Assembly (NCBI GenBank): GCA_013205565.1 | Contig: JABMMM010000214.1 | Coordinates: 1 to 42,126, forward strand | Reading direction: 5' to 3' | DNA from: Alcaligenaceae bacterium | Lineage (GTDB): Bacteria; Pseudomonadota; Gammaproteobacteria; Burkholderiales; Burkholderiaceae_B | Length of the DNA stretch: 42,126 nt | Part shown: in pieces, positions 1 through 42,126 of the stretch | Layout: each line of letters begins with the position of its first letter | Numbering within the stretch: the stretch's first letter is position 1 | The notes under the pieces: model-generated | What the model was told of the DNA's origin: nothing | What the model saw: the letters and a program-made list of their open reading frames with translations, nothing else | The model's database searches: none | Position numbers and translations under genes: made by a program

Positions 1-121
1 ATGAATGCCGTCAGCAACAGGAACCCACCGAAGCGATCGACCCCATCCCGGGGCCTACGCCGTAGGAATCCCCGTTCTTCCCGCGTCAGCGGCGTCCGTG
101 AGGACGAGGGCGGGGAGGATG
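1..121. repeat. GC-rich palindromic (REP-like) sequence downstream of senA
   Basis: This stretch lies beyond the senA stop. It contains a tight hairpin at about 50-73: CCTACG, one base, CGTAGG, flanked by GGGG and CCCC with a small bulge. A second small palindrome, CCCGGG, overlaps its edge. There is no T-tract, so it is not a typical intrinsic terminator. The texture resembles dispersed intergenic palindromes, but only one copy was noticed in the window. A plus-strand reading frame open from base 1 to a stop at 139-141 could also be the tail of an upstream gene; its Arg/Ser-rich composition argues against that. Confidence 0.3.
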
Positions 122-1252
122 TCAAAGAGCGCAGGTTCTAAACCCTGAATAGATATCGCAGCGCTCAGGCGTAAAAAAATTGCGGTAATTTAGGTGGCGT
201 ACAACCGGATGGGTGAGGTGCGCGGCGCCACGCAGGACCTTTCGCGAGCCAAACCATGGAGCCGAGTATTCAACATAGGGATGCGACACAAAGTCCTCGA
301 AAGGCGCAAACGTATCTTGCGTCCATTCCCAGACGTCTCCCCACTCAAAATCTTGTAAAGTTTTTGCGGCGCAATCCCATTCGGCCTCTGTTGGTAAGCG
401 GCACTTTGCCCACGCGCAGTAGGCCTGCGCGTCATGCCACGACAGATGCACTGCGACATCAGTCATCGCGAGGGGTCGCCAGCAGCCAAAGACTTGTGTC
501 TCAAAGCCAGAGCTCGCGGCCTGAAGATACGGTGGCAGGCGGTGGCCGGTCGCCGCAACAAAGGCCAGGTATTGTCCCCAGCTCACGGGTTGCAAGGCGA
601 TCTCAAAAGCGTGAAGGTCAAAGCGTTGCATGCTGAGTTCGTTATCAAAGCAAAACTGCAGGTGGCCAGAGCCTAGTGTCCAGGTTTGAGCTGGCAGACG
701 CACGCTTACGGGTAACGGGGGTTGATTTGTCTGACGCTGTACAAGGTGCCGCCACGGGGTATCGAAAGCCACTTCAAGTGATTGTGCCATGTAGGCACTC
801 GCTTCAAGATGCATCGCTTCGTGCTGTAACACGAGCCAATAAAAATAGAGTGCGGGGCTATCATTGGTTTCTTGCTGCAAAAGCTCAAGCGTCTGTGTCA
901 AGGTTTGTTCGGCGTACTGCAGGCATTGCTCTTGAGTCGGCAGCGCTTGATGCCAACGGGTTGGGTGAGGGACTTTGGCGCTGTCAAACCAAAGGTCGGC
1001 CGTTGCCAGCGCCGAGGGCAGTCGCGCGTGGGTCAAGTCAAGCGCCAGGCCACACTGACGCTGCTGGTTGCGCGCGACCCAGTATTCTTGAAACCAGGCG
1101 ACATGACCAAGCTCCCAAAGCGGAGGGTTCAGCCCAGCCGCTAACGGAATCAAGAGTTTGTCGGCGCGTTGGTAACATACAAAAGCGCTAAGGGTGTGCT
1201 CTCGAAGCTCTTGGAGTGCTACTGTTAGCGTTTGGATATTTGCCTGACGCAT
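122..1252 (-). CDS. senA: SenA-like selenoneine synthase (EgtB/SUMF1 family)
   Basis: This 376-residue protein has the EgtB layout: an N-terminal DinB-type helical domain and a C-terminal formylglycine-generating-enzyme (SUMF1) domain ending in GFRTCAL. The iron-binding histidines of the family are visible: His50 in WELGH, then His144 and His148 in HEAMHLE. Enzymes of this family join hercynine to a sulfur or selenium donor using non-haem iron and oxygen. The neighbours are a TIGR04348 glycosyltransferase and a SelD homologue, which is the reported senABC gene set, so the SenA role (hercynine plus selenosugar) is preferred over plain EgtB. It starts at an ATG, 40 bases from the divergent senB. 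No EgtD-type hercynine methyltransferase is present in the window, so hercynine would come from elsewhere. The SenA versus EgtB choice rests on context. Confidence 0.85.
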   Translation of the reverse strand: MRQANIQTLTVALQELREHTLSAFVCYQRADKLLIPLAAGLNPPLWELGHVAWFQEYWVARNQQRQCGLALDLTHARLPSALATADLWFDSAKVPHPTRWHQALPTQEQCLQYAEQTLTQTLELLQQETNDSPALYFYWLVLQHEAMHLEASAYMAQSLEVAFDTPWRHLVQRQTNQPPLPVSVRLPAQTWTLGSGHLQFCFDNELSMQRFDLHAFEIALQPVSWGQYLAFVAATGHRLPPYLQAASSGFETQVFGCWRPLAMTDVAVHLSWHDAQAYCAWAKCRLPTEAEWDCAAKTLQDFEWGDVWEWTQDTFAPFEDFVSHPYVEYSAPWFGSRKVLRGAAHLTHPVVRHLNYRNFFTPERCDIYSGFRTCAL

Positions 1253-1292
1253 TGCCTGTTCATGCCCTAAAAGTTATTTGCCAAAAACTGAA

Positions 1293-2285
1293 ATGAGCCA
1301 ATCCACTAAGCCCAAGCCCAAGCCAAAGTTGCAAAGCGTCGTCATTGTAAGTCCGGCGCTGGCCAGCGCCAATAACGGTAACTGGCAGACAGCTAAACGC
1401 TACAGACAAATGCTAGTCGGGCAGTTTCGCGTGCGTCTGGTCAGCGAGTGGGACGGCGCCGAGTCCGACGCTGTCCTGATCGCACTACATGCGCGCCGCA
1501 GCCACCCGTCAATTGCAGCCTGGCATGCCGCGCGCGGTTCAAACGGCTTGGTAGTCGTGCTGACAGGTACCGATTTATATCGAGATATCAAGCAAGACGC
1601 TCAGGCGCAGCAATCGCTTCAATGGGCTGCGCGTTTAGTTGTGTTGCAAGCGACCGGGCTCGCTGAGTTGGCTGCACCGCTGCGTAAAAAGACGTCTGTG
1701 CTGTTGCAGTCGACGACCCCACGCGTCACACTACCCAAAGCGATCGGTCGCGTGCGTGCGGTCATGGTTGGCCACTTGCGTCCTGAAAAGGCGCCTCAGA
1801 CCGTGTTTGAGGCGGCCGCGTTACTTGTAGCTCAGCACGAGATCGACTTCAGGCATATTGGTGGTGAGCATGATTTGCAATTGGCGCAGCAAGCGCGGCA
1901 AACTGCGCAAAATTACCCTCAATATCAGTTTATGGGTGAACTGAGCCACGCCGCAACGCGCCGTGAAATACAACGCGCACATGTGTTGGTGCACACCAGC
2001 ATCATGGAAGGCGGCGCCCATGTGCTCATGGAGGCCATCTGCAGCGGCGTGCCCGTGATTGCCTCGCGTATCGCGGGTAATATTGGAATGCTGGGTGATG
2101 ACTATGCTGGTTTGTTTGAGGTGGGCGACGCGCAGGGTTTGGCAACCCTTCTTTTGAAATTTAAAAATGAACCGAGCTTCGCGACACACTTGCAACAACA
2201 ATGCGCGCGTCGGGCACCTCTGTTTGAACCGGCGCACGAGCGCAGCGGATTGATTACAATCATTAAAAATACGCTTTTGGCGTAA
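1293..2285 (+). CDS. senB: SenB-like selenosugar synthase (TIGR04348 glycosyltransferase)
   Basis: This is a 330-residue glycosyltransferase of GT4-like fold. Visible features are an N-terminal strand-rich domain starting SVVIVSPA, the segment VVMVGHLRPEKAP, and a C-terminal donor-site region HTSIMEGGAHVLMEAICSG. The overall pattern matches the TIGR04348 family, which was renamed SenB after it was shown to make a selenosugar from selenophosphate and a UDP-sugar. It sits between senA (divergent) and the selenophosphate synthetase gene (66 bases downstream, same strand), which fits that role. The ATG at 1293 is chosen; an in-frame TTG at 1278 is possible. Neither has a strong ribosome-binding site. 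Confidence 0.85.
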   Translation: MSQSTKPKPKPKLQSVVIVSPALASANNGNWQTAKRYRQMLVGQFRVRLVSEWDGAESDAVLIALHARRSHPSIAAWHAARGSNGLVVVLTGTDLYRDIKQDAQAQQSLQWAARLVVLQATGLAELAAPLRKKTSVLLQSTTPRVTLPKAIGRVRAVMVGHLRPEKAPQTVFEAAALLVAQHEIDFRHIGGEHDLQLAQQARQTAQNYPQYQFMGELSHAATRREIQRAHVLVHTSIMEGGAHVLMEAICSGVPVIASRIAGNIGMLGDDYAGLFEVGDAQGLATLLLKFKNEPSFATHLQQQCARRAPLFEPAHERSGLITIIKNTLLA

Positions 2286-2351
2286 CGCCCCTTCTAACAG
2301 GCGGCGCTTTAAACCCAGACGCGTTGTCGTCTTTTATGCCTGAGGATCCTC

Positions 2352-3401
2352 ATGAATGCTTTTGAACCCCGTTTGACTTCGCTCTCGCATGGTGGAGGTT
2401 GTGGTTGCAAAATTGCCCCGGCGGTGTTGTCTGAGATCTTAAAAGGCACTTTGCAAATGCCTATCCCAAAAGAGTTGATGGTGGGCATCGCAACTGCCGA
2501 TGATGCGGCAGTTTATAAAATCAATGACGAACAGGCCTTAATCGCGACGACCGATTTTTTTATGCCAATCGTTGATGATCCGTATGATTTCGGGCGGATC
2601 GCGGCGACAAACGCTATCAGCGATGTCTACGCGATGGGCGGCAAGCCGATCCTGGCCCTGGCGTTGGTTGGGATGCCGATCAATGTCTTATCCACCGATA
2701 CAATCGGCAAAATTCTTGCGGGGGGTGCCTCGGTTTGTAGTATTGCCGGTATCCCCATCGCAGGCGGTCACACCATCGACTCGGTCGAACCGATTTATGG
2801 TTTGGTCGTGCTTGGGTTAATTCACCCTGATCGCGTCAAGCGTAATGATGGTGCGCGCAAGGGGGACGTCATGGTCTTGGGCAAATCAATTGGGGTGGGG
2901 ATTTTGTCGGCCGCGCTCAAAAAAGAGGCGCTTGACGCGGCGGGCTACGAAGCGATGCTCTCGAACGCAACTAAACTCAATACGCCGGGCCCCGAGCTAG
3001 CTGAGTTGTCGGGTGTGCATGCCTTGACCGATGTCACGGGCTTTGGCTTGGCCGGTCATGCGCTAGAAATCGCGCGTGGCGCAAAGTTAACTGTGCAACT
3101 GAACTGGGCTCAGGTGCCTTTGTTACCCAACGTTACGGCTTTGATTCAGCAGGGCATGGTCACGGGCGCGTCGGGTCGCAATTGGGAGGGCTATGGCAGC
3201 GAGATCACGCTTGACGCGGCTTTACCCCCAGAATGTCAAACGCTTTTGTCTGATCCGCAAACGAGCGGTGGCTTATTGGTCTGCTGTTCGCCCGAGACCG
3301 TGCCCGAGGTGTTAGCAGTATTTAAGCGGCATGGCTTTCATGATGCCGCAGTGGTGGGTCACGTTAGCGAGGCGCAAGCCTCTCGTTTGATTGTCAGCTA
3401 G
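2352..3401 (+). CDS. senC: Selenide, water dikinase (SelD/SenC)
   Basis: This enzyme makes selenophosphate from selenide and ATP. The 349-residue protein is full length for SelD. The catalytic region GGGCGCK puts Cys17 and Lys20 at the same numbers as the essential residues of E. coli SelD, and Cys19 completes the pair. Cysteine rather than selenocysteine is encoded, so no recoding is needed. Further family segments are ATTDFFMPIVDDP, AGGHTIDSVEP and DVTGFGLAGHALE. The position directly after senB identifies it as the SenC of a selenoneine cluster. No selA, selB, selC or selU lies in the window, so whether it also feeds selenoproteins or selenouridine cannot be judged. Its TAG stop shares one base with the GTG start of the next gene. 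Confidence 0.92.
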   Translation: MNAFEPRLTSLSHGGGCGCKIAPAVLSEILKGTLQMPIPKELMVGIATADDAAVYKINDEQALIATTDFFMPIVDDPYDFGRIAATNAISDVYAMGGKPILALALVGMPINVLSTDTIGKILAGGASVCSIAGIPIAGGHTIDSVEPIYGLVVLGLIHPDRVKRNDGARKGDVMVLGKSIGVGILSAALKKEALDAAGYEAMLSNATKLNTPGPELAELSGVHALTDVTGFGLAGHALEIARGAKLTVQLNWAQVPLLPNVTALIQQGMVTGASGRNWEGYGSEITLDAALPPECQTLLSDPQTSGGLLVCCSPETVPEVLAVFKRHGFHDAAVVGHVSEAQASRLIVS

Positions 3402-4948
3402 TGTTTAGGCTCAGCAGCTGGCTACTGGGGCTGTCGTACTGCGTGTGGGTAGCTCTCGCGCAGGCGGCGCTTGCTCAGCCCTTGACGGTTGGCTCTAAGC
3501 GCTTTACTGAATCATATATTCTGGGCGAGATCGTCAGTCAGGCAGTCACCGCTGGCGGTCATGACCGTGTTCGGCTAAAGGCGGGCTTGGGTAATACAGG
3601 AATTTTGTTGTCGGCGTTAACCAGCGGCGAAATCGATTTATATCCTGAATATACCGGCACAATCACCCGAGAGATTTTAAAAACCGAGCAGGCGCTTTCG
3701 CTGGCGCAGATCAACGAGCGCCTGCTGCCGCTTGGACTCCAGGCTGGGGTGTTGCTTGGGTTTGATAATTCTTATGTGCTGGCGATGCGGCGGGAGTTAG
3801 CCGAGCAACTGCAAATCAAAACGATTTCAGACCTAGCTAAACACCCGCATCTGGTGCCGGGCTTGTCACACGAATTTATTGGCCGCAGTGATGGCTGGAA
3901 AGGTCTATCAGCGGCTTATCAGCTTGGCCGACTTTCACCGCGCGGACTGGATCACGGGCTCGCCTACGAGGCAATTGCAGCAAAGCAGATCGATGTGGTG
4001 GATGCCTATGGTACCGATTCAAAACTAAAGCGTTACGGTTTAACGATGTTGCTTGATGACCGGCAATTTTTTCCAACTTATGAAGCGCTATTGTTGTATC
4101 GCGCGAACGTGCCGACTAAGTTTCCAGAGTCTTGGAAAATCATCTTAGCGTTGCAAAATAAAATTTCTCAGCAAGCCATGCTCGAGCTCAACACCCAGGT
4201 TGAGCTTGAAGGTCAAACGTTTACAGCGGTGGCGCAGCAGTTTTTGCTGACACAGCGTGCTCAACTTAGTGAGGCTACGAACACAGCAAGCGTACAAGAT
4301 GGGCAACGCTTAGTTTCTAGGCAGTCATTTTTAAGTGCGCTCTTTGGTGTGGATTTTTGGCGTCTGGCCGCGCAACACGTTTTTTTAGTGGGGCTGTCGT
4401 TGCTTCTGGCGCTGCTGGTCGGGCTACCACTGGGTATTTTGTGTTTTTATCGGCCGCGCACCGGGCAAGTGGTCTTGTCGCTCACGGGGGTCATTCAAAC
4501 GATTCCGTCTTTAGCGTTGCTCGCCTTTTTAATTTCTTTGTTTGGGATGATCGGTACCATACCCGCCATCGTGGCGTTATTCTTGTATGCCTTGTTACCC
4601 ATCGTACAAACTACCTATACGGGGCTCAGTGAGATTTCTGCGTCGCTGCGACAAGCCGCCACGGCACTTGGTTTGAGCGAACGTGATCGGCTCTGGCTGA
4701 TTGAACTGCCTCTTGCGCGTCCGATGATTTTAAGTGGCGTAAAAGTCGCGGCCGTTGTGAGCGTTGGCACCGCAACGATCGCGGCGTTTGTCGGAGCCGG
4801 GGGCTTTGGCGAGCGTATCGCGCAAGGCCTGGCCCTAAATAACACTTCACTTTTATTGGCAGGTGCAATTCCGTCAGCGGCTTTAGCGCTGCTGCTGCAA
4901 GTTGGATTTTTCGTCTTAGAGCGGCGTCTCAAGCGCGCGACGGATTAA
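3401..4948 (+). CDS. Fused substrate-binding protein/permease, OpuC/EgtU-like ABC importer
   Basis: This 515-residue protein has an N-terminal signal peptide cleaved near ALAQ. An osmoprotectant-type (ProX/OpuCC) binding domain follows at about 27-290, opening with VGSKRFTESYILGE and containing IDLYPEYTGTI. A multi-helix permease domain at about 315-510 carries the coupling segment LRQAATALGLSERDRLW. The family imports quaternary amines such as betaine and choline, and related fused proteins (EgtU) import ergothioneine. The GTG start overlaps the senC stop by one base, which suggests translational coupling. Moving selenoneine, ergothioneine or hercynine is therefore an attractive inference. 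The order here is binding domain then permease, the reverse of EgtU. No partner ATPase follows. The stop overlaps the stop of the convergent CoA-transferase gene. Confidence 0.85.
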   Translation: MFRLSSWLLGLSYCVWVALAQAALAQPLTVGSKRFTESYILGEIVSQAVTAGGHDRVRLKAGLGNTGILLSALTSGEIDLYPEYTGTITREILKTEQALSLAQINERLLPLGLQAGVLLGFDNSYVLAMRRELAEQLQIKTISDLAKHPHLVPGLSHEFIGRSDGWKGLSAAYQLGRLSPRGLDHGLAYEAIAAKQIDVVDAYGTDSKLKRYGLTMLLDDRQFFPTYEALLLYRANVPTKFPESWKIILALQNKISQQAMLELNTQVELEGQTFTAVAQQFLLTQRAQLSEATNTASVQDGQRLVSRQSFLSALFGVDFWRLAAQHVFLVGLSLLLALLVGLPLGILCFYRPRTGQVVLSLTGVIQTIPSLALLAFLISLFGMIGTIPAIVALFLYALLPIVQTTYTGLSEISASLRQAATALGLSERDRLWLIELPLARPMILSGVKVAAVVSVGTATIAAFVGAGGFGERIAQGLALNNTSLLLAGAIPSAALALLLQVGFFVLERRLKRATD

Positions 4949-6333
4949 CGGCGCCAAGCAGCCTCGCTGCTGCCAAGTGGTCCGGCCGGTATCTCCCAGC
5001 GTACGTCTACGCCGGTGACGTGAACAGGCCAGCGAACCCTGCAGGCAGGACCCCAGAAGGTTTGTTCGCGGGTGGTAGCAAGGTCTGCAGGCGTTTCGGG
5101 TGCCAGGTGCTGCGTGCGCTCGCCGCTGGTGTTTAACGTTTGCATCAGCAGGGCGCCGGTGCGTGCCAGCGACGCGCGAGCGATACTACCGCGGCCGGTG
5201 TTCAGGCGCGTGTGCAGTCCGCGTAAGGCGGCGGTGGCCAAGAGGTAACCGGTGGTGTGATCGAGGGCCTGTACCGGCAACGGTTTGGGCTTATCACTTG
5301 CGGCCAACTGTTGTCCTGCGTGCGCGATGCCCATGCTCATTTGCACCAAGCTGTCAAAGCCGCGGCGGTGTCGCCAGGGGCCGGTAAAACCATAGGCATC
5401 TAACGAGACATCAACCAAACCAGGTCTGAGGGCTTGCCGTTGTTCAGCCCCCAGCCCAAGTGCCGATAGCGCATCGCTGCGATAGCCGTGCACGAATACG
5501 TCGGTTTCACCCAGCAAGTCGCTCCAGCGTTCGCGTTGATTGGGTTCGCGCAAGTCAAGTCGCGCGCAACGCTTACCCAGCGTCATTTCGGGGGCAAGCG
5601 TGGGTTCATCCCACCAGGGCGGGTCAAGCCGCAAGACCTCGGCGCCCAGGCCGGCTAGCAGCCGGGTGGCAGACGGCCCTGCCAGTACGCGTGTCATATC
5701 AAGAACTTTGAGCCCTTGCAGCGGACGTGCGGGGTTTAACGCCCAGGTTGGCTGTGCCATCAGCAGGCCCGGTTGCCAGTCGAGCAGGGGTTCGCTTAAC
5801 ACTGCCTGTCCTTGTGCATGTGCCTGCCAGTCTTGCCAAGACCGCATCGTCGCCGCGCAGCCGCCTTCGGCTAAGACCGCTGCTTCAAGCGCGTCGGCGC
5901 GCCAGGTGGCCACTGCTTGCGCCACAGCCGCGCGCGCAGTGGGGGCCGTCAGACCGAGCGCACGCAAGGCTGCTGCACGGTGGTGTGGCGCGTTGGTGTG
6001 CAGCCTGATCCAACCATCGACCGTCGGGTAATCGCCTATCACAAAGTCTTCGGCATTTTCTATCCGCCAGCCTTGGGGACGCAAAGATTGTGCAAACCAA
6101 AATGAGGCAAGGCGGCGATCAACCGTGACGAATGCTTGAGTGTTTGCCCCAAGCAGTGAGCACAGGGCGAGGCCGGCCGCCCCCATCGAAGCCGCGGCTA
6201 AATCGGTGACTGCGAAGGCCGAAGGTAACTCGCCCTCGCCAACAAAGCGTACTCGCCCAAGTACGCGTTCGTCGCCTTGGGCGGCAGACCAGAGCGTTTT
6301 AAGCAATTGTGCGGCTGGATGATTATCTTTCAT
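4945..6333 (-). CDS. CaiB/BaiF family III CoA-transferase with permuted domain order
   Basis: Family III enzymes move CoA between carboxylic acids. The core nucleotide-fold segment, GLKVLDMTRVLAGPSATRLL, normally lies at the N-terminus but begins here near residue 206 of 462. The candidate catalytic aspartate follows at about residue 327 in FDSLVQ. The first 200 residues resemble the part that usually comes after the core, for example DGWIRLHTNAPHHRA and a TWRADALEAAV helix, so the chain reads as a rearranged version of the usual order. The ATG at 6333 is chosen; a longer frame to 6438 adds 35 residues unlike the family. It is convergent with the transporter gene and divergent from the GT9 gene. 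The substrate is unknown. Confidence 0.8.
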   Translation of the reverse strand: MKDNHPAAQLLKTLWSAAQGDERVLGRVRFVGEGELPSAFAVTDLAAASMGAAGLALCSLLGANTQAFVTVDRRLASFWFAQSLRPQGWRIENAEDFVIGDYPTVDGWIRLHTNAPHHRAAALRALGLTAPTARAAVAQAVATWRADALEAAVLAEGGCAATMRSWQDWQAHAQGQAVLSEPLLDWQPGLLMAQPTWALNPARPLQGLKVLDMTRVLAGPSATRLLAGLGAEVLRLDPPWWDEPTLAPEMTLGKRCARLDLREPNQRERWSDLLGETDVFVHGYRSDALSALGLGAEQRQALRPGLVDVSLDAYGFTGPWRHRRGFDSLVQMSMGIAHAGQQLAASDKPKPLPVQALDHTTGYLLATAALRGLHTRLNTGRGSIARASLARTGALLMQTLNTSGERTQHLAPETPADLATTREQTFWGPACRVRWPVHVTGVDVRWEIPAGPLGSSEAAWRR

Positions 6334-6429
6334 GGATCGATGAAATCGTATGACTTGACTAGGCTCAAGGCGGGTGTGACTGGGTGAGACACAAACTAAG
6401 TGTGTACCTAAATCTACTGTTACTATTTC

Positions 6430-6450
6430 AAATAGCAATTATTCTCATTT
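6430..6450. promoter_or_regulatory. Possible Fur-like operator upstream of the GT9 gene
   Basis: The AT-rich spacer between the divergent CoA-transferase and GT9 genes contains AATTATTCTCATT. Its right half agrees well with the Fur-box half ATTCTCATT, while the left half is poor. A short palindrome, CTATTTCAAATAG, abuts it. This is pattern matching only; nothing about the downstream gene demands iron control. Confidence 0.2.
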
Positions 6451-6477
6451 AAAAGCTCGGTCTAGCTTAACCTTGTT

Positions 6478-7404
6478 GTGAAAAAAGTTATTGTTTTTAT
6501 CCGAAGCATGCAGTTTTTAGGAACACAAATTGTTTCTTATCCACTGCTGTATCAAATTAAACAATTTTGGCCCCACTGTCATTTGAGGGTAGTCGCGCAA
6601 GATGCGGTGGGTAAACATTACTTAATATTGCCCTGGGTCGACGCGTTTACGCAGGCCGACACGTTGACTGAAGTGTATCGGGCCATGGACGGTGACGCAG
6701 ACCTTGTCATTGCTTTGCACTTTGCGAGCGACAAGTACGGCATCGCCGCCATGCTTAAGCGCCCTCGCTATCGTCTAGGTTTTAAAAATCGAAGAGTGAC
6801 CGATGTGGTGTGGACGCATGCGTACCGCAAAGATTTTTCTCAGTACATGGGGCTGGCGAATCTGCGGTTATTGGCCGCGTTTAAAGATTTTGATCCGATA
6901 CAAGCGGCCCGCAAGTGCGTGCAGGCGCTAGCGACTGGCGCTGAGACAAGCACAGCAGAGGTCGTGTTCATGCCGGGCGGGGGCGCCGGTGACTATAAGC
7001 GCTGGCCCATACAACACTATGTCGCACTCGCCGACCTTTTAAAACCAGCGTTGCCACTTCAGTCCACATTCTGTTTCGTGCTCGGCCCCGACGAAGCCGA
7101 GCAATATCGTTGGTTGCAAAGCCTTGAGCGTACCGATTTTGTTTATTTGAGGACTCGTCCACTTAACGACATTGCAACAGCGGTGCTAAGCGCAAAAGTC
7201 GTGGTGGCCAACGATTGCGGTCCTTCGCATTTGGCCCAGTTTTCAGGCGTGCCCTACGTGGGTGTGTTTCATCAAAGCAATCGCGAGTGGTTTTGGACGC
7301 GTGACACCAGTCTGGATGTGTTGCCAAGCGACGGCACGACCGAAATTAAGAACGTGACCCCTGCGCAGGTCTTCGAGGCTTGTCAGCGTTTGCTGTCAAA
7401 ATGA
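6478..7404 (+). CDS. Glycosyltransferase family 9 (heptosyltransferase-like)
   Basis: The 308-residue protein resembles ADP-heptose:LPS heptosyltransferases. Its N-terminal half begins with a VIVFIRSMQFLGTQIV strand-loop. The C-terminal half has the family segments MPGGGAGDYKRWP and NDCGPSHLAQFSGVPYVGVF, the latter forming the donor-sugar site. Such enzymes act on the cytoplasmic face of the inner membrane in lipopolysaccharide core or other surface-glycan assembly. The gene is isolated, with no other LPS gene in the window, so its acceptor is unknown. It begins at GTG. A 144-base divergent spacer separates it from the CoA-transferase gene. Confidence 0.8.
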   Translation: MKKVIVFIRSMQFLGTQIVSYPLLYQIKQFWPHCHLRVVAQDAVGKHYLILPWVDAFTQADTLTEVYRAMDGDADLVIALHFASDKYGIAAMLKRPRYRLGFKNRRVTDVVWTHAYRKDFSQYMGLANLRLLAAFKDFDPIQAARKCVQALATGAETSTAEVVFMPGGGAGDYKRWPIQHYVALADLLKPALPLQSTFCFVLGPDEAEQYRWLQSLERTDFVYLRTRPLNDIATAVLSAKVVVANDCGPSHLAQFSGVPYVGVFHQSNREWFWTRDTSLDVLPSDGTTEIKNVTPAQVFEACQRLLSK

Positions 7405-7520
7405 CTAAAGTATCGTGTAAAGTAGCTGAAACAAAAAAGTACCCAAAGTAAAAAGAACACACAATAAATATAGTGTGAGACAACGCAAGTTCAAAGAATT
7501 GATCTGAGTCAGGAGTCCTT

Positions 7521-9263
7521 TTGAATACGGCTAAACCCATTCCCACGCCTCTGACTGTTACGGGGTTAAACATACACAACTCTGTCGGCCACGCAATCGT
7601 GCGCGCGCTTAAGCGCCACGGTGTCCAGTGCACCTTCGGTCAAAGCTTACCCACCATGTTTCAGTTGCCGGCCGAACAGGGGGGTATCAAGCAGATTGTG
7701 TATCGTACTGAAAACGCCGGTGGTTATATGGCCGATGCGTATGCACGACTGACCGGCAAGCCGGGCATTGTGACGGCCCAAAATGGCCCAGCAGCAGCGC
7801 TGTTGGTTGCGCCGCTTGCCGAGGCGCTCAAAGCGTCAATTCCGGTGATTGCCTTGGTGCAAGATGTGAGTCGCCTGCAAACCGATAAAAACGCCTTTCA
7901 AGACCTAGATCATCTGGGTATGTTCAGTGCTGTCTCAAAGTGGGTGCGTCGCGTGAATGAACCCAGCCGTGTGGACGACTATATTGATCAGGCTTTCACG
8001 ATGGCCTGCTCGGGTCGGCCCGGTCCCGTCGTGCTGCTGTTTCCCAGCGACGTCTTAACCGCACCCGCCGTGGCGTCAACGCGCACTGCTTGTCTGGGGC
8101 AATATCCCTTAGATCCAACGGTTGCCTCGCCCGACGCCGTGCGCCACGCCGCCGAACTCTTGGCAAACGCGCAACGCCCACTGGTGATTGCGGGCGGAGG
8201 CGTGCACCTGTCGCACGCTCACGCTGCACTCACGCGTTTGATGGATGAAGGGCACTTGCCGGTGGCTACCACGGTGATGGGTAAAGGCACTGTTGATGAG
8301 CAGCACCCGCTTGCCGTGGGCGTGGTTGGCTATTTTATGGGACCAAACGGTGCCACGCGTTATCAACGCAAGTTGGTCACCGAGGCCGATGTGATCCTTT
8401 TGGTGGGCAACCGCACCAATCAAAACGGTACGGATTCGTGGCAGCTGTATCCCAAAAATGCGCATTACATTCATCTCGATATCGATGGCACTGAAGTGGG
8501 CCGCAACTACGAGGCAACACGTCTGGTGGGCGATGCAGGGCTGACGCTCGATGCCTTAGCACAGGCTCTTAACAAACTTGATTTATCTAAACTTCGCGCG
8601 CAGCGACCCGCACTCGAGGCAAGTATTCAAGCTGCGCGTGAGGTCTATTTAAAAGAATCAGCACCGGTTCGCTCGTCAGCGCAGTCTCCGATTCGTCCAG
8701 AACGCGTCATGCACGAACTGCAAAAACGCCTGACCGGTGACACGGTGATGGTGGCTGATGCGAGCTACTCATCGATCTGGATTTCAAACTGTTTAACCTC
8801 AGTCAAAAGTGGCATGCGCTTTATTACGCCACGCGGGTTAGCAGGGTTGGGCTGGGGGTTTCCGATGGCGTTAGGCGCTAAGGTTGCGCGGCCGCAATCA
8901 GAGGTCTATTGCCTGGCGGGTGATGGTGGGTTTGGACACGTTTGGTCAGAGCTTGAAACTGCGCGCCGCATGGGTTTAAAGGTGACACTCATTGTTTTAA
9001 ATAATGGAATTTTGGGCTATCAAAAACATGCCGAAAACGTTAGGTTTGGTGCCCACACCAGTGCGGTCGATTTTTATCCGGTGGATCACGCTGCGATCGC
9101 GCGCAACTGTGGCTGCAACGGTATCCGGGTCACAGACCCCGAGCAATTGAATCAAGCGCTGGACGCAGCACGCGCGAGCGAGGTCACGACGTTGATTGAA
9201 GTGATGACTGACGAAAACGCTTTCCCTCCCATCACAGCTTATACGGCGGCCTTAGAAGCATGA
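7521..9263 (+). CDS. Thiamine-diphosphate-dependent enzyme, acetolactate synthase-like
   Basis: The 580-residue protein has the three-domain plan of ThDP decarboxylases and ligases. The N-terminal domain has the catalytic glutamate Glu64 in RTENAGGYMADAYAR. A middle domain includes PLVIAGGGVHLS. The C-terminal cofactor domain has GDG at 467-469 and NN at 494-495, the metal and diphosphate motif. It starts at TTG with an AGGAG ribosome-binding site at 7511-7515. Its stop overlaps the ATG of the SDR gene (ATGA), so the two are coupled, and a Bug receptor follows. No acetolactate synthase small subunit is nearby, which argues against branched-chain amino acid synthesis and for catabolic C-C bond cleavage or ligation of an imported acid. 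The substrate is unknown. Confidence 0.85.
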   Translation: MNTAKPIPTPLTVTGLNIHNSVGHAIVRALKRHGVQCTFGQSLPTMFQLPAEQGGIKQIVYRTENAGGYMADAYARLTGKPGIVTAQNGPAAALLVAPLAEALKASIPVIALVQDVSRLQTDKNAFQDLDHLGMFSAVSKWVRRVNEPSRVDDYIDQAFTMACSGRPGPVVLLFPSDVLTAPAVASTRTACLGQYPLDPTVASPDAVRHAAELLANAQRPLVIAGGGVHLSHAHAALTRLMDEGHLPVATTVMGKGTVDEQHPLAVGVVGYFMGPNGATRYQRKLVTEADVILLVGNRTNQNGTDSWQLYPKNAHYIHLDIDGTEVGRNYEATRLVGDAGLTLDALAQALNKLDLSKLRAQRPALEASIQAAREVYLKESAPVRSSAQSPIRPERVMHELQKRLTGDTVMVADASYSSIWISNCLTSVKSGMRFITPRGLAGLGWGFPMALGAKVARPQSEVYCLAGDGGFGHVWSELETARRMGLKVTLIVLNNGILGYQKHAENVRFGAHTSAVDFYPVDHAAIARNCGCNGIRVTDPEQLNQALDAARASEVTTLIEVMTDENAFPPITAYTAALEA

Positions 9264-10006
9264 ACAAGAAAATCGCCTTAGTCACGGGTGCCGCAAAAGG
9301 CATTGGGTTGGGCACCAGTCAAGCGTTGATTGCTACAGGTCGATTTGTGGTGATGGTGGATCGCCTGCCGATCGATCTCGAACAATTGGGTATCACTGAT
9401 GATCAGGCGATCGCGTTTCAAGCAGACGTAACTGACATGGCCTTCATGACGCGCTTACACTCGCAGATCAAAGAGCGCTTTGGTACGGTGTCTATTCTGG
9501 TGAATAACGCGGGGATCTCGCCTAAGCGTGCCGATGGCCTATCCAACGGCATTCTTGACGTAACCATACAAGAGTGGTCGAAGGTGCTGCTCGTGAATCT
9601 GACGACAGTCATGCAGATCACGCAGTTATTTTTACCCGAAATGAAAGCCCAAGGCTTTGGCCGTATCGTCAGCGTGTCGTCTTTAGCTGGGCGCAGTAAA
9701 TCTGTGGTGGCGGGCCCGAGTTACATGGCTTCAAAGGCCGGCATGCTCGGGCTGACTCGCGCGATCGCCTCAGAGATGGGGCCCTTTGGCATCACAGCTA
9801 ACTGCGTGGCACCTGGTCGCATCCTGACCGAAATGGCGATGCAGGCGGGCGAAGCAGTCAATCAACGCTACGCCGAGCAAATTCCGGTCAGACGCCTGGG
9901 TACCGCAGACGAGGTCGGTGCCTCGATTGCCTTTTTGTGTGCGGACAGTAGTGGCTTTATTAACGGGGCGACGATAGATATTAATGGTGGCTTTTTTATG
10001 TCGTGA
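9260..10006 (+). CDS. Short-chain dehydrogenase/reductase (FabG-like)
   Basis: This 248-residue NAD(P)-dependent oxidoreductase is of classical SDR length. The cofactor motif is TGAAKGIG at residues 9-16, the NNAG motif is at 82-85, and the catalytic serine (about 141), Tyr155 and Lys159 lie in the SSLAG and YMASK segments. It ends with the family tail INGATIDINGGFF. The start overlaps the stop of the ThDP enzyme by four bases, so both probably act in one pathway, for example reducing or oxidising the hydroxy/keto product of the lyase. It resembles FabG, but the catabolic-looking operon and absence of other fatty acid genes argue against a role in lipid synthesis. Confidence 0.85.
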   Translation: MNKKIALVTGAAKGIGLGTSQALIATGRFVVMVDRLPIDLEQLGITDDQAIAFQADVTDMAFMTRLHSQIKERFGTVSILVNNAGISPKRADGLSNGILDVTIQEWSKVLLVNLTTVMQITQLFLPEMKAQGFGRIVSVSSLAGRSKSVVAGPSYMASKAGMLGLTRAIASEMGPFGITANCVAPGRILTEMAMQAGEAVNQRYAEQIPVRRLGTADEVGASIAFLCADSSGFINGATIDINGGFFMS

Positions 10007-10104
10007 CCTCGTTGTTGCGGGTCTTAGTTACGCAAGTGAAGTCTGAGCGAGGGGTGCGACTTTCAGTACGCCTCGCTATTTCTCAAAACAGCAGGAGACA
10101 AAAA

Positions 10105-11076
10105 ATGAAAAATATCATCAGTCGTAGATGGTTTGGTTTTGCAGCCTTTTTAGGCTGTGCAGTTTTAACTTCGCCGGTGGTTGCGCAAAGTTTTCCGGCA
10201 CACGAAGTGAACATGATCGTGAACTACGGCGCCGGTGGCACGACCGATGTGGCCACTCGCGCGTTGGCGCAAACGATGGAAAAGATTTTAGGTAAATCGA
10301 TCATCGTGCAAAACAAGCCTGGCGCCTTGGGCACGTTGACCCCAGCCTATATCGCACGTCAAAAGCCTGATGGTTATCAGGTGGGTGTGGTCACGTATTC
10401 CACTGTTGCGATCATGCCGCACTTGATGGACTTAACCTACAGCATGAAAGATTTTGAATTTGTGGCGGGGTTTGGTCGCTTCCGTTATGGGATTGCGGTC
10501 AATGCCGATTCGCCATACCAGACGTTAGCTGATCTCATCGCGGCAGCTAAAGAAGGCAAGGGCTTATTTTTTGGTACAACCTCGGCGCCCAATAATCTTG
10601 CGATCTTTGAGTTGACGCGTTTGGCGGGCGCAAAGTTTGAACATATTTCGTACAAATCTGGTGGCGAAGCGGTGACCGCACTGTTAAGCAAAAACGTGCA
10701 AGTGATTGTGCAAAATCCGCCTGATCTCATTCCTCATATCAAGGCAGGTAAGTTGCGCATGCTGGCTTCTGCCAGCCCCATGCGATGGCCTGAACTGCCT
10801 GACGTGAAGACGATTAAAGAGCTGGGCTTTGATATCGAAATCGATTCGTGGCTAGGCTTGGCTGTGCCCAAAGGCACACCGGCGGCGATTGTTAAAGTGC
10901 TTGAAGACGCTGTATTAAAGTCAATGAGCGACCCCGCCTTGAGCACCAGAATGACACAAATGGGCGTTGATCCTGCTTCGCTGTCAGCCAAGCAATACCT
11001 AGATATTTTAGAGAAAGGCTATATCGAGATGGGGCGTGCCATCAAGGCGGCCAAGATCCCCCGAATCTCGGGCTAA
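10105..11076 (+). CDS. Bug-family periplasmic receptor (TctC-like)
   Basis: This 323-residue secreted solute receptor belongs to the Bug/TctC family, greatly expanded in Burkholderiales. The signal peptide (about residues 1-27, ending VVAQ) is followed by the family start FPAHEVNMIVNYGAGGTTDV. Other conserved parts are VQNKPGALGTLTPAYIARQKPDGYQ (split here as NKPGALG and PDGY) and the C-terminal YLDILEKGYIEMGRAIKAAKI. The ATG at 10105 has a GGAG site at 10093-10096; an upstream in-frame start would block the signal peptide. Bug proteins bind small carboxylates and may work with a TctAB-type transporter, but none is in the window. Following the ThDP-SDR pair, it probably captures their substrate. 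Confidence 0.88.
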   Translation: MKNIISRRWFGFAAFLGCAVLTSPVVAQSFPAHEVNMIVNYGAGGTTDVATRALAQTMEKILGKSIIVQNKPGALGTLTPAYIARQKPDGYQVGVVTYSTVAIMPHLMDLTYSMKDFEFVAGFGRFRYGIAVNADSPYQTLADLIAAAKEGKGLFFGTTSAPNNLAIFELTRLAGAKFEHISYKSGGEAVTALLSKNVQVIVQNPPDLIPHIKAGKLRMLASASPMRWPELPDVKTIKELGFDIEIDSWLGLAVPKGTPAAIVKVLEDAVLKSMSDPALSTRMTQMGVDPASLSAKQYLDILEKGYIEMGRAIKAAKIPRISG

Positions 11077-11084
11077 AAAACTGC

Positions 11085-11090
11085 TATAAT
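11085..11090 (+). promoter_or_regulatory. -10 element of the tRNA-Arg gene
   Basis: A perfect TATAAT lies 18 bases before the mature tRNA 5' end, immediately after the Bug receptor stop codon. No convincing -35 hexamer is visible at the usual spacing, but the position fits a dedicated tRNA promoter. Confidence 0.6.
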
Positions 11091-11108
11091 TTCGCTCTTG
11101 TCTTAAAA

Positions 11109-11185
11109 GCGCCCGTAGCTCAGATGGATAGAGTACCTGGCTACGAACCAGGGGGTCGTAGGTTCGAATCCTGCCGGGCGCACCA
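11109..11185 (+). tRNA. tRNA-Arg (anticodon ACG)
   Basis: The 77-base cloverleaf has acceptor arm GCGCCCG pairing with CGGGCGC, discriminator A and an encoded CCA end. The D-arm is GCTC..GAGT-like, the anticodon stem CCTGG/CCAGG holds the loop CTACGAA (anticodon ACG), and the T-loop is GGTTCGAATCC. ACG, deaminated to ICG, reads CGU/CGC/CGA arginine codons. Confidence 0.97.
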
Positions 11186-11193
11186 GCATTATC

Positions 11194-11228
11194 AAAGGGT
11201 TACAGATTTCGGTCTGTAACCCTTTTTC
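11194..11228 (+). terminator. Rho-independent terminator after tRNA-Arg
   Basis: A perfect 13-base-pair stem, AAAGGGTTACAGA with TCTGTAACCCTTT, encloses the six-base loop TTTCGG and runs into a T-run. It ends the tRNA transcript nine bases after the CCA. The 200 bases from here to the cyclase gene hold nothing else I can recognise. Confidence 0.92.
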
Positions 11229-11427
11229 TATTGCTGTTTTTCAGAGCCAAGGCACATAGAGTTGAAATTGCATATTTAGGTACATTTTTGCAGCTTATAC
11301 AGGCGTGATGTACTAGAAAAGTACCTGCCCTGAGCCTATTCTTAATCTTTCGGGTGGGCGTCTTGGCTTTTCGGCACAGCGTCCAGGTTTTATTCAGACA
11401 ATATTGCTCTAGGGTACAAATATTTTT

Positions 11428-12519
11428 ATGAGTGGCACAAACGATAGTGCAGCTAAACCCATCATTTTGGTGGTGGACGACACCCCCGATAACTTGTCGT
11501 TAATCGCTGGCTTACTGAAAGAGCACTACACAGTCAAGATCGCGAATAGCGGTGAAAAGGCCTTAAAAATCGCGCAAGGCGAAATCAAGCCGGCTCTGGT
11601 TTTGCTTGATGTGATGATGCCGCAGATGGATGGGTATGAGGTGATTGGTCACCTAAAAGCGAGTGCGGCCACACGCGACATCCCAGTGATTTTTTTAACG
11701 GCAAAAACTGATATTGAGGATGAGGCCAAGGGCCTTGAGTTAGGGGCAGTTGATTACATCACCAAACCATTGAGTCCGCCGGTTATTTTGGCGCGCGTGA
11801 AAAATCATTTAATTCTTAAAGCGGCCAGAGATGCTCTGCAAAGTGCAGGCAAAATCCTCGAAGGCGAAAAAAAGCTTTTAGAGATTGAACAACTTAAGAC
11901 CGAAAAGTTGATGCTCAATATTTTGCCTAAGCCCATTGCAGATCGCTTAAAGCGAGGCGAAAAAAATATCTCGGGAGCATACCCAGAGGTGACTATTTTA
12001 TTTGCCGACTTAGTGGGCTTTACCGCCATGTCGAGTCAACTGCGTGCGGCAGAACTCGTGAGTTTGCTCAATGATCTATTTACACGCTTTGACCGGCGTG
12101 CAGAAGATTTAGGCGTTGAAAAAATCAAGACAATAGGTGATTCGTACATGCTGGCGGGCGGCATCCCCATCCCGCGCGGTGATCATGCCGAGATTACAGC
12201 CGAGATGGCGCTTGGCATGTTCGAGGATTTGAAAGCCTTCAATCGTGAGCGCGGTAAAGATTTGAAGATGCGAGTTGGGCTGAACTCGGGTCCAGTCGTC
12301 GCTGGTGTGATTGGCTTTACCAAGTTCTCGTACGACTTGTGGGGCAGCACGGTCAATACTGCAAGTCGAATGGAGTCTACGGCAGCGCCGGGTACCATCC
12401 AGATCTCGGCGATGACCCACGAGCTGCTGCAAGACCATTACATTTTTTCAAAAAATGGTTTAGTGCAGTGCAAAGGCCTGGGTGAAGTCGAAGCCTTTGC
12501 CTTGGTCGGAAAACGCTAA
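11428..12519 (+). CDS. Response regulator with class III adenylate cyclase output
   Basis: The 363-residue protein has an N-terminal receiver domain (about 10-130) with the acidic pair in VVDD, phospho-acceptor Asp61 in LLDVMMPQMDGY, a Thr in FLTAK and a Lys in YITKP. A helical, probably coiled linker (about 130-185) leads to a class III cyclase domain (about 190-363). Metal-binding aspartates lie in FADLVGFT and TIGDSYM. The lysine in KIKTIGD and the aspartate in SYDLWGSTVN are the pair that specifies adenine, so cAMP is the predicted product. No sensor kinase is next to it, so it is an orphan regulator. It starts at ATG; its stop lies one base from the convergent Bug fragment. Confidence 0.9.
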   Translation: MSGTNDSAAKPIILVVDDTPDNLSLIAGLLKEHYTVKIANSGEKALKIAQGEIKPALVLLDVMMPQMDGYEVIGHLKASAATRDIPVIFLTAKTDIEDEAKGLELGAVDYITKPLSPPVILARVKNHLILKAARDALQSAGKILEGEKKLLEIEQLKTEKLMLNILPKPIADRLKRGEKNISGAYPEVTILFADLVGFTAMSSQLRAAELVSLLNDLFTRFDRRAEDLGVEKIKTIGDSYMLAGGIPIPRGDHAEITAEMALGMFEDLKAFNRERGKDLKMRVGLNSGPVVAGVIGFTKFSYDLWGSTVNTASRMESTAAPGTIQISAMTHELLQDHYIFSKNGLVQCKGLGEVEAFALVGKR

Positions 12520-12520
12520 C

Positions 12521-12661
12521 TCAATCTTGTTTTTCAATCTTTGCGTCTTGCAAGATCTTGCTCCAGCGGATGTACTTTGCATTCACATAGGCTTGAAACG
12601 CAGCGGGGTTCTTCATGCTCGAGGGCATAATGCCTGCCGCTTCGAGCTTGGCTCCCACTGC
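12521..12661 (-). pseudogene. C-terminal remnant of a Bug-family receptor
   Basis: About 45 codons read like the end of a TctC/Bug receptor: GAKLEAAGIMPSS, then AAFQAYVNAKYIRWSKILQD and a final AKI segment before the stop. Compare the intact receptor ending at 11076, which also ends in a YLDILEKGY...AAKI pattern. Upstream of residue G the frame stays open to 12763 but loses all resemblance, and there is no signal peptide or N-terminal lobe. It is therefore a decayed gene end. The rest of the 12520-12867 gap shows no other gene. Confidence 0.65.
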
Positions 12662-12867
12662 AGCGCGCGCAATTGTGTACGCACAAACAATTAGAGATAA
12701 GCACAAGGTGAGGGCATGAGTTTGATCCAAAATGGTGCAAACTCGCTTTGTTGAATCTGACACGATGGCAGTTCGGTGAACTGAATAACGGGGATTTGCA
12801 AGTCGTACCCATTCGGTGACTTTACTCTCTCCATTTGTTTATTTAGACCCTAAAGGCATGGTTGGTC

Positions 12868-13703
12868 ATGAGTCAATCGAACACTAAAAATAAGTTGTTT
12901 GCGCCGATCACTGGCACCGTGATGCCACGTTTTGCGGGCATTGCCACCTTTATGCGCTTACCCTTTCTAGAGTTCGATCACCCAAGTATTGATGAGGTTG
13001 ATATTGGTTTGTTCGGAATCCCCTGGGATGGTGGCACGACTAATCGCGCAGGGGCGCGCCACGGCCCGCGTCAAATCCGTGATTTATCAACGCTGGCACG
13101 TAACGTCAATCGTGCTTCGGGGATCACTTAGTGACGTTACCCGTCATGCGTGCGATCGCAAAAGATCGCCCCGTTGGGATGGTGCACTTTGATGCGCACA
13201 CTGACACTTGGGATCGCTATTTTGGTGGCAGTAAATACACACATGGCACGCCCTTTCGCAGAGCGATCGAAGAGGGCCTGCTGGATCCAAAGCGCACCAT
13301 CCAGATTGGCATTCGAGGTGCCTTGTATAACGATAGTGAAAATAACTGGGGCATCGAGCAAGGCATTCGGGTTGTTGATATCGACGAATATCACGCGCTT
13401 GGCACCCAAGGGGTGATCGATCTGGCGCGCCAAGTGGTGGGCACGGGCCCCACCTACGTGAGTTTCGATGTGGACTTTCTGGATCCGGTGTACGCGCCGG
13501 GCACGGGTACGCCTGAGATTGGTGGTGCGACGACGTATCAGGCACAACAATTACTTCGTGGCTTACAGGGGTTGAATCTCATTGGCGGCGACGTGGTTGA
13601 GGTATCCCCTCCGTTTGACCCCTCTGGCAACACGGCTTTGGTGGGGGTGACCATGATGTTCGAGCTGTTGTGCGTGCTGGCGCATGCCCGTGCGCAGCAT
13701 TAA
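12868..13703 (+). pseudogene. Ureohydrolase (agmatinase/guanidinobutyrase-like), internal deletion and frameshift
   Basis: The N-terminal part (VMPRFAGIATFMRLP, GIPWDGGTTNRAGARHGPR) and C-terminal part (HFDAHTDTWD, SFDVDFLDP, PGTGTPEIGG, VEVSPPFD) clearly belong to one Mn-dependent ureohydrolase of the agmatinase/guanidinobutyrase type. Between them roughly 45 residues are missing: the sequence jumps from RNVNRAS straight to GDHLVTLPV, and the reading frame changes. The first frame stops at TAG 13129-13131; the second is entered at GGGGATCAC around 13120. The metal ligand His of GGDH survives only in the second frame, before its first possible GTG start (13131). The join makes a functional enzyme very unlikely, although both ORFs remain otherwise open, so the damage looks recent. 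Confidence 0.85.
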
Positions 13704-13704
13704 A

Positions 13705-13716
13705 TGTCACATGACA
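13705..13716. promoter_or_regulatory. Perfect palindrome, possible operator
   Basis: TGTCACATGACA is a perfect inverted repeat two bases after the ureohydrolase stop and about 63 bases before the transporter gene. It overlaps a further TGACAGTCA repeat. The size and TGT..ACA ends are like sites of GntR- or CRP-type regulators, but no such regulator gene adjoins it. An AT-rich TTTTTATATCAATTAAA follows and could hold a -10 element. Confidence 0.3.
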
Positions 13717-13779
13717 GTCACATTCAATGGTTAACGTCGGTTCAGTTTAATTTTTATATCAATTAAAGGGCTTCGCACC

Positions 13780-14826
13780 ATGAATGCAAAATGTTTATTA
13801 AGGATGGGCCAGTCGTTCAAACTCAGACTATCTCTGGCAATCGCCTGTGTGGTGACTAGCGCAGTCGCGAGTGCGGGTGAGTTAACGATTTATAGTTCAG
13901 TCGAAGGCGATAATTTAAAGAACTTTGCCTCGCTTTTCAGTAAAGCCCATCCCGATATTAAAGTGAATTGGGTGCGCGACTCAACAGGTGTGATTCAAGC
14001 ACGCGCGATGGCTGAAAAAGACAATCCCCGGCACGATCTTTTTTTTGGTCATGCAGCATCAAACTTGATGACGCTTGATGCAATGAATTTATTTTTGCCC
14101 TACCGCCCGGCCGGCGTCGAAAAACTCGATGAAAAATTTCGCGATAGGCGTGATCCACCAAACTGGACTGGTTTGTGGGGGTTCGGTGCCGCGATTTGTT
14201 TCAACACGATCGAAGCAAAAAAGAGAAACTTACCAAAGCCAGAAAAATGGGCTGACCTGACCAATCCGGTTTACAAAGGGCAGATTGTGATGCCGAACCC
14301 CGTCTCTTCGGGTACGGGCTTCTTAAATGTCTCTGGTTGGCTACAGATCATGGGCAAAGAGCGGGCGTGGGAGTTCATGGACGGCCTGCATCAAAATATT
14401 GCGTCTTACTCGCACTCGGGCTCCAAGCCTTGCGAGCAAGCCGCCGCCGGTGAGTATGTGATCGGGATTTCGTTGCCCCTGCGCGGCGCGAACCTAAAGA
14501 CCATGGGCGCGCCGATTGACGTGATTATCCCTACCGATGGCATTGGCTGGGAAATGCAAGGCGTGGCAATCATGAAGACCACTAAAAATCTAAAAGATGC
14601 GCAGACTTTTGTGAACTGGTCTGTTTCAGAGTCGGCAATGGATGCCTATGCGGCGCGTGCTGAAGTGGTGGCTTACCCGGTCAAAACGCCCAAGGCCCAG
14701 AACTTGCCGCCTGAATTAGCGAGTCGCATGATCAAGAATGATTTTGCCTGGGCCTCCGAAAATCAACCCACGATTTTGGCTGAATGGCGCAAGCGCTATG
14801 ACAGCAAAACCGAGCCAAAGAAATAG
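13780..14826 (+). CDS. ABC transporter substrate-binding protein (PhnS2/2-aminoethylphosphonate type)
   Basis: The 348-residue periplasmic protein has a signal peptide ending near AVASAG and then the iron/AEP-type binding fold start ELTIYSSVEGDNLKNFASLF. Other visible parts are the central NPVSSGTGFLNVSG and GIGWEMQGVAIMKTTKN, and the C-terminal EWRKRYD. This is the family (with AfuA-like Fe proteins) that includes putative 2-aminoethylphosphonate binders of phnSTU2 clusters. The ATPase and fused permease follow directly, making a complete importer. The substrate could also be another small anionic or cationic compound; the broken ureohydrolase upstream may once have shared the operon. No phosphonate-degrading gene (phnW, phnX, phnA) is in the window. 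Confidence 0.8.
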   Translation: MNAKCLLRMGQSFKLRLSLAIACVVTSAVASAGELTIYSSVEGDNLKNFASLFSKAHPDIKVNWVRDSTGVIQARAMAEKDNPRHDLFFGHAASNLMTLDAMNLFLPYRPAGVEKLDEKFRDRRDPPNWTGLWGFGAAICFNTIEAKKRNLPKPEKWADLTNPVYKGQIVMPNPVSSGTGFLNVSGWLQIMGKERAWEFMDGLHQNIASYSHSGSKPCEQAAAGEYVIGISLPLRGANLKTMGAPIDVIIPTDGIGWEMQGVAIMKTTKNLKDAQTFVNWSVSESAMDAYAARAEVVAYPVKTPKAQNLPPELASRMIKNDFAWASENQPTILAEWRKRYDSKTEPKK

Positions 14827-14827
14827 C

Positions 14828-16000
14828 GTGATTGAAACCGGCACCGTGCGCCTACCCGCTGAACAGGGTAGCTTTCGCGAAAGCGACGTGCCGGCTCTTG
14901 TTGGCGCCCCCAAGGCGTCTAGCACCCGCAAACTCGTCGTCGCAAATTTAAGCAAGAGCTTTGGTTCAACCGCAATTTTAAAAGACATCTCGTTTGAAAT
15001 CGAAGAGGGCGAGTTTGTTTGTTTTTTAGGCCCTTCGGGTTGCGGTAAGACGACGCTGTTGTTGTGCCTCGCCGGGCTAGAGTCACCTAGCTCGGGCGAG
15101 ATTTACAAAAATGGTCAAACGATCACTTCTGCGCCACCCTCGCAGCGCGACGTCGGGATCGTATTTCAGTCTTATGCGTTGTTTCCTAACCTAAGCGTCT
15201 CTGACAATATTGCTTTTGGTTTGGTGAATTTGAAATGGGCTAAAGACAAGATACGTGAAGCGGTTGGTGGCTTAGTGAGTTTATTGTCACTTGAGGGCCA
15301 CGAAAATAAGTATCCGAGTCAGCTCTCAGGCGGACAGCAACAACGCGTCGCCTTAGCCCGTGCCTTGGCTGTATCGCCGTCTTTGCTGTTGCTAGACGAA
15401 CCTCTGTCCGCGCTCGATGCACAAGTGCGTACTCGCTTGCGCGGCGAAATCCGAGATCTGCAGCAACGACTCAAAATCACGACAGTCATGGTGACACATG
15501 ACCAAGAAGAGGCGCAGACCCTAGCCGATCGGATCGTGTTGATGAACGCGGGACGCATTGAGCAGATCGGCACGCCTTGGCAAATTTATAACGAACCTGC
15601 TACGCCGTTTGTGGCGGATTTTATGGGTGTGAGTAACTTGATTCAGGGCGTTGTGAGTGAACAAAATGAAGTTGCTTGCGATCAGTTCGCCCTGCGTTGC
15701 AACACCCAAGATTATCTTGTCGGCACGAAGGTGCAGCTCTTGCTGCGCCCTGAAGATATCGAAGTGGTCGCACCCAGCGTGCTTGGCACAAGCGTAGATA
15801 CCTTCACCAACCTGTTGCAAGTGACGATTGTCAAAATTGAGCATTTGGGCGCCGTGGTGCGTGCGCATGTTGTCAGTGCGAACGGGCTAACGTTAAAAGT
15901 TGACATTTCCAAACGCGACTTTGATCCCGCTTTGCATGGCGTGTCGCAAGCGCTCTGTTTGACGATAAAGACTAACGATATCCGTCTGTTCGTGCAATGA
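14828..16000 (+). CDS. ABC transporter ATP-binding protein (PhnT/PotA-like)
   Basis: The protein is about 390 residues. It has Walker A GPSGCGKTT, a Q-loop in VFQSYALFPN, signature LSGGQQQRVALARAL, Walker B LLLLDEPLSALD and H-loop VTHDQEEA. A C-terminal TOBE-like regulatory domain (about residues 275-390) contains LLLRPEDIEVV. This is the plan of PotA/PhnT importer ATPases. The likely start is GTG 14828, just after the binding-protein stop; an ATG at 14798 inside that gene is in frame and would add ten residues. The stop overlaps the permease ATG by four bases. It powers the adjacent double permease. Confidence 0.9.
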   Translation: MIETGTVRLPAEQGSFRESDVPALVGAPKASSTRKLVVANLSKSFGSTAILKDISFEIEEGEFVCFLGPSGCGKTTLLLCLAGLESPSSGEIYKNGQTITSAPPSQRDVGIVFQSYALFPNLSVSDNIAFGLVNLKWAKDKIREAVGGLVSLLSLEGHENKYPSQLSGGQQQRVALARALAVSPSLLLLDEPLSALDAQVRTRLRGEIRDLQQRLKITTVMVTHDQEEAQTLADRIVLMNAGRIEQIGTPWQIYNEPATPFVADFMGVSNLIQGVVSEQNEVACDQFALRCNTQDYLVGTKVQLLLRPEDIEVVAPSVLGTSVDTFTNLLQVTIVKIEHLGAVVRAHVVSANGLTLKVDISKRDFDPALHGVSQALCLTIKTNDIRLFVQ

Positions 16001-17712
16001 GTACTCAATCATTAAATGCTGCGAGCGTGGGTCTGTTTGCGCGCAGCAAGCCACAGATCATGGAACGCAGCGACTGGTTGGTACGTTGGGTGTGCGTGGC
16101 GTATTGCGTAGCAGCACTCTGTACGATCGTTTTGCCGGTAGGCGCTTTGTTTTTGCGTAGTCTAAAAAATGCAGACGGTGTCTATGTTGGCTTGCAAAAT
16201 TATCTGACATATTTCGGGTCCTCTGCACTGTTTGATTCATTTTTGAACAGTCTTCTCGTCTCGCTGGTGACTGCATCCATTGTTGTGCCAATGGCCTTTG
16301 CTTATGCCTATGGTTTGCTGCGCACGTGCATGCCGTGCAAGTCCTTCTTTCGCGGGGTTGCGCTGATCCCGTTGTTAATACCAGGCGTGCTCAAGGCCAT
16401 TGCGCTGGTGTATCTCTTTGGTAATCAAGGGTTGCTGCGTGAATGGCTGTTTGGTCATGCGTTGTACGGTCCGGTTGGTATTGTGGGCGCGTCAGTGATC
16501 TGGACGTTTCCGTTTGCGGTGCTGATCATGCTCACGGCACTGCAGCACGTTGATCAGCGCCTGTATCACGCGGCTGCCGTCTTAAAAACCAGTGCTTGGC
16601 GCAGCTTTTTGCATGTGACGTGGCCCTCGTGTCGGTATGGTGTGACGACAGCTTTTTTAGTGGTAACGGTAAGTGTCTTTACCGATTTCGGTATCGCCAA
16701 GGTGATTGGTGGCGATTTTCGTGTGCTGGCGACCGATATTTATAAAGAGGTCGTGGGGCAACAAAACTTTGAGATGGGTGCAGTCATTTCGGTGATGTTA
16801 TTGATCCCCGCCATTTTCGTTTTTTTATTAGAACGTCGAGTGGCCAGCAAACAGGTGGCGCAGTTCACGGGGCGCTCGTTGCCCTATATACCTAAGCCCT
16901 CTGTCTGGCGCGATGGCGTTTTTTTGGGTTGGTGTATCGCCGTCACGCTTTTTATCGCCAGCGTGCTGGGGATGGCGCAATTTGCCTCCCTGGTCAAATT
17001 TTGGCCTTACAACCTGAGTCTGACCTTCAATCACTACGCCTTTGAAATCGAAGGTGTGGGTTGGATGAACTTTTCGAATTCGATTTGGATGGCCACGCTC
17101 GCGGCGAGCTTTGGCACTCTGATTGTTTTTATCGGTGCCTACGTTGTTGAAAAAGCCCGACGCGATGTTTGGCTTCGAAAGGCCTTGCAGTTGTTGATGT
17201 TGTTGCCGATGGCGATCCCGGGCTTAGTGCTGGGGTTGGCCTATCTCATTTTTATCAATACGCCAGGCAATCCTGCTGGCTGGTTGTACGGCGGCATGGC
17301 GATTTTGGTGATCAGTACGGTCACGCACTTGTACAGCGTGCCACATCTAACATGCCTGACCGCCTTGAAAGGGCTTGATCGCGAAATCGAGTCAGTTGGT
17401 TTATCGCTCAATACGTCTGTCGTACGCATGCTGACTCAGGTGACGTTGCCTGTGTGCTTGGCTGCGCTCCTAGATGTTTGGTTGTACATCTTCTTATGTG
17501 CCATGACGACACTCTCGGCAGTGATTTTTTTATACTCGTCCGATACCAAGCTCGCGTCGATTGCTGTGATCCATATCGATGAAACGGGCAGGGTCGCCTC
17601 AGCCGCAGCGATGGCGATGCTGCTGGTGTATGTGTGCCTGGCAGTGCGGGTAGCACATCACTTGATCGCTCAAAAAGTACTTCGTAAATTTCAGCCTTGG
17701 CGTGCGTCTTGA
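15997..17712 (+). CDS. Fused double permease of the ABC importer (PhnU2-like)
   Basis: The 571-residue inner-membrane protein has two consecutive permease domains, about 1-285 and 300-571, each with some six helices and its own cytoplasmic coupling loop (AAVLKTSAWRSFLHVTWP and SVGLSLNTSVVRMLTQVTLP). One chain therefore replaces the usual permease dimer, as in iron (FbpB/AfuB) and phnU2-type systems. It is translationally coupled to the ATPase gene through an ATGA overlap. Its last 22 bases overlap the convergent phosphatase gene. Confidence 0.88.
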   Translation: MSTQSLNAASVGLFARSKPQIMERSDWLVRWVCVAYCVAALCTIVLPVGALFLRSLKNADGVYVGLQNYLTYFGSSALFDSFLNSLLVSLVTASIVVPMAFAYAYGLLRTCMPCKSFFRGVALIPLLIPGVLKAIALVYLFGNQGLLREWLFGHALYGPVGIVGASVIWTFPFAVLIMLTALQHVDQRLYHAAAVLKTSAWRSFLHVTWPSCRYGVTTAFLVVTVSVFTDFGIAKVIGGDFRVLATDIYKEVVGQQNFEMGAVISVMLLIPAIFVFLLERRVASKQVAQFTGRSLPYIPKPSVWRDGVFLGWCIAVTLFIASVLGMAQFASLVKFWPYNLSLTFNHYAFEIEGVGWMNFSNSIWMATLAASFGTLIVFIGAYVVEKARRDVWLRKALQLLMLLPMAIPGLVLGLAYLIFINTPGNPAGWLYGGMAILVISTVTHLYSVPHLTCLTALKGLDREIESVGLSLNTSVVRMLTQVTLPVCLAALLDVWLYIFLCAMTTLSAVIFLYSSDTKLASIAVIHIDETGRVASAAAMAMLLVYVCLAVRVAHHLIAQKVLRKFQPWRAS

Positions 17713-18239
17713 ATAAACGCTGCTTGGGCATCAGTTTCGATTGTGCCCGGTCGAGCGGTGCGCACTTGTTCAATCGCAGACGTAGGTGTTTGACCGCAGG
17801 CAACTAGCAAACATGCTGCCATCATGCCAGTGCGACCTAGTCCTGCAGCGCAGTGCAGTAGCACCGTTTCGTGCCGCGCCAGAGCGGCAAGGACGCTTTC
17901 TTTAATCTGCTGCCAGCTCTCACGGGCATTCAGGTCGGGTGTGCCGAAGTCTTCAATTGCCAAATGCAGCCATTGCAACCTGTGTTGCACAACTTGCGCA
18001 GGTAAGTCAGGCACGCCGAGCTTTTTCATTTCAGACAAGCTGATGAGCGACACCACAGTACTAATGTTTGCAGAGTGTATGGCAGCCACGTCATCACTGA
18101 GTATGCGTTGCCATTGACGACCTCGTGCGTCAACCGTATTGCGACCTGGACAATGTGTCATGGCGATCTTGCCGCCTAGTGGGGCGACAAGATAATCGAT
18201 ATGCAGCGGGCCGCTTAATTCAGAAAGTTGAGTCGTCAT
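17691..18239 (-). CDS. Dual-specificity/tyrosine phosphatase-like protein
   Basis: The 182-residue protein carries the cysteine-dependent phosphatase signature HCAAGLGRTG: catalytic Cys at about 130 and Arg at about 136. A plausible general-acid aspartate lies in AIEDFGTPD some 30 residues earlier. It resembles bacterial atypical dual-specificity phosphatases (cytosolic, no signal peptide). The ATG at 18239 is preferred to a TTG one codon upstream. It is convergent with and overlaps the permease gene end. Substrates could be phosphotyrosine, phosphoserine or a small phosphorylated metabolite; linkage to the phosphonate-type transporter hints at the last but proves nothing. Confidence 0.8.
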   Translation of the reverse strand: MTTQLSELSGPLHIDYLVAPLGGKIAMTHCPGRNTVDARGRQWQRILSDDVAAIHSANISTVVSLISLSEMKKLGVPDLPAQVVQHRLQWLHLAIEDFGTPDLNARESWQQIKESVLAALARHETVLLHCAAGLGRTGMMAACLLVACGQTPTSAIEQVRTARPGTIETDAQAAFIQDARQG

Positions 18240-18715
18240 CAAGAATTGTGCCTGTGTGGCATTAACAAATGGGGTTTTGGCTGCTTAAACCAGGGCCAAA
18301 GCTTAATACGTTGAACTCGCCGACGATAAGTGCCCAGCGAGGCAGGGCAGGTGAAAAAAAAGGGTTCAGTAATGTATGAATTTTCATGAGTTGTTCAAGC
18401 AGAGCGTGAGCCGAAATTAATTAAATGCGTATTTGTCTAAAAATTATTTAGCCTTTGGGCGCAGATAGTTTAAAAATTAATTAGTGCGATTGTATTCAGC
18501 CAATTGGGATAAGCGCGCTGCCGTCGCAACAGGCAGTCGCGAAAACCTTCAAAAAGTATTAAAGATTATTTAATTTTAGCTGCAATTTTGTTGCTATTTT
18601 ACAAAATTAAAAAATTCCATTTCGAAACTCTTGCAGTTTTTTTTGCCACGGCTTAGGCTCTCCCCATGCGGGTATTTTCTCGCAGAACTATATTAGTCAC
18701 ACAAGGAGACGGACT
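18240..18715 (+). promoter_or_regulatory. AT-rich leader of the proteorhodopsin/carotenoid operon
   Basis: This 476-base gap has no ORF. From about 18360 it becomes strikingly AT-rich, with repeated AAATTAATTA and AAATTATTTA-like words (around 18413-18421, 18441-18450, 18473-18482, 18567-18576, 18603-18612), unlike the flanking coding DNA. A possible sigma-70 promoter is TTGCAG at 18631-18636, a 17-base spacer and TAGGCT at 18654-18659. A strong ribosome-binding site, AAGGAG at 18703-18708, precedes the GTG start by seven bases. The AT-rich part could hold a UP-element, a regulator site or an H-NS-type silencing region. Confidence 0.5.
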
Positions 18716-19498
18716 GTGATTTCTTCAAGTCTTAAGGGGCTTTTAGCCGCCCCATTGTTGTTTGCGTTAACCACGCAAACTTCGTTTGCTGCCGATGTCG
18801 TCTTGAAATCTAATGACTTTGTTGGTATTTCGTTTTGGTTGATTTCGATGGCTCTTATTGCCTCGACAGCTTTCTTTTTTCTAGAAACACAGCGTGTCTC
18901 CGGCAAATGGAAAACTTCCTTGGTAGTTTCGGGCTTGGTCACGATGGTTGCTGCTGTTCATTACTTTTACATGCGTGAAGTTTGGGTTCAAACAGGTGCG
19001 ACCCCAACGGTGTATCGGTACATTGACTGGCTGATTACCGTTCCTTTGTTAATGATCGAATTTTATTTGATCTTATCTGCAATCACCAAAGTGCCAGCAG
19101 GTATTTTCTGGCGCCTGTTGATTGGTACCATGGTGATGTTAGTTGGTGGTTATTTGGGTGAAGCAGGCTATATGTCTGTCTGGCCAGCATTTATTATCGG
19201 TATGGTCGGTTGGGCTTACATTCTGTGGGAAATCTTTGGCGGTGAAGCTGGCAAGTTGAATGCCTCTTCGGCACCTCCTTCGGTCCAGTCAGCCTTCAAT
19301 ACGATGCGTTGGATTGTTACCATTGGTTGGGCGATCTATCCGTTGGGTTACTTCTTCGGTTACTTGACCGGCGCGGATCCAAAGAGCAGCGCAGCTGCAT
19401 TGAACATCATCTATAACCTGGCTGATGTGTTGAACAAAATTGCTTTCGGTCTGATCATTTGGTCAGTTGCGGTCACCGAGACCGAAAAGAAAGCCTAG
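18716..19498 (+). CDS. Proteorhodopsin, green-type proton pump
   Basis: This is a 260-residue seven-helix microbial rhodopsin with a cleavable signal peptide (about 1-25, ending SFAA). The retinal-binding lysine is Lys241 in NLADVLNKIAFG. The proton-acceptor Asp104 and Thr108 sit in RYIDWLITVP, donor Glu115 in LLMIEFYLIL, and His82 pairs with the acceptor. Asp-Thr-Glu is the outward proton-pump motif. Leu112 is at the colour-tuning position (105 in the SAR86 protein), where leucine gives green absorption and glutamine blue. The GTG start has a good ribosome-binding site. The genes for making retinal follow on the same strand, so the pump can be supplied internally. It acts in the inner membrane and makes a light-driven proton gradient. 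Confidence 0.97.
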   Translation: MISSSLKGLLAAPLLFALTTQTSFAADVVLKSNDFVGISFWLISMALIASTAFFFLETQRVSGKWKTSLVVSGLVTMVAAVHYFYMREVWVQTGATPTVYRYIDWLITVPLLMIEFYLILSAITKVPAGIFWRLLIGTMVMLVGGYLGEAGYMSVWPAFIIGMVGWAYILWEIFGGEAGKLNASSAPPSVQSAFNTMRWIVTIGWAIYPLGYFFGYLTGADPKSSAAALNIIYNLADVLNKIAFGLIIWSVAVTETEKKA

Positions 19499-19621
19499 TC
19501 ATAGGTTAGTAAGGGTAGCCCTCGGGCTGCTAGCACTGTGCGTAGGGAATGACGATTTGTATTCCTTATGCGCACTGCGCGCAACCGAGGGTTTTTATCG
19601 ACACTCACCCTTCGCACTTCT

Positions 19622-20629
19622 ATGACTGACTTGACCAAAGAGTACGATCGGGGCTCTGACCTCGAGACCTTAAACGCGGTGTCGCTTCGGATGACTAGCG
19701 TGCCAACCCAGCCTTCATTTGTGGGTGTGGTTTCAAAATCGGGTGTAGACACCCAAAATATACATGCACTCAATTTGTCGCTTGCCCAAGTGCAAGCCAA
19801 AATGACTGATGCGGTTAACGCGCTTGGTGGCGAACCGCTGGCACTCAGCACCATCGCAATTCAGGCGGCCCTTTATCATTTAAAAGCAGAAGGCCAACAG
19901 GTTCGGGCTCGTATCGCGCTCGGTGCCTGTCGGGCGCTAAACGTCGAGACCAAAGACGCGGTCACTTTAGCGGCAGCCATCGAGTTGCTGCATAACGCAT
20001 CGCTGGTACACGACGACTTGCAGGATCGGGACCTTGAACGTCGCGGCCAAAAAACAGTATGGTCAAAATACGGTGACAACACGGCAATATGTGTTGGTGA
20101 TTTATTGTTGTCTTGTAGCTACGGGGTGTTGGCGCAGTACCGCGACACCTCAGTGCTTGGGGCTTTAGTAACTTTGATGCACACGCGTACCGCCCAAGCG
20201 GTACGTGGCCAAAATGCAGATCTAGTATTTCAAAATAAGACGTTACCTGATCTGAATGTCTACAAACAGATCGTGATCGCAAAGTCTGGGGCCTTGTTAA
20301 GTTTGCCCCTGGAGCTTGCCTTGATCGCTGGCGGGCATTCGGCGTCTTGCAAGTCGGCCCTCAAAGCGGCTCAGGCATTTTCTATGGGTTATCAAATTAT
20401 TGATGATCTCGACGACTATCAAAGTGATCAGCTGCGCGCGACCGCAAAGGTATTAAATGTATTGCAAGTCTTGAACGGGGCGACCAATATCCTAACGGCT
20501 CAAGCACAAGCGAGGCAGTTAGCGCGTGAGCATCTGCTTGAGTCAATGGGGTTGGCAGATACCCTGCCGATGGGTTCTGGTAGTCTCTTAGTTCAGATTG
20601 CAAAAAAATTACTGGCACGTCTTGAATGA
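19622..20629 (+). CDS. crtE: Geranylgeranyl diphosphate synthase (CrtE)
   Basis: This prenyltransferase elongates farnesyl-type diphosphates to C20 for carotenoid synthesis. Both aspartate-rich motifs are present: DDLQD at about 131-135 and DDLDD at about 261-265 (numbering from the ATG at 19622, 335 residues). No start has a convincing ribosome-binding site: ATG 19568 adds 18 residues and ATG 19692 would remove 23. The N-terminal 60 residues are variable and poorly like the family, so the start is uncertain. The gene lies 123 bases after the rhodopsin and its stop overlaps crtI (ATGA). Confidence 0.9.
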   Translation: MTDLTKEYDRGSDLETLNAVSLRMTSVPTQPSFVGVVSKSGVDTQNIHALNLSLAQVQAKMTDAVNALGGEPLALSTIAIQAALYHLKAEGQQVRARIALGACRALNVETKDAVTLAAAIELLHNASLVHDDLQDRDLERRGQKTVWSKYGDNTAICVGDLLLSCSYGVLAQYRDTSVLGALVTLMHTRTAQAVRGQNADLVFQNKTLPDLNVYKQIVIAKSGALLSLPLELALIAGGHSASCKSALKAAQAFSMGYQIIDDLDDYQSDQLRATAKVLNVLQVLNGATNILTAQAQARQLAREHLLESMGLADTLPMGSGSLLVQIAKKLLARLE

Positions 20630-22116
20630 AATCTACGAAAGCACTTGTGATCGGCGCCGGTTTTGGTGGCATGGCGGCAGCTATACGTTTGCGCGCCAAG
20701 GGGTATGAGGTCACACTGCTTGATCGCGCCAAGGCCCTAGGTGGGCGCGCGCAGGTGTACACCCGCAACGGTTATGTCCATGATGCGGGGCCTACAGTCA
20801 TTACGGCGCCGTTTTTGTTTGAAGAGTTATTCGCCTTATTCGGCGAGCGACTTGAAGATCATGTCAATTTAGTGCCGCTTAAACCTTGGTACCGCTTTTA
20901 TTTTGCGGGTGGCGAGCAGTTCGATTATGGCGGCACGCTCGAAGACACACTTGCCGAAATTAAAAGGATTGAACCAGCGGATGTTGCGGGCTACCTGGCG
21001 TTAGTCGCGCATTCAAAAAATATCTTTGCGGTCGGATTCTCAGAGTTGTCTGCGCAGCCTTTTCACGAATTTTCAACGATGGCGGCTCAAGTCCCGCGAT
21101 TGTTAAAATTGCGTAGCCATGAAACTGTTTGGCAGATGGTGTCGCGCTTTCTTAAAAATCCCTTGCTGCGGCAAGCGTTTTCGATCCAACCGTTGCTGGT
21201 AGGCGGTAACCCGTTTGACACCACGAGCATCTATGGTTTGATCCATTACCTTGAACGCGCCTATGGTGTGTTTTTTACCATGGGTGGCACAGGGCACTTG
21301 GTTCGGGCACTCGGCGAGTTAATGCAGCGCCAAGGCATTGAAGTCAAACTAGAAACTACGGTAAAAACCTTAAGCCTGCAAGACGGCAGCGCCTCGGGCG
21401 TTGTGCTAGCCGATGGCACGCATTTAGCCAGCGATCTTGTCGTTTCAGACGCCGATCCAACCTATCTTTATGAGCATATGATTGAGCGGGCAGCACAGAC
21501 GACTGTTGTCAAGCTTAAGCAAAAGGCTGCGCACTATTCGATGGGCTTATTCGTGCTGTACTTTGGTACGACTCGAACCTATGAAGAGGTCGCACATCAC
21601 ACCATTTGGATGGGTGAGCGCTACCGAGAGCTGCTTGACGATATTTTTAATAAAAAAATTCTCGCCGAAGATTTCTCTCTGTATTTGCATCGCCCGACCG
21701 CAACCGATCCAAGTTTTGCGCCACCTGGGCACGATAGCTTTTATGTGTTGTGTCCGGTGCCTAATCTGCTCGGAAACGTCGATTGGTCGGTGCAAGGCCC
21801 TAAGCTACGTGATCAGATCGTGGCGGCGTTAGACCAGACAATCTTGCCAAATCTTAGCGAAACAATTGTCGAAGATTTTTATAAGACACCCGAAGATTTC
21901 AAAGACGAATATCTTAGTACGCACGGCGCGGGCTTTTCGGTTGCGCCACTCTTTAGACAGTCTGCATGGTTTCGGTTTCATAACCGAGCCGAGGGAATCA
22001 AAAACTTATATTTAGTTGGCGCCGGAACGCACCCCGGTGCGGGGGTGCCAGGCGTGCTTTGCTCGGCGAAGGTGCTAGACGCCTTGATTCAGCCACTAAA
22101 CACGATCGACTCTTAG
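20626..22116 (+). CDS. crtI: Phytoene desaturase (CrtI)
   Basis: This 496-residue FAD enzyme converts phytoene to lycopene by successive desaturations. The N-terminal dinucleotide fold GAGFGGMAAAIRLRAKG (residues 10-26) is followed by the acidic-basic LLDRAKALGGRAQ segment. The C-terminal family signature reads LYLVGAGTHPGAGVPGV. Length and both ends match bacterial CrtI. The start overlaps crtE by four bases and crtB begins two bases after its stop, so the three are translated from one message. Confidence 0.95.
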   Translation: MKSTKALVIGAGFGGMAAAIRLRAKGYEVTLLDRAKALGGRAQVYTRNGYVHDAGPTVITAPFLFEELFALFGERLEDHVNLVPLKPWYRFYFAGGEQFDYGGTLEDTLAEIKRIEPADVAGYLALVAHSKNIFAVGFSELSAQPFHEFSTMAAQVPRLLKLRSHETVWQMVSRFLKNPLLRQAFSIQPLLVGGNPFDTTSIYGLIHYLERAYGVFFTMGGTGHLVRALGELMQRQGIEVKLETTVKTLSLQDGSASGVVLADGTHLASDLVVSDADPTYLYEHMIERAAQTTVVKLKQKAAHYSMGLFVLYFGTTRTYEEVAHHTIWMGERYRELLDDIFNKKILAEDFSLYLHRPTATDPSFAPPGHDSFYVLCPVPNLLGNVDWSVQGPKLRDQIVAALDQTILPNLSETIVEDFYKTPEDFKDEYLSTHGAGFSVAPLFRQSAWFRFHNRAEGIKNLYLVGAGTHPGAGVPGVLCSAKVLDALIQPLNTIDS

Positions 22117-22118
22117 CA

Positions 22119-23078
22119 ATGTCAGCGCACCATACAAACGCCGCTCAGCTGTTGCCAGAAGCAAACTTGATTCTGGCAACAAAAGGTCGGACGTTTCATT
22201 GGGCGCGCTATTTGCTTGGACGAGTGTATGGGGAGCGAGCGACAAGACTCTATCGGTATTGTCGGCATCTTGACGACTTGGTTGATGAGGCGGGCTCAAG
22301 CGAACAAGCTCAGGCAGCACTTTTTCGGCATCGGCGCGAATTACTAACCGGGCAGTCTGACGACCTCTTAGTGGCGGATGCACTGTCTTTGATGGGGCAG
22401 TGCCAAGTAGACCCTCGCTATGCGCTCGAATTGATTGATGGCGTTGAATCTGACCTGAAGTCCGTGCGCGTGAGCGATACCGACGAACTGTTGCGTTATT
22501 GCTATAAAGTTGCAGGCACGGTGGGCTTGATGATGACGGGTGTCCTTGATGTCAAATGCGCGCGAGCCTTGCCACATGCGATTGATTTGGGAATCGCGAT
22601 GCAACTCACAAATATTTGTCGCGATGTCGCTGAAGATGCGAGTTTAAATCGCCGTTACCTTCCTGCCTCGCTGGTGGGTGATCTTGACATGACTTGCTTG
22701 ATGCGGCCCGAGCCGGCTGTGCAGAGTGAGCTTAGGGCGGGTTTGCGGCAATTATTGGACTTGGCTGAGCGTTATTACAAAAGTGGTGAGGAGGGGCTGC
22801 ATTATTTGCCTCTGAATGCGCGCGCTGCAATTTTGGTGGCTGCACGCGTCTATCGAGAGATCGGTGAGGTTCTCAAGGCACGCGACTATGCCTACTGGGA
22901 GGGCAGAGCGTACGTTACGTCACAGCGTAAGTTTGCAACAACAGCACTTGCCTTGGTTAGCACCCCTTCGAATATTGGTTTTTGGCGCGCTTCACGTTCG
23001 CATGACGCGAATCTGCATGCTGCCCTGCGCGATTTGCCGTGCACTGCTCAGGCTATCCCGCATGTCGACAGAGAATAA
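22119..23078 (+). CDS. crtB: Phytoene synthase (CrtB)
   Basis: This 319-residue enzyme condenses two geranylgeranyl diphosphates to phytoene. Both Mg-binding acidic motifs are visible: DDLVDE at about 52-57 and the NICRDVAED segment at about 165-173, followed by RRYLP. The ATG at 22119, two bases after the crtI stop, is chosen; a longer in-frame extension inside crtI is unrelated to the family. The 3' end overlaps crtY by 17 bases. Confidence 0.94.
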   Translation: MSAHHTNAAQLLPEANLILATKGRTFHWARYLLGRVYGERATRLYRYCRHLDDLVDEAGSSEQAQAALFRHRRELLTGQSDDLLVADALSLMGQCQVDPRYALELIDGVESDLKSVRVSDTDELLRYCYKVAGTVGLMMTGVLDVKCARALPHAIDLGIAMQLTNICRDVAEDASLNRRYLPASLVGDLDMTCLMRPEPAVQSELRAGLRQLLDLAERYYKSGEEGLHYLPLNARAAILVAARVYREIGEVLKARDYAYWEGRAYVTSQRKFATTALALVSTPSNIGFWRASRSHDANLHAALRDLPCTAQAIPHVDRE

Positions 23079-24219
23079 GTTCGATCTGATCATTTTGGGC
23101 GGTGGCTGCGCCGGACTGAGCCTGGCGCAGCGGTTGTCCCAAGCCGGTCAACAATGTCCTAAAGTATTAGTTATAGAAGGTCGCTCTTGCTACCAAAACG
23201 ATCGTACCTGGTGCTTTTTTGCAGGCGGTACGACGCAGGCGCAAGATCTGGTCCGGTATCGTTGGCCTGCAGTGGCCGTGACGCACGGTCAGGTGCGCGT
23301 GGAAGTTGACTGCCAAAATAATCCGTATCAGATGATTGAGGCCGAAACCTTTTATACAAAGGCCTTAGAGCAACTAGTAGAGAATCAGCAAGTCACGCTG
23401 AAGTTAGGTTGCGAGGTGCTCACCCTTGAACGGCAGGTCACGTCGACGTGGTGCGTCAACACCTCCCTAGGGGTTTTTGAAGCCTCTAGCGTCATTGATA
23501 CGCGGCCGGTCGCGAACCCAATTTTTCTTGGGCCTCAGTTGTGGCAATCTTTTTATGGCCAAGTCGTACAAGTTGAACAAGATTGTTTTGATCCAACTTG
23601 TGTCGAATTCATGCGCTTTGACCCAGATACAGAATACGGAGTGTCTTTTACTTATCTTTTGCCTTTTAATAAGCGCCAAGCCTTGATCGAAACTACGGTT
23701 TTTTGCTCGCAGCCTGTTGATCAGGTCACGTTGACAGCACGGCTTCAGAGCGTGATCGGCCGCCTGTTGCCAGGGCAGAGTGTTTCGCTACAAAGGCAAG
23801 AGTATGCGGTGCTGCCCATGGGTGTGATTGACAGTGCTCGGTCTGAGTGCAACGGACTGGTTCGCGTCGGGCTGACTGCGGGTGCGGCGCGACCCAGCAG
23901 TGGCTACGCGTTTCAGCGTATTCAGCATTGGGCCACGCTTTGTGCGCAGTCGATTTTGGTGGGGGGGCCGGTGCTCGCGCACGCAAAAGAGCCTTGGTTA
24001 GCCAGAAGTATGGATTCGCTTTTCTTGCGCGTGTTACGACAACACCCAGAGCAAGGGCCTACTATTTTTATGGCGATGTTTAAAAATATGCGAATCGCCA
24101 GAATTGTTCGCTTTATGAATGATGAGGCGACTTGGCTCGATCGCTTCCTACTGGTTAAGAGCATGCCCCTTTGGGTTTTTTTAACACAGGTGCCGTTTGC
24201 CCTGTTCAGGAGGCCTTAA
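23062..24219 (+). CDS. crtY: Lycopene beta-cyclase (CrtY)
   Basis: This 385-residue CrtY-type cyclase forms both beta-rings of beta-carotene from lycopene. The N-terminal dinucleotide motif is LGGGCAGLSLA (about 12-22). Family segments include NDRTWCFF, PFNKRQALIETTVF and the central YAVLPMGVID. The ATG at 23062 lies inside the end of crtB; a longer frame beginning at 22816 only reads crtB in the wrong frame. The stop precedes the blh start by one base, and the blh ribosome-binding site AGGAGG lies within this gene's last codons. Confidence 0.93.
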   Translation: MSTENKFDLIILGGGCAGLSLAQRLSQAGQQCPKVLVIEGRSCYQNDRTWCFFAGGTTQAQDLVRYRWPAVAVTHGQVRVEVDCQNNPYQMIEAETFYTKALEQLVENQQVTLKLGCEVLTLERQVTSTWCVNTSLGVFEASSVIDTRPVANPIFLGPQLWQSFYGQVVQVEQDCFDPTCVEFMRFDPDTEYGVSFTYLLPFNKRQALIETTVFCSQPVDQVTLTARLQSVIGRLLPGQSVSLQRQEYAVLPMGVIDSARSECNGLVRVGLTAGAARPSSGYAFQRIQHWATLCAQSILVGGPVLAHAKEPWLARSMDSLFLRVLRQHPEQGPTIFMAMFKNMRIARIVRFMNDEATWLDRFLLVKSMPLWVFLTQVPFALFRRP

Positions 24220-24220
24220 C

Positions 24221-25102
24221 GTGCAACCCTATGCGCGTCTGCTCCGTTTGCAAGGTTTGGTGTTTGGTTTTAGCGCGCTACTGGTCGCGGGCCTGGCGGC
24301 GCACTTCAGCCTTGCTGTGACGATGCCTTTGCTAGTCGCCTTAAGCGTTGCCATTTTGTTATTGGGTGTCCCGCACGGTGCGCTTGATCCGATTTTTGCC
24401 CAACGCACTTTCAAACTAAAAGGTGTAGGGGCTTGGGTTGTTTTTGTGATTGCGTATCTCGGCTTGGCAGGCAGCGTTGTGGGTATTTGGTTGGTCGCCC
24501 CCGCTGTTTGGCTGGTGTTGTTTCTATTGATTTCAGTCTGGCATTTTTCAAATGATCTGGTGCCGGCAAGTGGTTGGCTGGCGCGATTGTCGTATGGCAG
24601 CAGTATTCTGGTCTTACCTGCACTTAAGTTCTCAAGCGAGCTGACCTTACTTTTTTCTCACTTGCTCTACCCAACCCACAGCGCAATCATTGTTGCGGTT
24701 TTGCAAGCACTAGCAGTACCTGTGTTGATTCTGGTGCTCATGAGTGCAGCTTGGGTGGTTCGTACAGATCGCGTGACTGCCCTCGAAATAGTCAGCGTTG
24801 GCATCTTGATGATTTTCGCGACACCGCTGCTCGCCTTCACGGTGTATTTTTGTTTGATGCACGGTTTGCGGCATATCTTAAGAACCTTACAACTGGCAGC
24901 AGCGCCAACGCTGACCCACCTTGCTAGGGTGATGGCACTGCCGATGCTAGGCACGCTGATTTTGGTTGTGCTTGGCCTGGTATTTGTTGAGGCTCAGGCC
25001 CTTGAACAAGGTCTGATGCAGCTAGTATTTGTGGGGCTTGCTGCGTTAACGGTGCCGCACATGTGCTTGGTTCAGGGGTTTAACTTTAGGGACACCTCTT
25101 AG
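24221..25102 (+). CDS. blh: Beta-carotene 15,15'-dioxygenase (Brp/Blh family)
   Basis: This 293-residue multi-helix membrane enzyme cleaves beta-carotene into two retinals, the rhodopsin chromophore. The four iron-ligand histidines can be placed at His52 (GVPHGALD), His108 (SVWHFSND), His214 and His218 (LMHGLRH). Their spacing closely matches the characterised marine Blh. The GTG at 24221 is chosen because AGGAGG (24208-24213) lies seven bases upstream; an in-frame TTG at 24197 has none. It completes the retinal pathway of this operon. Confidence 0.94.
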   Translation: MQPYARLLRLQGLVFGFSALLVAGLAAHFSLAVTMPLLVALSVAILLLGVPHGALDPIFAQRTFKLKGVGAWVVFVIAYLGLAGSVVGIWLVAPAVWLVLFLLISVWHFSNDLVPASGWLARLSYGSSILVLPALKFSSELTLLFSHLLYPTHSAIIVAVLQALAVPVLILVLMSAAWVVRTDRVTALEIVSVGILMIFATPLLAFTVYFCLMHGLRHILRTLQLAAAPTLTHLARVMALPMLGTLILVVLGLVFVEAQALEQGLMQLVFVGLAALTVPHMCLVQGFNFRDTS

Positions 25103-25146
25103 GCCGTTGGCTAGCAATTCTCGAAATAAGCCAGTAATATGACATT

Positions 25147-25512
25147 ATGGTGAACCAATCTAAACACTCTACGACGTATCTGCGTTTTTTAAGCCTTGTG
25201 CAGGCGATACGCGAAATTCCTACGTTTCCAGCGATGGATCCGGTAGAAGAGCGTTTGCTGACGATGCTAGCAGCGGTTTGGCATCTTGAAAAAAAGATAA
25301 GCGTGCTGCAGGCCATGAGCCTGACTGATGAGATTTCAGCGACGACTGCGCATCGGCGCCTGAAAACTCTGCGCAAGAAAGGCATGATCGAGCTTGATAC
25401 GGATAAAACCGACAGCAGAATCAAATATGTGGTGCCTACTGAGCTTGCAAAGCACTACTTCGTGACGCTTGGGCAGGCTCTCGACAAAGCACAGCACCCG
25501 AACCCGCTTTAA
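25147..25512 (+). CDS. Winged-helix (MarR-like) transcriptional regulator
   Basis: The 121-residue protein has a helix-turn-helix core at about 55-85 (SLTDEISATTAHRRLKTLRK) followed by a wing (GMIELDTDKTDSRIKYVVPT). This is the pattern of MarR-type regulators, with resistance of the core to exact family assignment. It is 44 bases after blh on the same strand and six bases before a membrane-protein gene. It is a candidate regulator of the rhodopsin/carotenoid cluster; no light- or ligand-sensing domain is visible. A winged-helix protein of this size normally acts as a dimer. Confidence 0.7.
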   Translation: MVNQSKHSTTYLRFLSLVQAIREIPTFPAMDPVEERLLTMLAAVWHLEKKISVLQAMSLTDEISATTAHRRLKTLRKKGMIELDTDKTDSRIKYVVPTELAKHYFVTLGQALDKAQHPNPL

Positions 25513-25518
25513 ACACTC

Positions 25519-26115
25519 ATGGCGCCTGATTCCCCTAAAGGCGCTCCAGCCGGCGTCACGCCCAAAGCGCAACCTAAATTTTTGATCTTCGCGACGACTG
25601 TCATCGCCGTTGCATTACTTTGGGTACTCTTGTTTCATTTAAACCACTGGGCACTGTCTGCCTTCAGTGTCACACCTTTTATCAGTTGGATTTTTTTTCC
25701 CGCAGCATTGCGTATGCTGGCCGTCATGGTCTGTCAGTGGGTGGGTGCGTTGGGGCTTTTTGTGGGCGCTCTGATCACGAATCAAACAGACCCCTCAGGC
25801 GAGTTTGCAGACGGGTTGATTCTGGCCCTTTTGTCTGCAATCGGCCCGCTTGTGGCAGTTTGGTTTTGTACTCGGTTGCTGAGCTTGCCCTTGACTTTGG
25901 CGGGCTTGACTGCCAGGCAGTTATTGGTGTTTGCGGGTGTGGGCGCCTTGCTCAATGCGGTGCCACACAATATTTATTTTTATTTGTCGGGGCGCACGAG
26001 TCACCCACTTGAGGGACTCGCCCCTATGTTCTTTGGCGACTTGCTCGGCACTTTGGTGGTGTTGTATGTGGCAAGCTTTGTTCTGCGCCTGGCTTTCAAA
26101 CGCTCTCCTGTCTGA
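25519..26115 (+). CDS. Six-helix integral membrane protein, MASE1-like
   Basis: The 198-residue protein has about six hydrophobic helices (around 22-42, 46-68, 70-88, 100-120, 128-150, 170-190). The FISWIFFPAALRML segment and following GALGLFVGALI are reminiscent of MASE1-type membrane sensor domains, but no output domain is attached. Function is unknown. It starts six bases after the winged-helix gene, so the two are probably co-transcribed and possibly form a sensor-regulator pair at the tail of the phototrophy cluster. It is convergent with the next minus-strand operon. Confidence 0.65.
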   Translation: MAPDSPKGAPAGVTPKAQPKFLIFATTVIAVALLWVLLFHLNHWALSAFSVTPFISWIFFPAALRMLAVMVCQWVGALGLFVGALITNQTDPSGEFADGLILALLSAIGPLVAVWFCTRLLSLPLTLAGLTARQLLVFAGVGALLNAVPHNIYFYLSGRTSHPLEGLAPMFFGDLLGTLVVLYVASFVLRLAFKRSPV

Positions 26116-26154
26116 CAGACTTTGTCGCTGAGGTCTCTTGGCGGCCTTTCGACC

Positions 26155-26439
26155 TTACAGCCAACCCTGACGCCAATGTTCGCGGCTTTTTAGATCACGC
26201 CAGGGCATACAGACTTTGCGACCTGTCATGGCCGCCTCAAGCTCAATCTCAACAATGGCCTGACCGACGATTTCGGGCTCAAACACCTTGGTCACCAAAA
26301 AATGTTTCTCTTTGCGCTCGGGCTGAACCGCAGTCCATTTGCTAAGCAGAAGCTTTTTAGGGCTCACGCGATTGCTTTGCGCGAAACGCGCAGTGGGGCT
26401 GATGCTGGTCACAGCGGACTCACACGTTTTTGAGGCCAT
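26155..26439 (-). CDS. TIGR02450-type tryptophan-rich small protein
   Basis: The 94-residue product has a C-terminal 65-residue core matching the Trp-rich TIGR02450 family: KKLLLSKWTAVQP, KEKHFLVTKV, and MPWRDLK..HWRQGWL at the end. The role of the family is unknown. The ATG at 26439 overlaps the stop of the upstream gene by one base (TGATG), so it is the last gene of the AtuA operon. The first 25 residues are not conserved-looking, so translation might begin later. Confidence 0.75.
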   Translation of the reverse strand: MASKTCESAVTSISPTARFAQSNRVSPKKLLLSKWTAVQPERKEKHFLVTKVFEPEIVGQAIVEIELEAAMTGRKVCMPWRDLKSREHWRQGWL

Positions 26440-26819
26440 CAACTGTACTCTTTCACTTCGAGTCTGGTCGCTAGCGCTTTCGGTACCGCGATCGGCATAT
26501 CTAGCATCCAAAAGGACAGCCCTTTACCGTGAGTATCGAGATTGAGCGCGTCGTTGACGCCGCCATCCAGCACACCTTCAAGTACAAAATTCATCGCTTC
26601 GAGCTTGGGTAAGACATGGCGTGTGACCTTGGTTGGATGACGGTAGCCAAACCACTGTGCGACCCGTGCCTCGGTGAGTTGTTCGACAAGCAGGGCAAAG
26701 CACTCAGAATCCCAGGCGATGACGCTGATGTTAGAGGTATTGCCCTTGTCGCCTGCACGCCCGTGGGCCAACTGATACAGAGGCAATTCAACGGTGTTTG
26801 AAGAGTTGTTGGTACTCAT
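26439..26819 (-). CDS. AtuA C-terminal-domain-like protein
   Basis: The 126-residue protein opens with PLYQLAHGRAGDKGNTSNIS, the hallmark of the small domain that is found either at the C-terminus of AtuA-type proteins or as a separate chain. It starts within the last four bases of the 470-residue AtuA gene (ATGA overlap), so the two subunits are made together and very likely form a complex. AtuA-type proteins are associated with acyclic terpene and related branched acyl-CoA breakdown; the reaction is not settled. Confidence 0.8.
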   Translation of the reverse strand: MSTNNSSNTVELPLYQLAHGRAGDKGNTSNISVIAWDSECFALLVEQLTEARVAQWFGYRHPTKVTRHVLPKLEAMNFVLEGVLDGGVNDALNLDTHGKGLSFWMLDMPIAVPKALATRLEVKEYS

Positions 26820-28228
26820 GCGCGTTGCTCCTGTACAAAACTAAAACCAGAGGGCACTGCCTCGCGAGGGATGGTGCACGAGAGCGTGTCTAAGCGTGGC
26901 CGCAGAGACGTTCGTACACCGCCACCGCCTGCGGGCCCACAACAGTAAAGCGCTGTCACTTCGCGAAGAATTTTTTCAGCGATCTCTTTTTGCAAATGTA
27001 CGCCAGCCACTCGCAGGCGCACGTCTCGTGACGCGTCTGCATAGCCTTGCGCCATGAGTTCACCGGCATCGTCACCAAAAATACTCAAGGCACCGATTAA
27101 ATCCACGCGCAGGGGCAGCAAGTGCCCGATGCGCTTGCGAATGGTCTCGCCGGCAAGCGCCGCACGTTCTTTAGCCTGAAAGCCTGCGTAAGAGATCTCT
27201 GCCTCGGCAAAGTACCCGTTGTCATAGCAGACATTCACTTTAAGTTCGTCGGGCCGCTGGTGTCCGGTTACGCCTTGCACCAAAATCCGGTCTTTACCTT
27301 CGCGGGTGACGGTAGCCTGACTGATGTCAGCGACCACATCTGGGGTGAGGTAGCGTGCGGGGTCATGCACTTCGTACAAGATCTGTTCGCGCCCCGTGCG
27401 GTCATCCACACGCCCGCCAGTGTTTGCTGCCTTAAACACCGAAAACGTGCCATCAGTCCGAATCTCTGCAATCGGAAACCCAAGGCAATCCATGCCAGCC
27501 ACCGACTTTTGCCCGGGTACGCTGTAATAGCCGCCGGTCACCTGTGTGCCGCATTCAAGCATGTGGCCTGCCATCGTGCCACAGCCCAAGAGGTGCCAGT
27601 CTTGCATCGACCAGCCAAAGTGCGCGATTGCGGGCCCTAGGGTCAGCGAAGGGTCTGAGACGCGCCCTGTCACCACAATGTCGGCACCGTCTTTGAGCGC
27701 CTGCGCGATCTCACCGGCGCCCAGATACGCATTGGCGCTGACCACCCGCTTGGGGTCGATATCGCTGCCTAAGCGCTTGAGTAAGAAGGTTAATTGCTCG
27801 GGTTTCGTCAGGTCGTCGCCATGGACCACGGCAATGCGCGGGGTGCGTAACCCTTGGGCACGCGCAAGCGCGAAAATCCGTTGCGCGCAAGCCTGCGGAT
27901 TGGCTGCGCCAAAGTTACTCACAATTTGAATTTTGTGATCTAGGCAGCGTTTGAGTACAGGCCCAACTAAGTCGTCGAGCAAGGGCTCATAGCCCATGGC
28001 CGGGTTTTTGCGTTTTTCGACCTGAGCCAACGCCAAAGTGCGTTCGGCCAGCGTTTCGAAATTTAAGACCCCGCCACCTAGCGCGATTAGGGTATCGACC
28101 ACGGGCCCCACGCCGTCAGTTCGGTCGCCCGAAAAGCCTGTGGCACAGCCTACATAAAGGGGCTTGATTTGGCTGCTGGGGGTCAAGGTTGCGGTGGTGC
28201 CGCCTCTTGGGTGCAAGTCAGTTTGCAT
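26816..28228 (-). CDS. AtuA-family protein (DUF1446)
   Basis: The 470-residue protein belongs to the AtuA/DUF1446 family: GCATGFSGDRTDGV near the N-terminus, the VVTGRVSDPSLTLGP segment, GCGTMAGHMLECGTQVTGG, and a C-terminal CCGPAGGGGVR. Family members occur in acyclic terpene utilisation and other acyl-CoA pathways, but here no acyl-CoA carboxylase or other atu genes accompany it. The small domain is encoded by the next gene rather than fused. It starts at ATG 28228, 120 bases from the divergent corA-like gene. Confidence 0.85.
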   Translation of the reverse strand: MQTDLHPRGGTTATLTPSSQIKPLYVGCATGFSGDRTDGVGPVVDTLIALGGGVLNFETLAERTLALAQVEKRKNPAMGYEPLLDDLVGPVLKRCLDHKIQIVSNFGAANPQACAQRIFALARAQGLRTPRIAVVHGDDLTKPEQLTFLLKRLGSDIDPKRVVSANAYLGAGEIAQALKDGADIVVTGRVSDPSLTLGPAIAHFGWSMQDWHLLGCGTMAGHMLECGTQVTGGYYSVPGQKSVAGMDCLGFPIAEIRTDGTFSVFKAANTGGRVDDRTGREQILYEVHDPARYLTPDVVADISQATVTREGKDRILVQGVTGHQRPDELKVNVCYDNGYFAEAEISYAGFQAKERAALAGETIRKRIGHLLPLRVDLIGALSIFGDDAGELMAQGYADASRDVRLRVAGVHLQKEIAEKILREVTALYCCGPAGGGGVRTSLRPRLDTLSCTIPREAVPSGFSFVQEQRA

Positions 28229-28348
28229 AGGTAAACTCTGCTGAGATGTGGTCTGATATGGTTTGTATTAAATCATGGCTGTTCACCTACCGGCTTGGTG
28301 ATGTCGGACTTGTAGGTTTCGGAGGCTAGTTTCAAAGGTTAATCAGTC

Positions 28349-29380
28349 ATGGACAAAGCTGCTCAAACAGCAAACTTCCCAAAAAGCAGGGCGCCTACTG
28401 CCGGCTCTGAAATCATCGCTTCGCGAGCGTACTTCAATGGCCGCAACCCGCGCAGCATTGAAATCGACGCGCTAGGCAAAGCCATTGCTGAGCCCGAGGT
28501 GCTGGTGTGGCTTGGCCTAAAAGAGCCAGACGAGGCCTTGCTCGCGCGCGTGGCGTTGCAACTTAAGCTTGATCCGCACGTGCTTGATGACCTGCAAGCC
28601 ATACACCGCATGCCCAAGGTTATGGATTACGACAGCGTGGTGCTCGTGGTCGCCATGACGGTCGAGGTCAGTGCGTCGGATGGCCTACCCACCTTTGGCG
28701 AAACTCAGGTGCTGATTGGCGCTAATTTTTTGTTAACGATTAGACGTGGCGCGTTGGCTCCTCACACCGAGTTACGCCTTCGCCTTGAAAATATGCCCGA
28801 TCGCTTAGCGCGTGGCAGTGATTTTGTGGCGGCTGAATTGCTTGATCTGCTCATCGATCGCTATAACCTCGCCAACGATATGTTTGAAAAAACTGTCGAA
28901 CCGATGGAGCAAACCATGCTCTTGCGTGGCCTTGAAAAGCTAAAAGTCCGAAGGTTGTATAAGTTGAGGCGTGATTTTCATAAAATGCATAATGCGATCT
29001 CGCCGCTTGGCGAAGTTTGTCGACGGCTTGCCAATATCGAGATGGCACCGATTGACGCGCAAGCCCGCGTGCAGTTTGGCGAATTGTCTGATCGTGTTTC
29101 AAGAGTCGACCGTTTGCTTGATAATCTGGGTGATGGCTTGACCTTTGCGTTTGAGGCTGGGATGTTGATTGAGCAGGCTAAGCAAACTGAAACCACACGA
29201 CGGTTGGCAGCTTGGGCGGCGATTTTGGCGGTGCCCACCGCAATCGCCGGGATTTACGGAATGAACTTTGAGTACATGCCTGAACTCAAATGGAAATACG
29301 GTTACTTGTTGATCGTCGGCGGCATGGCGTCAATCTGTGGCACGCTCTACTATCAGTTTCGCAAAGCTAAGTGGCTTTAA
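28349..29380 (+). CDS. CorA-family divalent cation transporter
   Basis: The 343-residue protein has a large cytoplasmic N-terminal domain with a long helix (about 170-280) and two C-terminal membrane helices. The selectivity motif GMN lies at 304-306 in GIYGMNFEYMPELKW. This is the pentameric CorA plan; Mg and Co are usual substrates, and ZntB-like zinc transport is an alternative that the sequence does not settle. It stands alone, 48 bases ahead of a nuclease gene. Confidence 0.88.
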   Translation: MDKAAQTANFPKSRAPTAGSEIIASRAYFNGRNPRSIEIDALGKAIAEPEVLVWLGLKEPDEALLARVALQLKLDPHVLDDLQAIHRMPKVMDYDSVVLVVAMTVEVSASDGLPTFGETQVLIGANFLLTIRRGALAPHTELRLRLENMPDRLARGSDFVAAELLDLLIDRYNLANDMFEKTVEPMEQTMLLRGLEKLKVRRLYKLRRDFHKMHNAISPLGEVCRRLANIEMAPIDAQARVQFGELSDRVSRVDRLLDNLGDGLTFAFEAGMLIEQAKQTETTRRLAAWAAILAVPTAIAGIYGMNFEYMPELKWKYGYLLIVGGMASICGTLYYQFRKAKWL

Positions 29381-29427
29381 TATGTTGTGGCATCACGATT
29401 TTTAACTTCCATTCTTCGAAGATCTAC

Positions 29428-30015
29428 ATGACCTTTTATACAAAAGCCACCTGTCATACAAAATTTCTGGGCCACTCTCTGTTTGTGTTGACCGTTTTGA
29501 GTGCGCTTGGCCTTGGATTTGATGTTGGCCTGATCCGCCCAGTTCATGCTGCGGGTCAATACTCATTAACCGGCAAGATCGTACAGGTCTCTGACGGTGA
29601 TACGGTCAACATTCTGGTCAATCAGCAAACGCACCGAATTCGCCTGGCAAGTATTGATGCACCTGAAACCGCCCATGGCAGTAATCGGCCTGGTCAGCCT
29701 TATGGCGAGGCCTCACGCAAACACCTTGCCGACTATGTGGCAGGTAAAACGCTGACTCTGATCTGTTTTGAAAAAGATCAGTACGGGCGCGACGTCTGTG
29801 ATATCCCCTTGGGCGACACGACCGCCAATCGCCTGCAGGTTCAGCACGGCATGGCTTGGGCCAATCAGCAAGGGGGCGGCAAATATTTGCGCGACCAGAA
29901 GTTGCTTGAACTCGAAAAAAAAGCAAAGCAAGCAAAGCTGGGTATATGGGTTGAGCCCCATGCCGTCGCCCCTTGGGTGTGGCGCCACGATTGTTGGCAA
30001 AAGCAAAAATGCTGA
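29428..30015 (+). CDS. Secreted thermonuclease-like (SNase) protein
   Basis: The 195-residue protein has an N-terminal signal segment (hydrophobic to PVHAA) and a staphylococcal-nuclease fold. The catalytic set is visible: Asp in VSDGDTVN, Arg and Glu in IRLASIDAPE, and Arg in DQYGRDV. Additional family parts are GQPYGEASR and LGIWVEPHAVAPWVWR. The ATG at 29428 is chosen because the extension to 29371 overlaps corA. The likely role is periplasmic or extracellular cleavage of nucleic acid. Confidence 0.85.
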   Translation: MTFYTKATCHTKFLGHSLFVLTVLSALGLGFDVGLIRPVHAAGQYSLTGKIVQVSDGDTVNILVNQQTHRIRLASIDAPETAHGSNRPGQPYGEASRKHLADYVAGKTLTLICFEKDQYGRDVCDIPLGDTTANRLQVQHGMAWANQQGGGKYLRDQKLLELEKKAKQAKLGIWVEPHAVAPWVWRHDCWQKQKC

Positions 30016-30125
30016 AATGGCAAACGGTATCAAGCGTTTCCCAAGCACTTCCTAGTCGGTGGTGTGACAGACGTTACCTGATGCAAATATTTAGGGGCAG
30101 AGCCTCACCACGGTATGGTGTTGCG

Positions 30126-32372
30126 ATGCCGGTTTCGTCTTTATTGTTAAAGTTCGTGGTTTTGCTATCACTGGGTGCGCTAACCGCTTGCGGCCCTCAG
30201 GGCCTTGAGTCACCAATCAATAGTCCATACATCTCGGGTGCTGAAAATCAAAATGTGCTGTACACCGCGTTTACCCAACGTTCGCCTAAGTTTTTGGATC
30301 CGGCTAAATCCTACTCAACCGACGAAACACCGTATACCTATAATATTTATGAGCCACTGTATGGCTATCACTATCTAAAGCGTCCCTATGTGTTGACGCC
30401 ACGCACGGCGGTCGCGGTGTCTGAACCGAGTTTTGTGGATCAGGCAGGCAACACCTTGCCCACCAATGCACCGGCAAAAGACATCGCAGAAAGCATCTAC
30501 GACATCAAATTACACCCCGGCATTTTGTATCAACCACACCCCGTTTTTGCCAGGCAATCGGATGGACGTTTTAGCTATTGGCCGCTAGAGGATCAGGCGC
30601 TAAAAGATAAGTTTGTCGTCGGTGATTTTAAACAGACGGGTACGCGTGAATTAACGGCCTTTGATTATGTCTATGCGATTCGTAGGCTGGCAAGCCCCCG
30701 CGTGGCGTCGCCTATTTTTTCAACGCTCGCTGACCACGTTGTTGGAATGCAGGCGTACGGTAAACGTCTGCGCGAAATCGATACTGCCTTACGCAAAGAT
30801 CTGTTGCCTGGCGCTCGCGATTTGCCTTGGCTTGATTTGCGTGAGACTGGCTTCTCGGGTGTTGAGGCACTTGATGAGCACACCCTGCGTATTCGCGTCA
30901 AAGGTTTGTATCCGCAATTTAAGTACTGGCTGGCGATGACCTTCGTGGCCCCAATCCCTTGGGAGGCAGATCGCTTTTATAGCCAGCCCGGCATGGTGCA
31001 ACGTAATCTGTCCTTAAACTATTGGCCCGTGGGCACAGGCCCCTATATGTTGGCCGAGTCTTTGCAAAATCGTCGTCATGTATTGGTGCGTAATCCTAAT
31101 TTTCGTGGCGAACCTTATCCTTGTGAGGGTGAGCCTCAAGATCGCGCGGCAGGGCTCTTAGCCGACTGCGGCAAGCGCACGCCCTTTATCGACAAGATTG
31201 TTTTTAATATTGAAAAGGAAAGTATCCCCTTGCAAGGTAAGTTCATGCAAGGCTATTACGACATCCCACAGGTTGACCGTGGCGATGCCGGGGTAGCGAT
31301 GTTGGTGGCTGCAGGTGACTCGGCAGCAAAAGCAACACTCTATGCCGAGCACGGTATTCAATTGCCCACTACCGTTGAAGCGCAAATGCAGTACTTTGGA
31401 TTCAACTGGAAAGACCCGGTCGTGGGCATGGGTGACACGCCCGAGCAGCAACTGCGTAACCGTAAACTGCGCCAAGCGTTAAGCATTGTCTTTAACTGGG
31501 AAGAGTACGTTGCAATTTTTCAAAATGATCAGGCGCAGGTGGCGCAAGGGCCAATCCCGCCAGGGATCTTAGGGTATCAAGCGGGGGCCGAAGGGATCAA
31601 TCGCGTGGTGTATGTCGTGAAAGACGGCAAGCCTGTGCGTAAATCCTTAGAGCAGGCACGCGCTCTGTTGGCCGAGGCGGGCTACCCCAATGGGCGTGAC
31701 GCGCAGACTGGCAAACCCTTGGTGTTGCACTTTGATTCAGCGAGTGGTGTGGGTGGGTCAAGCCCGACGCTTGACTGGATGCGACGTCAGTTTGCACTAT
31801 TGGGTGTGCAGTTTGAAGTGCGTTCAACCGACTACAACCGCTTTCAAGAAAAGATGGCACGCGGTGTGGCGCAAATGTATATGTGGGGTTGGGTGGCTGA
31901 TTACCCTGATGCCGAAAACTTTTTGTTTTTACTCTATGGACCAAATATCAAGGCAGAGAAGGGTGGCGAAAACGCCTCGAACTATGTCAACCCCGTCTAT
32001 GATGCCTTGTTTGAAAAAATGCGTGACCTGCCAGATGGTATTGAAAAAGAACAGGTGATCGCACAGATGATTCAAATCCTGCAAAACGATGCGCCGTGGA
32101 TGTTTGGTTTGTTTCCCAAATCAGGTGGGGCGTTTCAGCAGTGGGTGGGTAATGCCAAGCCCACGCAGATGGTACGTAATACCTTGCAGTATATGAAGAT
32201 CGACCCTGCGCTTCGTAGCCAAAAAATTGCTGAATGGAATCCGCCGGTTTGGTGGCCTGTGGTGTTGTTTGCTTTGTTGCTGTGCGCGATCGTCTGGCCC
32301 GCCTGGCGCGCCGTGCGTCGACAAGACAGACAAACTGCGTTTGGTGACCTCGCTAAAGAGGGGGTGCGATGA
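30126..32372 (+). CDS. Peptide-type ABC transporter binding lipoprotein with C-terminal membrane helix
   Basis: This substrate-binding protein (about 748 residues, family 5/DppA-OppA) starts with a lipoprotein signal and lipobox LTAC. It is much longer than the usual 500-600 residues. Family landmarks are the DPAKSYSTDE start, WPVGTGPYML and RNPNFRG, and RNRKLRQALSIVFNWEEYV. Near the C-terminus WWPVVLFALLLCAIVWPAW forms a hydrophobic segment followed by Arg-rich residues, so the protein may be anchored at both ends. The start is uncertain; ATG 30081 is an alternative. The stop overlaps the first permease gene by four bases. The cargo is probably oligopeptides or a bulky organic solute. Confidence 0.8.
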   Translation: MPVSSLLLKFVVLLSLGALTACGPQGLESPINSPYISGAENQNVLYTAFTQRSPKFLDPAKSYSTDETPYTYNIYEPLYGYHYLKRPYVLTPRTAVAVSEPSFVDQAGNTLPTNAPAKDIAESIYDIKLHPGILYQPHPVFARQSDGRFSYWPLEDQALKDKFVVGDFKQTGTRELTAFDYVYAIRRLASPRVASPIFSTLADHVVGMQAYGKRLREIDTALRKDLLPGARDLPWLDLRETGFSGVEALDEHTLRIRVKGLYPQFKYWLAMTFVAPIPWEADRFYSQPGMVQRNLSLNYWPVGTGPYMLAESLQNRRHVLVRNPNFRGEPYPCEGEPQDRAAGLLADCGKRTPFIDKIVFNIEKESIPLQGKFMQGYYDIPQVDRGDAGVAMLVAAGDSAAKATLYAEHGIQLPTTVEAQMQYFGFNWKDPVVGMGDTPEQQLRNRKLRQALSIVFNWEEYVAIFQNDQAQVAQGPIPPGILGYQAGAEGINRVVYVVKDGKPVRKSLEQARALLAEAGYPNGRDAQTGKPLVLHFDSASGVGGSSPTLDWMRRQFALLGVQFEVRSTDYNRFQEKMARGVAQMYMWGWVADYPDAENFLFLLYGPNIKAEKGGENASNYVNPVYDALFEKMRDLPDGIEKEQVIAQMIQILQNDAPWMFGLFPKSGGAFQQWVGNAKPTQMVRNTLQYMKIDPALRSQKIAEWNPPVWWPVVLFALLLCAIVWPAWRAVRRQDRQTAFGDLAKEGVR

Positions 32373-33346
32373 TTGGCTACATTATTCGACGCTTGCTTTA
32401 TGGCGTGCTGATTTTGATCGGTGTGAATCTGTTCACCTTTGTTTTATTTTTTGCAGTCAACACGCCTGAAGATATGGCGCGCCTGGCGATTGGGGGGCAA
32501 CGCGTCAGCGCCGATGCGGTCGAAAAATGGAAAATCGAACGCGGTTATGACAAGCCTTTATTTTTGAACATTAAACAAGAAGGCGTTAAAAAATATACCG
32601 AGACGATTTTTTATCAACGCTCGGTGCCGCTTTTGACGTTTGATTTTGGTGCATCAGACGAGGGCCGTGATATCGGTCGTGAAATCAAAGCCCGCATGTG
32701 GCCAAGCTTGGCGCTAGCGGTGCCCACCTTTGTTCTAGGCCTGGCGCTGAGCATTGCGTTTTCGTTAGTCTTGGTATTTTTTAGAACAACCGCGCTTGAT
32801 TTTTGGGGCGTGGTGGTGTGTGTGGTGATGCTCTCAATTTCGGGTTTGTTTTACATTATCGCGGGACAATGGTTGTTTTCAAAAATTTTGAGGCTTGTGC
32901 CGTATTCTGGTTTTGCTGGTGGTTGGGATACGCTTAAATTTTTAGCCTTGCCCATCATCGTGGCTGTGATTGCAGGGTTAGGTTCTGAAGCTCGTTTTTT
33001 GCGAAGCTTATTTTTAGAAGAGGTCGGTAAAGATTATGTGCGTACCGCGCGTGCAAAGGGTTTAAGTGAGCGCGTGGTGCTGTTCAAGCATGTCTTGCGT
33101 AATGCGCTGTTGCCAATCTTGACTGGCGCGGTTGCCTCGCTGCCTTTGTTGTTTATGGGCAGCTTGATCGCGGAATCATTTTTTGGGATCCCAGGGCTTG
33201 GTAGCTATACCCTTGATGCACTCAGTGGTCAGGATTTTTCAATCGTACGCGCCATGGTGTTTTTGGGTTCGTCTCTTTATATTGTTGGCCTGCTCATGGC
33301 TGACATCTCGTACACGCTCGCCGATCCGCGCGTGCGCTTCGAGTAG
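32369..33346 (+). CDS. ABC transporter permease (DppB-like)
   Basis: The 325-residue inner-membrane permease begins with the DppB-type MIGYIIRRLLYGVLILIGV. It has a large periplasmic loop and the coupling sequence DYVRTARAKGLSERVVLFKHVLRNALLP. It ends in the family tail SYTLADPRVRFE. It is translationally coupled to the binding protein (ATGA) and five bases before the fused component. Confidence 0.92.
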   Translation: MIGYIIRRLLYGVLILIGVNLFTFVLFFAVNTPEDMARLAIGGQRVSADAVEKWKIERGYDKPLFLNIKQEGVKKYTETIFYQRSVPLLTFDFGASDEGRDIGREIKARMWPSLALAVPTFVLGLALSIAFSLVLVFFRTTALDFWGVVVCVVMLSISGLFYIIAGQWLFSKILRLVPYSGFAGGWDTLKFLALPIIVAVIAGLGSEARFLRSLFLEEVGKDYVRTARAKGLSERVVLFKHVLRNALLPILTGAVASLPLLFMGSLIAESFFGIPGLGSYTLDALSGQDFSIVRAMVFLGSSLYIVGLLMADISYTLADPRVRFE

Positions 33347-33351
33347 CCGCC

Positions 33352-36300
33352 GTGCCAAAAATAATTTTTCTCTGGACAGACATTGCGCTCTTTGCGCTTT
33401 TGTTTGCGGTGCTGCTTTATGCCTGGCACGTGTCGCGTTCGCCGGCGCTGCGTGCCACCTGGGGTAGGGTCGTGCGCAATACGCCCGCGATGTGTTCGGC
33501 TGTTGTGCTGTTAGTGTTTGTTGTGATTGGTTTGCTTGACTCGCTGCATTATCAGCCGCGCTTGCCGCCGGTGGTGGTTGCACCCGCTGCGGCGACTGTC
33601 GCTTCACCTGGCGCGTCTGCAACTGCCGCCGCCAAGACTGCAGCGGCCCCGATTTACGCACCTAAAGTCATGTCGGTGCTCGACGCTTTGCTTGAAGATA
33701 CGGCGTTTGCTCGACCTGAAAAAACCTATTCAGCTCCGTTGGCCTGGCTGCAATATACAAAAGAGTCGATTCTGCAAGAGGGCGGTGAGCCACGCCGCGA
33801 TTTTCCGCGCTTGCGCTTTGGTGGTAAGCATCTGACGGCACCAGAGGCGCAGTGGGGGGTGGATGTCTCTAAACGCCTGCTCGTTGGGCTGTTGATTGGC
33901 TTGCTGGTAGCCGGCTCGGTGATTGCGTTGACATTAAGTTTGGTGAGACGCGGTTCTGCTGGTCAATTGTGGCGCGGTGAAACTGAAATCCCCTGGCGAG
34001 CAATCTTAATCACAACGACTGTGTTGTGCCTGATGTTTGGCGCAGTATTCGGCCTCGCGTCTGGATATCACGTGCTTGGCACGGATCGCACGGGCAACGA
34101 CGTCTTGTGGCAGGCCTTAAAAAGTATTCGCACCGCTTGGGTGATAGGAAGTTTGGCCACCGTTGCCATGCTGCCTCCCGCTTTGATTTTTGGGATTTCA
34201 GCGGGCTACTTCAAGGGCTGGATTGATGATGTGATCCAGTACCTCTACACAACGTTAACGTCGATTCCGGGGGTGTTGTTAATCGGTGCTTGTGTGTTAA
34301 TGATGCAGGTTTATATCGATACCCATCCCGGTATGTTTCCAACCTCGGCGCAGCGTGCTGACTTGCGTTTGTTTTTGCTGTGCATGATCTTAGGCTTAAC
34401 TGGCTGGGCAGGCTTATGTCGTTTGTTACGTGCCGAGGCACTAAAGCTGCGTGAGCTTGAGTACGTGCAGGCTGCGCGTGCGTTTGGGATCTCACATGCC
34501 CGCATCATGGCGCGTCACCTGTTGCCAAACTTGATGCACATCGTACTGATCACGGTGGTACTGCAATTTTCTGGGCTAGTCCTCTACGAAGCTGTGCTGT
34601 CTTATCTAGGAATCGGCGTCGATCCCAGCATGAACTCGTTTGGGTCGATGATTGAGAAAGCGCGTCTTGAAATGTCGCGCGATCCGATGATCTGGTGGAA
34701 TTTGCTCACAGCCTTTTTGTTTATGCTGGCCTTAGTCTTGTCTGCCAATTTATTTTCTGATGCAGTGCGCGACGCGTTTGATCCACGAACCAGAGCCTTT
34801 AGGCCCAAGCGCTTTAAGCTGAACGTTCGGTCGCCGCAAGCCGCAAGCACTCCACCGTTTATCGCTGTGCCAACGATTGGTGCGACTTTGTCTGCTGCGT
34901 CTTCGGTGTTAAACGTCACCGACCTCGACATCGCGCTCGACACCGACGATCAAGTGCGTTTTGCAGTGAAGGCGTTAGCCTTGACCATTCACCGCGGTGA
35001 AACCTTTGCGCTTGTTGGCGAATCTGGTTCCGGTAAAAGTATGACCGCGATGGCCTTGATGCGTTTGTTGCCAGAGGCTTTGAGTGTGGTGGGCGGACGA
35101 ATCGAGCTTCAAGGCGCCGATTTAACGCGTTTATCTGAAGCGGATATGCGTTCGGTGCGGGGCGCACGTGCGGGCATGATCTTTCAAGAGCCTGGCACAA
35201 GTTTGAACCCTGTGATGCGTATTGGCGAGCAAATCCTTGAACCCATCGAACGGCATACCGCGCTACGTGGTGCGCAAGCGCGCGCCCGCGCAGTGCAATG
35301 GCTAGGTCGCGTGGGTATCCCCGAGCCTGACGTTCGAATTGACGATTACCCTTTTCAGTTTTCGGGCGGACAAAAGCAGCGGATCATGATTGCGATCGCG
35401 TTGGCGGCCGAGCCTGAATTGTTGATTGCCGATGAGCCCACGACAGCGCTGGATGTGACGGTGCAAGCGCAAGTGTTAGCCTTGCTGGCCGATATCCAAA
35501 AAGACATGGGAATGGCGGTGTTGCTGATTACGCATGACCTAGCGGTTGTGCGTCACGTGGCGGATACCGTTGCGTTGATGCGCCACGGTGAGATCGTTGA
35601 AACGGCGCCCGCTGACCAGTTCTTTGTCTCACCCAAGCATCCGTACGCGCGCGAGCTATTTGATGCAATCCCCACCTTTGCCAAGCGTGGACGAGCCTTA
35701 TCGGCCCAAGGGCAAGCGCGTGAGGGTCGTGTGCTGAGCGCACCGGCCAAGAGCACTGTCGCAGGGGTCGAGCTCTCGAGTCAAACGACGGAGGTCTTGC
35801 GCGTCGAGCAGCTGCAAGTGCATTACCCGATTCGCAAGGGCCTGCTACGCAGAATCGTGGCGTATAACAAGGTGGTGCAAGACGTCAGTTTTACGTTGCA
35901 CGCCAACGAAACGCTCGCGTTAGTCGGGGGTTCTGGCTGCGGCAAGACGACTATTGCCAAAGCTTTGCTCCGCTTGCTAGAGGGTAGTGCTGCGATTAGA
36001 GGTGCTGCCGTCTTGGATCACACTAATATTCTGCAAGCCTCTGGCGCGACGCTCAAAGCGTTACGCGGTCAGCTTCAAATCGTCTTCCAAGACCCCTTTG
36101 CCTCGCTTGATCCGCGCATGCGAGTTGGGGCCATCTTGCAAGAAGGGATCGTTGCGCTTCGCCCCGAATGGTCGGCGGCCGAGCAGACCCGTCGCATTGC
36201 TTATTTGCTTGAGCGCGTCGGTTTGCCAGAGAATTCTGCGTTACGTTACCCCCACGAATTTTCAGGCGGGCAACGCCAGCGTATTGCCATCGCACGCGCG

Positions 36301-36603
36301 CTCGCCGTTGAACCTAAGATTTTGAATCTTGATGAGCCTACCTCGGCTCTTGACGTCTCAGTACAGGCTCAAATTCTGGATCTTTTGCAAGATCTGCAAC
36401 GCGAAACCGGGATGGCATATTTATTTATCACGCATAATTTTGGGGTGGTTGAATATTTTGCCGATCGGGTGGCTGTGATGGACGCGGGCCATATCGTTGA
36501 ATTGGGCTCTGCCGCACAAGTCTTGCAGGCGCCTGTGCATGCTGTGACTAAAGAGCTGCTGGCTGCTGTGCCACGCCTTGATTTTGTGGTCACAGGACGT
36601 TGA
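33352..36603 (+). CDS. Fused DppC-like permease and two DppD/DppF-like ATPases
   Basis: This 1083-residue chain has three modules. The DppC-type permease (about 1-490) has TDRTGNDVLWQ, the coupling segment LEYVQAARAFGISHARIMAR and NLFSDAVRDAFDPRTR. ATPase 1 has Walker A GESGSGKS at 556-563, signature FSGGQKQR and LLIADEPTTALD. ATPase 2 has GGSGCGKT at 859-866, FSGGQRQR and ILNLDEPTSALD. An Ala-rich periplasmic linker lies near residue 85. Both ATPase sites look complete. It starts at GTG. Together with the preceding two genes it makes a complete importer in only three polypeptides. A sequencing-caused fusion is unlikely since no frame change is seen. Confidence 0.9.
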   Translation: MPKIIFLWTDIALFALLFAVLLYAWHVSRSPALRATWGRVVRNTPAMCSAVVLLVFVVIGLLDSLHYQPRLPPVVVAPAAATVASPGASATAAAKTAAAPIYAPKVMSVLDALLEDTAFARPEKTYSAPLAWLQYTKESILQEGGEPRRDFPRLRFGGKHLTAPEAQWGVDVSKRLLVGLLIGLLVAGSVIALTLSLVRRGSAGQLWRGETEIPWRAILITTTVLCLMFGAVFGLASGYHVLGTDRTGNDVLWQALKSIRTAWVIGSLATVAMLPPALIFGISAGYFKGWIDDVIQYLYTTLTSIPGVLLIGACVLMMQVYIDTHPGMFPTSAQRADLRLFLLCMILGLTGWAGLCRLLRAEALKLRELEYVQAARAFGISHARIMARHLLPNLMHIVLITVVLQFSGLVLYEAVLSYLGIGVDPSMNSFGSMIEKARLEMSRDPMIWWNLLTAFLFMLALVLSANLFSDAVRDAFDPRTRAFRPKRFKLNVRSPQAASTPPFIAVPTIGATLSAASSVLNVTDLDIALDTDDQVRFAVKALALTIHRGETFALVGESGSGKSMTAMALMRLLPEALSVVGGRIELQGADLTRLSEADMRSVRGARAGMIFQEPGTSLNPVMRIGEQILEPIERHTALRGAQARARAVQWLGRVGIPEPDVRIDDYPFQFSGGQKQRIMIAIALAAEPELLIADEPTTALDVTVQAQVLALLADIQKDMGMAVLLITHDLAVVRHVADTVALMRHGEIVETAPADQFFVSPKHPYARELFDAIPTFAKRGRALSAQGQAREGRVLSAPAKSTVAGVELSSQTTEVLRVEQLQVHYPIRKGLLRRIVAYNKVVQDVSFTLHANETLALVGGSGCGKTTIAKALLRLLEGSAAIRGAAVLDHTNILQASGATLKALRGQLQIVFQDPFASLDPRMRVGAILQEGIVALRPEWSAAEQTRRIAYLLERVGLPENSALRYPHEFSGGQRQRIAIARALAVEPKILNLDEPTSALDVSVQAQILDLLQDLQRETGMAYLFITHNFGVVEYFADRVAVMDAGHIVELGSAAQVLQAPVHAVTKELLAAVPRLDFVVTGR

Positions 36604-36711
36604 CAGCCTACTCACCCTAAAACTCCGTCGATTACTGATGCGGAAATCGCAGAACAGGATCAATCGCGTCGGTGAGTGCAGGTTACTGAGGGCAGTGGTG
36701 ACGCCCTCCGG

Positions 36712-36717
36712 TATACT
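36712..36717 (+). promoter_or_regulatory. Possible -10 box upstream of the DUF1178 gene
   Basis: TATACT lies 43 bases before the DUF1178 ATG in the 156-base gap after the transporter. No good -35 hexamer at 16-18 bases upstream is visible; TTACTG is too far (23 bases). Confidence 0.25.
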
Positions 36718-36759
36718 TCTAGGCTTGTATTGCGGATATTTAGCCCCACCTAAGGCTTC

Positions 36760-37263
36760 ATGGGACTCAAAGTTTTTGATCTTGAATGCGGGAATCGTCA
36801 TCTGTTTGAGGGCTGGTTTAGCTCGCACGAAGATTATGATGCGCAGCAGGCCCGTGGCCTGATCATCTGTCCGCTTTGTCAAAACGACAAAATCGAAAAG
36901 CGCTTGTCTGCGCCCCGGATCAATGTCGGGCATTTTGAGCAACCTCGTCTTGAAACAAACGCTTCGGCTGACGCCACCGCGGCTGCGCAAGAAACCTCGC
37001 GCAGCTTGATCGCTGCCAATCCTGAAGCTGCCCAATTGATGCAAATGCAGGCCGCTGTGATGCAGCAGATGCGCGAGTTTGTCAGAAAAACCGAAAACGT
37101 CGGCGATCGCTTTGCTGATGAAGCGCGTCGTATCCACGAGGGCGAATCTGACGAGCGCCCCATTCGCGGCACCGCCACGCGTGAAGAACGCGAAGCCTTA
37201 GCCGAAGAGGGCATCGCAGTTGTTGCCCTGCCAGACTTTCTGGATACTGATCGTCTGCAGTGA
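36760..37263 (+). CDS. DUF1178 family protein
   Basis: The 167-residue protein matches DUF1178: MGLKVFDLECGNRHLFEGWF at the N-terminus and the CPLCQNDKIEKRLSAP motif. Two cysteines early and CPLC suggest a zinc-ribbon. The C-terminal half is helical with VRKTENVGDRFADEARRIHEGE-like features and RGTATREEREALAEEGI. Function is unknown. The YkgJ-like gene follows on the same strand. Confidence 0.85.
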   Translation: MGLKVFDLECGNRHLFEGWFSSHEDYDAQQARGLIICPLCQNDKIEKRLSAPRINVGHFEQPRLETNASADATAAAQETSRSLIAANPEAAQLMQMQAAVMQQMREFVRKTENVGDRFADEARRIHEGESDERPIRGTATREEREALAEEGIAVVALPDFLDTDRLQ

Positions 37264-37326
37264 GTATGCGAATGCCGATGATCGCACAGCGGTGTGGATC
37301 TTCGTCGCTTTCCGTGGGTCGCGACC

Positions 37327-37608
37327 ATGCAAGCTACGTATGATTTGCACCGAGCAATGAACTGTCGCCCTGATTGCGGTGCCTGCTGTATCGCACCCTC
37401 CATTACAAGCCCTATCCCAGGCATGCCTTTGGGCAAGCCTGCAGGCGTTCGCTGTGTGCAACTTTTGCCAGACAATCGCTGCGCGATCTTCGGTCAACCC
37501 GAACGCCCGGCGTTTTGTGGGGGTTTACAACCCTCAGCAGAGATGTGTGGACCTGATCGAGAGTCCGCCATACGTTGGCTGACTGACCTTGAGCGGCAGA
37601 CACGGTAA
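37327..37608 (+). CDS. YkgJ-family cysteine-cluster protein
   Basis: The 93-residue product shows the family's metal-binding cysteines: CRPDCGACC near the N-terminus, then RCVQLL, CAIF and FCGG, and a final CG in the AEMCGPD segment. The cysteine pattern suggests zinc or Fe-S binding. The ATG at 37327 is chosen; an in-frame GTG at 37294 is possible. It ends just before a terminator shared with efp. Confidence 0.8.
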
Positions 37609-37643
37609 GCAAAAAGGCCCAACAGCGTTGGGCCTTTTTGCTT
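37607..37643. terminator. Bidirectional terminator between YkgJ-like gene and efp
   Basis: A long inverted repeat, with arm AAGCAAAAAGGCCCAAC and its exact complement separated by loop AGC, lies between two convergent genes. A-tract and T-tract at either side let it work in both directions. Confidence 0.93.
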
Positions 37644-37657
37644 AAGACGCAAACAAC

Positions 37658-38215
37658 TTACATCACGCGGCTACGGTATTCGCCGGTGCGTGTGTCGATC
37701 TCGATTTTGTCGCCAATTGCGCAAAACAACGGTACGGGTAACTCATGGCCGGTGTTGATTTTGGCGGGCTTCATGACTTTGCCTGAGGTGTCACCACGCA
37801 CGGCGGGTTCGGTGTAAACGATTTCGCGCACGACCATGGTGGGCAATTCAATCGAAATGGCGCGACCGTCATAAAAGACAGCTTCAACAGGCATGCCTTC
37901 TTCAAGATAAAACAGTGCATCGCCCATGCTGTCTGCTTCGATCTCGTACTGGTTGAACTCGCCATCCATGAACACATACATTGGGTCAGCAAAGTACGAG
38001 TAGGTGCATTCTTTGCGGTCAAGCGTCACGACGTCGTATTTTTCGTCAGCTTTTGAAACGGTCTCGCTACCGGTACCTGTGAGCAAGTTTTTGAACTTAA
38101 GCTTCACGACTGAGGCGTTACGACCTGACTTGCTGTATTCAGCGCGCTGCACGACCACGGCATCTTTGCCGACCATGACTACGTTGCCGACGCGCAACTC
38201 TTGTGCGGTTTTCAT
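37658..38215 (-). CDS. efp: Elongation factor P (arginine-type)
   Basis: The 185-residue protein has the three-domain EF-P plan and rescues ribosomes stalled at polyproline runs. The tip residue of the modified loop is Arg32 in SKSGRNAS, the form that is rhamnosylated by EarP, rather than lysine. The earP gene lies 1.3 kb away on the same strand. The C-terminus [17 protein letters not shown] matches the family. It starts at ATG 38215, and its 3' end faces the shared terminator. Confidence 0.96.
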
Positions 38216-38341
38216 GACTTAAAGCTCCGGTAATTCGATAAATGTTAAAAAAGCCCTCCATTCTAGCCTGCCTCGGTATTTAATGCTCTGGTTTCAAGGA
38301 TTTCGCTTTGTTTGCATGGGCTTGCGTAGTATTTTGAAGGT

Positions 38342-39562
38342 ATGAGTTTTTTTAAAACCTTTAAACAGCGCGATGTCTTGCTCGTGACGCTCACGGCGGC
38401 GGGCATCATCATGATCCTCAACGGCGCACGTCAAACCATGGGGCTATTCATCAGTCCGTTGAACACCTCGACGGGGCTTGGGATCGTGAGTATTAGCCTC
38501 GCCATGGCGGTGGGCCAGTTTGTGTGGGGGGTGGCGCAACCACTCGCCGGCATGATTGCCGATCGCCACGGTGCGCGCTCGGTGCTGCTGGGGGGCTTGT
38601 GTTTGACGATTGTGGGCACAGCGCTGATCCCGTTGATGGAGTCAACCTGGGGATTAATTTTTACGATTGGGTTGCTCTCCGCGGTGGGTACCGGCGCCTG
38701 CAGTTTTTCAATTTTGATTGGCACCGTGGCTAAGCGCGTCCCGGCCGAGGCGCGTGGCAACGCGGCCGGTTTAATTAATGCGGGCAGCTCGATGGGGCAG
38801 TTTGTGTTTGCCCCCGTCGCGACGCGCCTGATTCAATCGCTTGGCTGGATGAATGCGATGTGGTCGCTAGTGTTATTAATGTTACTTTCGTTGCCCTTGA
38901 TCAATAAACTGACCAAAAATGTGCCGGCACCACCTGCGCTACAAGGCGCCGATGCCGGTATGGGCGCGGCAGTCAAAGAGGCTTTCAGCTCCCCAAGCTA
39001 TATGTTGCTGCATTTAGGTTTCTTTACCTGTGGTTTTCATATTGCACTGATGGTGACCCACTTGCCTGGTGAGGTCGACCTTTGCGGCTTGCCTGCGTCT
39101 GTCGCGGGGTGGTCGCTAGGAATTATCGGGTTAGCGAATATTTTTGGCAGCATCTTTGTGGGTGCACAAATCAATCGCTTTAAATGTAAAAATATTTTGG
39201 CAGTGATGTACGCCTCGCGCGCGGTGTTAATTGCCCTGTACTTGATGGCACCTAAAACCGAACTGACGTTTTATATTTTTGCGATCGGTTTAGGGGCAAC
39301 TTGGCTGGCGACCGTGCCTCCAACGGCCTCAATCGTGGGCAAGTTATTTGGCGTGCGTTACTTATCAACGCTGTTCGGTTTAACACTGCTGTCACATCAG
39401 ATAGGTGCTTTTTTAGGTGCCTATGTCGGGGGTTTGGTTTTATATTCTTTTGGCGATTATCAATGGATGTGGTACGCCGACATTGCACTTTCTGCGATGG
39501 CGGCTTTGATTAATTTGCCGATCAAAGAGCCTGCGCCAGTGATGGCAGCGGCTGCGGCCTAG
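38342..39562 (+). CDS. MFS transporter
   Basis: The 406-residue inner-membrane protein has about twelve helices and the MFS loop motif GMIADRHGARSVLLGG after helix 2. The early part QTMGLFISPLN and the large-facilitator texture resemble oxalate/formate-antiporter-like or monocarboxylate-type members. The substrate is unknown. It sits between efp and earP on the opposite strand. Its stop TAG and the earP stop share the four bases CTAG. Confidence 0.88.
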   Translation: MSFFKTFKQRDVLLVTLTAAGIIMILNGARQTMGLFISPLNTSTGLGIVSISLAMAVGQFVWGVAQPLAGMIADRHGARSVLLGGLCLTIVGTALIPLMESTWGLIFTIGLLSAVGTGACSFSILIGTVAKRVPAEARGNAAGLINAGSSMGQFVFAPVATRLIQSLGWMNAMWSLVLLMLLSLPLINKLTKNVPAPPALQGADAGMGAAVKEAFSSPSYMLLHLGFFTCGFHIALMVTHLPGEVDLCGLPASVAGWSLGIIGLANIFGSIFVGAQINRFKCKNILAVMYASRAVLIALYLMAPKTELTFYIFAIGLGATWLATVPPTASIVGKLFGVRYLSTLFGLTLLSHQIGAFLGAYVGGLVLYSFGDYQWMWYADIALSAMAALINLPIKEPAPVMAAAAA

Positions 39563-40683
39563 GGCGTTATCTTTGAGGTGCAAAAGTCATGCAGCGCTTG
39601 GGCGAAGTCGACCTCTTGTGCGAGCGTGTGACTCAGCGCCAACGCGTGGCTTGACCACTGCGCGTAGGCGTCGGCGTTGACCGCTTGTGCAAAGTCTTTA
39701 GGTAAGTCGGTTGAGACAGTGTCGGCATTCCAGTTGCGCATCAAGTCTTGAATGTCAGCAGGTAGGTTAGACATCTTTAACCAAGCCTCGAGCTTGACCA
39801 GATGTGTACCCTCAGTTTGCGGATAAATCTGCCACACCAGCGGCCTGCCAGCCCAAAGCCCTCGTACCACCGAGTCTTCACCACGCACAAAACTCAGATC
39901 GGCCATCCATAAGAGTTGATCGTATTCTGGCTGTGACACAAAAGGGATGCGTTCGATATAGACCTGCTTTAACGGCCCCAAGCGCCCTGTAGTGAGTTCT
40001 GGGGCGATCCCTTCAGGGATCAGCACAATCGAGGCGCGCGAATCTGCACAGAGCGCCTCGAGCAATTGCGTGGTGGGTGCGTGTGGATAGCAAAACAAGG
40101 TCAGCAAGCGCGCAGCTTGAGTGGGTGTGCTCAGAGCCGTAAGTGCTGCACCAGAGACCCCCAAGCGTTCGAGCATTTGACGCTGACCGACAAGATTCTT
40201 TTGCCAACTATCACGGCGTGTGAGTAGATCACCTTCACGTAGCAGACCACCGGTGTTTGCGTGAAAGCCTGGAAAAAAGAAGTATGACGATAAACCGTCA
40301 CCGCGCAGCGAGGGCAGTCCGTGGCACCCTTCAACCCAGGTTTCTGCACTCAGGTATTCAAGGTTGATCCAAAGTGCGGGCCGCTGATGCAACTGTGCAA
40401 TGTAGGTGGCAGGTAAGTCACAAGAAAAGTTGCACAGCGCGATGGGGTAGGGAATGAGGTCTGGGGCAGGGTCGGCCCAATGAATAATCTCAATGTGGTC
40501 GATCACTTGTTGCAAGGTATGTACGTTGACACGTGCTTCAAGCTGTTGAAAACTTTTTAAATCATCGACCCATACACGGATCGACCAGTGATACTCGCGC
40601 TGCAGTTGGCGTACCAGGCGCCAGGTCACACCAATATCGCCGAAGTTATCGACGACTCGGCAAAAGACGTCGGCTTGCAGCAT
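39559..40683 (-). CDS. earP: EF-P arginine rhamnosyltransferase
   Basis: The 374-residue protein opens with LQADVFCRVVDNFGDIGVTW, the EarP N-terminus with its catalytic aspartates. Its donor-binding region VRGEDSVVRGLWAGRPLVWQIYPQTE (C-terminal domain, here given in part) is also typical. EarP uses dTDP-rhamnose to modify Arg32 of EF-P. The ATG at 40683 lies two bases after the DUF2863 stop; a TTG two codons earlier is possible. The pair efp/earP in one window is consistent. No dTDP-rhamnose biosynthesis genes are present here. Confidence 0.93.
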   Translation of the reverse strand: MLQADVFCRVVDNFGDIGVTWRLVRQLQREYHWSIRVWVDDLKSFQQLEARVNVHTLQQVIDHIEIIHWADPAPDLIPYPIALCNFSCDLPATYIAQLHQRPALWINLEYLSAETWVEGCHGLPSLRGDGLSSYFFFPGFHANTGGLLREGDLLTRRDSWQKNLVGQRQMLERLGVSGAALTALSTPTQAARLLTLFCYPHAPTTQLLEALCADSRASIVLIPEGIAPELTTGRLGPLKQVYIERIPFVSQPEYDQLLWMADLSFVRGEDSVVRGLWAGRPLVWQIYPQTEGTHLVKLEAWLKMSNLPADIQDLMRNWNADTVSTDLPKDFAQAVNADAYAQWSSHALALSHTLAQEVDFAQALHDFCTSKITP

Positions 40684-40685
40684 GC

Positions 40686-41900
40686 TCAATGAAAGTGTGA
40701 GGGAGCTGTTTCAGCATCTTCGGGTAGCTCGGCGTGTACCAGTTCGCCCGAGGGATTCGGGAAATAAGGCGCGCCACAATCGTCGCAAAACTCAGTGGTC
40801 AGGAGGCCAGGGAGTCGACGGATATCGGTGATCCCGCATTCTTTGAGCAAGTTAGTGATCTCGTCGATTGTTTCAATTGGCTCAGGTTGGCCTTCTAGCA
40901 CCGGTTCATTTTCGTCAACCCCGTAAAGCGGCCAGAGGCATCCGTAGATCACCTCAGTTTGATTCTTTTGTGTAAAGCCGATGCGGTACTCGTCGATGGT
41001 TTGTTCGCCACAACCCGCAATCACGGCACGTAGTTGGCTAGCTTCGAGGTGGAGTGCACCTTCAAGCCAAGCCACGGCCGACTTAACCGAGAGCGGACGA
41101 ATACGGCGATCGGCTTCACGGTTACTGACATAGTAGGCATCGGGGATCAGAATTTCAAAACCACAACCTGCTAAGAGCTGAGTAAAAATAGCGTGCGTAT
41201 CGGACACCCACTTTTCGAGGCAAGTGCTGCGGCCCTCGCCGAGTTCGCCCGGCTTCTCTTGCCAGCGAAATACCGGCTTACCCTCTGGCACGGCCACACC
41301 AATCGCGACGTAGCGGGTATCGGCCAGCATATTGAACGAGTCGGGTTCGTGATTAAGTTGAGGCGGGCCGCTGGGCAAGTCTAGCGCCGTGGCCCCAAGC
41401 TTGTGTAGCCAGTCGTAGGTTTCGCAAAGCGTGCGCGGCATTTGATCCAAGCCGATCAACTGCGGCATCATTGCGATCTGCGTACCGCTCGCCAGCACAT
41501 GGGTTTGTAAATGACCGGCCAGTGTCGCGACAACGCTGTCGCTCAGCGCGACTGCCGGGATGCTGTAGCGTGTCCAGGCAACCAAGGGCGCAATCACGAG
41601 TAAAACGTCAAAGCGCTTGCCATCTTTTTCAAGAATGCATGATTCAGAGTGCGTTTCAGCTTGCTCGATCAGGACTTCGTAGCCCCCTATATCGGTAGTC
41701 GACAGATGATCCAGTGCAGCATCGAGCGTGGCGTCGTTGCCGGCGCGCATGAGTTTATTTAGGGTGTTTGCCAGTTCGGTCTCCCAGAACCGGTCTTCAA
41801 CGCGGCTGCCTGAGTTATGCAGGGCCAGTGAGAGGGCAACCAAGCGTGACGAGTCACGATTAAGCCGTTTGGGGGAAGTCGAAACGCGAGCACGAGCCAT
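40686..41900 (-). CDS. DUF2863 family protein
   Basis: The 404-residue protein starts MARARVSTSPKRL and has a possible metal-binding tail CDDCGAPYFPN. It matches the betaproteobacterial DUF2863 family. It is probably cytosolic; function is unknown. It is directly upstream of earP on the minus strand and likely co-transcribed. The ATG at 41900 is chosen; a longer frame to 41999 would run into a terminator region. Confidence 0.75.
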   Translation of the reverse strand: MARARVSTSPKRLNRDSSRLVALSLALHNSGSRVEDRFWETELANTLNKLMRAGNDATLDAALDHLSTTDIGGYEVLIEQAETHSESCILEKDGKRFDVLLVIAPLVAWTRYSIPAVALSDSVVATLAGHLQTHVLASGTQIAMMPQLIGLDQMPRTLCETYDWLHKLGATALDLPSGPPQLNHEPDSFNMLADTRYVAIGVAVPEGKPVFRWQEKPGELGEGRSTCLEKWVSDTHAIFTQLLAGCGFEILIPDAYYVSNREADRRIRPLSVKSAVAWLEGALHLEASQLRAVIAGCGEQTIDEYRIGFTQKNQTEVIYGCLWPLYGVDENEPVLEGQPEPIETIDEITNLLKECGITDIRRLPGLLTTEFCDDCGAPYFPNPSGELVHAELPEDAETAPSHFH

Positions 41901-41984
41901 AGAAATGTCAGAAACCAAAAAAGCTGTCATAAAGGGCTCTAGTGTAACGAACAATCTAAACGAGTCGTGGTTTGGTCTTTTAAG

Positions 41985-42026
41985 AAAAAACCCCGCCAAG
42001 CTGGAAAAGTGTCCAACTTGACGGGG
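41985..42026 (-). terminator. Rho-independent terminator of the gene at the right edge
   Basis: Read on the minus strand, CCCCGTCAAG pairs with CTTGGCGGGG (one mismatch) around a 16-base loop and is followed by TTTTTTC. A second small inverted repeat, GCGGG/CCCGC, lies just before it at about 42038-42057. It terminates the partial minus-strand gene and insulates the DUF2863 gene. Confidence 0.8.
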
Positions 42027-42068
42027 CTGTTCAGGTGAGCGGGTTTTTTAACCCCGCCCAGTTAAGAC

Positions 42069-42126
42069 TTAGGACGCAATCGTATCGGCTACATCTTTGT
42101 AGTCGGGGATCTGGTCAAAGTTGAGG
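42069..42126 (-). CDS. C-terminal fragment of a gene cut by the window edge
   Basis: The last 18 codons of a minus-strand frame read LNFDQIPDYKDVADTIAS before a TAA stop at 42071-42069, with a terminator some 43 bases further on. Position and terminator support a real gene end. The family cannot be identified from so few residues. Confidence 0.5.
   Translation of the reverse strand, partial: LNFDQIPDYKDVADTIAS

Follow-up and report, generated by a model that had tools for sequence, protein, structure and literature searches.

The analysed stretch of DNA (hereafter the window) comprises 42,126 nucleotides of an Alcaligenaceae bacterium. It opens with the genes of a sen cluster, followed on the senB strand by the gene of a betaine-type importer:

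1..121, no strand assigned: contig start, partly repeat-like; comparison with the related loci L016 and L017 predicts an egtD tail here, to which it shows no similarity
122..1252, minus strand: senA, predicted selenoneine synthase (EgtB-like non-haem iron enzyme), 376 aa, called from NF041186, TIGR04373 and a tree
1278..2285, plus strand: senB, predicted selenosugar synthase, start at TTG 1278 or ATG 1293, called from TIGR04348 and solved SenB
2352..3401, plus strand: senC/selD, predicted selenophosphate synthetase, 349 aa, called from PRK00943 and TIGR00476
3401..4948, plus strand: betaine-type ABC importer gene encoding a signal-like N-terminus, an OpuAC binding domain and a permease, called from PF04069 and PF00528
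3479..4252, plus strand: binding domain of the importer, residues 27-284, placed by alignment to the EgtUC sites

The original prediction of three intact genes at 122-3401 was borne out by the open reading frames and the family scores, and the sen feature of the window is far beyond chance. As the bounds of the cluster those positions are too narrow, however, since the operon continues past 3401 into the transporter gene, whose GTG start codon shares bases with the stop codon of senC (TAGTG) at 3401. In the NCBIfam search both SenC and SenB scored over their cut-offs. SenC reached 531.2 bits with PRK00943 (cut-off 299) and 417.9 with TIGR00476 (cut-off 125), and its sequence contains C17 and K20, which, by E. 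coli SelD, we take to be the catalytic pair. The iron-ligand positions H50, H144 and H148 of SenA are histidine in 24 of 24 aligned SenAs and in 9 of 9 EgtBs, and the visible catalytic residues of both enzymes are thus intact, as had been claimed. SenB scored 414.2 bits with TIGR04348 (cut-off 300) and matches the solved SenB 8fbx with an E-value of about 6e-95; it retains EGGAHV and a lysine aligned with K158 of VpSenB, which are meaningful SenB residues according to PMC10891094.

The family search gave a divided answer for SenA: the signature TIGR04373 was over its cut-off (83 bits against 71), whereas NF041186 gave 416.9 bits, just under 420. Judged by the scores of its relatives, this shortfall is small and not telling. 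NF041186 separates SenA from EgtB poorly, because a true EgtB from the same genus gets 385.8 bits (and 539.0 with the EgtB model) and the SenAs of these loci 383-414 (L016 413.9, L017 412.4, G022 406.5, G008 390.0 and G047 383.1 bits; those of L016 and L017 are 92-93% identical to the SenA of the window). NF041186 alone was consequently rejected as a separator. On the same kind of evidence the EgtB model TIGR03440 does set the SenA of the window apart from the EgtBs, as it gives only 175.6 bits against a cut-off of 360. The best solved match is SenA 8ryz/8k5i (325 bits, E about 5e-96), as compared to 140 bits for OvsA and 82 for EgtB.

A grouping of SenA with true EgtBs, which would speak against the original prediction, was not found: in a tree 24 SenAs split from 9 EgtBs with a branch support of 100/100, and the SenA of the window lies outside the EgtB clade. 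For the tree, 24 SenAs were selected from a list of 70 blast-best ORFs with many duplicates, and the EgtB side comprises the 9 non-duplicate hits of more than 300 bits and less than 480 aa. SenA ORFs longer than 430 aa were trimmed to their last 410 residues, OvoA and OvsA were left out, and the program warned that the G008/G047 SenAs and EgtB form long branches with possible mutual attraction. The cluster could alternatively make a sulfur or other selenium product, with SenA using another donor or acceptor; SenA is 3 bits under the cut-off of the poorly separating NF041186, and OvsA shows that relatives are able to make other selenium products. We consider this very unlikely in view of the tree, the EgtB score far below its cut-off, the adjoining senB and senC, and the egtD gene that is convergent to senA in relatives. 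The selenoneine-type reading is supported by the SenA tree, the solved matches and the senB and senC families, and selenoneine biosynthesis by the cluster is highly probable on these grounds.

The claim that egtD is missing stood for the window itself. Elsewhere in the same genome, however, contig C80 breaks off 101 codons into an egtD gene that stands immediately behind a LysR gene (the latter was rejected as a selenium regulator, with 124.8 bits for the selenium LysR model against a cut-off of 250). In L017, whose genes are 92-98% identical to those of the window, the order is LysR-egtD-senA-senB-senC-transporter, with egtD and senA tail to tail. A contig break inside egtD would be the simplest reading of the C80 end, in an assembly (G000) of 3.4 Mb in 337 contigs that is 95.85% complete. 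Counting against such a break, the remaining two thirds of the gene (the 3' part) were not found in this assembly, and bases 1-121 of the window contain no egtD tail; they hold a 68-base match of 81% to L017 16204-16139, and the similarity of the window to L016 starts at the senA stop. The search of the whole genome that had been proposed thus yielded the 5' part of egtD, together with selA and selU, but no EgtB over the cut-off.

The 40 bases originally given for the gap between the divergent senA and senB hold with the in-frame ATG at 1293; with the TTG start at 1278 the gap is 25 bases. A survey of 33 related loci turned up senA in 25, in every case on the opposite strand to senB. It adjoins senB in 23 of these and lies about 6 kb away in L032 and L042; in the other 8 loci it was not found within the DNA examined, which was partly short. 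A divergent senA is common in these Burkholderiales and not unusual. As to the suggestion that each promoter lies within the other gene or is shared, only one promoter-like match was seen in 900-1700, a weak one on the minus strand, where 0.4 is expected by chance.

SenC is the only SelD over the cut-off in the genome of the window, in which selU (346.6 bits) is also present, as is selA (512.9 bits, with the match starting at profile position 83). Of the 32 genus genomes 29 have selU, and in 17 selA is over the cut-off. Since SenC is the sole SelD and selA and selU are both there, the SelD of the operon probably also feeds selenocysteine and selenouridine synthesis, supplying SelA and SelU. 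The genome further encodes a separate, putative selenate ABC transporter (TIGR04553, 368.3 bits against a cut-off of 250) outside the window, on contig C169; a member of this family lies inside the sen locus in G006, G008, G047 and G009. In at least 17 Limnohabitans-type loci SenC is a fusion of 784-819 aa of an oxidoreductase (TIGR03169) and SelD, as read from the models for L041 alone.

The gene that overlaps the senC end encodes a protein with the OpuAC domain PF04069 at residues 27-282 (171.7 bits) and the permease domain PF00528 at residues 341-511 (86.5 bits), which places it in the fold family of the OsmF/ProX/OpuBC glycine-betaine/choline binding proteins. Its nearest solved relatives are betaine and ergothioneine binding proteins; the nearest structures are 8dp6, titled as an osmoprotection protein and presumably the Helicobacter pylori ergothioneine transporter, and EgtUC of Streptococcus pneumoniae. 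A structure predicted from five sequences was given no weight (mean pLDDT 39.4, pTM 0.20).

TIGR04348 is over the cut-off in 26 of the 32 genus genomes. A transporter homologue (54-100% identity) is present in 25 of these SenB-positive genomes, the exception being G023, and in only one of the six SenB-negative ones, G014 (Fisher p 0.00017, uncorrected for kinship). In G014 the homologue is located some 10 kb away from selD, and EgtB and EgtD are encoded on a different contig. Of the 25 homologues 24 adjoin the sen genes. In 21 genomes the homologue comes right behind selD/senC; G003 has it immediately upstream of senC, and G008 and G047 have it ahead of senA. Its position in G021 is hidden by a contig break within selD; the homologue match is in pieces or at contig ends in G007, G010, G013, G020 and G021, among others. 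Where the transporter follows senC, the spacing in the compared ORFs ranges from a one-base overlap up to 34 bases, and the transporter frame is open in the compared sequences. G003 has the order ATPase, transporter, senC. The loci of G008 and G047 have, on one strand, ATPase-transporter-senA-senC, followed by a selenate-type binding protein, an ATPase, two permeases and egtD; senB is encoded on the opposite strand and is convergent to egtD. The identity of these two loci to the window is 36-38% for SenA, 35-40% for SenB and 53-58% for the transporter. Given this order and the divergent SenA, it appears that the genes were rearranged and the transporter was retained.

Beyond the genus no link between transporter and sen genes was seen. 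In the survey of 33 sen loci the transporter was found in five (L016, L017, L018, L019 and L044), all of which have the closest SenB and SenC; some of these records are also counted among the genus genomes. In L021 an unrelated four-gene system of the OsmF type lies on the opposite strand just after senC, a single case that may be due to chance. The domain profile was matched by nothing similar in the other 27 loci (ORFs of at least 150 aa, flanks examined).

The transporter could also be an ordinary osmoprotectant importer, specific for glycine betaine, choline or a similar compound, that is co-transcribed with the sen genes by chance. Its weak scores with the OsmF model (97 bits, cut-off 400) and with choline permease models agree with this, as does the full OsmF-type system adjoining senC in L021. 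The same scores are far below the OsmF and choline-permease cut-offs, however, and unlike OsmF the importer is linked to sen genes: the link persists in two different gene orders, and the transporter is near-absent from the SenB-negative congeners.

The ligand was approached through 15 EgtUC positions in contact with ergothioneine or around it, as named in PMC9732360, which were mapped by alignment. In the importer these are K33, R34, F35, G64, N65, T66, Y84, T87, F121, N123, Y125, E158, R162, Y203 and Y227. All 15 are invariant in 24 binding-domain sequences, down to 54% identity, as compared to 96 invariant columns out of 258 in the whole domain (pocket enrichment p 1.7e-7); the 24 sequences include that of the SenB-negative G014, one G007 copy on its own contig (C324), and that of L018, truncated where its contig stops. 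Ten of the 15 are equal to those of EgtUC, the changes being I243R, G244F, T274N, F293Y and Y337F. The aromatic cage and the carboxylate contacts are present (Y84, Y125, Y203, Y227, N123, K33, T87 and R162), including the equivalents of K242, T296 and R379 of EgtU.

G244 and F293, which mark EgtU according to PMC9732360, are absent: all 24 sequences have F35 and Y84 instead. These fit the glycine-betaine pattern rather than that of EgtU, as phenylalanine at 244, tyrosine at 293 and phenylalanine in place of Y337 are reported there as features of the glycine-betaine protein AfProX. The importer also has E375 of EgtUC, the imidazole-contacting glutamate; this residue does not discriminate, because the OsmF-type protein of L021, the sole generic control, has it too. 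EgtU resembles the importer in combining a binding domain and a permease in one protein. It differs in that the order of the two is reversed (in the importer the binding domain comes first) and that no ATPase is adjacent to the importer in the window; the binding domains are 34% identical. In terms of sequence the importer thus resembles a betaine importer and is not an EgtU member, and its ligand may be either a histidine betaine or glycine betaine. A ligand in the hercynine family seems the better of the two to us, and is somewhat favoured by the conservation of the pocket and of the link to sen; G014, which keeps the transporter without SenB, and G023, which has SenB without the transporter, count against it. 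An ordinary osmoprotectant importer we consider the less probable alternative, though one to be taken seriously. According to PMC9732360, EgtUC was not assayed with regard to selenium substitution.

Among 11 genomes searched an ATPase lies beside the transporter only in G003, G008 and G047; none was found in the operon in the lineage of the window. The three operon ATPases are mutually 68-77% identical, and the best match to them in the other eight genomes is 40% identical. In the genome of the window the best relative of the G008 ATPase, 40% identical and encoded at 14738-16000 of the window, was rejected as a partner acting in trans: it more likely serves the neighbouring transporter, because an SBP_bac_6 protein and a permease adjoin it. 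An ATPase on contig C131, a candidate on account of its size, was likewise rejected, with only 30-33% identity to the operon ATPases. For want of an adjacent ATPase the transporter might be a functionless leftover in this species. We regard this as improbable, since its frame is open and its pocket invariant in 24 sequences, and since the many ATPases of the same class in the genome could serve in trans. The importer of the window's lineage would then have to borrow an ATPase encoded elsewhere.

Taken together, we propose that the locus functions as a selenoneine operon and has gained an importer, for which a histidine betaine of the pathway is the likely ligand; we put the probability of this reading at about 0.6. 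If the steps of the reported pathway apply here, as homology suggests, EgtD, whose gene is interrupted by the contig break, would make hercynine from histidine, SenC would make selenophosphate, SenB would convert this to a selenosugar, and the iron- and oxygen-dependent SenA would add the selenium to hercynine. The importer, a predicted membrane-anchored periplasmic binding domain with its own permease and an ATPase from elsewhere, would most likely recover or take up selenoneine, hercynine or ergothioneine.

The sen pathway itself is known from the cluster of Variovorax paradoxus (Kayrouz et al. 2022, as presented in the comment PMC9814287 and in PMC10891094), with which the window shares SenA, SenB and SenC with the hallmark residues of the pathway; its SenA and SenB match the solved enzymes of the Variovorax type end to end. 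The window differs from that cluster in the betaine-type importer gene that overlaps the senC end and in a SenC that doubles as the only SelD, and in sister species the locus also includes a selenate-type ABC transporter and egtD. What is new is the transporter embedded in the operon, with its putative ligand. Literature searches listed no study of a transporter encoded within a sen operon, although a mention in Kayrouz et al. 2022 is possible.

It is conceivable, though on balance we doubt it, that the importer serves the selenoneine pathway specifically, as the first transporter of this kind, with a high affinity for selenoneine or for scavenged hercynine. If true, selenoneine would be an external, shared form of selenium that is recaptured by these bacteria. 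The genus also offers natural contrasts, as it includes genomes with SenA only, with EgtB only, with both and with neither. With regard to what bacteria do with selenoneine and whether it crosses membranes, a transporter that has remained tied to the operon through two gene orders is a concrete candidate that can be tested.

Selenate-type ABC genes adjoin senA in the compared locus L044 (6159-8690), where they are present only as short pieces with shifted frames and are apparently decaying. A second phosphonate/selenate-like ABC system was found on another contig of the genome under study (C80; L103, 7272-9897), 3 kb before the LysR gene that precedes the egtD 5' part. The SBP of this system scores 164.9 bits with TIGR04553, the putative selenate ABC transporter model, below its cut-off of 250.

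In L041 (10985-13351) and similar Limnohabitans-type loci, a protein of 784-819 aa in which a pyridine-nucleotide oxidoreductase is fused to SelD occupies the position of senC. Genome G014 is SenB-negative (TIGR04348 not over cut-off) and EgtB-positive, and retains selD and the transporter on the same strand with ~10 kb between them (L098, 2797-15332); the two may be what is left of a sen operon that has been lost.

The arginase-family ORF at 13131-13703 of the window, whose profile match starts only at position 96, is perhaps truncated, or its start was missed. Further on (18716-25102), a bacteriorhodopsin-like gene (PF01036) is followed by genes of these families:

18716-25102, after the PF01036 gene: polyprenyl synthase, amine-oxidase family (desaturase-like), phytoene synthase, lycopene cyclase, beta-carotene dioxygenase

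Judged by its gene families, this stretch appears to be a complete cassette for a light-driven pump and retinal.
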